The notes under the pieces were generated by a model. The model was given only the letters and a program-made list of their open reading frames with translations. It ran no database searches and was not told the DNA's origin. A stretch of DNA of 64,000 nucleotides from contig NZ_CP020660.1 of NCBI RefSeq assembly GCF_002381345.1, positions 434,001 to 498,000 of the forward strand. The letters run 5' to 3'. Shown piece after piece: positions 1-64,000 of this stretch. Numbering within the stretch: position 1 is the first letter of the stretch; the number at the start of each line of letters is the position of its first letter. This stretch comes from Candidatus Enterovibrio altilux. Its GTDB lineage: Bacteria > Pseudomonadota > Gammaproteobacteria > Enterobacterales > Vibrionaceae. The translations under genes and the position numbers were made by a program.

Positions 1-1326
1 ATGCAGTACAATAGCTTGCGTGGGCACCGCCATGCCAGCAAGCATATCTTGCACAATGTATTCTGGTAGTTCTGATCGCGGATTATCGTCAGTAAGGATA
101 ACTTTATCTGCAAACTTTTCTGCAATTTTAGCCATTAATGGACGCTTACCTGTGTCTCTGTTTCCACCACAACCCACAATGCACCAAAGTTCACCTTTAC
201 AGTGACGTCTGAGTGCAGTTAGTGCTTTTTCCAGTGCTGTGGGGGTGTGAGCGTAGTCAACGACAAGCATGGGTTTACCAATATGATGAAAAATTTCCAT
301 TCGTCCAATCACTGCTTGAAGTTTAGGTGCAACATTGAGCAACGCTGACTTCTCATAGCCCAACCCCAACAACGTAGTCAGACTCAACAATAAGTTCATC
401 ACATTAAATTCACCCACCAGAGGAGCCGTGAATTCACCATCACCCCAATAAGATGAAAATGCAATCGTAACACTGCAAGTCGAATAGCTCACAAAAGTAA
501 GCCATAGCTTACGACCTTGATGAACTAGCACCGCCGACTTTGAAAAAGAAACAGCAATAGCCTCTGGCATATTCACTAACCATTGCGCACCGACTTCATC
601 ATCGGCATTAATTATGGATACTGATAAGCTATAGTGCGTAAATAAATGCAATTTTACTTCAGCATAAGCTTCCATGGTGCCGTGGTAATCGAGGTGATCG
701 CGACTTAAATTCGTAAAAATAGCCGCATCAAATGCCACGGCTTTAACGCGATCTTGTATTAACCCATGCGAAGATACTTCCATGGCAACATGCGTAGCTT
801 TTGCTTCCTTGTACACAAAAAGTTGTTGCTGAATATCTACTGCGCTACTTGTGGTATTTAATGCTGGCTCCAGAGCATTAAGAAACCCATTACCTGTTGT
901 TCCCATCACGACAGCACGACCGCCCATAAGATCAATCCACTGAGCAATTAATTGGCTAACGGTAGTCTTGCCGTTTGTGCCCGTCACACCAATAGTCGTC
1001 ATATACTTACTTGGATTTTGGAAGAAGCGTGAAGCAATCTCGGAAAGATGCGATTTAAGATGAGGAAAGGCCACCACAGGAACATCATTGTAAAAGGTAA
1101 CACCAAACTGACCACAAGTGTCACCGTCATCAGCAATCACAGCAACAGCGCCAACATGAACAGCAGCAGCAATAAACCGTCTTGCATCTAAGTTATATCC
1201 CTGGATCGCAATAAATACATCACCATACTTAATCTGGCGATTATCCAGAGAAAGTCCTGAGATCTCTTGTTCTGGCACACCATCAAACCACGGCGCTAAT
1301 AATTCGGTAAAACTAGTGTTGGGCAT
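1..1326 (-). CDS. murE: UDP-MurNAc-tripeptide synthetase MurE (partial, C-terminus outside window)
   Basis: Cytoplasmic ligase that adds meso-diaminopimelate to UDP-MurNAc-L-Ala-D-Glu in peptidoglycan synthesis. Read leftwards it starts MPNTSFTELLAPWF and stays open for 442 codons to the window edge. The ATP-binding motif GVTGTNGKTT lies near residue 110, the Mur-ligase motif VDYAHTPTALE is near residue 360, and DDNPRSE near residue 410 is the DAP-recognition signature of DAP-type (not Lys-type) MurE. The ATG overlaps the ftsI stop by one base (TGATG), so translation is probably coupled. Only the last ~50 residues should be missing. Confidence 0.96.
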   Translation of the reverse strand, partial: MPNTSFTELLAPWFDGVPEQEISGLSLDNRQIKYGDVFIAIQGYNLDARRFIAAAVHVGAVAVIADDGDTCGQFGVTFYNDVPVVAFPHLKSHLSEIASRFFQNPSKYMTTIGVTGTNGKTTVSQLIAQWIDLMGGRAVVMGTTGNGFLNALEPALNTTSSAVDIQQQLFVYKEAKATHVAMEVSSHGLIQDRVKAVAFDAAIFTNLSRDHLDYHGTMEAYAEVKLHLFTHYSLSVSIINADDEVGAQWLVNMPEAIAVSFSKSAVLVHQGRKLWLTFVSYSTCSVTIAFSSYWGDGEFTAPLVGEFNVMNLLLSLTTLLGLGYEKSALLNVAPKLQAVIGRMEIFHHIGKPMLVVDYAHTPTALEKALTALRRHCKGELWCIVGCGGNRDTGKRPLMAKIAEKFADKVILTDDNPRSELPEYIVQDMLAGMAVPTQAIVLH

Positions 1327-3074
1327 CAGTTCTTCTTGTCCGTTCTAGTAATTTGTAACATAGAGTCTCTTGCATCAGGCGCAATATTTAGGATTTGCAA
1401 TGTACTCTTCATCACTTCAGAAAAGACAGGTGCCGCGACTTGGCCACCATAATATTTATCACCTTGAGGTTCGTTTATCACGACAACTATCGCGATCCGC
1501 GGATCGCTGATCGGCGCGATCCCAGCAGTATAACTTATATATTCATCACCGTACCCACCAGCTATAGCTACTTTAGCGGTGCCAGTTTTTGCTCCTACAC
1601 GATAGCCATTTACTGCTGCACGTCTTGCACTGCCACCTACCTGAGTCACCGATTCCAACATATCAATTACTTTACGGGTATTTTCACGCGATGCCACTTG
1701 CTTACCGGGTACAACTGCTTCTGTTTTTAAAATAGAAAGAGGACGCTTTACACCTAATCCACCAAGCACAGCATAGACTCGCACCAATTGAGCTGGTGTA
1801 ATAGACAAGCCGTAACCAAATGACAATGTTGCGCGTTCAAAATCAGACCATCGCCTACGCGAAGGGTAGAAGCCTAGTGACTCGCCAACAAGATTCATAC
1901 CAGTTGCGTCGCCTACACCAAAACTACTGTACAACCCTAATAACTCTTCAACAGGCATCGATAAAGACAGTTTACTCACACCTATATTACTGGATTTTTT
2001 AAGAATTTTACGTAAATTTGCTTTACCAGCTTTAGAAACGTCACGTACTTTGACACCACCAATCGACATCACACCATTGCCCGTATCGATAATGGTAGTT
2101 TCATCTGCAATGCCATTTTCAAGTGCTGCAAGCACAACTAACGGTTTGATAGTTGAGCCCGGTTCAAACACATCAGTAATTGCACGATTTCGCATCGTAA
2201 AATTTTTTAAGTACAAACGATTATTGGGGTTATAAGACGGTGCATTTACCATAACAAGCACTTCTCCAGTACGCACATCAACCATCACCACAGACCCTGA
2301 CGTTGCTCTATAATCTGCGACTGCCTGTTTAATAGCGCGATAAGAAATAGCCTGTAATCGCTGGTCGATGCTCAGCTGAAGAGGTTTACCTTCTTTGCGC
2401 TCTTTGAGCGAAATATTTTCAACAACGTGACCGTATCTATCTTTTCGAACAGTACGACGGCCTGGTTCACCGCTCAACCAATCATCATACCCACGTTCAA
2501 TGCCTTCCAATCCCCGCCCATCAATACCAGTCACCCCAATCAGATGTGCACTAACCTCACCCGCAGGGTAATAACGGCGAGATTCATCTTTGGTATTGAT
2601 GCCCGCCAATTTAAGGCCTTCAATATAAGTCGATATCGCAGGACTCACCTGGCGCTGTAGATAAATAAACCGCTTGTTTTTATTATTTTCAAGACGGGCA
2701 AGCATCTCTTGTCTATTGATATTTAACGCATCCGCTAATGCGTGCCAACGAAATCTATCTTGTAACTTATCATTTTTAAATATCGTGACAGGATCTGCAT
2801 ACACCGCTTGAACTGGCACACTCACTGCGAGGGATTCATCATTACGGTCAGTAAGCATACCTCGAGCTGCAGGCATTGCTGTCACTCGGACAGAACGTAA
2901 ATCACCTTCATAACGAAGGCGGTCTGGTTCAATGACTTGAATGTAGGCGGCGCGGGTAATTAAAGCAGTCAATGCAAAGAAAATACTGCAACAAACTGTT
3001 ACAAAACGCCACTTAATAAAAGTTAGCATCTGCTGACCAGCTAGTTGATCACCTACTTTCTTTTTTTCTTTCAA
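1326..3074 (-). CDS. ftsI: Division-specific transpeptidase FtsI (PBP3)
   Basis: Septal peptidoglycan D,D-transpeptidase of the divisome. The 582 residues show a short cytoplasmic tail, one membrane anchor at ~24-45, a non-catalytic dimerisation domain, then the transpeptidase domain with all three active-site motifs: STIK with Ser307, SSN at ~361-363 and KTGT at ~496. The length matches the family (588 in E. coli). It lies two bases after ftsL and overlaps murE by one base, so it is in the dcw operon. Nothing appears degraded. Confidence 0.97.
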   Translation of the reverse strand: MKEKKKVGDQLAGQQMLTFIKWRFVTVCCSIFFALTALITRAAYIQVIEPDRLRYEGDLRSVRVTAMPAARGMLTDRNDESLAVSVPVQAVYADPVTIFKNDKLQDRFRWHALADALNINRQEMLARLENNKNKRFIYLQRQVSPAISTYIEGLKLAGINTKDESRRYYPAGEVSAHLIGVTGIDGRGLEGIERGYDDWLSGEPGRRTVRKDRYGHVVENISLKERKEGKPLQLSIDQRLQAISYRAIKQAVADYRATSGSVVMVDVRTGEVLVMVNAPSYNPNNRLYLKNFTMRNRAITDVFEPGSTIKPLVVLAALENGIADETTIIDTGNGVMSIGGVKVRDVSKAGKANLRKILKKSSNIGVSKLSLSMPVEELLGLYSSFGVGDATGMNLVGESLGFYPSRRRWSDFERATLSFGYGLSITPAQLVRVYAVLGGLGVKRPLSILKTEAVVPGKQVASRENTRKVIDMLESVTQVGGSARRAAVNGYRVGAKTGTAKVAIAGGYGDEYISYTAGIAPISDPRIAIVVVINEPQGDKYYGGQVAAPVFSEVMKSTLQILNIAPDARDSMLQITRTDKKN

Positions 3075-3076
3075 TA

Positions 3077-3388
3077 CTATTGGCTCACTATGACTTCACG
3101 CTTACTGTCAGGACGCACCATACCCTGATCTTGCCGCGCTATACTTTCAACACGACTATGCTCTGTTAAAGCATGTTCTTCTAGCAGCTGATTTCGCCAT
3201 TCAACCTCTAAGCGCTCTCGCTCCATTAATAATTGATCATTGCCTGCGATAATACTACGTGTTTGCTGAGTGGTGTACACCACACCCAAAGCCGAGAGTA
3301 AAACCAATACAAATAGAATCAACTGTACTTTACCTACCGAAGTTAGATCATGAATAATTTGCTTGGTTAACCCAACATGAGCCCGCAT
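3077..3388 (-). CDS. ftsL: Cell division protein FtsL
   Basis: Small bitopic divisome protein that links FtsB/FtsQ to FtsWI activation. The 103 residues have one transmembrane helix at about 22-40 (LILFVLVLLSALGVVYTT), followed by a periplasmic heptad/coiled-coil segment, the standard FtsL architecture. Sequence identity in this family is low, so the call rests mainly on size, topology and position between rsmH and ftsI. The ATG overlaps the rsmH stop by one base (TAATG), indicating coupling. Confidence 0.92.
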   Translation of the reverse strand: MRAHVGLTKQIIHDLTSVGKVQLILFVLVLLSALGVVYTTQQTRSIIAGNDQLLMERERLEVEWRNQLLEEHALTEHSRVESIARQDQGMVRPDSKREVIVSQ

Positions 3389-4341
3389 TAAAAGCTTAGT
3401 TTTTCTGCCACACGCAGCACTGAGCTACGTGAGCGTGCATTATATGTCACTTCAAGATTAGACGGTTTCAATACTTTGTCTACTGGCTTCATTGCTGCTC
3501 GACCCAATTCTAAAATTTGTGTTTCCGTTAATGGCACACCATGAGGTACCTTCGGCCCTTTGCTTTGCTTGCGGATAAAACGCTTGACCATGCGATCTTC
3601 TAACGAATGGAAGCTAATTACTGATAAACGTCCTTTAGGTGCAAGAACATTCAGCACACCTTGCAATGCGGTCTCAATCTCATTCAACTCATTATTAATG
3701 TAAATACGTATCGCTTGGAAGCTGCGTGTTGCAGGATGCTTATTTCTCTCTCGGAAAGGTATAACATTTGTGATAAAATTAGCTAACTGTACAGTGCGTG
3801 TCAGTGGTTCTTTTTCTTTATTTTCACGACGTTCAACAATCGCACAAGCAATACGTTTCGCAAAACGTTCTTCACCAAAGACTTTCAACACCCATGCAAT
3901 GTCATCTACATCAGCTTCTTGAAGCCATTGAACTGCAGGTATACCAGATGTTGGGTCCATACGCATGTCCAGTGAACCATCTCGCATGAAGCTAAAACCA
4001 CGTTCTGGATCATCTAACTGAGGAGAAGACACTCCTAAATCCATCAATACACCATCAATCTGACCACTTAAACCGAATCCTTCAATATATTTTTGAATAC
4101 CAGAAAACTGGCCGTGAATAATACTAAAACGTGAATCATTAATTTTTGCTCCTTCAGCAATTGCTTGTGGATCCCGATCAATACCGTAAAGGCGACCATT
4201 TTCGCCAAGGCGAGACAAAATTTGACGGCTATGCCCCCCACGGCCAAATGTGCAATCTACATAAATACCATTAGATTTTATCGCTAAACCATTAATTGAT
4301 TCATGTAAAAAAACCGACATATGTGAAAACTGCTTTGACAT
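3388..4341 (-). CDS. rsmH: 16S rRNA (cytosine-1402-N4) methyltransferase RsmH
   Basis: SAM-dependent methyltransferase (formerly MraW) for the N4-methyl group of C1402 in the decoding centre; its 2'-O partner RsmI is also in this window. The 317 residues include an N-terminal FLHESINGL motif, the SAM-binding [12 protein letters not shown] near residue 30, [12 protein letters not shown] near 100, and a C-terminal [18 protein letters not shown] motif near 245, all family hallmarks. The gene starts 13 bases after the end of the dead mraZ gene and leads into ftsL. Confidence 0.97.
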
Positions 4342-4354
4342 AATTTTTGAGCAC

Positions 4355-4809
4355 CTAAAGCGAGAGGGAGGTAAGTCTATTGTTCAATGCCTCTGTAGCA
4401 TTAGCTTGAAGTTTAATATATCTATCTATTTGTTGCTGTCATTTATCACTGTACCAGAGTTCAACTTTATCAAGTGACCTCATCAGCACGGCTTTGTTCT
4501 TTAACCCCGCATAATCACGTGACATTGTGATAATCAATCTTCGCCCTTAATTATCCATCTTCCATTCAAAGGCATGATCCAACAACAAACGCGGAGAAAA
4601 TATTTTACTGGATGTAAGCTAGACAAATGCGTAAATTTTTTAATTAGCTCCCACTTTGGCAACAAATATAGAATAAACAGGGAAGTTAATGCACTATAAC
4701 GCAAGCAAACACGTCACCACACAGCGTATTACAGTCGTTTCGATAACGCCTTCGCAATGCCTACCCAACTTTTCATATCAAATGAAATGGCAGACACACC
4801 CCTTAACAT
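4355..4809 (-). pseudogene. mraZ: mraZ pseudogene (dcw-cluster regulator, inactivated)
   Basis: Too broken to form one open frame, but recognisable end to end. Start ATG at 4809 gives MLRGVSAISFDMK (family MFRGA..SLDAK). After frameshifts come LFILYLLPKWELIKK and HLSSLHP, then RLLLDHAFEWKMDN, a TAA, GRRLIIT, YAGLKNKAVLMRSLDKVELW and a TGA where the family has Trp, ending NRLTSLSL at the TAG. Total length of 455 nt fits the usual 152-codon gene. MraZ normally represses the dcw cluster from its promoter; the position directly upstream of rsmH confirms the identity. A possible -10 (TATAAT, 4960-4955, minus strand) lies upstream. Confidence 0.9.
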
Positions 4810-5029
4810 GCAATTTAGTTGTCTTGCACGCTAGAATACCTCGCTTTATTTTACAATATTTCACTAGAGTGTACGTATTAGGCAAAAAGAAAGTCAAGCA
4901 GGGGAATCATTCAAGACCGCACACGTTTTAATGAATACATTGTTAATTTAACGGATTATATGCCAAAAATAACTATTCTATTTTTGACTTGACATCATGT
5001 TAGCATGAAGCACCATAAATATTAGTCGC

Positions 5030-5067
5030 CATTAAAAGAAAAGAAGGCAAGCTAATGCTCGCCTTCT
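5030..5067 (-). terminator. Rho-independent terminator of rnpB
   Basis: On the minus strand an 11-bp stem (AGAAGGCGAGC / GCTTGCCTTCT, one mismatch) with an ATTA loop is followed by a T-rich tract. It lies immediately after the 3' end of the RNase P RNA, as expected. Confidence 0.8.
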
Positions 5068-5078
5068 AAATATGATAT

Positions 5079-5458
5079 GAGTTGGCCTATAAGCCGGGTT
5101 CTGTGCCGTAACCGGTGGTAACCATTCGTCTAGGCCTGCAATCGCTCACAGGCTCCAGCAACCTACCCGTCCTCAACACGGGCCGCGCCAATGAGGGCCT
5201 ATTTGGTCTTGCTCCGAGTGGAGTTTACCTTGCCACGAACTGTTACCAGACGCGCGGTGTGCTTTTACCACACCCTTTCACCCTTACCTGTGAATACTAT
5301 AAATAGTAAGCCATCGGCGGTTTACTCTCTGTTGCACTTGTCGTAGGCTTGCGCCCCTCAGGCATTACCTGACACCCTGCCCTATGGAGCCCGGACTTTC
5401 CTCCCCTATGCCAGCGTCTCAAAGGACATTAACAAAGCAGCGGTTACCCAGCCAACTC
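5079..5458 (-). ncRNA. rnpB: RNase P RNA component (type A)
   Basis: Catalytic RNA that removes tRNA 5' leaders. Read leftwards it contains the universal core GAGGAAAGTCCGGGCTCC, then ATAGGGCAGGGTG, CAACAGAGAGTAAACCGCC, the AGACCAAATAGG segment of the P15 region, GAGCGATTGCAGGCCTAGA, and the 3' AACCCGGCTTATAGGCCAAC which pairs with the 5' GTTGGCTGGG to close P1. The ends are set by this P1 pairing; a terminator follows. The location between rsmI and mraZ is the usual Vibrio arrangement. The Met ORF inside it on the + strand is spurious. Confidence 0.97.
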
Positions 5459-5513
5459 AGAATTTAAATTCTATAACAATAATCGTCACTAATCTACTTT
5501 CAAACAGATCTTA

Positions 5514-6383
5514 TTATTGAAGATTCTCCAATCCCCATTTATAAAGAGTATTTTTTTTAACATTGAATAATTTAGCCGTTATTATTACTGCTTTTTTCAA
5601 CGGCAATTCCTTAGCAAGAAGCGCAACTGCATTTGTGGCTTCCAACGGTAAATAGTCTTCTCCAGCACGATATCCGGCAATCAAAAGGACTATCTCGCCA
5701 CGAATGCGATTTCGGTCTTCACTCACCCATTCAACCAATTCACCGAGCGGAACACCATGAATAGTTTCATACGTTTTAGTCAACTCACGGGCAATCACGA
5801 CCATACGTTCACTACCCAGCACCTCCAACATGTCATCAAGGGTATTGATAATACGGTGTGGTGATTCGTAGAAAATAAGTGTACGGGGATCTTGAGCCAC
5901 TTCTGTGAACTTATCTTTCCGTCCTTTGCTTCTTGGCGGTAAAAAACCTTCAAAACTAAAACGATCAGACGGTAAACCTGAAGCACTCAAAGCAGTAATC
6001 AGAGCACAGGGACCTGGCAAGGGCACAACCTTAATACCTACCTGACGACACCGCGTAACTAAGTGGTAACCTGGATCAGAAATCAGCGGTGTACCAGCAT
6101 CAGAAACTAAAGCAATATTTTGTCCTGTCATTAACTTTTTAACCAAAATGTTTGCCTTTTGCCGCTCATTATGATCATGCAAAGCAAGAGTTCTGGTCAT
6201 GATACCAAAATGTGACAATAGTCTGCCAGTATAACGGGTATCCTCAGCAGCAATAATGTCTACCTGCTGTAGAATTGACAATGCACGTCGGGTGATATCT
6301 CCTAAATTTCCGATCGGAGTTGGCACGATATATAAAGTTGAGACGTCAACCATTGTTGATGTTTCATCAGTCATTTGTTTCAC
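5514..6383 (-). CDS. rsmI: 16S rRNA 2'-O-ribose C1402 methyltransferase RsmI
   Basis: Methylates the ribose of C1402, the base whose N4 is modified by RsmH. The 289 residues match the tetrapyrrole-methylase-like family: [19 protein letters not shown] near 18, [62 protein letters not shown] and [10 protein letters not shown], with a C-terminal [14 protein letters not shown] segment. It is divergent from lpoA with 52 bases between the starts. The first ATG (MKQMTDETS) is used here; a second ATG three codons later is possible. Confidence 0.96.
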
Positions 6384-6435
6384 AACCCTTCGGCGATTAA
6401 TATAGAGGGGAATAAGTTACGGACAGAAGATAATT

Positions 6436-8271
6436 ATGCGTAAAATAACCCATAAATATAAAAGTATATCACGAGTTATCTTTCCAATCGCGTTAGCATT
6501 AGCACTTTCGGCATGTGTAGCCACCTCCCCCTCTTTGAAGGCTCCTTTGTATGACATCACAGCCCCAACGCTCGAGTCATCAAAATTCTACTTATTGAAA
6601 GCAGAAATAAGCGTTAATAAGGAAAAAGCTGACTGGTATTTGCTTGCTTTAAAAGCGTTGATTACAGAAAAACAATTCCCACAAGCTAGTGCTTTAGTAA
6701 GTCACTTGGCGAAGCTTCCACTTATGACAATCCAATTATCGGAGTGGCAACTTAACCGTGCGGTGCTATTGCAACAAAAAGGCCAATTTCAAGCTGCTAT
6801 CGATAGTTTAAACTTTTCATCTACCTGGAAACTACCAACACTTCAATATCAACGTTATTATCTTTTGAAAGGTAAACTTTACGAACAGATCAACAACCCT
6901 TCAGGAGCAGTACTCTCTTACACAGAAGCATCATCTTATCTATCTGATACGTTTGATAAACAACAAAACTGGGTTCGCGTTTGGAACTTACTCGTAGAAC
7001 TGTCACCCAGTAAGTTACATTCTCTTTCTGCAAACAGCAATACAGTGCTCTCTGGTTGGGCTGAATTAGTCGCGCTATTACGTCAGCACGCGGAGGAACC
7101 AGTACTGCAGCATACAGCCTTGAATATATGGTTAGCTACTAATCCAGAGCACCCAGCAAATTTTTATTTGCCAGATAACTACAAAACATTACAAACTATA
7201 GATATTGTTCGTCCGAACCGTATCGCTGTCCTATTGCCTCTTAGTGATAAATTTGTTGCACAAGGAGAAGCCATTCGTAATGGATTTATTCAGAAGCTAC
7301 TGGATGATAATTCTGGTGAGTCACAACCTGCAGTGATGTTTTATGATACCAATGGAATGGCGATGCCAGAGATCGTTGCTCACATGCAAAATGATGGTAT
7401 TCAATTTGTCATTGGCCCACTGCAAAAAGACAATGTAGATGCTTTTCTGAATGCTAGTCATAATACATTCCCAATGCTTGCACTCAATTTTCCCAGAAGT
7501 AAAATAAGAAGCAAAAATATCTGCTTTTTTACACTATCTCCGGAACAGGAAGCCAAACAAGCCGCTCTGCATATCGCGCAAAATAATCATCATTACCCGT
7601 TAGTGATTGCTCCAAATAATAAGTTTGGGCATCGTGTCAGTAGTGCTTTTTCTATTGAATGGCAAAGCGTTACAGGTAAAATACCTGAAATAAAGTATTT
7701 TGAAAATCGTGACACAATGCAAGAAACAGTGCAGCAAGTTTTTGGCCTTACCGAAAGCCAAGGTAGAATTCAACAAATAAACCAGATCCTTGGTTTAAAC
7801 ATGGCATCAGAACAACGTAGTCGTCGTGACATTGATGCAGTTTATTTAGTGGCCAATTCGGGTGAGTTAAGCTTGTTAAAGCCCTTCATTGAAGTCGCGA
7901 TTAACCCTAATGTTAACCCTCCGAAGTTCTATGCAAGTTCACACAGCAATCACTTTATCAATGGAATACGAGAGGTAGGAGAACTTCGTGGTATAGAGTT
8001 CAGTGATGTTCCTCTGCTTGTCGAACATAATAATCCAACGACAGTACGCTTCCACCAACTTTGGCCGGAACTTAATAATAGCATGATACGTCTGTACGCC
8101 TTAGGTATGGATGCATATTCACTTATCAAAGTTTTACCTCAAATGAAAGCGCTCCCTGAATACCGTTACCAAGGTCAGTCTGGAGAGTTGTCACTGGGTG
8201 AGCAGTGCGTAGTCAATCGTGTAGTTTCTTGGGCAATGTATGAGGATCAAGGTATTATTTCTATTCGATAA
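6436..8271 (+). CDS. lpoA: Penicillin-binding protein 1A activator LpoA
   Basis: Outer-membrane lipoprotein that reaches through the periplasm to stimulate the transpeptidase of PBP1A. The 611 residues begin with a lipoprotein signal peptide and lipobox LSAC (acylated Cys27), then an all-helical TPR-like N-terminal domain, and from ~residue 255 (NRIAVLLPLSDKFVAQG, IRNGF) a C-terminal periplasmic-binding-protein-like domain. E. coli LpoA is longer (678), but both domains are complete here. It is divergent from rsmI as in other gammaproteobacteria. Usual downstream neighbours (yraN, diaA, dolP) are replaced by a dead IS. Confidence 0.94.
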   Translation: MRKITHKYKSISRVIFPIALALALSACVATSPSLKAPLYDITAPTLESSKFYLLKAEISVNKEKADWYLLALKALITEKQFPQASALVSHLAKLPLMTIQLSEWQLNRAVLLQQKGQFQAAIDSLNFSSTWKLPTLQYQRYYLLKGKLYEQINNPSGAVLSYTEASSYLSDTFDKQQNWVRVWNLLVELSPSKLHSLSANSNTVLSGWAELVALLRQHAEEPVLQHTALNIWLATNPEHPANFYLPDNYKTLQTIDIVRPNRIAVLLPLSDKFVAQGEAIRNGFIQKLLDDNSGESQPAVMFYDTNGMAMPEIVAHMQNDGIQFVIGPLQKDNVDAFLNASHNTFPMLALNFPRSKIRSKNICFFTLSPEQEAKQAALHIAQNNHHYPLVIAPNNKFGHRVSSAFSIEWQSVTGKIPEIKYFENRDTMQETVQQVFGLTESQGRIQQINQILGLNMASEQRSRRDIDAVYLVANSGELSLLKPFIEVAINPNVNPPKFYASSHSNHFINGIREVGELRGIEFSDVPLLVEHNNPTTVRFHQLWPELNNSMIRLYALGMDAYSLIKVLPQMKALPEYRYQGQSGELSLGEQCVVNRVVSWAMYEDQGIISIR

Positions 8272-8335
8272 TAATAGATCACTCAATATGCAGTGCGCCA
8301 TAAATAAAAAATAATAAGTAATTAATATGAAGAAC

Positions 8336-9380
8336 TACTTTGCTCACCAAATAAGGGGACTAAATAAGTAATCTGCACTCTAAACAGCTAGACGCACTAA
8401 AATATTTAAATTTATGAGTAAACTCCGCTATAAAATAACTAGCTGGAGACAGTATAATCAAGCTTTAATCAATTGTGATTCACTAACATTTTAGATTGAG
8501 AAAGCAGCTATTCAGCTATGGAATCAAACTAAGCAGGGTAACCATAGGAAACCTCGTTTCTTTAACGACTTAGCCATTACGACGGTCCTCGTGGTTAAAT
8601 ACGTATTTGCAATACCATTGAGAGGTCTTCACCGATTCATTAATGCTGTTTTTACACTTTCTCAACTGCCATTGTCATGCCATCACTATTCATGCATTAG
8701 CAAAGACGCCAAAACGAATAACGTCACGTTCAAGATGAAGAGTAAAGGAACCATCAAGTACTTAGTCATTGATTCTACAGAACTCAAAGTCTACGGTAAA
8801 GGAGAGTAAAAAAGCATAGTACTGATAGGAAACTGCGAGCCTGGCGCAAGTTACATTTAGCGGTAAATATAAATTCGCACGAAATCATACCTGCTGAGTT
8901 AAGTGCATAAAATGTGACTGACGGTGAAGTGCCACCTAACTTACTCAAGCAGATCCGCCGAAAAATCAATACAATATCAACTAATGATGCTGACGACACC
9001 AAACAATGTTACGAAACTATTCATATTCAGCGGGCGGTCCCACTCATATCACCAAGAAAAGGAGCAACTTTTTAAAAAATAAGGTTATCCGCATAATTTA
9101 GTGGTCAATTATCAGAAGTTATACGGTTCCAATCATCATTAAAAAACGAGATATGATTACTATAAACGTTCCCTAGAAAAGACGGCAATGTTTCGAATCA
9201 AAAAATTACTCGGAAGGACATTAAACTTAAGAGATCATAATGCCCAGATTAGCAAAGCTCACACCATGATAAAAACGTTAAATAAGCTAACCAGGTTAAG
9301 TATGCCTAAAACAAAAACGATTGTTTAATCATTAATTATGTTGGGATCTACTATCTGAACTCAAATTAGAACACAAAGCC
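8336..9380 (+). mobile_element. IS903-group (IS5 family) element, degenerate copy 1
   Basis: About 1.04 kb, bounded by decayed inverted ends (family ends GGCTTTGTTTCCTAA...). The transposase relic (8414-9328) reads MSKLRYKITSWRQYNQA, IQLWNQTKQGN, IPLRGLHRFIN, VIDSTELKVYGKGE then TAG-type decay, and ends RDHNAQISKAHTMIK...MPKTKTIV. These match IS903 transposase motifs, including the first DDE aspartate region (IDST.LKVYG). Several in-frame stops and a frameshift make it inactive. It occupies the space where the genes after lpoA would be expected. Confidence 0.88.
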
Positions 9381-9697
9381 TCGACGAATAAACAGTCGAG
9401 AAATAACGTTTACTTCAACAATAAACGTTGTGTCAAAGAAGCTATTGAATAATTTTTACGGTTACTCATCCAGAGATTGCAAAGTTTTTGATTTTCTGAA
9501 TCAATTAAGCCTGTATTTCAAGCTAAGTAAGTGTATAGAAATAATTCAAAATTCACACTCAACGGGAATACATGATATAGTAGTTAATATATTTATATAA
9601 ACATCATTATAACGTTTAAGTCACACTTAATTTATTGCATGCATGATCAACTTACTTATGTGCAATTCAGCTTTATTACGAGTATATTTACTACAGC
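9381..9697. other. Intergenic, no gene; part of an unassigned repeat
   Basis: AT-rich stretch between the dead IS and the 3' end of pgm. No plausible gene seen. Bases ~9497-9540 (AAGCCTGTATTTCAAG...) resemble segments at ~20360-20416 and ~36506-36560, suggesting a third dispersed repeat family. Confidence 0.4.
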
Positions 9698-11344
9698 TTA
9701 TAATCCTGCATTTATAAACAGATCTCTCACGAGTTTTTTTGCTCCTTCTTCAATCAAACGCAAGTGTGCGTCGCCTTTAAAGCTTTCACAGTAAATTTTA
9801 TAAATATCTTCTGTGCCAGATGGGCGCACGGCAAACCAACCAAACTCAGTAATTATTTTTAGACCACCAATGGCTTGGCCATTACCAGGAGCATACTTCA
9901 ATTTCGTCATTATCGGGTCGCCAGCCAATGTATCTATTGTCACCTTTTCAGCAGATAACTTACTCAACACAGCTCTTTGCTGACTACAAGCAACCGCTTG
10001 AATACGATTGTAACTAAAAGCACCAAACTTCGTAGCTAACGCATCGTAATATTGTTGTGGATTTTTACCAGTTACCGCGGTAATTTCTGCCGCTAACAAG
10101 CACAACAAAATACCGTCTTTATCCGTAGACCAAGGCGAACCATCCTTACGTAGAAAAGAGGCCCCTGCACTTTCTTCACCACAAAAACCAATTTTACTGC
10201 TAAACAAACCATCAACAAACCATTTAAATCCAACAGGCACTTCACAAAGATCACGACCAAGATCTGCAACCACTTTGTCAATGATTGCACTTGAAACTAA
10301 CGTTTTGCCCACGGCTATACTTGTAGACCACTGAGGACGATGGCGATAAAGATAATCAATACACACAGCCAAGTAATGGTTCGAATTCATTAAGCCAGCA
10401 GGTGTAACTATACCATGGCGATCACAGTCTGGATCATTACCAAATGCAAGGTCATAGTTATCTTTATAAGCCAGCAAACCTGCCATTGCATAAGGTGATG
10501 AACAGTCCATTCGGATCTCGCCATCTTTATCCAAGGACATAAAACGAAATGAAGGATCAATATCATCATTAACTAATGTAATATTTAGATCAAAATGCGT
10601 TGTTATTGCTTTCCAATAATCAATGCCTGAACCACCGAGAGGATCAACACCAATGTGAAGATTAGATTGCTTAATGACTTCCATATCAATCACATCATTA
10701 AGATCTTCAATATAAGGAGTAACTAAATCTTGTTCAAAAAAATGCTCACTGGCTATAGCGTCAACATAACCAATACGCCGGACACCATGTAAACCATCTA
10801 TAATTATAGCATTTGCACATGCTTCAATCGCATTCGTAATCTTGCCCTCAGCAGGACCTCCGTGAGGAGGATTGTATTTAATACCTCCATCTTGTGGTGG
10901 GTTATGAGACGGTGTAATCACGATGCCATCAGCAAGTAAATCATTAAATTTATTGTGAACTAAAATCGCATGAGAAATACCAGGCGTTGGTGTATAACCT
11001 CCCTTTTGCTGAGCAATGACATTAATTCCGTTTGCGACCAACACTTCGACCAAAGAACAAAATGTAGGTTCAGACAATGCATGTGTATCCTTGCCAACAA
11101 AAAGCGGTCCATTAACACCATTTTCAGCACGCACTACAGCCACCGCTTGAGCAATAGCCCAAATGTGGTGTTGATTAAATGTTGATTTGTCAGCACAGCC
11201 ACGATGCCCAGAAGTACCAAATGTAACATGGTGACTTGGGTTAGAAGGGTCAGGCATTAATTGAAAATAGTTAGAGACAAGAAGGGGGATGTTGTGAAGA
11301 TCTTGCTGCTGAGCACGTTGCCCCGCACGATTATAACTAGTCAT
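9698..11344 (-). CDS. pgm: Phosphoglucomutase (alpha-D-glucose phosphate-specific)
   Basis: Interconverts glucose-1-phosphate and glucose-6-phosphate, feeding UDP-glucose and surface glycans. Start chosen at the ATG at 11344 (MTSYNRAGQ, 548 aa), which has AAAAGGTG eight bases upstream; an ATG six codons earlier lies inside that ribosome-binding site. Visible motifs: FGTSGHRG near residue 40, phosphoserine loop [12 protein letters not shown] near 140, metal-binding [10 protein letters not shown] near 300, sugar-binding [11 protein letters not shown] near 390 and phosphate-binding [12 protein letters not shown] near the C-terminus. Length matches E. coli Pgm (546). Confidence 0.97.
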
Positions 11345-11436
11345 AAAATAGCACCTTTTCAAGAAATGAAAATGTATATAAAATTAGATGCCCAGTCAAA
11401 GACAAAGCCGCTAAAAAAAACACAGTAGCTTTAATA

Positions 11437-12285
11437 AACTTTATTTTTAATTCGAGTCAGATAGCAAATCCCAACATAATTGACGAGTAGACGATTATTT
11501 TTATTTTAAGCATGTTTAATTCTGCCAGCTTATCTAACACTTTTATTATGGCGCAGGTTTCATCAATTTGAGCATTATGCTCCCTTAGGCTTAATGTCCC
11601 TCTTAGTAATTTTTTGATTCGAAATATTGCCGTCTCTCATATGAATTATTTATGGTAACCATACTTTGTTTTTTTAATGCTGAGTTAAGCTGTATAACTT
11701 CTAGTAACTGACCACTAAATTACTGGGGCAACTTCCTTTTCAACAAGCTGCGCCTTTTTTTGGGGGAATGCGTAAAATAGTTCGTTTAATATAAACAAAA
11801 TTATAAGCACCATCACCTGATATTTTACTAATTTTCAGCAGGTTATTTAAGTAAGTTAGGAAGCACTTCGCCATCAGTACCATACTTTTTTACTCTCCAT
11901 TATCCTCTACCATGGACTTTAAACCCCATAGAATAAATAGCTAAGTAATAGATAGTTCCTTTAGTCTTTTTTTGAACACGGTGTTAACCATTTGGGATCG
12001 CTTGCTAATGCATAAATAATGGGGACAGGACAACTACAGTTGAGCAAGTTAAAAACATAATTAATGAGTCCTTACTAACCTCTCAAGGGCATTAAAATAC
12101 GCGTTTGACCATAAGAGCCGTCGTAATGGTTAAGTGACTACATAAACAAGACCTCTGGCGATTATTCTGTTTCCCATTGGTTCTTTAGTAACTAAGCTTA
12201 TCCATAGATCTAGATCTTTAAATTCATCTAGCTATTTAGAACATAGATTAATAATTGAGTTCATTAATTTAAGGAACAAAACTTT
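11437..12285 (-). mobile_element. IS903-group element, degenerate copy 2 (internally deleted)
   Basis: Minus-strand copy recognisable by its 3' end (TTATTTTTAATTCGAG...CAGATAGCAAATCCCAAC) and 5' end (AATTTAAGGAACAAAAC). At ~850 bp it is ~190 bp short of full copies, with the middle of the transposase missing. No open frame survives. It sits inside a relic of an IS1-family element, whose pieces lie on its right. Confidence 0.8.
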
Positions 12286-12448
12286 AGTAAATACATAGGG
12301 TCAAATTAGCCCTTTCGATACGTTGAAAATAGAATTTACAAAGATGTTTTATTTTCGGGAGGAATGTCATACACATGCACATCAAACATCAAAATACAAC
12401 ACTAAATATAGGCAATACATTTAAAAACATATTAAATATATTTCTTGA
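12286..12448 (-). mobile_element. IS1-family remnant, InsB C-terminal piece
   Basis: On the minus strand this reads CKFYFQRIERANLTLCIYL, matching the conserved InsB motif YTQRIERHNLNLR. It is bounded on both sides by IS903-group copies and appears to be the continuation of the IS1 piece at 13404-13700. Short and degenerate. Confidence 0.6.
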
Positions 12449-13403
12449 TCTTGCTGCCTAATTCGAGTTCAGGCAACAAATCCCAAGATGATTTACTATT
12501 AAACAATCGCTTTTATTTTAAACATACCTATTCCTGTCAGCTTATTTAATATTTTCATTGTGGCATATATTTCGTTAATCTCAGTGTTATGCTTCCTTAG
12601 CTTCAATCTCCCTCCCAATCATTTTGTGACTCGAAACATTGTCGTCTCTTATAATGAACATTTATGGTAACTAACCACTAAATTACATGATGATCCGTTT
12701 TTAAAAATATTTTCCCCTGAGTGGAATGATTAAAACTACTCGTTTAATACGAATGGTTTCGTAACATTGTCTGGTGTCGTAAGCTCCTTAGATAATACTC
12801 CACCGTCAGTCAAATTTGATGCACTGAACTTAGCAACAATGATTTCATGCATATTTATATCTATCGCTACATATAATTTATGCCAGACTCTCCATTTTCC
12901 ATCAGTGCCATGCTTTTTTACTTTCTATTTCCCGTCACCGTAGACTTTTAGCCCCGTAGAATCAATAGCTCACGCTAAGTGTTTGATGGGGTTCTGTAGT
13001 CTGCATTATTCCTGCATTAACAAGCGAGCCCAAGCAGTTAATGCAGGAATAATGCGGGCATGATAACTTCCGTTGAACAAATTTAAAAATAGCATTAATT
13101 AATTTTTACAAAACTCTCGATAGCATTAAAAATACGCGTTTAGCCATAAGAACCATCGTAATGGCTAAATCGCTAAATAAACGAGGTTTTCCATGATTAC
13201 CTCCGCTTAGTTTAATTCCACAGCTGAATGGCTTCTTCATCAACCCAGAATATTAGTGAGCCAGGATTGATCAAAAATTAATTATACTGCTTCCAGTTCT
13301 TTGTTTTGTAGCGAAACTTGCTCATAAACCCGAATATTTAAGTGAGTCTAGCTATTTAGAGCGCAAATTGATAATTTAGTTCCCTGATTTAGGAGACAAA
13401 GCC
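12449..13403 (-). mobile_element. IS903-group element, degenerate copy 3
   Basis: Minus-strand copy from GCTGCCTAATTCGAGTTCAG to the 5' end GATTTAGGAGACAAAGCC at 13403. The transposase is broken by stops and small deletions. It is inserted in an IS1-family transposase: InsB sequence stops at its right border and later InsB sequence is found beyond its left border. Confidence 0.85.
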
Positions 13404-13700
13404 GGATCCCTTCCATGACAACCAAACACGTAAGCAATAACCTCTTTTAATCTAGACTCCTCAGCGCTTCAAAAGTCAACGAAAAGTATCTTTCTTTGTT
13501 GCCCATAAAGAACTATTGCTCATCCACTTCACAGATAAGCACGACTTCCTGCACGTCATAAGGGAACTAAGATTAAGTTTTTTAAGGCATGAATAACCGT
13601 ATTAATACTGATGCGTAGCACTCGAACCAAATTACGAATCCCGGTATTCTTCATAGCAAGTCTAACATTTTATACTTGCCTGACAAACGATGTAAGTATA
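13404..13700 (-). mobile_element. IS1-family remnant, InsA end and InsB start
   Basis: Minus-strand translation gives RLAMKNTGIRNLVRVLRI followed by SINTVIHALKNL, the C-terminal helix-turn-helix of InsA. After a frameshift come DVQEVVLICEVDEQ, a stop in place of Trp, FFMGNK, and after another shift KEVIAYVFGCHGR: the InsB catalytic start (..CEVDEQW.FVGNK..). The gene breaks off exactly at the border of the IS903-group copy at 13403. Inactive. Confidence 0.75.
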
Positions 13701-13937
13701 TTCAAGTCAAGCTTAGACCATATAGCTTATAATGGTATAATTAGTGTCCACCTTGCTCGATTCCATACTGTTACACATACATTTATGTGCTGACAAAACA
13801 GCATTTCACGTTAAGAGTACCCACCATAGTCACTTCCGGGAGGAAGGGAGTGAAATAAGCATGTTCGTGAGGTTACATTTAATGAATGCATCATTAATTT
13901 CAATCTACTCATTAGTTCTAAACTAATGATATTCTAT

Positions 13938-14474
13938 TCAGATTGCATCTATCACTTTTTCAGAAATTTCATTCGTAAAGCCCATTCTGGTCATTAACTT
14001 CTCAATCATTTGGCGCTTGCGGCTTGTATTAGTATTAGTAATAACCCAAAAAGGTGTGCTTGGAATATGTTTAGGTTTAGTAGTTTTGCCGCTCTTTAAT
14101 AAAATTTGTTCATTGTCAGCAAAGTATACACGAGTACGCCCTTTCAATGCCGTAGCTACGGAAAATGACTGCCCATCAATACGATACAAAGTCGACAATA
14201 CTAACATAAAGCGACCTATCGCATTGTCTTCGGAGATAAATTCATCAGAAATCAACAATGAATGAATTTCCTTAATTTGCTTAATGGTGTTGCTCTTGCC
14301 AGTATCCTTTATATACTTTAAATTAGGCACAGTATTCAGCATAGTGACGACCGATTGCTCAACCAAAGGTACCATCAGTAATCGTCGCAAAATATCAGAT
14401 GCACTTTCACCAATGTGTTGAGTTTGGCTAGCAATATACCGATATAATTCTTCATCAACCTCAATCGTCTTCAT
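13938..14474 (-). CDS. seqA: Replication-initiation negative regulator SeqA
   Basis: Binds hemimethylated GATC sites, sequesters oriC and restrains re-initiation; acts with Dam. The 178 residues (E. coli 181) show the N-terminal oligomerisation domain MKTIEVDEELYRYIAS..HIGESASDILRR, a variable linker, and the C-terminal GATC-binding domain GRTRVYFA, TKPKHIP.TPFWVITNTNT. Divergent from ybfF across 99 bases that must hold both promoters. In relatives pgm follows directly; here 2.6 kb of IS debris separates them. Confidence 0.96.
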   Translation of the reverse strand: MKTIEVDEELYRYIASQTQHIGESASDILRRLLMVPLVEQSVVTMLNTVPNLKYIKDTGKSNTIKQIKEIHSLLISDEFISEDNAIGRFMLVLSTLYRIDGQSFSVATALKGRTRVYFADNEQILLKSGKTTKPKHIPSTPFWVITNTNTSRKRQMIEKLMTRMGFTNEISEKVIDAI

Positions 14475-14573
14475 TGTTTGATCAATGTATCCTAATTACA
14501 GTTCAACAAACCAATTATACAGAATTAATAAGTATACTCTACATCAAACTATTCATATTGAGATAAAATAATC

Positions 14574-15347
14574 GTGTTTTTAAATTTTACGGTTCAAGGA
14601 GCAGGACAACCTTTGTTATTGATTCATGGACTTTTTGGTAGTTTAAGTAATTTAAACATTTTAGCCCGAGCTTTGGCAAAATACTACCAAGTGTATCGAA
14701 TTGACCTACCGAATCATGGTCAGTCACCTCACAGCAACACAGTAAACTATGTTGCGCAAGCCATCGCTGTAAAAGATTTCATAGATCAACAAGGTCTTAA
14801 ATATATTTCTATCGTCGGTCACTCTATGGGAGGTAAAGTTGCGATGGCATTAGCAATAACCTATAAAGATCTTGTAGATAAGTTGGTTGTCATGGATATT
14901 GCTCCTGTTAAATACAATATTCGTCATCATGACACCATACTGGCAGGGCTGAGTGCAACCAAAAAAAGTCGAATAAGGAGCCGAAAAGAAGCAGAGATTA
15001 CCTTATTTCAGTACATTCACGATCCTAATATTCGGCAATTTTTGTTAAAATCACTCGCTAAACAATATGATGGTAGCTTCAATTGGCGATTCAATGTGGA
15101 CGTATTTGAAGCACATTATGATGACATAATAGATTGGCCTTTAGGCAGTATTTTTACTAATAACACTTTATTTTTGAAAGGCGCAAATTCCGACTATATT
15201 TCTGCAGAATATTATAAAAGCATTAAAAGTCAATTTCCTCAGGCAAAAGTTCACGTTGTTGCAAATACAAGCCATTGGTTACATACAGAAAAACCAGACA
15301 TAGTTGCACGTATAATTACTCGCTTTTTAATAAACTTAAAGCATTAA
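14574..15347 (+). CDS. ybfF: Esterase YbfF (alpha/beta hydrolase)
   Basis: Acyl-CoA/ester hydrolase of the alpha/beta-hydrolase fold, exact physiological substrate unknown. The 257 residues show LLLIHGLFGSLSNL (oxyanion-hole loop), nucleophile elbow VGHSMGGKVAM with Ser84, and the catalytic His in SHWLHTEKPD near the C-terminus. It begins with GTG; no upstream ATG in frame gives a better fit, and the N-terminal strand FLNFTVQG aligns with the family. The seqA/ybfF divergent pair is typical of gammaproteobacteria. Confidence 0.93.
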   Translation: MFLNFTVQGAGQPLLLIHGLFGSLSNLNILARALAKYYQVYRIDLPNHGQSPHSNTVNYVAQAIAVKDFIDQQGLKYISIVGHSMGGKVAMALAITYKDLVDKLVVMDIAPVKYNIRHHDTILAGLSATKKSRIRSRKEAEITLFQYIHDPNIRQFLLKSLAKQYDGSFNWRFNVDVFEAHYDDIIDWPLGSIFTNNTLFLKGANSDYISAEYYKSIKSQFPQAKVHVVANTSHWLHTEKPDIVARIITRFLINLKH

Positions 15348-15691
15348 CAGTAAATTATTTACTGCGATATATACTAATAATCACTGCAAGGGTATGACTT
15401 TTTAATGATTCAGAATCATACTATAGTCTATAAAAATTTTTCTGACCCATAGTTCAAAATAAGAATCCACAATTTAGAATGATAAAACTCGTTATGGGCG
15501 TATGTAACCATGTAAAAATCATACTTTCCCAATAGAAAGATAGGAAATAACTTCAATCATAATATCTCGTTATTATTAATTTGGGCAAAACGAAATGGCA
15601 ATTGCTTCATTAACGCAACAAGTCCAGATATAGATAAATTTTTCATATTTTATGTAATTTTACTGTTCTTCATTTTCAATAATTAAATAAA
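15348..15691. other. Intergenic, no recognisable gene
   Basis: Gap between the convergent ends of ybfF and fadJ. A minus-strand reading starting near 15645 (MKNLSISGLVALMKQLPFRF...) runs ~30 codons before stops; I could not assign it. No terminator or IS seen. Confidence 0.35.
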
Positions 15692-17838
15692 TTAATTGAA
15701 AAAATTCTTATCTTTCGATGCCATAGCTTGCAGCAATTCACAAGGTACAAAACGTGCACCAAATTTAGCTTCATGTTGCTCAAACAATACCACTAAACGC
15801 CGAATACCAATATGAACCATGTATCGAAAAGGACCACCTAAAAATGGAGGAAAACCAATACCAAATACAGCGCCGACATCACCATCTCGGGCTGACTTAA
15901 CCACCCCCTCATCAAGACAGCGAGCAGCTTCATTAAGCATCATAAGAACACAACGTTGTGCAATCTCGTGAGTTGTGAATTGATTTTTAGGTTCAACACC
16001 AAGCAAACCATAAACGTGCTTACAAACATTTTTTTTTTACTACTATATTGGTAAAAGCCCTTCCCGTTTTTGCGCCCCTTACGACCATTGTTCAGCATGA
16101 CATCAAAAATATCAGGAGCACGAAAACGCTCGCCCAATCCATTGAATAAAATCGAACTAATTGTTACGAAAATATCAATGCCCACTTCATCCAATAATGT
16201 CACAGGCCCAACGGGAAAACCAAAATTAAGCAATGCTGTGTCTATATGTTCAATCGATTCGCCTGACAATAGCATCATTGCCGCTTCATTGATATATGGT
16301 GCAAGAATACGGTTAACGTAAAAACCCACCTTATCTGCCACCATAATAGGTATTTTACCTTGCATCTTCACCAGTTTTACAACCGTAGCTATGGTTTTAG
16401 CTGACGTACCAGTATGAGGGATTACTTCAACTAATAACATTTTATTGACAGGGCTAAAGTAATGGAGACCAATAATATTCTCAGGCCTAGTAGCTCCATC
16501 AGCAATTTGATAGATAGACAATGAGGATGTATTGGTCGCAAATATAGTAGTATTTCTTAGTGACTTTTCTACTTCCACTACCATTTTGTGTTTGAGCTCA
16601 AGATCTTCAAACACAGCCTCAATCACCACATTATTATGGGTCATACCGCTATAATCTGTAGAACAACTAAGATGCGCCATTTGTTTTTGAAGCTGAACTT
16701 TAGAAATAATTCGGTGCTTACGCTTTTTTTCTAGCAGCTTGAAGCTGTAGCTCATCACATTGAGCAGCGCATCATAACTAACATCTTTCACGCGCACTGG
16801 TACATTTGCGGTAGTCGCAGACACATTGGCAATACCTGCACCCATTAAACCACCACCAAGCACGGTAACTCCCGTTATTTCTTCAGGTTCAGCATCAGCA
16901 CCGGTTTCTTTTTTCAGAGCTGTAGTAGCAAAAAATAAATTTCGTAATGCTGCCGACTCAGGACTCATAACAAGTTGCCCAAAGTACTGCGCTTCGTGGG
17001 ACAAACCTTTTTCTACGCCTTTTTCGAGACCATATCTCACGGTATCCAAAATGGCTTCCATTGCAGGATAATTACCACGCGTTTTTTTCCGAATTTTCTT
17101 TGCGGCTTTCTCAAAAATAACAGCGCGGCCAAGTATATTTCTATCCATGATCCAGTTTTGCCAACTACTCTTTCTTTTCGGTTTGCTTTTTAACGCCCAC
17201 TCTTCCGCAATTTGCAGCAATACAGAATGGGAGACACAATCATCCACTACACCGATATTTTTCGCTTTTTCACCTCGAAGTTCTTTGCCTGTGAGGATCA
17301 TATCAAGTGACCTTGCTACTCCAATCAAACGAGGTAATCGCTGTGTGCCACCAAAGCCTGGCAACAAACCCAGTTGCACTTCCGGCAGCCCAATGCGAGT
17401 TTTAGCATCATTTGTTGCTACACGGCTATGGCAAGCTAATGCCAATTCCAATCCGCCGCCTAAACATGAGCCGTGAATTGCTGCAACCACATGAAATGGT
17501 AACGCCTCTAAACGAGAAAAAAGCTTCTGACCTTGTTGAGCAATGGTCTGAGCATCTTCCACTCTTTTACAGGCATCAAGCATCCGCACATCTGCACTGA
17601 CTACAAAGTTATCCGGTTTTGCTGAATGTAACACTAAACCCTTAATATTTTTTTTAGTTTCAAGTTCTGTAAGAATCTCACTGAACTGATTGATAAATGA
17701 TGCTTGCAGAATGTTCATATTATTAGCAGGCACATCAATGACAAGCCAAGCTATGTCATTGTATGCAATGTTCCATACCAAAGCTGTTGGTGCTAACTGA
17801 ATTTTAGGCACGGAAGTGAATGTAGTTTCTTCGCTCAT
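15692..17838 (-). pseudogene. fadJ: Fatty-acid oxidation complex alpha subunit FadJ, frameshifted at a poly-A run
   Basis: Bifunctional enoyl-CoA hydratase / 3-hydroxyacyl-CoA dehydrogenase. Start ATG at 17838 (MSEETTFTS) overlaps the fadI stop (TAATG). The crotonase domain has [19 protein letters not shown]; the dehydrogenase domain has the NAD loop [13 protein letters not shown] and [11 protein letters not shown]. At ~16029-16038 a run of 10 A (coding strand) shifts the frame after GKGFYQYSS. The remaining ~115 residues ([11 protein letters not shown]...AVFGIGFPPFLGGPFRYM) continue intact in another frame to 15692. A run of 8 or 11 A would restore a ~715-residue protein (E. coli 714). No other damage is visible, so polymerase slippage, assembly error and true inactivation all remain possible. 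Confidence 0.85.
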
Positions 17839-19148
17839 TATTCTACCTCCAAAATAATTGCTGCACCTAGACCACCTGCTGCACACGCGGTGTTCAGTGC
17901 TAAGCCCCCACCACGACGATACAATTCATTCAACGACTGCGTGATCATACGTGCGCCTGTTGCGGCGAAAGGGTGTCCATAAGCGAGCGATCCTCCTAGC
18001 ACGTTAAATTTATCCATATCGATCTCACCAATCGCTTGGCTGCGACCAAGCTTTTGTTCCGCAAACGTCCTCGAGTTAAACATTTTTATATTTGCCAATA
18101 TTTGCGCAGCAAATGCTTCATGCATATCGATCAAAGTTAAATCAGACAACTGTAGTCCCGCGCGATTTAGTGCAACCGGCGTGGCATAAGACGGTCCCAT
18201 TAGCATGTCATGTTCAACTTGAATGGCTGAGAACGCATAAGACCGAATATAACCGAGCGGCACCAAGCCTAATTCTTTTACTCGACCTTCTCGCATCAAC
18301 ATAACCGCAGCAGCACCATCTGTTAGAGGAGTACTATTCGCCGCGGTTACTGACCCATGTTCACGATCAAATTCAGGGCATAGCTTGGCATACTCTTTCA
18401 GCATAGAATCTTCACGCACATTGTTATCTTTATTAACCCACGTTTTGTAAGGTTCTAGAAATGTAGTCATCACTTCATCACGAACTACTCCATCTGCCCA
18501 TGCTTTTGCAGCCAACGTATGAGAACGGTGTGCAAACACATCTTGTTCAATACGACTAATCTGGTAATTTTTTGCCATTTGTTCCGCTCTTTGTCCCATA
18601 CTTAATCCTGTGGAGTATTCGGTCATCGCAGGTCTCATGAGCGCAAGATCTGACAGAGACAGTTTACTAAGGAGTTTAAGACGCTTACTGAGTTTTTTTG
18701 CTTTATTCAATGCCAGCAATGTGGTAGCTAAACGTTTCGATACACCAATGGGCAGTACCGAGGATGAATCTGCACCACCAGCAATTCCAATATCCACACT
18801 ACCAGCCATGATACTTTCGGTCACATTCACAATAGACTGAAAACTGGTCGCACACGCTCGAGACACACTGTACGCGTCAGTATGAATATGCATATTTATA
18901 CCAAGAACGATTTCACGCGCAATGTTCGGCGCTTCTGGCATTTGTATCACCTGTCCAAAAACAAGCTGATCAATTAATTTAGGATCTATTGCGGTACGAT
19001 TCAACATTTCGCTGATCAATATTTTACCAAGGTCAACCGCTGGTACATCAGCATAAGCAGTGGACTGTAGCGCAAAAGGAGTACGCAACCCAGCGACAAC
19101 CGCAATACGTTCACCCTTTCGAGTGATTAGACTTTGGCGAAAGTTCAT
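17838..19148 (-). CDS. fadI: 3-ketoacyl-CoA thiolase FadI
   Basis: Beta subunit of the FadIJ complex; cleaves 3-ketoacyl-CoA to acetyl-CoA plus shortened acyl-CoA. The 436 residues equal E. coli FadI. The nucleophilic Cys99 is in [13 protein letters not shown]; the general-base His is in the [13 protein letters not shown] block near 390, and the second Cys in [12 protein letters not shown] at the C-terminus. First gene of the pair, overlapping fadJ by one base. I saw no convincing FadR operator upstream. Confidence 0.96.
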
Positions 19149-19377
19149 TGCTACTCCTTACATACGCTAGTGATCAGCCCAGAAAAGTAGAATTACTTTA
19201 TTATAAAATATACATATTCATTTAAACAGATCCTCAGTATGAGATCACAAGCAAAAAAGAATACCCAAAAAAGTATGCCTATGTATGTTGAGAATAATTA
19301 CGTAAAATTCAATTAGTATAAAATCAATTGCAAACAAAATGAAAAACCTGAAAAGACAGTAAAATCCACCTTCAGAA

Positions 19378-20349
19378 GGCTTTACTTCTTAATTTTAGTC
19401 TAGCTAGGAAATCCTACAATGATTCACTATTAGACAAGAACTTTCGTTTTAGAAATACTTAGCCCTCCCAGCTTATTTAATGCTTTCATCATGGCGGAGG
19501 TTTCGCTAATCTAAGCATTTTACTCCCTTAGACTGAATGTGCCTTACCGTAATTTTTTGACGCGAAATATTGCCGTCTTTGATAGGAAATGTTTATGGTA
19601 ACTATACTTCGTTTTCCAAGATTTATTTAAACCGTATAACTTCTGGTAACTAGCCACTAAATTATACGATGATCTCGTTACTAAAAAATTGATCCTTTTC
19701 TTTATAGAATGAGTGAAACCGTTCGTTTAATACAAACGGTTTCATAACATTGTCTGGTGTCGCAAGCAAAATTTCATGATGTCTCATTGATTTTTCGGTA
19801 AGTCTGTGTGAATACGTTAAGTGGCATTTCACTGTCAGTCACACGTGGTGCATCTAACTCAGAAACAATAATTTCATACGTATTTACATCTATCACTAAA
19901 TGTAATGTATACCAGACTCATCGTTTTCCATCAGTACCATACTTTTTTATTGTCCATTCGCCTTTATCGTACGCTTTAAGCCCCATAAAATCAATGACTA
20001 AGTGTTGGACGAATCCTTCAGTTTTGGTCTTGAACACGACGTTAACGTTTGGCTCTCTTGCTAATGCATGAGCAGTAAGGGCATGGCAATGGCAGTTGAG
20101 AACGTTTGGAAACAAAATTAATGAATATTTACAGACTGCTTAATGGTGTCAGGAATACTCATGTAACCATCAGAACCGTCGTAATGGCTAAATGCTAAAT
20201 AAACGAGATCTCCTACGATTATCCAGTTTAGTTTCATTCCAGTTGATTATTTTGTAGCGAAATTTAGCCATAAACTTGAATGTTTAAATGAACTTAGCCG
20301 TTTAGAGTGTAGACTAATAGTCTAGTTCTCTCATTTTAAAAAAAACACC
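19378..20349 (-). mobile_element. IS903-group element, degenerate copy 4
   Basis: Minus-strand copy starting GGCTTTACTTCTTAATTT and ending near TTAAAAAAAACACC. The largest surviving transposase frame is ~65 codons around HALAREPNVNVVFKTKTEG and VIDFMGLKAYDKGEWTIKK, preserving the first catalytic Asp region. Stops and deletions elsewhere. It lies upstream of fadI and next to an IS1 remnant. Confidence 0.85.
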
Positions 20350-20359
20350 GTTACGAACA

Positions 20360-20416
20360 CATGACAAGTTTCAGGCACTCCAGCTTGCATCTCCAAGTTG
20401 ATCGAGTATCATATGA
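20360..20416. repeat. Unassigned dispersed repeat, copy B
   Basis: AAGTTTCAGGCACTCCAGCT and CCAAGTTGATCGAGTAT align with 36506-36560 (AAGTTTCAGGTTATCAAGCC, CAAGTTAATTGAGTAT) and more weakly with 9497-9540. Not part of the IS903-group or IS1 sequences I can recognise. Confidence 0.5.
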
Positions 20417-20519
20417 AGCTTCAAAAAGCTCTTAATAAAATTTAGTTCGTAACTAAGTGAGAGCGCAGATGGATGCAACTGAAAATAAATCATGTACCCA
20501 TGAGATAATTATCATTCAA

Positions 20520-20727
20520 AGGTAATACACAAGGTTAATGAATGTACCAATGATTTTGTCATAGTTCTCTATTAATTTTGAGTGTAATATTGTTTTTCTA
20601 TTGAGTCGTAGCAAGCGAACGCAGAGGATCAAATTATCCTTCTCAATACGTTGCGTATACAGAGTGCTAACAATTTACTTGTTCTTATAAAGAGATATCG
20701 TATACATTAAAGCTATGTGTAAACTAT
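20520..20727 (-). mobile_element. IS1-family remnant, InsB C-terminus
   Basis: Minus-strand translation reads (IVST)LYTQRIEKDNLILCVRL, LRLNRKTILHSKLIE, NYDKIIGTFIN, matching the InsB C-terminus motif by motif (YTQRIER.NL.LR, RL.RK...SKS.E..DK.IG..). Upstream InsB sequence has a stop and then ends at the border of an IS903-group copy at 20729. Inactive. Confidence 0.8.
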
Positions 20728-20728
20728 G

Positions 20729-21267
20729 AAGCTTTATTTCCCAAATAAGCTAACTAAATGTTTAATCTATAGTTAAAACAACTAGGTTAACTTAAATATT
20801 TAGGTCTATGAACAAGTTCCGCTACAAAATAACCAACTAAAAGCAGTATAATAAAGCTTTCATTAATCGTGATTCACTCGCATTGCGGATTAATGAACAA
20901 GCCATTCAGCTATGGAATCAAACCAAGTCTGGTAAGTATGAAAAACCTCTTTTATTTAGCAACTTATCCATTACGTCCATTACGACGGTTTTAATAATTA
21001 GACGAGTATTCTCAATGCAATTGAGAGGTCTGCAAGGGTTCATTAGTTCTCTTGTCAAACTTACTTACTACCGTTGTCATACCCGGGCTTTACTTTGCAT
21101 CAAAAAAACTACGCAGGGGAGGGAAACATTGAGCCTAAAAGATTACGATACTCAAATTAGCAAAACCTCTGCAATAATAAAAGCATTAAATAAGTTGGCT
21201 AGGTTAAATAGGCCTAAAATAAAATGAGCGTTTAATAGTTGATTATCTTGGGATTTACTATCTACAG
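20729..21267 (+). mobile_element. IS903-group element, degenerate copy 5 (internal deletion)
   Basis: Starts GCTTTATTTCCCAAATAAG; the transposase begins MNKFRYKITN then a stop. A 114-codon frame (20883-21227) joins the N-terminal half (IQLWNQTKSGK, QLRGLQGFISS) directly to the C-terminus (SLKDYDTQISKTSAIIK). The central ~450 bp with two catalytic Asp residues are deleted and the 3' inverted end is lost. It is the longest open transposase relic in the window, but cannot be active. Confidence 0.82.
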
Positions 21268-21787
21268 ATATTGCTTTTTGATTAATAAAAAATCAGTTTT
21301 GTGCAGATAACTGATAAAAAGCAGAGTTAGGAGCATGCTCCCCTGTTTTTTTGTGCCTTATTCTCCGAACAAAATAATCAAAATAAAACACTATTTTATT
21401 TTACTAAACATAAACTCATTTAAAAACGTGCTATCGCGGTTTCGCTCAACAGTTTTCCACTTTGGATACTGAAATAATGTTCACAGGTATAACGTAGGTT
21501 TGGATATTTATACATCTTCCATATGTATTTTACATGATATTTTTATGCTGTAAATATGTCAGTTTATAGCTCCATTATGAGTTATTTTATAATGAATTTA
21601 CAATCAAAATAAGTAAAAAATAAATACGTTACACTTTCTCATTTATTAGAGCATTGCTTTTAGTGGATTATTCAAAATAAGTGACTATTTATTATTTACA
21701 AGCGATTAGACTTAAATTACTCTCCGCTAAGTTAATTACGAAAAATACATATATATTTATCATAGTATTGCTTAGGAAAATCACGTT
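21268..21787. other. Intergenic upstream of the YjiH-type gene; no gene
   Basis: AT-rich. Holds an orphan terminator-like hairpin (21322-21352) and presumably the promoter of the downstream transporter gene. No coding sequence or IS recognised. Confidence 0.4.
21322..21352 (+). terminator. Orphan terminator-like hairpin
   Basis: The perfect 12-base palindrome GGAGCATGCTCC flanked by CAG/CTG is followed by seven T. No intact + strand gene precedes it, so it is probably left from a gene that has been lost. Confidence 0.45.
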
Positions 21788-23155
21788 ATGCAAAATATTC
21801 AAAAAATAATAACAACATCATCGATACGGAATATATTGATGTTTCTCATTCCGTCAATGTTTGGTGTTTTACTTTTCATGACACCTCTCATAATAGATAA
21901 TAAATTTATGATTCCAATCACAGTACTTGCAAAATTATTGCTGAGTGTATTGGGTGATTCCGTACAACTTGTTGTGACTAGCATCATTTTAGTCAGTGCA
22001 GTTGTCTCAGCCCTTATGCTGGTATTGAAGCCTCGCTTCATTACTGAATCCAAATTTTTATCTGACCTTTTTTCACCTACTCCTCTGTGGCTGCTCGTTC
22101 GCTTACTGGGTGCCGTATTTGCTTTTATGGCATATTTCAGCGTTGGTTCTGAGCATATTGTTGGTGCCACAACCGGTGGCTTTATTTTCAATGATTTATT
22201 ACCGACCTTGCTATCAGTATTTATTTTCGCCGGATTATGCTTGCCATTGTTAACTAATTTTGGCTTGTTGGAATTAATTGGTACTTTTATGATCCGTATT
22301 ATGCGCCCATTGTTTGGTCTTCCAGGACGGGCTGCAATTGACTGTATTAGCTCTTGGGTGGGTGACGGTAGCGTAGCAATCTTAATGTCGAGTAAACAAT
22401 ACGAACAAGGCTATTATACTGAACGTGAAGCGGCCATTGTAGGTACAACATTTTCTGTTGTTTCAATCAGCTTTAGTTTGGTGGTGATTGCCCAAGTAAA
22501 CCTAGAGCACATGTTTGTGCCGTTTTACTTGACAATCTGTTTGGCTGGCTTTGTTGCTGCGATCATTGTACCACGGTTACCGCCACTGTGCTGGAAAAAA
22601 AACACACTGATAAATGGCGAAGAACAAACACCCGAGCATGAAGCATTGCCAAAAGGTGAAACACTGTTTAGCCATGGCGTAAAAATAGCAATTGAGCGTG
22701 CATCTAATATTAGTTCATTGAGTGCTATAGCAAAAGAAGGCTTAGAAAATACAATAGGCATGGTGTTCGGTGTACTCCCTGTGGTCATGACTATCGGTAC
22801 TGTTGCACTGATTATCGCCGAATACACGCCAATATTTACTATTTTAGGTACGCCCTTTGTCCCTTTACTTGAACTGCTGCAAATTCCAGAAGCGGTAGCA
22901 GCATCTGAGACTATTTTAGTTGGTATTGCTGATATGTTCATTCCTGCGGTGCTTGCTTCAAATATTGACAGTGCAATGACTCGTTTTGTGGTTGCAACAC
23001 TGTCTGTTAGTCAGTTGATTTATATGTCCGAAGTTGGTGCATTGCTACTGGGTAGCAAAATCCCAGTGAAAATATGGGAGCTGGCTATGATTTTCATGCT
23101 TCGTACCCTAATAACTCTTCCTGTGATTGCGGTTATTGCGCATCTAATTTTTTAA
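21788..23155 (+). CDS. YjiH-family nucleoside-recognition (Gate domain) membrane protein
   Basis: Integral inner-membrane protein of 455 residues with about ten hydrophobic helices and two Gate-type repeats. The first has LELIGTFMIRIMRPLFGLPGR and CISSWVGDGSVAILMSSKQYEQGYYTEREA near 165-210; the second is near 320-400 (LENTIGMVFGVLPVVMTIG, GIADMFIPAVLASNID). These match YjiH/YjiG-type proteins, presumed transporters; the substrate is not established. ATG at 21788 follows TTAGGAAAATCACGTT, a fair ribosome-binding site. Stands alone; the stop is directly followed by a 78-bp IS scar. Confidence 0.82.
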   Translation: MQNIQKIITTSSIRNILMFLIPSMFGVLLFMTPLIIDNKFMIPITVLAKLLLSVLGDSVQLVVTSIILVSAVVSALMLVLKPRFITESKFLSDLFSPTPLWLLVRLLGAVFAFMAYFSVGSEHIVGATTGGFIFNDLLPTLLSVFIFAGLCLPLLTNFGLLELIGTFMIRIMRPLFGLPGRAAIDCISSWVGDGSVAILMSSKQYEQGYYTEREAAIVGTTFSVVSISFSLVVIAQVNLEHMFVPFYLTICLAGFVAAIIVPRLPPLCWKKNTLINGEEQTPEHEALPKGETLFSHGVKIAIERASNISSLSAIAKEGLENTIGMVFGVLPVVMTIGTVALIIAEYTPIFTILGTPFVPLLELLQIPEAVAASETILVGIADMFIPAVLASNIDSAMTRFVVATLSVSQLIYMSEVGALLLGSKIPVKIWELAMIFMLRTLITLPVIAVIAHLIF

Positions 23156-23164
23156 CCATTGACC

Positions 23165-23242
23165 GGCTTTGTTTCCTAATTAAAGTACAGATAGCAAATC
23201 TCCATACGATTCACTATTTGAATGCAAATGAGGAAACAAAAC
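23165..23242. mobile_element. 78-bp MITE-like scar of the IS903-group element
   Basis: Left end GGCTTTGTTTCCTAATTAAA and the following ACAGATAGCAAATC..CCATACGATTCACTATT are the IS 3' terminus. About 30 bases further on, the opposite end AGGAAACAAAAC appears. Both inverted ends are kept and the whole transposase is gone. No clear target duplication. Confidence 0.7.
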
Positions 23243-23437
23243 TTAGAGTGGAATGTATACGATATTTTTTGAGAGTAAACTCATATTAGTAAGCTTTATA
23301 CGCAACGCATTAAAAGATAATGTGCTTTTACGTACTCACGTGAAACAATTCCATAAAAAAAGAACAGATAAACAAAATCAACGGAAATGCATGACAGAGT
23401 CATTGGTACATCCATTGAACATAAGCATTATCTTTAA
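23243..23437 (+). mobile_element. IS1-family remnant, InsB C-terminus (+ strand)
   Basis: Reads FFESKLILVSKLYTQRIKR, then after a stop/frameshift NVLLRTHVKQFHKK, and after another shift KSTEMHDRVIGTSIEHKHYL and TAA, matching the last ~65 residues of InsB (KL.VVSKLYTQRIER.NL.LR...KS.ELHDKVIG). Directly abuts the IS903-group scar. Confidence 0.78.
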
Positions 23438-23544
23438 ATTACAATCAACTTATTGATTACATAATCAGCATCTTTAAATTTTTTAAAAATATTATTAATA
23501 TCAATAAATTACATGGTTCATTTATTATCGTCTCAGAGTAGAAT

Positions 23545-23552
23545 AGACGTCT
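23545..23552. promoter_or_regulatory. Met box (putative MetJ operator) upstream of metK
   Basis: The perfect 8-base consensus AGACGTCT lies 67 bases before the metK ATG. MetJ binds tandem 8-mers; the neighbour on the left (AGTAGAAT) is a weaker 4/8 match. Consistent with SAM-dependent repression of metK, if metJ is retained. Confidence 0.65.
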
Positions 23553-23618
23553 ATATGGTAAAATATCTACACATTTTAAACGTATATAACTCTGTAATTA
23601 TAATGTAAGGAATGCGAT

Positions 23619-24803
23619 ATGGCCAAACACTTGTTTACTTCAGAATCGGTTTCAGAAGGTCACCCAGATAAAATTGCAGACCAAATTTCAGATGCTGTAC
23701 TTGATGCTATCTTAGAGCAGGACCCGAGAGCTCGTGTTGCATGTGAAACCTATGTAAAAACCGGGATGGTGATGGTTGGCGGCGAAATAACTACATTTGC
23801 ATGGGTTGATATCGAAGAAATCACGCGTCAAACCGTGCGTGAAATTGGCTATATACACTCAGACATGGGTTTTGATGCCGATTCTTGTGCAGTACTAAAT
23901 ACCATTGGCAAGCAATCTCCTGACATCAACCAAGGTGTTGATAAAGCTGATCCTAAAGATCAAGGTGCAGGTGACCAAGGAATTATGTTTGGCTATGCCA
24001 CCAATGAAACACCCAGTCTAATGCCTGCACCAATTACTTACTCTCACCTACTTGTTAAAAAGCAAGCTGAAGTACGTAAAAGTGGAAAACTCAATTTCTT
24101 ACGTCCAGATGCAAAATCTCAAGTTACCTTCCGATATGATAACAATCAAATTATAGGTATTGATACTGTTGTTCTTTCAACGCAACATTGTGATTCAGTG
24201 CGCACTGAACACCTACGCGAAGCAGTAATGGAAGAAATTATTAAACCTGTTCTTCCATCAGCATGGTTAAATAAAAAAACTAAATTCTTTATTAATCCAA
24301 CAGGTCGTTTCGTTATCGGTGGTCCAATGGGTGACTGTGGTTTGACAGGTCGTAAGATCATAGTTGATACTTACGGTGGAGCAGCACGTCACGGTGGTGG
24401 TGCTTTTTCTGGTAAAGATCCATCAAAGGTTGACCGTTCAGCAGCATATGCAGCACGTTACGTTGCGAAAAACATCGTTGCTGCTGGTATGGCTGATCGC
24501 TGTGAAATTCAATTTTCATACGCAATTGGTATTGCAGATCCAACGTCTATTATGATTGAAACGTTTAATACTGAGAAAATTTCTCATAGTATCATTATTG
24601 AAGCGATTCGTCAGCACTTTGACCTCCGCCCATATGGCATACAAGAAATGCTTAATCTTCTTCAACCTATCTACCAGAAAACGGCTGCGTATGGTCACTT
24701 CGGTCGCGAAGAGTTCCCTTGGGAAAAAACAGACAAAATAATTGCACTTCGTGATTTTGCTCAAATTAAATCATCACAAACAGAAAACAACTACTTTTAC
24801 TAA
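23619..24803 (+). CDS. metK: S-adenosylmethionine synthetase
   Basis: Makes SAM from methionine and ATP in the cytosol. The 394 residues (E. coli 384) show the N-terminal [20 protein letters not shown] (ATP/Mg site), [12 protein letters not shown] near 115, [20 protein letters not shown] near 230, and [19 protein letters not shown] near 260. The C-terminus carries a short extra tail ([10 protein letters not shown]). ATGTAAGGAATGCGAT precedes the start, giving a clear AAGGA site. Supplies SAM for the methyltransferases elsewhere in the window (RsmH, RsmI, PrmB). Confidence 0.97.
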
Positions 24804-24806
24804 TAA

Positions 24807-24832
24807 AAGGTAAGCTTATGCCTGCCTTTTGT
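24807..24832 (+). terminator. Possible metK terminator
   Basis: Imperfect stem AAAGGTAAGC / GCCTGCCTTT with a TTAT loop directly after the metK stop, ending in four T. Weak T-tract, so only a candidate. Confidence 0.4.
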
Positions 24833-24892
24833 CATTCTCGTCTTTATACTAAAATTAGTTTTTTAAAAAAAATATCCTGAATATAGTTCAGC

Positions 24893-25365
24893 ATGAATAA
24901 ACTTTATTATTGCATTATCCTACGTGTCATCTAATGCATCTTAATTGCCAACAATACATTAGATAAGAAGCTTGTCATCCCTACTATATATTTTGATATT
25001 CGTGGAATAATTACAGATGTGGCTCTATTTTAACGCTGGTAATTAGGTCTCAATCCCATCTTACTGACAGAGAATACTGAAAATTTTTAACTGATGTCGT
25101 CCCACATGAAATCAGTCACCTAATTGTATATTCACAGCTCGGTAAAGTACACCCACGTGGTAGAAAATGACAATGGATGATGCTCGAAGCATTGAACGTT
25201 TTACCTAGCACTACACATAATTTCGCTATCAAATCCGTCCAAGGGAAAACTTTTTCTCACCACTGTGCTTGCGATGTAATCCAATTTTCTACTTGTCGCC
25301 ATAACAAAGTGCAACGCAGTCAAGTTAACTATATGTGTCATAGCTGCAAGCAACTTCTTATTTGA
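24893..25365 (+). pseudogene. sprT: sprT pseudogene
   Basis: SprT-family zinc-metalloprotease-like gene, in its usual place downstream of metK, clearly dead. Reads MNKLYYCIILRVI, stop, CILIANNTLDKKLVIPTIYF, DIRGII, stop, then frame changes through LNPILLTENTENF, stop. In shifted frames the HEISHL metal-binding region is only guessable. The C-terminus is clean: VHPRGRK, TGA (Trp in the family), QWMMLEALNVLPSTTHNFAI, C.CD, CRHNKVQRSQVNYMCHSC. The 473 nt fit the ~165-codon family size. Confidence 0.85.
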
Positions 25366-25452
25366 CAGCTTTCTACACTATCACGTATTAAATAAATGGA
25401 TTATAATTTAAGATTAAAGCACAAAAATAAAAGGCACTTTTCATTGCTATTC

Positions 25453-25710
<258 letters not shown>

Positions 25711-27114
25711 TTACGCACTCTCTCTGTGAATAGTATTTGAATTTCGTGTGTTTGAACCTTCAGCAAGGTTTCGCATCAGCAAACCAAAGGAAAGATCCAT
25801 GCCTTCCGGAACTGGGATAAATACGAAGTAACCATTTCCCTTTGCGTTATCAATTATTTCGTTTTTATGGTTTTTCATGGCATCTAATATGAATATAATA
25901 TTGCCATTTGGCGTCATCACTTCTAGTGCGTCACCAACAATAAATTTATTCTTAACTTCAACTTCAGCCAAACCACCACGCCGTTGTCCTGTGAACTCAC
26001 CAACAAACTGCTGACTACTAGATACAGAATAACTGTAATTATAATTTTGATATTCACTGTGATTATGACGGCGAAGAAAACCCTCAGTATAGCCTCTATG
26101 TGCTAAATTTTCTAGTGTACTCATTAGGGTTTCGTCAAATGGTTTACCTGAAACAGCATCATCAATTGCTTTACGGTAGACTTGCGCTGTACGCGCGCAG
26201 TAGTAAAAAGACTTAGTGCGACCTTCAATTTTGAGTGAATGAACCCCCATCTTAATCAAACGATCGACATGCTGAATAGCACGAAGGTCTTTCGAGTTCA
26301 TAATGTAAGTGCCGTGCTCATCTTCAAATGCTGGCATCTTTTCTTTAGGGCGGTGTGTGTCACTTAGTAGAATCACTTCATCAATAGGTTTCCCTAAACC
26401 AAGTGTATTCTTTGGATGTTTTTCAGTTTCTTGAGCTTGAACATCAGCAATACCTTGAATGTCTCTGATTTGGCCGGTTTCGTCTTCTTTCGCTTTTTCT
26501 ACTTTATATACCCAACGACATGCATTAGTGCACGTACCTTGGTTAGGGTCACGCTTATTCATATAACCGGAAAGCAGGCATCGGCCAGAATAAGCCATGC
26601 AGAGTGCACCGTGAACGAAGACTTCAAGTTCCATTTGAGGTACTTCTTGACGCACTTCTTCTATTTCTTCTAAAGAGAGTTCACGTGAAAGAATCACACG
26701 TTCAATTCCTTGCATGTACCAAAATTTAACCGTCGCCCAGTTAACTGCATTCGCTTGGACAGATAAGTGAATAGGCATGTCAGGAAACGTTTCTCTAACC
26801 ATCATAATCAAACCAGAGTCAGACATAATCATCGCATCAGGACCCATTTTAATGACCGGTTCTAGATCACGAATGAAAGTTTTTAACTTAGAATTATGTG
26901 GTTGGATATTACAAACTACATAAAATTTTTTGTTCAAGGCATGAGCTTCGTTGATACCAATTTGTAGGTTTTTGGAGTTGAATTCGTTATTACGGACACG
27001 AAGGCTATATCTAGGTTGACCGGCATACACTGCATCAGCACCATAAGCGAATGCGTAGCGCATGTTTTTCAAACTTCCTGCAGGCGAAAGCAGTTCTGGT
27101 ACAAGCATATTCAT
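25711..27114 (-). CDS. trhP: tRNA uridine-34 hydroxylation protein TrhP (YegQ, U32 peptidase family)
   Basis: U32-family protein needed for 5-hydroxyuridine at the wobble base of certain tRNAs. The 467 residues begin with the barrel strand ELLSPAGSLKNMRYAFAYG and GADAVYAGQPRYSLR. The U32 signature is around 165 (ELEVFVHGALCMAYSGRCLLS), with Cys-rich CTNACRW, and KIEGRTKSFYYCARTAQVYR follows near 320. E. coli YegQ is 453 aa; the shorter YegQ rather than RlhA architecture fits. The first ATG has GAAG only two bases upstream, so the second ATG (MLVPELL, 27108) may be the real start. Confidence 0.92.
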   Translation of the reverse strand: MNMLVPELLSPAGSLKNMRYAFAYGADAVYAGQPRYSLRVRNNEFNSKNLQIGINEAHALNKKFYVVCNIQPHNSKLKTFIRDLEPVIKMGPDAMIMSDSGLIMMVRETFPDMPIHLSVQANAVNWATVKFWYMQGIERVILSRELSLEEIEEVRQEVPQMELEVFVHGALCMAYSGRCLLSGYMNKRDPNQGTCTNACRWVYKVEKAKEDETGQIRDIQGIADVQAQETEKHPKNTLGLGKPIDEVILLSDTHRPKEKMPAFEDEHGTYIMNSKDLRAIQHVDRLIKMGVHSLKIEGRTKSFYYCARTAQVYRKAIDDAVSGKPFDETLMSTLENLAHRGYTEGFLRRHNHSEYQNYNYSYSVSSSQQFVGEFTGQRRGGLAEVEVKNKFIVGDALEVMTPNGNIIFILDAMKNHKNEIIDNAKGNGYFVFIPVPEGMDLSFGLLMRNLAEGSNTRNSNTIHRESA

Positions 27115-27238
27115 TACTTCTTATTAATCTGAGTATAAATCAGGTGCATCAGCATGAGATGCAAAGGAGCTGTAATTTTACTGTTATCTTATTCACATAG
27201 CCAGAGCCAAACGAGAACCAAAATTAAAGAAAACAATG

Positions 27239-28269
27239 GGCTTTGTTTCTTAATTCAAATTCAGATAGCAAATCCCAACATTATTAGCTATTATATGATT
27301 GTTTTCATTTGAGGCAGACTCAGCTCGGTTAACTTATTTAATGCTTTTATTGTGGCGTATGTGTCGTCAATCTGGGCATTGTAATCCCTTAGGCTCAATA
27401 TTCCTCCTAATAAGTTTTTGACTCTAAACACTACAATATATAATAGGGAACATTTATCGTAGCCATACTTCGTTTTCCAATACGTGTTTGAGCCGCGTAA
27501 CTACTGATAACTGGCCGCTAAATTACACGTATAACTTTTTTCTGATAGGATAAGTGGAACTGCTCGTTTAATACGAACGGTTTCGTGACATTGTCTGATG
27601 CCGTAAGTACTGTCAGCTCATATTACATTAATTTTTCGGTGCGTTTGTTTTAGTAAGTTAAGTAAGACTTTATCGTCAGTCGTATTTGATACACTTAACC
27701 CAGCAGCAATGATTGCATGCATATTTATATCTACCGCTAAATGTAACTTACGCTAAACTCGCCTATTACCATCAGTGCCATGATTTTTTACTCACTATTC
27801 ACTTTCACGATAAACTTTGAGCCCCACAGAATCAATGGCTAAGTACTTAGTGATTCCTGTGGTCTTCTTTTTAAACGCGATATTTGCCGTTTTGGCTCGC
27901 TTATTAATGCATGCATAGTGAAAGCATGACAACAGTCGTTGAGCAAGTTTGAAAACAAAATTAATGAGTCCTTTCAGACCTCTCCATGGCATTGAAAGTA
28001 CTCGTTTAACCATGAGAGCTGTCGTAATGGCTAAGTAGCTAAATAAGCGAGGCCTCCCACAATTACTCTGCTTAGTTTAATTCCATAGCTAAATTGCTTT
28101 TTCATTAATCCAGAATGTTCATGAGCCAAGATTGATTAAAGCTTGATTATACTGCTTCCTGTTAGTTATTTTGTAGCGACTCTGATGCATAGACCTGAAT
28201 ATTTAAGCAAACCTAGCCATTTAAAACGTAGGCTGATAATTTAATTCTCTGCTTTAGGAAAGAATATCG
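27239..28269 (-). mobile_element. IS903-group element, degenerate copy 6
   Basis: Nearly full length (1.03 kb) from GGCTTTGTTTCTTAATTC to TTTAGGAAAGAATATC. The best transposase fragment (27795-28013) reads MPWRGLKGLINFVFKLAQRL, KRAKTANIAFKKKTTGITKY and AIDSVGLKVYRESE before a stop, keeping the first DDE Asp region; the rest is disrupted. It abuts a probable InsA relic and separates trhP from the pse operon. Confidence 0.87.
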
Positions 28270-28345
28270 TTTTAAAACATTAACAACCGCATTAATGCAG
28301 AGATCATGTATTCAAGCAATTGAACTTAGTATAATGTGTTAAATA
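28270..28345 (-). mobile_element. Probable IS1-family InsA fragment
   Basis: Minus-strand reading gives DLCINAVVNVLKRYS, resembling the InsA helix-turn-helix (RVL.I.INTVIRTLKKLS). Very short, so only moderately supported. It fits the pattern of IS1 relics abutting IS903-group copies elsewhere in the window. Confidence 0.4.
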
Positions 28346-28451
28346 TAGGATTCTCGCAATCAACAAAATACAATCTTCGAACTATAATAAACTTATTGAA
28401 GGCATAATGAGGTTCCTTACCTGCAAATTACCCAATAAAAACGCTTTTTAA

Positions 28452-28490
28452 AAAGGTAACTCCTGGCAATATTGCCCTTTTTTAATATAT
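28452..28490 (+). terminator. Terminator-like hairpin upstream of the pse operon
   Basis: AAAAAGG and CCCTTTTTT flank a region containing GGCAATATTGCC, ending in six T, about 90 bases before pseB. Either a leftover terminator of a lost gene or an attenuator in the pse leader. Confidence 0.4.
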
Positions 28491-28563
28491 AATTATAATA
28501 TAATGTTTTTCTTTAATGAAAATTTAAGCTGCTAGTTAAAATTATTTTAAATACGGATACTAA

Positions 28564-30748
<2,185 letters not shown>

Positions 30749-30752
<4 letters not shown>

Positions 30753-31450
30753 AAGTCTGTATTATCCCTGCACGCGGGGGAAGTAAGCGCATTCCTTGGA
30801 AAAATATTAAGACTTTTATTGATCAACCAATTATTGCTTATTCCATTGATTTAGCAAAAAAATCAGAACTCTTTAATCGTATTATCGTATCGACAGACAG
30901 CTATAAAATTGCAAGCATAGCTAAAAAATACGACGCAGAGATACCCTTTATTCGACCTACTGATATCGCCAACGACCATGCCACTACACTTGATGTAATC
31001 AAGCATGCAATCGAATGGCTAGAAAAAAATGATGAGCGAGCCATCAGTGCTATATGCTGTCTTTACGCCACAGTGCCATTCGCCCGTCCTTCTGACCTTA
31101 AAAAAAGTCTAGTTTTACTGACTGAAAAAAATATACAATACACTTTTGCCTGCACACGTTTTCCCTTTCCAATTCAGCGTAGTATTCGCATGAACCATGA
31201 AGGTAATGTTGAGATGTTCTGGCCTGAACACTTATCGACACGTTCGCAGGATTTAGAGCCCGCTTTTCATGATGCCGGTATGTTTTATTGGGGTAGACCG
31301 GGTGCGTTCGCCTCTGGGTTACCAATTTTTGCACCACATTCTAAATCCGTTCATATTCCGCATTTTCGTGTGCAAGATATTGATGAGCCTGACGACTGGG
31401 TACGCGCTGAAATGCTTTACGAAATTCTCTCGCAACGAGACGAGTTATGA
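30749..31450 (+). CDS. pseF: CMP-pseudaminic acid synthetase PseF
   Basis: Activates pseudaminic acid with CTP, the last step before transfer. The 233 residues belong to the CMP-NeuAc synthetase-type cytidylyltransferases: nucleotide-binding CIIPARGGSKRIPWKNIK at the N-terminus, IVSTDSYKIA near 47, and RPTDIANDHATTLDVI. The C-terminal YWGRPGAF and DIDEPDDWVRAEMLYE motifs are characteristic of PseF. ATGA overlap with pseC. Confidence 0.95.
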
Positions 31451-32514
31451 ACGTTATGATTCGTGTTGATGCCTCAGAACAAATTGGTACTGGGCACATA
31501 ATGCGCTGCTTAGTGCTATCAAAAAAACTACTCGCACGTAATCACACAGTAACCATATTAAGTCGCGCGCTAAAAGGTAACCTCATTGATTATTGCTGTC
31601 AGCAAGGCATATCGACAGTTGCATTACCAACGATTGAAAAAATCACAGCCTCTAACTACAATGACTACCAGCCTTGGTTAAGAGTAAACCAAAAAAAAGA
31701 CGCAAGGCAATGCTTAACTACGCTGAAAGAAGCTTCTTTTGATTGGATTGTATGTGATCACTATGCTTTGGATACTCAATGGCAATCATTGATGAAACGC
31801 CACGACACAAAGCTCTTAGCCATTGATGATTTAGCCAATCGACAACATAACTGTGACATTTTGTTTGATCATAATCCTTGGCCTAACTTCAAGAACCGAT
31901 ATCACTCATTGATTCCTCCATCTAGTCAGCGATTGCTCGGGCTGAAATTCGCCTTGCTACGCGACAGCTTTATTGAACTAAAAAACATACATGAAGAAAA
32001 CATTAAAAACCAAGTTATCGTGTTTTTCAGTGGATCGGACCCAACAGGCGAATGTTTGAAATTTCTCACGGCTTGTCAATGCATCCCCAACCTGCCATTT
32101 CAAGTGGTGCTAATCTACGGCATATCAAACCCACGAAAAACACAGTTACTTGAAAAATTTCTTCCTCCATTTATCACTTTAGTAAAAAACATACCTGAAT
32201 TTGAGACTCAACTTGCACATTCTCGGTATGCCTTCGGTGGTGTAGGGGTTAGTGCGATAGAACGCACATATTTGCGACTACCCAGTACACTTGTATCAGT
32301 AGCAGAAAATCAACGAGAAATGGCAGAACACCTTGCGAACTCAGGACTCTACCGATACCTCGGTTTAAGTAATAACATAACACCTTTCGATTACACCAAT
32401 GAACTCACATGGTTAGTTGAACATTGGAACAAATTACCTTGGCGATTACCTGAATCTGATATTGATGGTAATGGTGCTAATCGAGTGGTAAAAGCTATGG
32501 AGGCAGCCTCTTGA
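31447..32514 (+). CDS. pseG: UDP-2,4-diacetamido-trideoxy-altropyranose hydrolase PseG
   Basis: Removes UDP from the sugar nucleotide to give the PseI substrate. The 355 residues have a GT-B-like fold similar to MurG: the N-terminal VDASEQIGTGHIMRCL holds the catalytic His of this family, VCDHYALDTQWQ near 100 and AIDDLANRQHNCDILFDHNP near 125 are typical. The C-terminal GGVGVSAIERTYLRLPS is the nucleotide-binding loop. Overlaps pseF (ATGA) and pseH (TTGA). Confidence 0.94.
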   Translation: MNVMIRVDASEQIGTGHIMRCLVLSKKLLARNHTVTILSRALKGNLIDYCCQQGISTVALPTIEKITASNYNDYQPWLRVNQKKDARQCLTTLKEASFDWIVCDHYALDTQWQSLMKRHDTKLLAIDDLANRQHNCDILFDHNPWPNFKNRYHSLIPPSSQRLLGLKFALLRDSFIELKNIHEENIKNQVIVFFSGSDPTGECLKFLTACQCIPNLPFQVVLIYGISNPRKTQLLEKFLPPFITLVKNIPEFETQLAHSRYAFGGVGVSAIERTYLRLPSTLVSVAENQREMAEHLANSGLYRYLGLSNNITPFDYTNELTWLVEHWNKLPWRLPESDIDGNGANRVVKAMEAAS

Positions 32515-33089
32515 CACAACAAATTTTTTCAGCGACCGTATTACTAAAAGCAATGACACGATCTAACCTCAGTATTGTCCGTGAATGGCGAAACACACCA
32601 GCAACTCGCAAAAAAATGTTTACTACCCACGAAATAAAATCAGACGAACACATAACGTGGTTTGAACGTATACAGCAAGATAGCACAAAGCTCTTTTACT
32701 TAGTAAGTATTGAAAATAACGATGTAGGCATTGTTTCATTTACTAATATTAATCAAAAAAATGCATGTGCGGAATGGGGATTTTATAAAAACCCTAATAC
32801 ACGTAAAGGCATAGGGCTTGTGATACTACATGCTACACTGAATCATGCTTTTGACTCACTTAGGTTGAAACAGATTAATAGCCGAGTGTTAGCTATTAAT
32901 CCTAAAGTGCTTCATCTCCACAACAAGCTCGGCTTTACGCGAATTGACGCAAAAACTATTTTTCATAACCAACAAAAAAAAATGATTTCTTACTTCAATT
33001 TAGTAGTAACAAACGACGTTTGGCTTTCCCACGAAGCTGGCGTCAGGAAACAACTCAGGATTTTCTCACAGCAGAGCATGGCACTATGA
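32511..33089 (+). CDS. pseH: UDP-4-amino-sugar N-acetyltransferase PseH
   Basis: GNAT acetyltransferase adding the second acetamido group between the PseC and PseG steps. The 192 residues include VREWRNTPATRKKMFTTHEI, AEWGFYKNPNTRKGIG (acetyl-CoA loop) and INSRVLAINPKVLHLHNKLG. The start is TTG inside a TTGA overlap with the pseG stop; no in-frame ATG lies close enough to keep the N-terminal strand. The genetic order pseGHI makes the assignment firm although GNAT proteins are individually hard to name. Confidence 0.9.
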   Translation: MTQQIFSATVLLKAMTRSNLSIVREWRNTPATRKKMFTTHEIKSDEHITWFERIQQDSTKLFYLVSIENNDVGIVSFTNINQKNACAEWGFYKNPNTRKGIGLVILHATLNHAFDSLRLKQINSRVLAINPKVLHLHNKLGFTRIDAKTIFHNQQKKMISYFNLVVTNDVWLSHEAGVRKQLRIFSQQSMAL

Positions 33090-34135
33090 CGCAAGTGATC
33101 ACTATAGATGGACAGAAAATTGGCCAAGGTCATAAACCTTACATCATTGCGGAAATGTCGGCGAACCATAATGGTTCACTACAACGTGCCTTTCAAATCT
33201 TAGTCATGGCGAAACAAGCAGGGGCTAATGCAGTAAAAATGCAGTCTTACACCGCCAATACCATCACTTTAAACTGCGATTCCGAAGAATTTAAAATTCA
33301 CGGGGGGCTTTGGGACGGGCGCTCCCTTTACGATCTATACCAAGAAACTCACACCCCGTTTGATTGGCACAAGCCTCTCTTCAATAAGGCACAAGAACTA
33401 GGTATTACACTATTTTCATCACCCTTCGATTTTACTGCCGTGGATTTGCTCGAAGATCTCAATGCGCCTGCTTATAAAATTGCCTCATTCGAAGCAATAG
33501 ACTTGCCACTCATTCGTTACGTGGCAAAAACAGGTAAGCCTATGTTCATTTCTACGGGCATGGCAAGTGCTCAAGAAATAGCAGAAGCTGTTACCACAGC
33601 AAGAAACTGCGGATGCCGAGAACTGGTATTACTGCATTGCATTAGCGCTTATCCAGCGCCAGCTTTGCAAAGTCATTTGCGTACCATTCCTGATTTATCT
33701 GAACGTTTTGATGTAGTGACAGGACTGTCAGATCATACATTAGGTACAATAGTGTCAGTCACTGCCGTTGCGCTTGGGGCTGCCGTAATTGAAAAACATT
33801 TTACCTTGAGCCGAAATGATTTTGGTCAAGACGCCACCTTTTCATTGGAACCAGATGAATTGGCAGTATTGTGTCGTGACACACAAATAGCATGGCAAGC
33901 TCTCGGAAGCGCAGGTTACCAGCTAAAAGACGTTGAAAAAGACAACAAACAACTCCGCCGTTCTTTGTATGTATGTCTCGATATAAAAGCGGGTGAAACT
34001 TTGACATTTGCGAATATTCGTAGTGTGAGACCTGGCTTCGGTCTTGCGCCAAAATTCTACGATGATGTGATTGGCACAAGAGCAACAGATGATATTCGCG
34101 CTGGTACCGCCCTTAAATGGAATTTAATTCAATAA
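33086..34135 (+). CDS. pseI: Pseudaminic acid synthase PseI
   Basis: NeuB-type enzyme condensing the PseG product with phosphoenolpyruvate to form pseudaminic acid. Start chosen at 33086 (MTQVITIDGQKIG), which forms the same ATGA overlap as the other junctions and gives 349 residues; an upstream in-frame ATG would add 22 residues overlapping pseH. Visible: IIAEMSANHNGSLQRA, KMQSYTANTITL, FSSPFDFTAVDLLE, GLSDHTLGTI, EKHFTLSR, and a C-terminal SAF/antifreeze-like domain (RRSLYVCLDIKAGE...). Last gene of the operon; no glycosyltransferase or flagellin gene follows. Confidence 0.96.
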   Translation: MTQVITIDGQKIGQGHKPYIIAEMSANHNGSLQRAFQILVMAKQAGANAVKMQSYTANTITLNCDSEEFKIHGGLWDGRSLYDLYQETHTPFDWHKPLFNKAQELGITLFSSPFDFTAVDLLEDLNAPAYKIASFEAIDLPLIRYVAKTGKPMFISTGMASAQEIAEAVTTARNCGCRELVLLHCISAYPAPALQSHLRTIPDLSERFDVVTGLSDHTLGTIVSVTAVALGAAVIEKHFTLSRNDFGQDATFSLEPDELAVLCRDTQIAWQALGSAGYQLKDVEKDNKQLRRSLYVCLDIKAGETLTFANIRSVRPGFGLAPKFYDDVIGTRATDDIRAGTALKWNLIQ

Positions 34136-34247
34136 ATTATATAATTTCAAGGTAGTTTCAGCGTTCAAGGAATATGCCAATAACTGTACCATATATTTAT
34201 GTTAACTTTAAATATTCAATTGTTTTTTTATTATTTCATGCTAGTGC

Positions 34248-34267
34248 AGAGGGTCAGATGACCCTCT
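34248..34267. terminator. Hairpin after the pse operon (weak terminator candidate)
   Basis: Near-perfect stem AGAGGGTC / GACCCTCT about 110 bases after the pseI stop. There is no T-run on either side, so it may be a transcript-end hairpin rather than a true intrinsic terminator. Confidence 0.35.
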
Positions 34268-34317
34268 TAATAGGTGCGTTATGTTTCATATAAAAAGCGT
34301 CAACAATGCTATTGTAA

Positions 34318-34392
34318 ACGTTTTATAATACCCAGATTGACGAAACCTACACCATGATAAAATCGTTACATAAGCTGACAGGGCTAGATATG
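34318..34392 (+). mobile_element. IS903-group fragment (transposase C-terminal codons)
   Basis: Reads as the end of the transposase (..PRLTKPTP.MIK.LHKLTGLDM) and stops exactly where the complete end GGCTTTGTTTCC of the next copy begins. It is an older copy cut by insertion of copy 7. Confidence 0.7.
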
Positions 34393-35412
34393 GGCTTTGT
34401 TTCCTCAAACAAAAAACTAAATTATCAATCTACGTTCTAAACAACTAGACTAACTGAAATATTCAGATCTGTTAAAGAAACTTCGCTACAAAACAATTAA
34501 TAGGAAGCAATATAATTGATCGAGACTCACTAACATACTGGATTGATGAAGAAGCCATTCAGCTATCAAATCAAACTAAGTAGGGTAAACCTCGTTTATT
34601 TAGCGACTTAACCATTACACGATCCTCATAGTTAAACACGTATTCTCAATATCATTAAAAGATCAGTAAAAATTCATTAATCCTGTTTTCAAACTTGCTC
34701 AACTCTCGTTATCATGCCTTCACTATTCATGCATTAGTAAACGAGCCAAAACGGTTAACGTTGCGTTAAAAACTAAAAAAACCATCCCGCACTTAGCCAT
34801 TGATTCTGCGGGGGTTATAAATGTACGGTAAAGACGAATGGAAAGTAACAAAGCATGCACTGATAAGAATCGGCGAGCTTAGTGTAAACTACATTTAACA
34901 GTAGGTATCAATACGCATGAAACCATTGCTGCTGAATTACATGCATCAAATGTGACTGACGGGGAAGCGCTACCTAACTTGCTCAAACAAACCCACCGAA
35001 AAATCAATGAAATATCAAGCAATGGAGCTTACAACAGATACTCAAAATATTACAAAACCGTTCGTATTACACAAGCACTTCCACTAATTCCACCAAGAAA
35101 AAGAACAATTTTTGGGGATCGAAGTCATCCGTGTAATCTAACAATCAGTGACCAGAAGTTATATGGTTCCATTCGGCATGGAAAAACAAAGTGTGGTTAC
35201 TCTAAATGTTCCCTTCCATAGGCAGCAATATTTAGAGTCTACTAGGAGGTACATTAAACCTAAGAAATTATAATTTTCCGGCTAGCGAAACCTACGACAT
35301 GGTAAAAGCATTACATAAATTGATAGGGCTAAATCTGCTTAAAATAAAAGCAATTATCTAATAGATAATCATGTTGGGCTTTGCCATCTGAACTCGAATT
35401 AGGAGACAAAAT
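34393..35412 (+). mobile_element. IS903-group element, degenerate copy 7
   Basis: 1.02 kb from GGCTTTGTTTCCTCAAAC to AATTAGGAGACAAAATC. The longest open piece (34952-35221) reads MTDGEALPNLLKQTHRKINE, ISSNGAYNRYSKYYKTV and LIPPRKRTIFGDRSHPCNL, covering the second catalytic Asp region, which is mutated (DGAYDT in the family, NGAYNR here). Several stops elsewhere. Inactive. Confidence 0.87.
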
Positions 35413-35918
35413 CGAAATTATAGTGATTGACTTCTCAAATTTTAAAAAAATTTATAAAAATATTGCAATAATATTTATTAATGTTATTCTAAAAAAAAGT
35501 TATGGATCAAGGTAATTATTATGGTATTCCTCCAAGTATTACAATATTTGTTGCTATTTTTTAACTCTTTTTGATGGTTTGGTTAAGTAAGTCTTAAAAG
35601 GAGCATTGTTATAATACATACAATAAAATAACAACTATAAAGTAAAGTAGTAGAAGCTAAAAAGCCACTTTCAACTAATAGTAGAACGTGGCTTTTTTAA
35701 AAATATAATAATTTATTTAAAATTAATCTATTTTACAATATTAACTGTAAACACCTAATTTTACATGAGCAGAAGTGGTACATCAAAAAAAATCACGAAA
35801 CTATAAGTAAGATTCGAGTCAACCAAACACAAGAATATCTAAATTTAATGATATTGTATAAAATATTTATACCCTAGAACTAGAAAACCTTCATTCTAAG
35901 CAATTAATCACAGTATTA
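35413..35918. other. Intergenic, no gene; holds an orphan terminator
   Basis: AT-rich gap between two IS copies. Tiny frames such as MDQGNYYGIPPSITIFVAIF (35502 on) are not convincing. A TATAAT at 35610-35615 precedes the terminator at 35659, so a short untranslated RNA cannot be excluded, but the -35 region is poor. Confidence 0.35.
35659..35698 (+). terminator. Strong orphan rho-independent terminator
   Basis: Stem AAAAAGCCAC / GTGGCTTTTT with a 19-base loop and a six-T run. No intact gene lies upstream on the + strand. Probably the relic of a lost gene, or the end of a small RNA. Confidence 0.6.
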
Positions 35919-36645
35919 AGACTTTATTTCCTAATTCAAGTTCAGATGATAAAGCCCAATATGATTCACTATTAAACAACCACTGTTATTGTAGGAACAC
36001 TTAATCCGGTCAACGTCTTTAATGCTTTTATTATAGCATTAGTTACGCTAATTTAATCATTATAATCTCTTCAGCCCAATGTCCCTTCTAGTAGTTTTTT
36101 AATTCGAAACATTGTCGTTTTTCATGGAAAACGGTTACAATAACCATACCTCATTCTTCAATGCTGACTGAAATAATATAACTTCTGATAACTAGTCGCT
36201 AAATTACGCGGATAACTTCATTTTCAAAAAATTACTCTTTTTTTTAGAAAAATAAGTGAAACGACTCGTTTAATACGAATAGTTTCGTAAGCACTATTGG
36301 CTAATATTTCATTAATTTTTTAACAGGTCTGTTTGTGCAAATTTAAAAACAGAATTAATGAATCCATGCAGACCTCTCAATGGTATTGAAGATACGTATT
36401 TAATCACAAGAACCATCGTAATGACTAAGTCGCTAAATAATTTAAGCATGAATCATATGAGGATTTGCCATCTGAACTTGAATTAAAAAAAGCCGGCCCG
36501 AATAAATAATAAGTTTCAGGTTATCAAGCCTGCATTTTCAAGTTAATTGAGTATATGTAGGCTCTCCGTTGGTTGTTTTGTAGCAAAGCTTACTGAAACA
36601 TTTAGCGCATAGCTTAATAAGCTAAGAAATGAAACTACGATTCCT
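35919..36645. mobile_element. IS903-group ruins (copy 8, rearranged)
   Basis: Three joined pieces. 35919-~36440 is a minus-strand copy from the 3' end (CTTTATTTCCTAATTCAAG) with central deletions. 36441-36499 is a + strand 3' end (GGATTTGCCATCTGAACTTG). ~36560-36645 is the minus-strand 5' end (GTTGTTTTGTAGCAAAGCTT). Between the last two lies the unassigned repeat. No reading frame survives. Confidence 0.75.
36506..36560. repeat. Unassigned dispersed repeat, copy C
   Basis: AAGTTTCAGGTTATCAAGCC, TGCATTTTCAAGTTAATTG, AGTATATGTAGG aligns with the stretch at 20360-20416 and partly with 9497-9540. Not recognisable as IS903-group or IS1 sequence. Confidence 0.5.
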
Positions 36646-36742
36646 TAACTATTATATTCATAAAATATATTTTTATTTCCCTCTTACTACTTATCAAATA
36701 ATAACTTTTTTACACCATCTAACAATCGAATTTTAACCATGA

Positions 36743-37636
36743 TTACGGCTGAAAGCAGTCCAGATAACTATTACCTAATTTCATTAAAAAATCTTTATAA
36801 CGTTGCTTGTCTACATCAAGATTTATTGCCATTGGATCTAACTCAATAAGTTTCACTCCCGTACCTCTAGACACGCTCTTGACAATCGAAGAATTAAACT
36901 GAGGTTCCGTAAATATACATTGAGCTTCTTTATTTTGTAGAACAGTACGAATAGAAACCAACGTTTGTGCACCCGGTTTTCTTGCAGGATCAACCGTCAA
37001 ATAACCCTTTGATTTTAACCCAAATGTATCTTCAAAATATCCATACGCATCATGAAAAAGGAAATAGCCTTTGTGCTGATTGTTCGCAAACTGTACTTTT
37101 AAATTTTTTGTTGTTGATGCTACGCCAACAATAAACTTAGTATAGTTACTTTCATAACTAGCAGCATTTGCTGGATCTATGCGAGACAAATAAACTGCAA
37201 TAGCTTTTGCAATAACTTTACTTTGCTCTGGACCAAGCCAAATGTGTCCATCTACTCCAGAGTGATCATGACCATGGTGATCATGCCCTGCTTGTTCACC
37301 ATAATACCGTACTGGCATTTCTGGATAATTCGTCAATTGAAGCGCATTCTTTTGACTAGAAAGAATTTTTTGAAGAGGTAGCTCCAACTCTGGCCCTGTC
37401 CACACAACAAGGTTGGCTATCTTTATTTTTTTAATGTCTGAAGGTTTCAACGCATAATCATGTGGAGAGGCACTAGAAGGAAGAAGAGTGTCAACACGTG
37501 CATTTGGCCCTGCAATCTCATTTGCGATCAACGCCAAAGGCTTTATTGTAGTAAGGATACTCATGGGTAAGGCATTTGTAAAAAAAGAGCTCACCATTGC
37601 TGACACAACTAGCAAACGTACAAGTATTATTTTCAT
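36743..37636 (-). CDS. znuA: Zinc ABC transporter periplasmic binding protein ZnuA
   Basis: High-affinity periplasmic Zn2+ receptor. The 297 residues start with a signal peptide (MKIILVRLLVVSAMVSSFF). The cluster-A-I fold follows, with LPSSASPHDYALKPSD (first ligand His), a His-rich loop GHDHHGHDHSGVDGH near 115-130, LFHDAYGYFEDTFGL (His ligand near 195) and the C-terminal FTEPQFNSSIV. Divergent from znuCB across a shared 79-base region with a Zur palindrome. Confidence 0.96.
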   Translation of the reverse strand: MKIILVRLLVVSAMVSSFFTNALPMSILTTIKPLALIANEIAGPNARVDTLLPSSASPHDYALKPSDIKKIKIANLVVWTGPELELPLQKILSSQKNALQLTNYPEMPVRYYGEQAGHDHHGHDHSGVDGHIWLGPEQSKVIAKAIAVYLSRIDPANAASYESNYTKFIVGVASTTKNLKVQFANNQHKGYFLFHDAYGYFEDTFGLKSKGYLTVDPARKPGAQTLVSIRTVLQNKEAQCIFTEPQFNSSIVKSVSRGTGVKLIELDPMAINLDVDKQRYKDFLMKLGNSYLDCFQP

Positions 37637-37670
37637 AAAAATTCCCAGAGTTAATGATTTAATAATAAAA

Positions 37671-37691
37671 AAAAGTTATATTATAACATTA
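37671..37691. promoter_or_regulatory. Zur box between znuA and znuC
   Basis: GTTATATTATAAC is a perfect odd palindrome apart from its central base and matches the core of the gammaproteobacterial Zur operator (AATGTTATANTATAACATT); the right half continues ATT. It is placed to control both divergent transcripts, so zinc import is probably Zur-repressed. Confidence 0.8.
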
Positions 37692-37715
37692 CAGTTTAAT
37701 TTTCATGTCTAATTT

Positions 37716-38477
37716 ATGTCGACACATCTCGTTACACTACACAACGTTTCCGTAATTTTTAATGGTAGAAGCATTCTAGATAAAGTGGCCTTTTCCCTAT
37801 ATAGAGGAAAAATTACCACACTAATTGGCCCTAATGGTGCAGGAAAGTCAACATTAGTAAAAACCGTCATTGGTCTAAATAAGCCAACCGAAGGTAGCGT
37901 AGAACGAGCGCATAATTTAAAGGTAGGCTATGTACCACAAAAATTACATCTCAATGATGCTCTACCCCTCCGCGTGGAAAGGTTTCTAAGACTGAATCAA
38001 AACTTAGATAAAAAAGAAATAGATAATGTGCTAGCGTTAGTAGGAGCTTCAAAGCTTCGTAATTTAAATATGTATACTCTTTCTGGTGGTGAAACCCAAC
38101 GAATATTACTCGCCAGTGCAGTCCTGAGGAAACCAGATTTATTAGTGTTGGATGAGCCAGTTCAAGGGATCGATGTAACCGGTCAATTTGAGCTCTATAG
38201 CCTTATTGTCAAGCTCAAATTAATGCTAAATTGCGGTATTTTAATGGTTTCACACGACTTGCATTTGGTAATGGCAAAAACTGACGAGGTTATTTGTTTG
38301 CAGCACCATATCTGCTGTTCAGGGACTCCCGACTTAATCTCATCACACCCTGAATACGTTGCACTATTTGGGCGACAAGAAAGTGAACAACTCGCCTGGT
38401 ACCATCACAACCATGACCCCACTTTATTAGATAGCTCTATTAGCTCAGATAAACATGGAGACCATTCGAATGCTTGA
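37716..38477 (+). CDS. znuC: Zinc ABC transporter ATPase ZnuC
   Basis: Cytoplasmic ATPase of the ZnuABC importer. The 253 residues show Walker A GPNGAGKSTLVKTV near 39, the metal-importer motif VGYVPQKLHLNDALPLRVERF, signature LSGGETQRILLASA, Walker B LLVLDEPVQGID, and switch His in MVSHDLHLVM. A His-rich C-terminal tail (WYHHNHDP) is typical of ZnuC. The stop overlaps the znuB start region. Confidence 0.96.
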   Translation: MSTHLVTLHNVSVIFNGRSILDKVAFSLYRGKITTLIGPNGAGKSTLVKTVIGLNKPTEGSVERAHNLKVGYVPQKLHLNDALPLRVERFLRLNQNLDKKEIDNVLALVGASKLRNLNMYTLSGGETQRILLASAVLRKPDLLVLDEPVQGIDVTGQFELYSLIVKLKLMLNCGILMVSHDLHLVMAKTDEVICLQHHICCSGTPDLISSHPEYVALFGRQESEQLAWYHHNHDPTLLDSSISSDKHGDHSNA

Positions 38478-39255
38478 GTTTCTTATGATGCCTATTCTAG
38501 CAGGATTATTAATTGCTACGACAGTTGGACCATTAGGCTCATTCGTTATCTGGCGAAACATGGCGTATTTCGGGGACACTCTCGCACATGCTTCTTTGCT
38601 CGGATTATCCCTTGGCTTCATCTTTCAAGTAAATTTGAATGTAGCATTGATTATCAGCTGTTTATTGACAGCCATGCTACTTGTTGGACTGCAACACAGA
38701 AGTAATGTTTCTGCTGATACATTGCTTAGCATCATTGCTCATACTTCCTTCTCGCTCGGGCTAGTATCTATTAGTTTGGTGACTGATTTACGTGTTGATT
38801 TAATTGCATATCTTTTTGGTGATCTACTTTCTGTATCTACTACAGACGTGAGTTGGGTTGCCTTAGGGTGTGCGATTGTAAATATCAGTCTCATTAAACT
38901 ATGGCACCCTTTATTAGCCATTACTGTAAATGAAGATCTTGCACGCATCAATGGATATAATGTTGAGCGCTTCCGACTCATATTGATGTTGATGGTTGGG
39001 TTAATTATCGCAATTGCAATGAAATTTGTTGGAGCACTGATAATTACGTCTTTAATGGTCATCCCAGCTGCAACGGCTCGTCGTTTTGCTAGCAGTCCTG
39101 AAAAAATGGCGCTGTTCGCGAGCATATTTGGTATAATTTCTGTCATTGGTGGTATAATGCTTTCGTGTTTTAAAGATACGCCTGCAGGCCCTTCAGTTGT
39201 AGTGGTTGCTGGTTTGCTTTTCTTGATTAGCCAGTTTCGAAAGCAAGCAGAATAA
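38470..39255 (+). CDS. znuB: Zinc ABC transporter permease ZnuB
   Basis: Inner-membrane permease with about eight helices. Start at 38470 (MLEFLMMPILAG) aligns with the family N-terminus and overlaps znuC by 8 bases; the ATG five codons earlier (38455) is the alternative. The conserved block GPLGSFVIWRNMAYFGDTLAHASLLG is near residue 20-45; DLIAYLFGDLL, AMKFVGALIITSLMVIPAAT and DTPAGPSVVV follow. 261 residues in E. coli, 261 here. Confidence 0.95.
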   Translation: MLEFLMMPILAGLLIATTVGPLGSFVIWRNMAYFGDTLAHASLLGLSLGFIFQVNLNVALIISCLLTAMLLVGLQHRSNVSADTLLSIIAHTSFSLGLVSISLVTDLRVDLIAYLFGDLLSVSTTDVSWVALGCAIVNISLIKLWHPLLAITVNEDLARINGYNVERFRLILMLMVGLIIAIAMKFVGALIITSLMVIPAATARRFASSPEKMALFASIFGIISVIGGIMLSCFKDTPAGPSVVVVAGLLFLISQFRKQAE

Positions 39256-39317
39256 ATCTATTTACCATTGAGGTATTATAAATAAATAGTTTAATAACAT
39301 ATTTTTTATAGTTAAAT

Positions 39318-40579
39318 AGCTTTATTTTTTTAATTTTAGTTCAGAGTGTCTATATCAGACATAATTAACTATTATACAATGACTTTTATTTTAAACATAC
39401 CGAGCCCTATCAACTCATTTACAATTTTTATCATAACGTAGGTTTAGCCAATGTGGACATATTGTTATAATCCCTTAGACTCAGTGTCTCACCGAAGAGT
39501 TTGTTGATTCGAAATCATTACTATTTCTGCTAGAGGAACCGTTTATGATAATCGGCTTTATTTCCTAAATAAAGTAACTAAATATTCAATCCACCCTCTA
39601 AACAGCTAAGCTCACTTAAAGATTCAGACCTATGCACAAGCTTTGCTACAAAACAACTAACTGGAAACCGTATAATAAAGCTTTAATCAATTATGACTCA
39701 CTAACATTCTGACTTAGTGAAGAAACTATTTAGCTATATGATCATACTAAGTAAAGTAATCGTGAAAGGCCTCGTATATTTCGCAACTTAGCCCTTACGA
39801 CAGTCCCATGCTTAAACGCATATTTTCAATACCATTGAGAGGTCTACGAGAATTCCTTAATTTTGTTTTTAAACTTACTTAACTGTCATTGTCATGCCCT
39901 CACTATTCATGTCTTAGTGAGCGAGTCAACATAATTAACATCACGTTCAAAACGAAACATTAAGAAATTTTCCGCACTTAGCCATTGATTCTACGGGCGT
40001 AAAGTTTACGGTAAAGATAAGTGGAAAGTAAAAAAGCATGGGATTAATGGGAAATGGCGAGTTTTGCGCAAGTTACATTTAGTAGTAAATATAAATACGC
40101 ATGAAATCATTGCTGCTAAGTTGAATGCATCAAATGTGATTAACGGTACAGTCTTACCCAACTTGTTCAAACTGACCCGCTGAAAAATCAATAACATATT
40201 AGCCGATGGAGCTTACAACACCAGACATGTTACGAAACCGTTCACATTAAACGAGCCGTTCCAATCATACTACTCAGAAAAAGAGCAACTTCTTGGGAAC
40301 GGGGCTATCCACGTTATTTAGCGGTCAGCACCAAAAATCATACAGTTCAAATCAGCTATGGAAAACGCGGTATGGTTACCATAAACGTTCTATATTAAAG
40401 ACTCTAGTGTTTCAAATCAAAACACTATTCGGAGGAAGATTGAGCCACAGGGATCACAATGCCCAAATTAGCAAAATTTATGCCATGATAAAAGCGTTAT
40501 ATAAGCTAACAGGACTAGGTATGTTTCATAGTAAATCATGTTAGGATTTACTATCTAAATTTAAATGAAGAAACAATGT
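39318..40579 (+). mobile_element. Composite IS903-group element X, copy X1
   Basis: Two parts: 39318-39553 is an inverted ~236-bp copy of the IS 3' end (AGCTTTATTTTTTTAATTTT... to CGTTTATGATAATC), fused directly to a full + strand IS at 39554 (GGCTTTATTTCCTAAATAAA to ~40579). The transposase relic (MHKLCYKTTNWKPYNKALIN...) is full of stops. The same fusion point occurs at 41483-42740, 47874-48441 and 55605-56871. Confidence 0.8.
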
Positions 40580-40655
40580 CACCTAAATACTTTAGTAACC
40601 TAACTGTTTCAAGCGTTGATTGATGATTCAGTCCCATGATTACAGAAATAAATCC
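40580..40655 (-). mobile_element. IS903-group 5'-end fragment
   Basis: TAAATACTTTAGTAACCTAA and CAAGCGTTGATTGATGATTC, ending AGAAATAAATCC, match the minus-strand 5' end of the IS. About 75 bp; an older copy truncated by X1 or its deletion product. Confidence 0.65.
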
Positions 40656-40749
40656 ATAAATAAAGAGGTGTAATTAAAGTGGAAATGCAAATGATTGATG
40701 ATCTAAGAACGCAACTTGTTTAAACTAAATGAACATATATTTACTTGTG

Positions 40750-40784
40750 ACGCTCCCACTATTGTATGGGCGTAACTTTTTTTT
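40750..40784 (+). terminator. Terminator in the greA leader (GraL-like candidate)
   Basis: ACGCTCCCA / TGGGCGT stem (one bulged T) with an ~8-base loop, then AAC and eight T, ending about 40 bases before the greA ATG. In E. coli early termination in the greA leader yields the small RNA GraL; this hairpin has the right position and shape. Confidence 0.55.
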
Positions 40785-40825
40785 CGTCAAGACCAAGGGT
40801 TTTGGTGATTGAGGTATTGTCATTA

Positions 40826-41299
40826 ATGAATAAAATACCAATGACTGTTCGTGGTGAACAGCAGCTTCGTGGAGATCTGAACCGTTTGCTAAAACGTCGT
40901 CCTATAATCACTCAAGCAATTAGTGCAGCGAGAGAGTTGGGGGATCTTAAAGAGAATGCTGAATATCATGCTGCACGAGAAGAACAAGGTATCTGTGAAG
41001 CACAGATTCGAGATATTAAATACAAGCTATCTGTCGCACAGATTATCGATATTTCAAAGCTACCAAAAAAGGGTAAAATTATTTTTGGTTCAACCGTCAC
41101 ATTGATTGATATCAATACATATGATGAAGTAACATACAGAATTGTTGGCGATGATGAAGCAGATATAAAAAAAAATTTAATCTCTGTTAATTCACCGATT
41201 GCACGTGGTTTGATTGGCAAAGAAGCTGGAGACGAAGTTTCTATCAAAACACCAGGCGGTATAAAAGAGTTTGAGATTACTAGTGTTGAATACACGTAA
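40826..41299 (+). CDS. greA: Transcription elongation factor GreA
   Basis: Secondary-channel factor that rescues backtracked RNA polymerase by transcript cleavage. Start chosen at the ATG at 40826 ([10 protein letters not shown], 157 aa; E. coli 158); the open frame extends 20 codons further upstream into the leader. The N-terminal coiled coil holds the tip acidic residues in [19 protein letters not shown]; the C-terminal FKBP-like domain has [26 protein letters not shown] and IKTPGG. Usual neighbours are missing; it stands between IS copies. Confidence 0.96.
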
Positions 41300-41408
41300 G
41301 TTAAATAAACTGTTAACAGTTGTTACGACTTTCCATAAATTTTATTAGCTGTGTAGTCACTAGTTCATACTTAGTGTAAAATATTCATGCTCTTGGTGAG
41401 TTATTGTT

Positions 41409-41482
41409 ACTGTGAAGTACTATTTTGTCAGCAAGACAGTGCAGTTCAAAAGTACGGAATAAACCATAGGGGACACCAACAA
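41409..41482. repeat. Unassigned ~75-bp repeat, copy A
   Basis: GTGAAGTACTATTTTGTCAG, then AGTACGGAATAAACCATAGG and GGACACCAAC align with 43207-43276 (GTTAAGTGCCATTTTGTCAG, AATATAGAATAGGCTACAGT, GGACACTAAC). Each copy lies immediately left of a minus-strand IS903-group element. Confidence 0.55.
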
Positions 41483-42740
41483 GTTTTGCTTCCTAATTCA
41501 AATTCAGGCAGCTAATCTCAACTTGGTTGACTATTAGTCGATCACTTTCGTTTTAGGCATACCTAGCCCTATCAGCTTATCTAACACTTGTATCATGCTG
41601 TCATTTTGTCAATTTAAGGATTAAAATTTCTTTTGCTCCATGCCTCTTCGAAAAATTTTTTGATTTAAACCATTACTATTTTTCATAAAAAATATTTGTA
41701 ATTAATACCCTTTGTTTTTCAATGCGGATTTGAACCATATAACTGTGGTGATTACGCGGATAATCTCATTTTTAAAAAATCGCTTCTTCTCTCAATAGAG
41801 ATGTGTGGAACCGCTCGTTTAATACGAACAGTTTCGTAAGATTCTCTGGTATCATAAACTCCATCGCATGATATTTCATTAATTTTTCGGCGAGTCTATT
41901 TGAATAAGCTAGGTATCACTGGACCGTCAGGTACATTTGGTGAACTCAATTCAAAAGCAATGATTTAATGCGTATTTATATCTACTGCTAAATGTAACTT
42001 GCGCAAAACTTGCTATTTTACATTAATCCCATTTTTTTACTTTTTCACTCACCTTCATCGTAGATTTGAAGCCCCGTAGAATCAATGGCTCAGTGCTGGA
42101 TAGTGCCTTTAGTCTTCATCTTGAACGTAACATTAACTATTTTAGCTCACTTGATCATGCATCAATAGTACGAGCATGATAACGGTAGTTAAGCAAGTTT
42201 GAACACAGAGTTAATGAATCTTAGTATGCCTCACAATAGTATTGACAATACGCGTTTAACCATGAGGGCTGTCGCAATGGCTAATTCACTAAATAAACTA
42301 GCTCTTCCATGCTCACTCTACTTAATTTGATTCGATAACTGAATCACTTCTTCATTAATCCAGAATTGTAGTGAACCCACGATTGATTAAAGCTTGATTA
42401 TACTGCCTCCAGCTAGTTATTTTATAGCAAAGCTTGTTCATAGACCTAAATATTTAAGTGAACCTAGTTGTTTAGAATGTTAATTAAAAATTTAGTCCCT
42501 TATTGAGAAACAAAACCGATCACCATAAACGTTCCATAGCAAAGACAGCAATACTCCAAGTCCAAAAACTACTTGAAGGGACATTGAGTCTAAGGGATCA
42601 CAATGCTCAAATTAGCAAACCTACGCCATAATAAAAACGTTAAATAAGCTGCCAAAATTAAGTATGCCTAACACGAAAGTAATTGTCTAAAAGTGAACCA
42701 TATTGAGGCTTAATATCTTAACTTGAATTAAAAAACAAGT
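41483..42740 (-). mobile_element. Composite IS903-group element X, copy X2
   Basis: 41483-42517 is a minus-strand IS (TTTTGCTTCCTAATTCAAAT to GAGAAACAAAACC). It is fused at its 5' end to a + strand 3' fragment 42518-42740 (ATCACCATAAACGTTCC... to AATTAAAAAACAAGTC). Read on the minus strand this is the same structure and junction as X1 and X3. Transposase destroyed by stops. Confidence 0.8.
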
Positions 42741-42872
42741 CATCATTGTAACTAGTAGCAGTTTTATCTTTGATTATACTATATTTTTTAGTAACATACA
42801 GAGTTATAATAATAGTTGGCTTAGACTAAGTAATATTTTTTAGCTCAGTTAAATTAAAATACCGAGTAAATT

Positions 42873-43034
42873 ATGGCAGCAAAAAAATTAACTACTGGGA
42901 GACTTATACAAATATTAGTCGTAATGTCTATACTTATAACTGCATTTATTTGGAAAACAATGAATTACTATTCCGACGATAATGTCAAACAATGCTTCTT
43001 AACAAGAAGCAAGTATGCTATAGTTATAGACTAA
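42873..43034 (+). CDS. Small hypothetical single-pass membrane protein (possibly truncated)
   Basis: 53 codons: MAAKKLTTGRLIQILVVMSI, then LITAFIWKTMNYYSDDNVKQ, then CFLTRSKYAIVID and TAA. One hydrophobic helix at ~11-29 with basic residues before it. I do not recognise the family with confidence. After the TAA the same frame continues NTINIELNFAHIYIL, which reads like more protein, so the gene may be a longer one cut by a nonsense mutation. It is flanked by X2 and copy 9 of the IS. No clear ribosome-binding site; GAGTAAATT precedes the ATG. Confidence 0.4.
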   Translation: MAAKKLTTGRLIQILVVMSILITAFIWKTMNYYSDDNVKQCFLTRSKYAIVID

Positions 43035-43206
43035 AATACAATTAATATTGAACTAAATTTTGCTCATATTTATATTTTATCTATGAATATTAAAGCAGGC
43101 TAAAATTAATTATAATAGTTATATCCGTGCGCTAATCATGTATTCTACAGATTTAATTGATGTAATGTATCCATTTCCGAGAAATGACTATTAGGGCTAC
43201 CGTTGA

Positions 43207-43276
43207 TGTTAAGTGCCATTTTGTCAGCCAGCAAAAATGATATCAAAATATAGAATAGGCTACAGTGGACACTAAC
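43207..43276. repeat. Unassigned ~75-bp repeat, copy B
   Basis: Partner of 41409-41482 (see there). In the + frame it could encode MTIRATVDVKCHFVSQQK before a stop, so it may be a gene fragment rather than a mobile-element end. Confidence 0.5.
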
Positions 43277-43295
43277 GTTGCCGCTGTAAGTAATA

Positions 43296-44334
43296 GGTTT
43301 CGTTTCCTAATTCAAATTCAGATAGCGAATTCCAATCTAACTAATTATTAGACGCTCACTTCGTTTTAGGCGTACCTAGCTCGATCAGCTTATTTAGCGC
43401 TTTTATTATGCCTTAAATTTCGTTAATCTGAGCATTATGATCTTTTAAGCTCAATATCTCTCAAAGTAATTTTTTAACTCAAAACATTGCCATCTCTAAT
43501 AGAGAAAGTGTATAGTAACACTACTTCATTTTCAAGGCTAATCTGAACTATATAATTTTTGGTAACTGACCGCTAAATTACGTGGATAACCTCTCTCCCT
43601 AAAAGTTGCTTTTTTATTGATTGGGTGAGTAGAACCACTTGTTTAATCCGAACGGTTACGTAACATTGTCAGGTACCATAAACATCATCGGTTAATATTT
43701 CATTGGTTCTCGGCAAGTCTATTTGAGTAAATTAGATAACACTGCACCATCAGTAACATTTGATGTACTTAACTCAGCAGTAATCATTTTATGCGTATTT
43801 ATATCTACTGCAAGTGTAACTTACTTACGCTAGATTCACTGTTTTCCATCAGTACCATACTTTTTACTTCCCATTCGACTTCATTATAAATTTTGAACCC
43901 CATAGAATCAATAACTAAGTGCTAAATTGTTCCTTTAGTCTTCATCTTGCACACGACGTTAACCGTTTTAACTCGCTTGCTAATACATGAATAGAAACGG
44001 CTGTTGAACAAGTTTGTAAACAGAATTAATGAATCTTCACAGACTTCTCAATGGTATTAAAAATACGCGTTTAACCATAGGAGCAATCGTAATAGCTCAG
44101 TCACTAAACAAACGAGGTCTTCCACGATTATCCTGCTTAGTCTGATTACATAGCTAAATGATTATTTCATCCACCCACAATGTTAGTGAATCACGATTAA
44201 TTAAAGCTTAATTATACTGCTTCCCGTTTGTTGCTTTGTAGCTAAATTTCTCTATAGACTTGAACATTTAAATATGAACCTAGCGCTTAGAGCGTAGATT
44301 GAAAATTTAGCTCTCTGATTTAGAAAACAAGGCC
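43296..44334 (-). mobile_element. IS903-group element, degenerate copy 9
   Basis: 1.04 kb from GGTTTCGTTTCCTAATTCAA to TTTAGAAAACAAGGCC. All transposase landmarks can be followed in the minus strand but are interrupted by stops and frameshifts. The right end is 21 bases from the hemH stop. Confidence 0.87.
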
Positions 44335-44355
44335 TATATAAACTCACGATTACAA

Positions 44356-45327
44356 TTACCAACCCTCAGTATAGTGTCCTACAAGTTGTCGCATCATTTC
44401 AATATGTGCAGGTGAATCATTGAGACACGGAATGACATTAAAGACTTCCCCACCAGCATCTTTAAATATTCCATCACATTGTTCTGCAATTTCTTCTAGC
44501 GTCTCTAAACAATCAACCGAAAAAGAAGGAGTAATGATATCAACACGTTTAACTCCATCTTTGGGTAATTGCTTTAAAGTTTTATCAGTGTAAGGTTGCA
44601 ACCATTTTTTTAGACCAAACCTCGATTGAAATGTAGTTTGAATTTTCATATGACAATTCAAACGTTCAATTAATCTTTTCGTGGTAGTATAACAATGTTC
44701 ACGATAAGGATCACCATTATCCGCATAACGCTTTGGTATACCATGATATGAACAAAGCAATATATCAGGTTTACCATTTACTTTCCAATACGATTCTACC
44801 GACTGAGCTAAGATGTCAATGTATGCTGTATCATCATAATAATAATGGATAAAACGAAATTCGGGTAATACTGATTTAAATTTAAGCGACTTAGCTAGTT
44901 TGTCAAAAGCTGCTGCTGTTGTTGTTCTTGAATACTGAGGATAAAGCGGAAAAACTAAAATTTTTTCACAATTTTGTGCCATCAATAATTTTATTGCGCA
45001 CGATATACTCGGTTGTCCATATGTCATACCTAACACAACAGGCATATTAACCAGCTTTTCAAGAGCAATTTTTTGACGTTGAGAATAAACCATGAGTGGT
45101 GACCCAGCATTCATCCAAATTCTTTGATAAAGCTTGGCAATTTTTGAAGAACGCACTGGCAGAATCACACCATGCAGAAAAGGACTCCAGAACCAGCTCA
45201 TTATATCAACAACATGTTGGTCATGTAAAAACTCACTCAAAAAAGCACTAACAGCTTTAGCTGTGGGTGCATCAGGCGTTCCTATGTTCACTAAAAGAAC
45301 ACCCATTTTTTGTTCTTTATTTCCCAT
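44356..45327 (-). CDS. hemH: Ferrochelatase
   Basis: Inserts Fe2+ into protoporphyrin IX, the last step of protoheme synthesis. Start chosen at 45327 (MGNKEQKMGVLLVNIGTP), which aligns with the family N-terminus and has AGGGTG just upstream; in-frame ATGs at 45357 and 45372 would add 10 or 15 residues. Motifs: GSPLMVYSQRQ near 75, LVFPLYPQYSRTTT near 125, LLCSYHGIPKRYADNGDPY with the catalytic His near 190, TFQSRFGLKKWLQPYTD, and SVDCLETLEEI with the Glu pair near 255. 323 residues, E. coli 320. Confidence 0.96.
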   Translation of the reverse strand: MGNKEQKMGVLLVNIGTPDAPTAKAVSAFLSEFLHDQHVVDIMSWFWSPFLHGVILPVRSSKIAKLYQRIWMNAGSPLMVYSQRQKIALEKLVNMPVVLGMTYGQPSISCAIKLLMAQNCEKILVFPLYPQYSRTTTAAAFDKLAKSLKFKSVLPEFRFIHYYYDDTAYIDILAQSVESYWKVNGKPDILLCSYHGIPKRYADNGDPYREHCYTTTKRLIERLNCHMKIQTTFQSRFGLKKWLQPYTDKTLKQLPKDGVKRVDIITPSFSVDCLETLEEIAEQCDGIFKDAGGEVFNVIPCLNDSPAHIEMMRQLVGHYTEGW

Positions 45328-45397
45328 TTCACCCTGCTTCAAAAGTAAGTCGCCCATAAAAAATATTATCATATGTGTACGACTATTAGTATCAACA

Positions 45398-46446
45398 AGC
45401 TTTATTTCCTAATTCTAGCGCAGATAGCAAATCTCAAGATAATTGACGATTAAACAAGCGCTGTTATTTTAGGCATACCTAGCCCTATCAGCTTATTTAA
45501 TGCTTTTATCAGGGCTTAAGTTTCGCTAATCTGAGCACTATGATCTCTTAAGCTCAATGTTCCTCCCAGTAGCGTTTTAATTCGAAGCTTTCCCGTCTCT
45601 GATAGGGGCGTTTATGGTAACCATACCTCATTTTTCAATGCTGATTGGAATCGTATAACTTCTGGTAGCTAACCGCTAAATTGCGCGGATGACCTCGTTT
45701 TTAAAAGTTATTCCTTTTCTTATCTTGGTGGGTTGAGTGGAACCATTCGTTTAATACAAACGGTTTCGTAAGATTGCTTGGTGTCGTAAGCACCATCGAC
45801 TGATATTTCATTGATTTTTCAACGAGTCTGGCGCCAGTTGATAACACTTCACTGTTAGTCGCATTTGATGCACTTAACTCAGAAGCAATAATTTCATGCA
45901 TATCTATATCTACTGCTAAATGTAACTGGCACCAGGCTCGTCGTTTCCAATCAGTACCATGCCTTTTTACTATCCATTCTCCTTCACCGTAGACTTTGAA
46001 CCCCCATAGAATAAATGAATAAGTTCTGGATTTTTCCTTTATTCTTCATCCCGAACGTGGTATTAACCATTTCAGATCGCTTGCTAATGCATTAATGGTG
46101 GAGACATGACCATGACAATTGAGTAAGTTTGAACATAAAATTAATGAACTATTGTTGGCCTCCCATTGGCATTGAAAATAAACATTTTACCATGAGAGCC
46201 ATCACAATGGCTAAGTCGTTAAATAAACGCAGTCTCCCCCTGATTACCCTGCTTAGTTTAATTCCATAGCTGAATAGCTTCTTCATCACTCCAAAATGTT
46301 AATGACACACAATTAATTAAAACTTGGTTCACTATTCCCAGTTAGTTATTTTGTAACGAAAATTATTCATAAATCTAAATGTTTACGTGAGCTTAACTGT
46401 TTAGAGTATTGATTGAACATTTAGTCCTTCTTTAATAAACAAAGTC
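45398..46446 (-). mobile_element. IS903-group element, degenerate copy 10
   Basis: 1.05 kb from AGCTTTATTTCCTAATTCTA to TTTAATAAACAAAGTC. The best frame (45701-45901) covers MHEIIASELSASNATNSEVL, i.e. the middle of the transposase. Sits 70 bases upstream of the hemH start. Inactive. Confidence 0.87.
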
Positions 46447-46787
46447 ACATTCGTCTCATATATAAAAAAAAGAATTTTTGGAGAACTAGGTCATCTGTGC
46501 AACTTAGCCGTCAGTTACCAGAAATTAGACGGTTCAGATTAACACTGAAAAACGAAGCATAGTTGCTATAAACGTTCCCTATCAGAGCCAACAATGTCCC
46601 GCAAGTTATAAAATTTTTCAAAAAAACATTGAATCTAAGGGGTTACAATGCCCAGATTAGCGAAACCTACGCAATGATAAAACGTTAAATAAATTGACCG
46701 AATTAGATATGCCTAAAACGAAAGCGGGCGTCTAATCATTCATTCTGTTGGGGTTGACTACCTGAACTTGAACTAGGAAACAAAGCC
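46447..46787 (+). mobile_element. IS903-group inverted 3' fragment abutting copy 10
   Basis: Starts within the transposase at the PRKGATFWE codons (TTTTTGGAGAACTAGGTCATC) and runs to the normal 3' end AACTAGGAAACAAAGCC. It touches the 5' end of copy 10, giving a structure like element X but with a longer inverted fragment (~340 bp) and canonical rather than X-type diagnostic bases (CCTATCAG). Confidence 0.75.
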
Positions 46788-46889
46788 TAGCAAATTCTGA
46801 ATAAAGTAAATATTAATGTTATAGATATATCATAAATTTTTTGCCAAAATACGTCATCTTACCTGCCTTTCTACTGCTCAAGGAACATC

Positions 46890-47744
46890 ATGTCTGCTCA
46901 AATCATAGATGGAAAAATCATTTTTCAAGCGGTTTGTTTGGAAGTCGCCGCACGCGTTAAAGAACGCAAAACTGCAGGTCTACGCACACCTGGGCTTGCC
47001 GTTGTTCTCGTGGGTAATGACGTAGCGTCTCAGATGTATGTAGATAGTAAGCGCCGTGTTTGTAAAGAAGTCGGGTTTATTTCAAAATTTTATGCCTGCC
47101 CACTGACCACTAGTGAAATAGATCTATTAACTTTAATCGATACATTAAATAATGACCCTGTCATCGATGGTATATTGGTCCAACTTCCTCTCCCCGCGCA
47201 GATGAATCCAATCAATATATTAGAACGTATTCACCCAGAAAAGGACATCGATGGATTTCACCCATATAATGTCGGCCGTCTGTGCCAACGCATTCCAAAA
47301 TTACGTGCATGCACACCAAAAGGCATTATAACATTGCTTAATCGCTACAATATTGCTGTACGTGGAATGCACGCGGTTGTTGTCGGTGCGTCAAATATCG
47401 TAGGTCGTCCTATGACAATGGAATTACTGCTGGCAGGCTGTACGACAACAACGTGTCATCGCTTTACAAAAGACCTAGAATATCACGTACGTCACGCAAA
47501 TTTATTAATTGTTGCAGTAGGTAAACCAAACTTCATTCCGGGTAACTGGATAATGCCTGGCGCTGTAGTTATAGACGTTGGAATTAATCGACTAGATAAT
47601 GGAAAATTGATAGGTGATGTTGAACATGATGTCGCCAAAGAAAAAGCCAGTCATATTACCCCCGTACCTGGTGGTGTAGGCCCAATGACTGTAGCTACTT
47701 TGATTGAAAATACGCTATTAGCATGTGAACAGTTTCATTCATAA
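46890..47744 (+). CDS. folD: Methylenetetrahydrofolate dehydrogenase / cyclohydrolase FolD
   Basis: Bifunctional one-carbon enzyme making 10-formyl-THF. The 284 residues show the catalytic [15 protein letters not shown] region (Tyr, Lys near 50), [14 protein letters not shown] near 99, [17 protein letters not shown], the NADP loop [13 protein letters not shown] near 165 and the C-terminal [22 protein letters not shown] follows CTCAAGGAACATC. Both sides are IS debris. Confidence 0.96.
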
Positions 47745-47873
47745 ATTAATTTACGTTTATTTTACAGTAAAAAGCGCTAAAATATCCATGAGTACTTTTT
47801 GTAGTGAACTTAAACTGCACATAAAAAATGCACTATATATCAAAACTTCGTGCTAATCGTTGGGAAAAAACAA

Positions 47874-48441
47874 AGCTTTATTTTCTAATTTGCGTTTAAA
47901 TAGTAAATTCCAGTATGATTCACTATAAAATAATTATTGGCGTTTTAGGCATACTTAGCCCTCATCATTAAGCGAGTATTTTCAATGCCATTGAGAGGTT
48001 TCCCATAATTGCCCTGCTTAGTTTGATTCCATAGCTAAATAGCTTCTTCATAAAACCAGAATATAAGTCAGCCACAATTGATTAAAGCTTAATTATACTA
48101 CTTTCAATTAGTTGTTTTATAACAAAATTTATGCATAGACCCTAATGTTTAAGCGAGCCTAACTGTTTAGAGTATTGATTGAAAATTTAGTTCCCTGACT
48201 TTAAAAAATAAAGCAGGTTACCATAAACATTTCATAGCAGAGACAGCAATGGTTCGAGTCAAAAACTACTGGTAGAGCCATTGAGTCTAAGAAATCACAC
48301 AACTCAGATTAGTGAAACCACCGCCATGATACAAGCATTCAACAAACTGACAAGATTAGGTATGTCTAACACGCACGCGATTATCTAATTAGTGAATCAT
48401 TTTCAGATTTGTTATCTGAACTCGAATTAAAAAACAAAGCC
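47874..48441 (-). mobile_element. Composite IS903-group element X, copy X4 (deleted)
   Basis: 47874-~48215 holds the minus-strand 3' and 5' ends with a rearranged, mostly deleted interior (a short + strand piece ATTTTCAATGCCATTGAGAG is spliced in). 48216-48441 is the + strand 3' fragment starting GGTTACCATAAACATTTC and ending AAAAACAAAGCC. The fusion point and the TCATAGCAGAGAC bases match the other X copies. Confidence 0.75.
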
Positions 48442-48656
48442 AAGTTACGACATTATTATTTTGATTTCAGGTCTAAACTGAACTGCCATTATTTGACATC
48501 CTAACACTGCAGAAAACTAATATTATCAAACGCATTTGATACAGGTTCCTTAGCAAACAGTACTATGATTATAGAATTTATGGTGGTTTTATTGAGTGAC
48601 TTAACCAATAAGATCAATTGAATTCACTAACTACGAAGTTGATAGGACAGAAATAG

Positions 48657-51503
48657 ATGTCACTGCCTGCTAAACTAGCATACTATGCTAACCGAGTACT
48701 TGATGCATTATCTCATGCGCAAGCAGATAACCTTGCAAACTGGCAGGGTGAACAACGTCAATTACTTGAGCGAACATTGGCGTTGAGTGATTTTATTGGC
48801 GAGTCAATGCAACATGACGAAACTTTACTACCTTGGTTGCAGGATAATCTTGCCTCTGATCATCGTCAAAAAGCGTACCGAAAATGTCTTAAAACTCGTT
48901 TAGATAATCAGCTAGCTGAAAATGGTTTAATGCGTGAATTACGCCGTTTTCGTCGTCAGGAAATGGTGTGGTTAGCATGGCATGACTTTAATAACACCAT
49001 AGCGTTAGAAGATAGCCTTTCTCACCTCTCTACACTTGCAGAAGCTATAATTATGGAAGCCTATGGTTGGCTTTATTGTTATTGCTGCAAGGAATGGGGC
49101 ACACCGCTTGACATCAATGGGAATGCGCAACCGATGTTAATCCTTGGGATGGGTAAACTAGGTGGTGGTGAACTTAATTTTTCCTCTGATATTGATTTGA
49201 TCTTTACTTACCCAGAAAATGGTAGAACTAGCGATGTGCGTCGCAGTATTTCAAATGTACAATTTTTCACGCGTCTTGGGCAGCGTCTAATTAAGGCCTT
49301 GAGTCAACAAACGTTTGATGGATTCTGTTATCGCGTCGATATGCGTCTTCGTCCTTTTGGAAACAGTGGCCCACTAGTTATGAGCTTTGCTGCGCTTAAA
49401 GATTATTATCAAGAACAAGGTCGTGACTGGGAGCGTTACGCCCTTATCAAAGCCCGCGTGATGGGTAATGAACAATTTCATTGTTATCAATCTTTATACC
49501 AAATGCTTCGTTCGTTTGTCTTTCGTCGTTATATTGATTTCAGCGTTATTCAAGCATTACGACGCATGAAGGAAATGATTCGTAGTGAAGTAAAACGTCG
49601 CGGTCTGACCAATAATATCAAATTGGGACCGGGTGGTATTCGAGAAGTAGAATTCATTGTCCAATCTTGTCAACTAATTCGTGGCGGTCGTGATCCTATG
49701 TTACGTCAACGTGGTTTATTCCAAACCTTACATGCATTGCGCACGTTGAACCTGTTGCCAGAACAAAATCTGGATACCTTAGAAGCGTCATATCGTTATT
49801 TGCGACGGGTAGAAAATATACTTCAAGCAATCGGTGATAAACAAACGCAGACATTACCAGATAACAGTATCGATCAATTACGTTTAGCCATCGTGATGGA
49901 TGAAACTAGCTGGACCAATCTTAACAAAAATATTCACACGTATATGCTAGATGTACATCAAGTATTTGATGATATCATCGGGAATAACGAAGAAACCGAA
50001 AGCCAAAAAAATAATGCCATTTATAGTAAAGTTTGGAATGCAGCACGAGACACGGAACTCGTTAAAAAAATTCTACAAGACATGAGTACTAAGCATCCGG
50101 TTGAGAAAGCGAATGCATTATTAAATTTCAAAGAAGAACTTGCTAAACGCACACTGGGACCAAGAGGTCGAAAGGTCTTTAATCGTTTGATGCCAGAGGT
50201 GCTTAGCCATATTTTGCGCCGAGAAGATGGCTTTGCTGTACTTGAGCGTGTGCTAAAATTGTTAGTCAACATAGCGACCCGTACTACGTATCTTGAATTG
50301 TTTGATGAGCACCGCAGTACAATAACACAACTGGTTAAATTATGCAGCGCTAGTCCCATGGTTGCCGATCAATTGGCAGCATTACCAATTTTGTTGGACG
50401 AATTGCTCAATCTTCAACATCTCTACAATCCTACACCACTCGAGCAATACCACAATGAATTATTTGAATTTCTTGCACGTATTCCTGAAGAAGATATGGA
50501 ACAACAAATGGAAATAACCCGACAATATAAGCAAATTCAATTATTACGTATTGCGGCGGCTGATATTGCCGAAATACTACCCGTAATGAAAGTAAGTGAT
50601 CATTTGACATATTTATCGGAAGCTATTATTGAAGCGGTTGTAAATCAGGCATGGTATCAAATGACGGAAAAATACGGACAGCCATTGCACCTTGCTGAGC
50701 GTGATGGACGTGGTTTTGCTGTGATTGGTTATGGGAAGCTAGGGGGAATTGAGCTAGGTTATAATTCTGATTTGGATGTAATATTTTTACATGACTGTCC
50801 CAATGATGTGTGTACTGATGGCCTTAAAAAAATCGATGGCCATCAGTTTTATCTGCGATTAGCTCAACGTATTGTCCATTTATTCTCGACTCATACTACA
50901 TCAGGAGTGTTATACAAAATTGATACACGCCTTCGCCCATCAGGTGTATCAGGCAAGTTAGCTACTACACTCGAGTCTTTTCAAGATTATCAGAATAATG
51001 AAGCATGGACTTGGGAACACCAGGCTTTAGTGCGTGCACGCATGATTTATGGTGATGTAGCATTAGGCAAAGGATTTGCAAACGTACGCAAACAAGTGCT
51101 AACACAAGCACGTGACCGAGACTCATTACGTCAAGAAGTGGCAAATATGCGTATGAAAATGCATAACCATCTAAGTAGCAAAAAGAAAAAAAAATTTCAT
51201 ATAAAACATGACCTTTATGGAATCACAGATATTGAATTTTTAACTCAATATCTGGTACTAGCTAACAGTCGTGATGAGCCTGAATTGACTCGTTGGAGTG
51301 ATAATGTACGCATTCTCGAAGACATGGCACAAGTTGGTTTTATTGATACAGCACAAATGCTAAACCTTCGTGATGCGTATGTCACGATGCGTAATGAAAT
51401 CCATCGTCTTAATCTACTCGATGAATCGATTGAGATTGCGGAAAATAGCTTTTTGGCAGAACGTAATGTCGTGCGTGTAGCATGGGAGACATGGATAGAG
51501 TAG
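48657..51503 (+). CDS. glnE: Glutamine synthetase adenylyltransferase / adenylyl-removing enzyme GlnE
   Basis: Bifunctional regulator that adenylylates (inactivates) and de-adenylylates glutamine synthetase in response to PII. The 948 residues (E. coli 946) carry two nucleotidyltransferase domains: GMGKLGGGELNFSSDIDLIF near 165 (adenylyl-removing half) and GYGKLGGIELGYNSDLDVIF near 695 (adenylyl transferase half), with the LGPGGIREVEFIVQ and GITDIEFLTQYLV regulatory/helical segments after each. Intact throughout. In relatives it is followed by hldE; here an IS and lpxL intervene. Confidence 0.97.
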   Translation: MSLPAKLAYYANRVLDALSHAQADNLANWQGEQRQLLERTLALSDFIGESMQHDETLLPWLQDNLASDHRQKAYRKCLKTRLDNQLAENGLMRELRRFRRQEMVWLAWHDFNNTIALEDSLSHLSTLAEAIIMEAYGWLYCYCCKEWGTPLDINGNAQPMLILGMGKLGGGELNFSSDIDLIFTYPENGRTSDVRRSISNVQFFTRLGQRLIKALSQQTFDGFCYRVDMRLRPFGNSGPLVMSFAALKDYYQEQGRDWERYALIKARVMGNEQFHCYQSLYQMLRSFVFRRYIDFSVIQALRRMKEMIRSEVKRRGLTNNIKLGPGGIREVEFIVQSCQLIRGGRDPMLRQRGLFQTLHALRTLNLLPEQNLDTLEASYRYLRRVENILQAIGDKQTQTLPDNSIDQLRLAIVMDETSWTNLNKNIHTYMLDVHQVFDDIIGNNEETESQKNNAIYSKVWNAARDTELVKKILQDMSTKHPVEKANALLNFKEELAKRTLGPRGRKVFNRLMPEVLSHILRREDGFAVLERVLKLLVNIATRTTYLELFDEHRSTITQLVKLCSASPMVADQLAALPILLDELLNLQHLYNPTPLEQYHNELFEFLARIPEEDMEQQMEITRQYKQIQLLRIAAADIAEILPVMKVSDHLTYLSEAIIEAVVNQAWYQMTEKYGQPLHLAERDGRGFAVIGYGKLGGIELGYNSDLDVIFLHDCPNDVCTDGLKKIDGHQFYLRLAQRIVHLFSTHTTSGVLYKIDTRLRPSGVSGKLATTLESFQDYQNNEAWTWEHQALVRARMIYGDVALGKGFANVRKQVLTQARDRDSLRQEVANMRMKMHNHLSSKKKKKFHIKHDLYGITDIEFLTQYLVLANSRDEPELTRWSDNVRILEDMAQVGFIDTAQMLNLRDAYVTMRNEIHRLNLLDESIEIAENSFLAERNVVRVAWETWIE

Positions 51504-51673
51504 GACACAAGATTTAAGAAAAAGTAATTTCGAATAAGTTTAAAATAAGTAACATGAAAACACCAGCAAACGTGCTTGATGTCACTCATTTTCAGTGATT
51601 GAATAATTTTAAAAGGGCTGCACAATAAGTCTCAGTAATCTTACACCTAATTTTTGTATATCTGAATTTTACC

Positions 51674-52470
51674 AGCTTCATTTCCTAATTCAAGAAACTG
51701 AATGATCAATTTACACTCTAAATAGCTAGGTTTACTAACATTCTAGATTCATGAAGAAGCCATTCAGCTATGGAATGAAACTAAACATGGTAAGCATGGG
51801 GGACCTCATTTATTTAGCAACCTAGCCATTACAATGGCCTTCATGGTTGAACACATGTTTTCAATACCATTGCTAGGTCTGCAAAAATTTATTAGCAAGC
51901 GAGATAACATGGTTCATGTCATGTTCAAAACGAAGATTAAAAGAACCATTCAGCACTTACTCACTAATTCTACATGGCTACAAGCCTACGATGAAAGCAA
52001 ATGGAAAGTAACAAAGCATAGTATTGATGGGAAACGGTAAGTCTTGCTCCAATTACATTTGGCGGTAGATCTAAATGCGCATGACATTATTACTGCTGAG
52101 TTAAATGCATTCAATATGACTAATGGTGAAGTACTACCTAACTTTTGCAAACAGACTCACCGAAAAATCCATGAAATATCAAACGATAGTGCTTATGACA
52201 CCAAGTAATATTACGCAACCGTTCGAGTTGAATGAGTACTTCTACTCATCCCACAAAAAAAGAACAATTTTTTAAAAATGAAGTTATTGGCATAATTTAG
52301 TGATTAGTTACTAGTAGTTATACGATTCAAATTAGCATCGGAAAACGAGATATGATTACCATAAACATTTTTTATAAAAAATAAAAATATTTTGAGTTAA
52401 AAACAGTTCGCAAGAACATTAAGCCTAAAGCATTATACTCCATCATAACAACGTTATTAATATATTAATT
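51674..52470 (+). mobile_element. IS903-group element, degenerate copy 11
   Basis: Begins AGCTTCATTTCCTAATTCAA. Internal deletion near the transposase start (GCTAGGTTTACTAACATTC). An open piece (51834-52040) reads MVEHMFSIPLLGLQKFISKR, DNMVHVMFKTKIKRTIQHL and LTNSTWLQAYDESKWKVTKH, where the first catalytic Asp is replaced (TNST for IDST). The 3' end is poorly preserved, so the right border is approximate. Confidence 0.78.
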
Positions 52471-52522
52471 GAATGCGCGCATTACCTTTATCAATCAACT
52501 AATTTAATACACAACCAAAATC

Positions 52523-53452
52523 TCAGTCATATAATGACGGTTCTCCGTCTGGGCGACTTTTAAATCTACGGTGTAACCACATGTATTGCTCTGGGGCTCG
52601 AAGGATTGAACGTTCGACAAACTTATTTGTATATATAGCTGCAGCTTCCCCATCATTATACGGGAATGCATCCATGGGCGGATCGAGTGTCATAGTATAA
52701 CCAGTTCCTTCACGATCTCGGGTAATAGTAAATGTCATTACGACTGCTCTGCCTGCTGAAGCTAGCAAATGTGTTCCTGTAGTAGTACAGGCTCTTTTTA
52801 CCGCAAACAAAGAAGCCCAAACATAGTAATGGCGTCCATAATCATGATCTGGTGCATACCAAATTAATTCACCTTTACGCAACTTTCGCACCATGCGTTT
52901 CACGTTACGCCGTTCAATTACACCATTATCTTGAGTACGTCCGCGGTATTGGAACCAGTCATAGACAGGATTGGTGTTTGCACGATACACGCCATACCCT
53001 GGCGAGTGAGTGCCAAATGCACGAACACCCAGTTCAAGGTTGAATGAGTGAATGCCAATAATCAACCCACCCTTTTTGTCAGCTTTTAACTGCTTAAGAT
53101 TTTCAAAACCAACATAAGTCATGTGCTTATTAATTCGCCACTTTGGCCAAAACCATGCCATACATGTTTCAAATAATGCCATGCCCATGTGTTCAAAGTT
53201 TTCTTTCAACATGGCTTCTCGTTCACCCCCAGTCATTTCCGGAAAACAAAGTAAAAGATTTTTTTCAGCTATTTTTTTGCGGCTTTTAAAAAATTTTATG
53301 ATCAGTAAACCAAGTTTACGGCCTAAAAAACGCTGAAGACGGTACGGTAACCAACTAATTAGAAACATCATGCTAACCCCAATCCAAGTATGTAAGTATT
53401 TTGGATGGAGGAAAGACCATTGGAATCTTGGTGCGTCGTGGTTTTTGCTCAT
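52523..53452 (-). CDS. lpxL: Lipid A lauroyl acyltransferase LpxL
   Basis: Inner-membrane late acyltransferase that adds a secondary acyl chain to Kdo2-lipid IVA. The 309 residues (E. coli 306) have a hydrophobic N-terminus (TWIGVSMMFLISWLPYRLQR). The HX4E catalytic motif is in GIHSFNLELGVRAFG near 135, GVYRANTNPVYDW follows, then a basic ERRNVKRMVRKLRKGELIWYAPDHDYG and the C-terminal APEQYMWLHRRFKSRP. Closest in pattern to LpxL rather than LpxM. Divergent from hldE, as in Vibrio. Confidence 0.92.
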   Translation of the reverse strand: MSKNHDAPRFQWSFLHPKYLHTWIGVSMMFLISWLPYRLQRFLGRKLGLLIIKFFKSRKKIAEKNLLLCFPEMTGGEREAMLKENFEHMGMALFETCMAWFWPKWRINKHMTYVGFENLKQLKADKKGGLIIGIHSFNLELGVRAFGTHSPGYGVYRANTNPVYDWFQYRGRTQDNGVIERRNVKRMVRKLRKGELIWYAPDHDYGRHYYVWASLFAVKRACTTTGTHLLASAGRAVVMTFTITRDREGTGYTMTLDPPMDAFPYNDGEAAAIYTNKFVERSILRAPEQYMWLHRRFKSRPDGEPSLYD

Positions 53453-53613
53453 GATAAAAATGTGCTTCCTAAATAAAACCTGAATCCAAGAGTGATATTC
53501 TAACTGAAAACACGTTTAAGTTGCATATTTCAATGTGTTTCCTTGCTGGGAAGCATTGGCTCTGTAAGCATTGTGGTAATATCGCACACGTCCTTATGTC
53601 CTTGGAGATTACA

Positions 53614-55047
53614 ATGAAACTTACTTTACCTGACTACCAGAAAGCCGATGTATTAGTCGTTGGTGATGTAATGCTTGATCGTTACTGGTACGGTCCAGCA
53701 GGACGTATTTCTCCAGAAGCTCCTGTGCTTGTGGTAAAAATCAACCAAATAGAAGAGCGTCCTGGTGGTGCAGCTAATGTGGCAATGAATATTGCTGCAT
53801 TAGGAGGTAAAGCAAGATTGATTGGTATAGTTGGTCAAGATGAGCAAGCCAATATACTGAATACAATCCTCACTTCACTGAACGTTGACTGTAACTTTAT
53901 TCGTTTAGCAGAACTTCCTACTATCACTAAATTACGCGTAATGAGCCAAAATCAACAACTAATTCGCCTAGATTTTGAAGAAGACTTTCACAGCGTTAAT
54001 TTTGCGCCAATCCTTGAGCAAATTGAAATGGCATTACTGCACACTAAAGTAATGATCTTATCTGATTATGCAAAAGGGACTTTGGCAAATGTTCAATCTA
54101 TGATCCAATTAGCACGTAGCGCAGGCATTCCTACTTTGGTGGATCCAAAAGGCGCAAATTTTGAGCATTATCGAGGTGCCACAATACTAACGCCAAACAT
54201 AAGTGAATTTGAAGCCGTTGTTGGTGCATGTTTGACTGTAGAGGACATCGTTACGAAAGGTTTAAAACTTATTCATCAGCTCGAATTTGATGCATTACTA
54301 GTAACACGTAGCGATCACGGTATGATGTTTCTACGTGCAAGTCATGAGCCACTAAGTCTGCCAACACTTGCAAAAGAAGTGTATGACGTGACGGGGGCTG
54401 GTGATACTGTGATTTCAGTGTTAGCATCTTCACTTGCAGCCGGAAAATCAATGTGTGAAGCTTGTGCGCTGGCAAATGCCGCTGCAGGTGTGGTTGTTGG
54501 CAAATTGGGTACATCAACCCTATCGACGATTGAACTAACTGAAGCAATTCATGGTAGTCATCAATCAGGTTTTGGTGTGGTGACGGAAGAACCATTGATC
54601 GCGGCTGTAAAAATAGCAAAGGCACGTGGTGAAGTTGTAGTTATGACCAATGGCTGCTTCGATATTCTGCATGCAGGTCATGTTGCTTACCTCAATAAAG
54701 CCGCTAGGTTGGGTGATCGTTTAATTGTTGCTGTGAATACTGATGAGTCTGTTCATGGCCTGAAAGGTGCAGGTCGCCCCGTGAACCCTGCTGACCGTCG
54801 GATGGCGGTATTGGCCGGGTTGAGTGCAGTTGATTGGGTTGTTTCGTTCAGTGAAAAGACACCACAACGTCTGATCAGCAAAATATTGCCTAATCTGTTA
54901 GTAAAAGGTGGTGACTATAAACCCGAAGATATTGCTGGTAGTAAAGAAGTGATTGCTGCGGGTGGTAATGTACTCGTGCTGAATTTTGAAGGTGGTTGTT
55001 CGACTACTGAAATTATCAATTCTATCTTAAGCGGGCATAATTCATAA
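53614..55047 (+). CDS. hldE: Bifunctional heptose-7-phosphate kinase / heptose-1-phosphate adenylyltransferase HldE
   Basis: Two steps of ADP-heptose synthesis for the LPS inner core. Start at 53614 ([18 protein letters not shown]), preceded by CTTGGAGATTACA; the open frame extends 31 codons upstream to a TTG but that part is not family-like. The PfkB-type kinase domain spans ~1-320 with [24 protein letters not shown] and [15 protein letters not shown]; the cytidylyltransferase-type domain follows with [16 protein letters not shown] and [10 protein letters not shown]. 477 residues, identical in length to E. coli. Confidence 0.97.
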
Positions 55048-55254
55048 ACGAGACGTTTTCATCTCATAATTTTATTAACTCTACCTGACCATGGGTAAAA
55101 TAGAAGTAAATCAGAATCAAAACACTTTTCATGAGCTTGAATATGCTCGTGTGACTGACTAATGTAAGGAATGCATGTGTGAAGGAACGGTAGATAAAGT
55201 GGATGTTATAGGTTTTAAAGTTTCGATACCACGATTGATAGAAAGCCCTTCCGA
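55048..55254. other. Short unassigned region after hldE
   Basis: A + strand frame from the ATG at 55091 reads MGKIEVNQNQNTFHELEYAR, VTD, stop, then CKECMCEGTVDKVDVIGFKV. A minus-strand frame of 68 codons overlaps it. Neither is recognisable; possibly a pseudogene fragment cut off by the adjacent IS. Confidence 0.3.
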
Positions 55255-55604
55255 AGAATTTATAGCTCAAAACATTACCACCTCTGATAGGGAAGGCTTA
55301 TAGCAACCATACTTAGTTTTACAATGCTGATTTAAACTATATAATTTTTAATAGCTGACCTCTAAATGAGGAGGATACTCTTGTTCTTTAAAAGTTGCGT
55401 CTTTTTTGGTAAGATGAGTGGAAGCGCTCGTTTAATACAAACGGGTTCATAACATCGCCTTGTGCCGTAAGCACCATAGTTAGATATCTCATTTATTTTT
55501 CAACGAGTCTGTTTGAATAAATTAGGCAACACTTCGCTGTCAGTCACATTTGATAAACTTAACTCAGCAGAATGATTGCATATGTGTTTATATTTAATGT
55601 TAAA
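55255..55604 (-). mobile_element. IS903-group fragment (middle of transposase)
   Basis: Minus-strand central part of the IS (GGGAAGGCTTATAGCAACCA... to TCAGTCACATTTGATAAACT) without either end, cut on the right by the terminus of X3. An older copy invaded by X3. Confidence 0.75.
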
Positions 55605-56871
55605 GGCTTTATTTCTTAATTCGAGTTCAGATAGCCAATCCCAAGATAATTAACAATTAAACAAGCGCTTTTGTTTTAAGTATACCTAGCGCAGTCAGCT
55701 GATTTAACGCTTTTATTATGGCACAGGTTTCACTAATCTAAGTTACGTGATCCCTTAGGTTCAAAGTCCCTCCCAATAATTTTTTGGCTTGAGCCATTAC
55801 TGTTTTTGCTAGGAAACGTTTATGGTAACAGGCTTTATTTCCTAAATAAGGCAACTACACTTTCAACCAATACTCTAGGCAGTTAAGTTCACTTAAATAT
55901 TCAAGTCTATAAATAATCTTAGCTACAACACAACTCACTGGAAGCATTATAATCAAGCTTTAATCAATCGTGGCTCACTAACATTCTGGATTGATGAAGA
56001 AGCCATTCAACTATGGAATTAAACTAAGCTGGGTAATCATAGGAGACCTCGTTTAATTAGCTACTTAACCATTAATAACGGCCTTCATGGTTAAACGCAT
56101 ATTTTCAATACAATGGAAAGTCCTAAAAAAATTCATTAATTTTATTTTAAACTTACTCAACTGCAGTTATCATAGCCTCACTATTCATGCATGAGCAAAC
56201 GAGCCAAAGCAGTTAACGCCACGTTCAAGACACAGACAAAAGGAACCATCCAGCATTTAGCCGTTGATTCTACGGTGCTAAAAATCTATGGTGAAGGCGA
56301 ATGGAAAGTAAAAGAGCATGGCACTGATAAACAACGGTAAGTCTGGCACAAGTTACATTTAGAGAAGATCTAAATACGCATGCAATCATTGCTTATGAGT
56401 TAAGTATACTAAATGTAATTGACGGTGAAGTGCGACCTAACTTGCTCAAACAGATCCGCCGAAAAATCAATAAAATATCCGGCAATGATATTTATGACAC
56501 TAGACAATATTACGCAACCATTCGTATTCAATGAGTGGTTCCACTCATCCCACCAAGGAAAAAAGCAGCTTTTAGGGAAAACAGTCATTCCCATAATGTA
56601 GCAGTAAGTTACCAGGAGCTATACGTTTCAAATCAGCATTAAAAAATAAAGTATGGTTACCATAAACATGCCTTATTAGAAAAGGCAATCTTTCGAGTCA
56701 TAAAATGATTTGGAGGGATATTTAACCTAAGGAATTACGATTCTATAATTTATATAATAATTAAAGCACCAAATAAATTAATAGAGTCAGGTATACTTAA
56801 AATTAAAGTTTTTATCTAACAACTAACTATCTTGGAACTGCCTACTCGAACTAACGTTAGGAAACGAAGCC
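55605..56871 (+). mobile_element. Composite IS903-group element X, copy X3 (best preserved)
   Basis: Inverted 3' fragment 55605-55830 (GGCTTTATTTCTTAATTCGA to CGTTTATGGTAACA), then a full + strand IS 55831-56871 (GGCTTTATTTCCTAAATAAG to GGAAACGAAGCC). The transposase is broken (e.g. ISLNNEELFN-type stops), but IQLWN, VDSTVLKIYGEGEWKVKE and IPPRKKAAF are readable. Inserted in an older minus-strand fragment. Confidence 0.82.
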
Positions 56872-56913
56872 CTTTTGAAACATAGCTACATTAATCCTCT
56901 TCAATATAGAAAA

Positions 56914-57846
56914 TCAGTGCTTATAAATTGAGAACTGATTCGCAATACTCACCAAATCTTGGTAAGTCATCATGAAAACACCATAACCACCATTCTCAAA
57001 CTCTAACCAAATCAGGGGTAATTCTGGATACTGCTCATTAACGTGCACCATAGAATTTCCCACTTCACAAATCAATATACCCTGTTCCGTCAGGTAATCA
57101 GGGGCATTCGCGATAATACGACGCATAAGTTTCAAACCGTCAGAACCTGCAGCCAATCCAAGTTCAGGTTCATGGCGGAATTCGTCTGGTAATGCGCTCA
57201 TGTCTTCTTCATCCACGTATGGTGGATTAGAGACAATCAAATCATATTTATATTGCGGTAAATCACGGAATAGATCAGAATGTAATGGGAATATTTTTTG
57301 CTTGAGAATATGATTTTGAATATTTATTTCCGCAACCGCTAGAGCATCTATAGAAATATCCACCAAATCCACTTCTGCCTTCGGAAATACGTAAGCACAC
57401 GCAATACCAATACAACCACTTCCAGTGCACAAATCCAGGATACGTATTGGTTCAACAGGTAGCATTGGTTCGAAACGGTTTGCAATCAACTCACGAATAG
57501 GTGATCGTGGTACTAATACACGTTCATCTACAAAGAACTCAAGGCCTAAGAAGAACGCTTTATTTGTTAAATAAGCCACTGGTATGCGTTCATTAATACG
57601 ACGAACTACTAGTCTACAAATACGATGACGTTCGCTAACAGTTAGACGAGAAAAACGCATTTCAGCAGGCAGATCAATAGGAAGATAGAGGGTGGGTAAC
57701 ACCAATTGTACCGCTTCATCCCATGAATTGTCCGTTCCATGGCCATAAAATAATCCTGCCGCATTAAAACGGCTTACCGTCCAACGCAGCATGTCTTGTA
57801 ACGTACTCATTTCATTGACAACTTCATCAATGATAATATTATCCAC
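56914..57846 (-). CDS. prmB: Ribosomal protein uL3 N5-glutamine methyltransferase PrmB
   Basis: Methylates a glutamine of ribosomal protein uL3. The start is the GTG at 57846 ([20 protein letters not shown]), with AGTGGAGG five bases upstream, giving exactly the 310 residues of E. coli PrmB; the open frame runs 83 codons further upstream into the smrB promoter region and is not coding. SAM motif [20 protein letters not shown] and the glutamine-methyltransferase hallmark [12 protein letters not shown] are present, and [20 protein letters not shown] marks PrmB rather than PrmC. Confidence 0.95.
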
Positions 57847-57979
57847 AATAACCTCCACTAGCCTATGTTGCCTACTGCAATCATCAACTCCTACTCTGCA
57901 AAAAGGTGATGCTAAGTTCAACAAAAAGTATCTACCACTTTTCTGGTATAATGCGTTGAACAACATTTGGACTTGATTT

Positions 57980-58510
57980 ATGAGTAAACATACTCCGATC
58001 TCTAACGATGATTTATTGGCGTTCCGTAATGCGGTAAAAGGCACTAAAAAATTGCAGCAGGATACCATAAACCTTCTTAGATACCAGAAAGCCACACAAT
58101 TTAAAGCAAAAATATCTAAGTCTTCAACGCGCGACTATTCGTATTATTTCTCTGACGAATTCGAGCCAATGCTCAAAAAGGATGAACCAACACAATATGC
58201 GCGAACGGGGGTACCCAAATACGAAGTGAACCGCTTAAAAAATGGTGTTTATGTACCTGATATATTTCTCGATCTACATGGCATGACGCAAGTAGAAGCA
58301 AAGCGAGAACTTAGTGCATTCATCGCAGAATGCATCAAAGAAAACATACACTGTGCTTGCATAATGCACGGTATTGGCAAGCACATATTGAAACATAAAA
58401 CACCTCTTTGGCTTGCTCAACATCCTGATGTACTGGCATTTTACCAAGCAGCATTACAATTTGGTGGTCATGGCGCACTGCTAGTTTTAATTGAAACACC
58501 AGAAATATAA
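57980..58510 (+). CDS. smrB: Ribosome-rescue endonuclease SmrB
   Basis: Smr-domain nuclease that cleaves mRNA between collided ribosomes. The 176 residues have an N-terminal basic extension and HYFSDEF-like [16 protein letters not shown] near 52, then the Smr domain with [19 protein letters not shown] near 95 and the [19 protein letters not shown] motif near 125. Divergent from prmB with 133 bases between starts. The expected partner sixA downstream on the other strand is a pseudogene. Confidence 0.94.
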
Positions 58511-58578
58511 TACAAAACTACTGTAGTAAAAACCTTTTAAAATGTCCAACTAATATTTTTATATGGTTCTTACCTAGG

Positions 58579-59062
58579 CTACACTTCAGAAGTTTTTTCC
58601 AGCCAAAGTCAATCACTGGCTTCAAACTCTGGATTGTAGCCAATACATGTCAACGATGAGGTTGAGAACATAGGAGGTTGCAAACCTAGGATCCATTCGG
58701 CCATTAAATGTCCTATCCACGACAAATGTGAGATCACTAAAATGGACATTCGATTATCTACAGATGCCAAAGCGCTCGAATAAGAAGCAATGAGCTCACT
58801 ATCACCATAAGGTGTAATGTCATCATTTATAAGTACACGGATAGTTTTAGGGAACTTCTTTTCACACGCTAACCAAGTTTGTTGTGCACGAAGGAAGGTA
58901 TAGGCTAATTAATACTAATTCTAATTTTCCATTTGGTAGTTGTTCAGAAAGCTACTGAGCCAGTGCAGCAGATTGTTGCTTACCACGCATTGTCAGAATC
59001 CTTTATTCGTTATTGGCAGTAAAGGGCTAAGCTTCGCCATGGCGTATAATGTAAATGTGCAT
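58579..59062 (-). pseudogene. sixA: sixA pseudogene (phosphohistidine phosphatase)
   Basis: Minus-strand ATG at 59062 gives MHIYIIRHGEA, the phosphohistidine RHG active site of SixA, then a stop. Family-like segments follow in changing frames: LTMRGKQQSAALA, LELVLIS, AQQTWLACEKKFPKTIRVLI, DDITPYGDSELIASY, SILVISHLSWIGHLMAEWIL, GLQPPMFSTSSLTCIGYNPE, ending near SEV and TAG. The 484 nt match the ~155-codon family size. At least four stops/frameshifts. Its loss would remove a phosphatase acting on the ArcB/NPr phosphorelay. Confidence 0.85.
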
Positions 59063-59139
59063 ACTAGGACTACTTTTGTCTATCATTCAGACTAATACTA
59101 CCAGTCTAAAGCATCTTCGAAAATGATAAAACGCTCAGA

Positions 59140-59199
59140 GATTTGCCCCCAGTGTTCCTCCAGAGAGTTTGTTTACGCAGAATATTCCCGTCTTTAATA
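59140..59199 (-). mobile_element. Short IS903-group fragment
   Basis: GTTCCTCCAGAGAGTTTGTT and TTCCCGTCTTTAAT correspond to the IS stretch preceding the transposase end on the minus strand. About 60 bp, cut by the start of copy 12. Confidence 0.5.
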
Positions 59200-60235
59200 A
59201 GCTTTATTTCCTAATTCGCGTGTAGACAGCCAATCCCAACATGATTAACTATAAAACAATTACTTTTGTTTTAAACATAGCTAGCTCTGTCAACTTATTA
59301 AACACTTTTATCATCCTGTAGATTCCTTTAATCTGCACATTGTTCTCTCTTCGATTCAATGTCCCTCCCCGTAGCTTTTTAACTAAAAACGTTGCCGCTC
59401 ATTTATGTAACCATACCTCGCTTTTCAATACTGATTTGAACCACATAGCTGCTGACAACTTACCACTAAATTACGTGGATTATTTCTTTCGCCAAAAATT
59501 GCTTCTTTTCCTGGTGGGATGAGTGTAATCATTCGCTTAATACGAACGATTTCGTAATATTGTCTAGTGTCATAAGCACTGTTTCTAGATATTTCATTAA
59601 TTCTTCGATGGATCTATTCAAGCAAATTAAGTAGCACTTAACCTTCAATTGCATTTGATACGCTTAATTGAGATAATAATTGCATAGGAATTTATATCTA
59701 CCTCTAAATGTAACATGTGCGAGACTCACTGTTTCCCATCAGTACCATATTCTTTTGCTTTTCATTCGCCTTCACCGTAGACTTTTAGTCCCGTAGAATC
59801 CATGACTAAGTGCTGAATAGTTCCTTTTTTCTGCCTCTTGAACACGACGTTAACCATTTTGGCTCACTTGCTCATGCATGAATAGTAAGAGCATAATAAT
59901 GGCAGATGAGTAAGTTTGAAAACAGAATTAATGAATCCTTTCAGGCCTCTCAATGGTATTGAAAATACGCGTTTAACCATGAAAACCGTCGTAATGGCTA
60001 AATTGCTAAATAAATGCAGTCTTCCATAATTATCCAGTTTAACTTGGTGCCATAATTAAATAGCTTCTGCATCAATCCAGCGTGCCAGTGAACCATGATT
60101 GATGAAAGCGTGGTTATACTACTTCCAGTTGGTTATTCTGTAGCGGAGTTTATTCATAGACCTGAATACTTAAGTGACTCTAGCTGTTTAGAACGTAAAT
60201 TGATAATTTCGTTCTATTATTGAGGAAACTAAGCC
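59200..60235 (-). mobile_element. IS903-group element, degenerate copy 12
   Basis: 1.04 kb from AGCTTTATTTCCTAATTCGC to TTGAGGAAACTAAGCC. Transposase interrupted by stops in every landmark segment; no frame over ~60 codons. Confidence 0.87.
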
Positions 60236-60872
60236 CATTCAAGACGAAGACTAAAGGAACAATCTAATACTTAGCCGTTGATTTTACGGGGCTCCAAGTC
60301 TACGGTGAAGACGAATAACAAATAAAAAAGCATGGTACTGATGAGAACGTAGAGTCTAGTGCCAGTGACATGTAGTAATAGATATAAATCCGTGAACAAT
60401 CATTACCTGAATTAAGTGCATCAAATATGACTAACGATGAAGTCTTACCTGACTTACCTAAATAAACCCGCCGAAGAATCAATGAAACATAAGGTAATGG
60501 TGCGTACGGCACAATTCGTATTGAGCGAACAGCTACACTCATTCCACCAAGAACAGGAGCAACTTATAACGAAGGAAGTCATCCGCGTAATTTAACAGTC
60601 AATTACTCATAGTTATACGGTCAAATCAACATTATCAAACAGAATATACTCACCATAAACGTATCCAGCCAGAAACACCAATGGTTCAAGTCAAAAAATC
60701 ACTCACAAGTACATTGAGCCTAAGAAGGTATAATTTTATTGTTGGCATAACCTACACCATGATACAAGCATCACATAAACTCACAAGTTAAGTATACCTC
60801 AAACGAAAGCGATTGTCTAATCGTTAATAATACTAGAATTTACCATCTGAACTCAGATTAGGAAACAGAGCC
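60236..60872 (+). mobile_element. IS903-group inverted 3' fragment abutting copy 12
   Basis: Starts mid-transposase (TTCAAGACGAAGACTAAAGG, the FKTKTKG codons) and runs to the 3' end ATTAGGAAACAGAGCC. Together with copy 12 this again gives a complete element whose 5' end is joined to an inverted 3' fragment, here ~640 bp long. Confidence 0.78.
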
Positions 60873-61206
60873 TCTGATAGATGATAAAGAAATGTGTTTT
60901 CAAGCCTATATTAGTGTGATCTAAGCCAAAAAAATTTATTGCGGAATGGTAAAGCAACATGTGTCAATGGTAATAATCAGTATGCTTTTAGTTGTGAGAC
61001 TACGCTAATCTTCCGATAAGTAGGATTGATTGTTTACACAAAGGCAATAACTGCGTAAATCGCACCAATCTAAGAGCACTTAAAAAAAACAAGTTGATAT
61101 TCAGCTCTAGTCGCTCAATATTATAGATAGTGGCAGCTAGCCACCATAAATGCATATGATTTAAATTAATAAATTGAATTTTAAACGCGAAGGCGTATTG
61201 GTCACT
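60873..61206. other. topA upstream region; no gene
   Basis: Between IS debris and topA. Contains a GTGGC/GCCAC hairpin (61130-61144) in the presumed leader and AT-rich promoter-like sequence. No coding sequence recognised; upstream neighbours of topA in relatives are absent. Confidence 0.35.
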
Positions 61207-63828
61207 ATGGGTAAATCTCTTGTTATAGTAGAGTCCCCGGCAAAGGCAAAAACAATTAATAAGTATCTGGGCAAGAACTTCATCGTTAAATCAAGCGTGG
61301 GTCATGTTCGCGATTTGCCTACCGGAGCCTCTCAAGGCGGTAAAAAAGCCACTTCTATGTCAACCAAGGGGTTGAGTATGGAAGAAAAAGAACGCGTTAA
61401 AAAAGAAAAAAATAAAAAGTCATTAATTAACAAAATGGGTGTTGACCCCTTTCGTGGTTGGACAGCTAATTATCAAATACTACTAGGAAAAGAAAAGGTG
61501 GTATCTGAGTTGCAAACGTTAGCTGGGAAGGCTGAAATTATCTATCTCGCAACGGATTTAGACCGCGAGGGTGAAGCAATAGCTTGGCACTTACGAGAGG
61601 TCATTGGTGGCGATGAAAATCGCTTCAAGCGCGTTGTATTTAATGAAATTACCAAAAATGCTATTCAGCAAGCTTTCCAAACTCCTGGTGAATTAAACAT
61701 GGATGGCGTGAACGCTCAACAAGCACGCCGCTTTCTCGATCGCGTGGTGGGCTTCATGGTATCGCCATTACTTTGGAAAAAAGTAGCTCGTGGTCTGTCG
61801 GCAGGTCGTGTTCAGTCGGTCGCTGTTAAGCTACTGGTTGAGCGTGAGCATAAAATCAAAGCGTTTATTCCGCAAGAGTATTGGAATATTCATGCTGATA
61901 CGACAGTTCCTAGCCAAAGTACACTTCGTCTAGTAGTTGCGCAGCAAAATGATAAGGCATTTAAACCGTTAAACCAAACCCAAGCAATGGCAGCAACGGA
62001 TGAGTTGCAGAAAGCCAGTTATAAAGTATCTGATCGAGAAGATCGCCCAACGTCTAGCAAGCCACCAGCACCTTTTATTACGTCAACGCTGCAACAAGCC
62101 GCAAGTACTTATATAGGTTTTGGTGTAAAGAAAACCATGATGCTGGCACAACGTTTATATGAAGGTGGTTACATCACTTACATGCGCACTGACGCGACCA
62201 ACTTGAGCCTAGAAGCGGTTGAAACAGCACGTCAGTTTATTAGCAATGAGTATGGCGATAAATATTTACCGTCAGCATCGATCAAATATAGTTCAAAAGG
62301 CAATGCGCAAGAAGCGCACGAAGCGATTCGTCCTTCAAGCATTGATGTGAAAGCTGATGATCTGCAAGGTATGGATTCTAACGCACAACGTTTATATGAT
62401 CTAATTTGGCGCCAGTTCATTGCGTGCCAAATGAAACCAGCTAAATATGATACTGGCACCATTACAGTGAAAGCAGGAAACTTTACGTTGAAAGCGAAGG
62501 GTCGTACACTGCGCTTTGACGGTTGGAAGCGCATTCATCGCCCTATGGATAAGAATGAAGATACAACGTTACCGCACGTTGATATTGGTGCGTGGTTATC
62601 GCTTGATAAGGTTGAACCTAAGCAACACTTTACTAAGCCACCTGCACGCTTTACTGAAGCTGCATTGGTTAAAGAACTTGAAAAACGCGGTATCGGTCGT
62701 CCTTCCACGTATGCGTCTATCATTTCAACGATTCAAGAGCGTGGTTATGTGCGTATCCAACAGCGCCATTTTTATGCCGAGAAGATGGGCGAAATTGTAA
62801 CTAGTTGTCTCAACCGTAGTTTTGCTGACTTAATGGACTATGACTTTACTGCACGCATGGAAGAGAATCTTGATCAAATTGCAATGGGTAGTAAAAATTG
62901 GAAAATCGTACTGGATAATTTTTTCAAAGCCTTTAGTAATGACCTTACCAAGGCTGAATTAGATGAACTTGAAGGCGGCATGAAACCTAACAACATCGTA
63001 CTGACTGATATAGATTGTCCAACTTGTACTCGTAAAATGGGCATCCGTACCGCATCTACTGGCGTATTTTTAGGTTGCGCTGGTTATGTGTTGCCGCCTA
63101 ACAAGCGTTGCAAAACCACCATTAATCTAATGGATGAAGAAGGCATAGTACATGTATTAGCAGAAGACATTGAAACCGTCGCGTTACGAGCGAAGAAACG
63201 TTGTCAAATATGCAAAACCGCTATGGATGCTTACCTCATTGACAAAAATTGCAAATTGCATGTTTGTGGTAACAATCCAAGCTGTGATGGTTATATGGTT
63301 GAGAAGGGTGAATTCAATCTAAAAGGCCATGAGGGCCCTCTAGTTGAGTGTGACAAGTGTAGTTCTAATATGATCTTAAAAAGTGGACGTTTTGGTAAAT
63401 ATATGGATTGTATCGCTAAAACCTGTAAGAATACACGTAAAATTTTGAAAAACGGTGAGATTATGCCACCAAAAGAAGACCCTGTGCATTTTCCTGAGCT
63501 TCCTTGTGAAAACTCAGACTCATACTTCGTACTGCGTGATGGAGCATCTGGTTTGTTCTTAGCTGCAAGTAACTTCCCGAAGTCTAGAGAAACACGTGCA
63601 CCATTGGTTGAAGAATTAGCGTACTTTAAAGATCGCATACCAGGGAAGTATAAGTACCTCGCTGATGCACCTGCTCAAGACCCTGATGGTCGTAAAGCTG
63701 TGGTTCGCTTTAGCCGTAAAAGCAAAGAGAGTTATGTTCGTACCGAAGACGATGGTAAGCCATCAGGTTGGACTAGCTTATTGATTGATGGTCAATGGGA
63801 AGTCATAGACAAACGTAAAAAAAGATGA
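61207..63828 (+). CDS. topA: DNA topoisomerase I
   Basis: Type IA topoisomerase that relaxes negative supercoils. Start at 61207 ([20 protein letters not shown]), the conserved N-terminus; the frame extends 11 codons upstream to a TTG. 873 residues (E. coli 865). TOPRIM domain with the acidic [16 protein letters not shown] near 112; catalytic Tyr in [13 protein letters not shown] near 320; [14 protein letters not shown] near 500. The C-terminus has three zinc ribbons ([18 protein letters not shown].., CDKCSSNM..). Intact and alone in the region. Confidence 0.97.
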
Positions 63829-63890
63829 ACTACATACCAAAATTAAAATTTGATTCTTTGTGAAAATTCTTGACTGCACAAAATTTTAAT

Positions 63891-64000
63891 GGTTTTGCTT
63901 TCTAATTTAAATTTAGATAATAAATCCTAACATGATGAGCTATTAAACGAACACTTTCGTTTTAGGTATGCTGAGCCATGTCAGTTTACTTAACGCTCTT
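63891..64000 (-). mobile_element. IS903-group element, copy 13 (cut by window edge)
   Basis: GGTTTTGCTTTCTAATTTAA and TAATAAATCCTAACATGATG match the minus-strand 3' end of the family; it continues past the window. Confidence 0.75.

Follow-up and report, generated by a model that had tools for sequence, protein, structure and literature searches.

X is an insertion sequence (IS) that carries a ~225-bp inverted copy of its own 3′ end (the arm) abutting its left end, and very likely it descends from an IS5-family, IS903-type element whose left end was replaced by a second right end, forming a derived lineage that then spread as a unit. The X unit measures ~1.27 kb; copies without an arm are called ordinary here. 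Three independent observations support this reading: a junction common to the copies, the sharp terminus of the arm, and a far-side test for a resuming host element.

The DNA comes from a genome already noted for its transposases. CC26 is a strain of 'Candidatus Enterovibrio luxaltus', the luminous symbiont of the anglerfish C. couesii, and the available part of its genome description counts 672 IS5-family transposases, complete ones numbering zero, which are truncated or without inverted-repeat regions and are interpreted as a single burst (PMC6020299); these results are cited again, with nothing added, in the accessible part of a further paper (PMC6773444).

Sample and Model

We began from a 64,000-nucleotide stretch (the window) of the Ca. 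Enterovibrio luxaltus genome, which comprises 2,143,356 bases in four contigs, contig C1 accounting for 1,604,691 of them. Copies were collected by an nhmmer search over 572,234 bases, made up of the window, 20 evenly spaced stretches and 40 stretches picked by their likeness to X or to an ordinary copy. The 1050-position DNA model was built from 54 full-length matches, some of which are the same copy seen in two overlapping stretches. A left end was counted if its match began at or before model position 12 and covered at least 150 model positions, other matches being left out; 409 matches yielded 147 qualifying left ends. Within the unselected sample, 458,000 bases picked without regard to matches, IS matches make up 27.7% of the sequence.

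Library matches place the IS in the IS5 family. An X copy with an intact transposase had been proposed as a target for search, and none was found among the 147 sampled copies: the longest sense-strand stretch free of stops, in X and ordinary copies together, does not exceed 161 aa, so all of the sampled copies are now dead. Most changes from the consensus in these copies are G to A or C to T, the pattern that decay should leave when the genome is AT-rich. Elsewhere in the window, positions 28579-34135 hold consecutive intact reading frames that have survived the strong reduction of the genome and that, from their translations, judged by eye, we take to resemble a pseudaminic or legionaminic acid sugar pathway.

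Structure of X in the Window

The original prediction described four places in the window as having the same structure. In all four an inverted 3′ end abuts the left end of the IS, but the likeness is not complete, because the body of the copy at 47874-48441 has lost model positions 221-962, which are replaced by a 73-base inverted scrap (model 229-301). The junction was said to be identical in the four copies, and the model places it at positions 825-826 in each. The base held in common at TGCTA.GG is likewise real; it is arm position 847, which is G in 81% of arms, whereas at 3′ ends T prevails, in 91% of those of X and 70% of the ordinary ones. The coordinates of these copies, with one ordinary and two other copies from the window, are collected in the table; the last ~10 bases of the arm of copy 4 overlap the IRL match.

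Table. IS copies in the window, with coordinates in the window and positions in the 1050-position model
Feature	Model positions	Coordinates	Strand	Basis
X copy 1, extent		39326-40577	+	model
X copy 1, arm	825-1044	39326-39554	-	nhmmer, junction class
X copy 1, IS body	1-1048	39554-40577	+	nhmmer
X copy 2, extent		41484-42738	-	model
X copy 2, IS body	3-1049	41484-42515	-	nhmmer
X copy 2, arm	810-1047	42503-42738	+	nhmmer, junction class
X copy 3, extent		47875-48440	-	model
X copy 3, body 3′ part	963-1050	47875-47962	-	nhmmer
X copy 3, body 5′ part, internally deleted	2-220	47995-48214	-	nhmmer
X copy 3, arm	808-1050	48199-48440	+	nhmmer, junction class
X copy 4, extent		55606-56870	+	model
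X copy 4, arm, inverted IS 3′ end	815-1050	55606-55840	-	nhmmer, junction class
X copy 4, IS body, broken transposase	1-1050	55831-56870	+	nhmmer
Ordinary armless copy, for contrast	1-1049	43298-44334	-	nhmmer
Copy without the X junction, left end abuts inverted 3′ piece 46444-46786 (model 709-1050)		45399-46445	-	nhmmer
Non-X copy, left end abuts inverted 3′ piece 60236-60871 (model 392-1050)		59201-60235	-	nhmmer

Secondary internal deletions occur in some X copies, and among the IS copies on C1 several internal deletions recur: model 714 to 794 (four X copies), 243 to 425 (five IS copies) and 329 to 611 (four IS copies). The break points of these deletions show overlaps of about 8-12 bases, which would fit slippage between short repeats. 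Recurrent deletions were rejected as proof of shared descent, since breaks that overlap by up to 14 bases can recur independently.

Junction and Abundance

Across the 572 kb, 81 of the 147 left ends abut an inverted IS 3′ part, two abut a direct part and 64 neither. The arm and the IS adjoin directly or with at most a few bases between them. The junction lies at model 825-827 in 67 of the 81 inverted arrangements, and a concentration of this kind on three adjacent positions excludes chance. These 67 X left ends (67/147) come from a sample chosen in part by similarity to X; in the unselected 458 kb, X supplies about a third of the left ends, with 35 of 101 against 13 in other inverted arrangements, 2 beside a direct part and 51 beside none. 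Extrapolation from contig C1 only gives ~160 X copies genome-wide, with a Poisson range of roughly 114-228. A query of arm plus left end matched at least 40 junction-spanning places in this genome, the query included, among the best 40 of 794 candidates, and the X junction recurs on three contigs.

The other 14 inverted junctions fall at 330, 360, 392, 712, 725, 796, 821, 845, 859, 878, 898, 905, 931 and 975. Some of them are probably X as well, the one at 821 having an X-type head. The inverted joins at singleton positions 330-796 are the two in the window and those at C1:833496, 1463209, 275250 and 1461016. Similar inverted joins thus arise repeatedly, and only the 825 junction has multiplied in the sample.

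A Linked Head and Arm

The strongest differences between X and ordinary copies are at positions 7, 18, 32, 39, 42, 53, 58, 87 and 105, all within the first 110 bp; site 252 shows a shift comparable to that of the head sites. Against shuffled labels, the mean allele shift reaches z 13.9 over positions 1-60 and 4.1 over 61-110, and it is small, though not zero, in the bins beyond 110 bp (z 0.5 to 5.4). When copies are scored by the haplotype at 32, 39 and 42, alleles selected from the very copies in which they are then counted, those with an arm divide into 57 X-like, 8 mixed and 2 ordinary-like heads and those without into 4, 13 and 47, so that an arm is present in 57 of the 61 heads scored X-like. 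The unselected sample gives 28, 5 and 2 with an arm and 2, 13 and 36 without.

Separate trees of the arm and the body had been suggested, with the expectation that X copies would group together, and the outcome depends on the region. A tree of positions 1-110 separates X from ordinary copies with 14 label changes, against a mean of 43.7 in 100 shuffles (minimum 38), whereas the trees of 250-700 (25 changes vs 25.8) and 700-1050 (23 vs 20.1) do not; positions 80-250 give 30 against 41.3. The head and the arm are therefore one linked module, and farther on the body is for the most part common to X and ordinary copies. X is thus not a cleanly separate lineage along its full length, and the sharing beyond ~250 bp makes recombination between copies likely.

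The arms are also distinctive in sequence. Over ten arm-type sites, selected from the same data in which they are scored, the arm-type allele occupies 447 of 612 scored sites in arms; for 3′ ends the figures are 72 of 420 in X and 49 of 221 in ordinary copies. Arm-type alleles are in the majority in 54 of 67 arms; the 13 without such a majority include the arm of window copy 1 (4 vs 6). Five X copies are nearer the ordinary state over seven head sites, and three of these five keep mostly arm-type arms. The idea that X is the younger class was set aside: its mean divergence of 0.155, against 0.184 for ordinary copies, among all fetched copies (p 2.5e-5) becomes 0.171 against 0.186 (p 0.11) in the unselected sample.

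Movement of X

X moved as a unit, with a right-type end on both sides, as the original prediction had it; the evidence is the arm terminus, a nested copy and the far-side test given below. To profile the outer edge, we pooled the 57 of 67 arms that reach their end. The composition is that of a right terminus inside the edge and near background outside it, like that of ordinary termini.

The X at C1:1479751-1481008 sits whole inside an ordinary IS, which continues to its left and to its right. Once the matches are extended to the ends of X, which is an extrapolation, the host halves overlap by 9 bases (host 392-400); unextended, the host matches overlap at 399-403, and the right-hand one is weak (24.5 bits). 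The 9-base flanks are alike at five of nine letters, and the other four are C/T differences. The target duplication of IS903 is 9 bp. Two further units have host IS on both sides, with about 53 host bases lost at 595166-596407, about 120 lost at about 180591-181813, and none duplicated at either.

Target duplications were dropped as a general proof of movement, as they are eroded in both classes. Among X units, 9-mers match at 0.326 against 0.285 expected (30 units with both outer ends, z 1.4), and among 21 ordinary units at 0.381 against 0.327 (z 1.8). An IS can lose its target duplications through recombination and adjacent deletion, and adjacent deletions are reportedly common for IS903, according to the available part of one source (PMC11708052). 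Host IS is found on one side only in 16 of the 19 units, again those with both outer ends, that have an IS neighbour.

Several IS and X insertions on C1 lie at near-identical host IS positions, ~344-346 and ~392-403, which suggests that the element contains target hotspots. The junctions with the host IS lie at 345 and 346 in two X units and near 344 in a third, which is truncated; we make no claim for a second-order composite of host 1-~346 and an inverted X, as the flanks and junction details differ. A greater tendency of X than of ordinary copies to insert into older IS was also considered and dropped, because the ordinary class by definition excludes left-side IS neighbours.

The strongest competing account is that the module of arm and left end spread mainly by recombination or gene conversion and not by transposition of a unit. 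It would fit the trees of the distal body, which do not separate X from ordinary copies, the general loss of target duplications, and the frequency with which host sequence is seen on one side only. Exchange of this kind, however, keeps the flanks of the copy that it overwrites; it would not readily give 57 arms a sharp terminus with unrelated sequence beside it, or make a whole X with a 9-base host overlap. We consider this account improbable as the main route, and we regard recombination or gene conversion as a probable contributor to the mosaic bodies of a unit that transposed.

Direction of Change

In a plasmid collection, 1,989 records match X, none of them over more than 80% of X in one place. 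The top match is an armless IS on Vibrio gigantis plasmid p1 (NZ_AP025494), which covers model positions 1 to 1050 and encodes an intact transposase of 306 aa. This protein matches NF033579 transpos_IS5_2 at 380.5 bits (cut-off 140), together with PF13737/PF01609; it is in this intact relative, and not in the broken copies themselves, that the IS5-type DDE transposase was recognized. The V. gigantis element has the ordinary allele at 7, 18, 39, 42, 53, 58 and 87, whereas at 32, and at 252, where the shift is weaker, its allele is that of X. Being armless and ordinary at seven of eight key head sites, it indicates that X is the derived form. On p1 this IS adjoins a csm6 CRISPR-associated nuclease gene.

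Relatives in other genomes agree. Eighty were kept, of which 7 lie too near a contig end, leaving 73 testable, one of them from Ca. E. escacola; the arm is absent from all 73, none having an upstream inverted match longer than 33 bases, the length of match given by the ordinary terminal repeat. Nine IS loci in a congeneric genome follow the ordinary consensus from position 1, most of them at contig ends, and no inverted 3′ match was found beside the nine. Arm plus left end was matched in none of 17 other genomes of the genus, among the matches listed. In a Gammaproteobacteria MAG, one relative is preceded by a direct tandem copy of 983 bases, 96% identical, which ends 79 bases upstream of that relative's transposase match.

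Could the long-armed form instead be ancestral, the ordinary IS having arisen from it by use of the inner left end? An X-type head is present in 4 of 64 armless copies, so that the inner end may now and then have been used, or the arm lost, and the V. gigantis element does share two alleles with X. The lack of the arm in the 73 relatives and of its junction in the 17 genomes listed above, and the predominantly ordinary, armless state of the V. gigantis IS, make this direction very unlikely. By these sequence comparisons X is derived, and it is known so far only from this genome. At positions 983, 984 and 996 the arm has the base of both Vibrio relatives, and ordinary and X 3′ ends differ from it; because the arm keeps these bases, it probably descends from a branch of the family that is older than the body's.

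Formation of the Junction

Each X might be an independent insertion of an IS at a hotspot, position 825 of an inverted copy, that is, simple nesting, with the host resuming on the far side of the IS. IS-into-IS events are common here, and host positions do recur (about 344-346 and 392-403). Far-side resumption was named in advance as the observation that would speak against X, and we looked for it in the 39 X copies whose body reaches model position 1030 or beyond, over the 60 bp past the right end. The host was found at position 825 in 0 of 39: there was no IS match within the 60 bp in 32 copies, and in the remaining 7 the neighbour lay at host positions 76, 80, 170, 216, 344, 349 and 403. 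Since the host never resumes at ~825 beyond X, with the remainder absent or elsewhere in all 39 copies, simple nesting is excluded for them. Arms and heads moreover have private alleles in common, and the outer edges of the arms adjoin unrelated flanks. We give repeated independent nesting almost no credence as an account of X.

Inverted repeats near replication forks can switch templates, so a local origin of each arm, for example through a switch to the 3′ end of the same copy as template, is conceivable in general, as is an assembly artefact, the published assembly being a short-read one at 14x by the available part of its description (PMC6020299); but the likeness of an arm to the 3′ end of its own copy (70.0% over 38 pairs) does not exceed that to other X 3′ ends (70.3%) and is greatest to other arms (72.7%), the copies differ by roughly 20-30% and are thus not easily collapsed or mis-joined, and the same junction is found on three contigs, which leaves both ideas scarcely tenable beside descent of X from one junction.

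Proposed Origin

The terminal repeats begin GGCTTTGTT in the consensus of the ordinary IRL, the IRR and the arm end; we take GGCTTTGTT to be the IS903 terminal-repeat motif and use IS903 as the presumed group name for this IS. Members of that group have one left and one right end, and the outer ends of X are both right-type, which makes X a derivative and not an ordinary member. Position 7 of the repeat separates the ends further. The buried IRL of X has A in 59 and G in 4 of the 66 copies with a base there, and the outer IRR of the arm has G in 38 and A in 17 of 58 copies. Ordinary left ends have G in 35 of 63. G is the consensus of right ends, in X and ordinary copies, and is also the V. gigantis base; the 14 other inverted arrangements, a small mixed class, have A.

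We propose that X began when the left end of an IS became joined to a neighbouring copy in inverted orientation, at position 825 of that copy, ~225 bp short of its right end. The IS may have inserted into the neighbour, or an adjacent deletion may have brought the two together; either would serve as the birth event. The product would have had two outward right-type termini, the arm IRR and the body IRR, and a buried left terminus. The transposase may then have paired the two outer right ends, so that the whole unit moved and multiplied. With the arm supplying a working right-type end, the old left end would have been free to change; having lost its role, it would then have changed at position 7 of the terminal repeat. 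If the altered end is weak, as we suppose, this change would have made the larger unit the one that moves. More tentatively, the exchange of a weaker left terminus for a second right terminus may have produced a more successful transposon, with decay of the buried end locking the form in, a scenario that we regard as quite possible but would not yet favour; if it holds, the new form supplied about a third of left ends when the element died out.

Comparison with Known Systems

Among titles and the beginnings of abstracts, with subscription journals and ISfinder entries lying outside the survey, no report was found of an IS to which a second, inverted copy of its 3′ end is attached, and the available part of the CC26 genome description does not mention the arrangement (PMC6020299). 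What is unusual in X is the replaced end together with the scale of its spread, and the gain of an end in this way was not found described in bacteria. X is a bacterial IS that altered its own end architecture, the new form spreading widely in a setting where transposons drive genome reduction, and it makes the use of two right ends, as against one left and one right, directly assayable. Where an annotation shows nothing but plain IS5 pseudogenes, inverted arms of ~225 bp can go unnoticed, and such arms provide further sites at which inversions and deletions can occur.

The ordinary IS, represented by the copy on V. gigantis p1 (NZ_AP025494), has the same kind of terminal repeats, with all 1050 model positions matched; relative to it, X adds the ~225-bp inverted 3′ arm, and its left terminus is buried and altered. 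In Wolbachia, bacterial IS inversion occurs by recombination between terminal repeats, and the likeness to X, as far as the available part of that study goes, lies in inverted ends in an IS of a host-associated bacterium (Ling and Cordaux 2010, PMC3004938). The Wolbachia IS flips between its terminal repeats, whereas X gained and multiplied an extra ~225-bp inverted end (PMC3004938). Autointegration, from the accessible part of its source, is another of the nearest ideas to X (PMC3952818).

Like MITEs and internally deleted IS derivatives, X is a non-standard form that multiplied alongside its parent IS. MITEs, however, are short and non-coding, whereas X at ~1.27 kb exceeds its parent in length and retains the transposase region in full. 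Movement with outer ends from two IS copies is also a feature of composite transposons, of which Tn903 is an example; in X the partner is only a ~225-bp fragment, directly abutting, and there is no cargo. The double and nested Ds elements of maize consist of a transposon joined to an inverted copy of itself, with extra ends, and in this they resemble X. Nested Ds are tied to chromosome breakage, and no double Ds is present in B73, according to the available part of one report (PMC3260210). X differs from the maize elements in that it became an abundant mobile unit, and did so in a bacterium.
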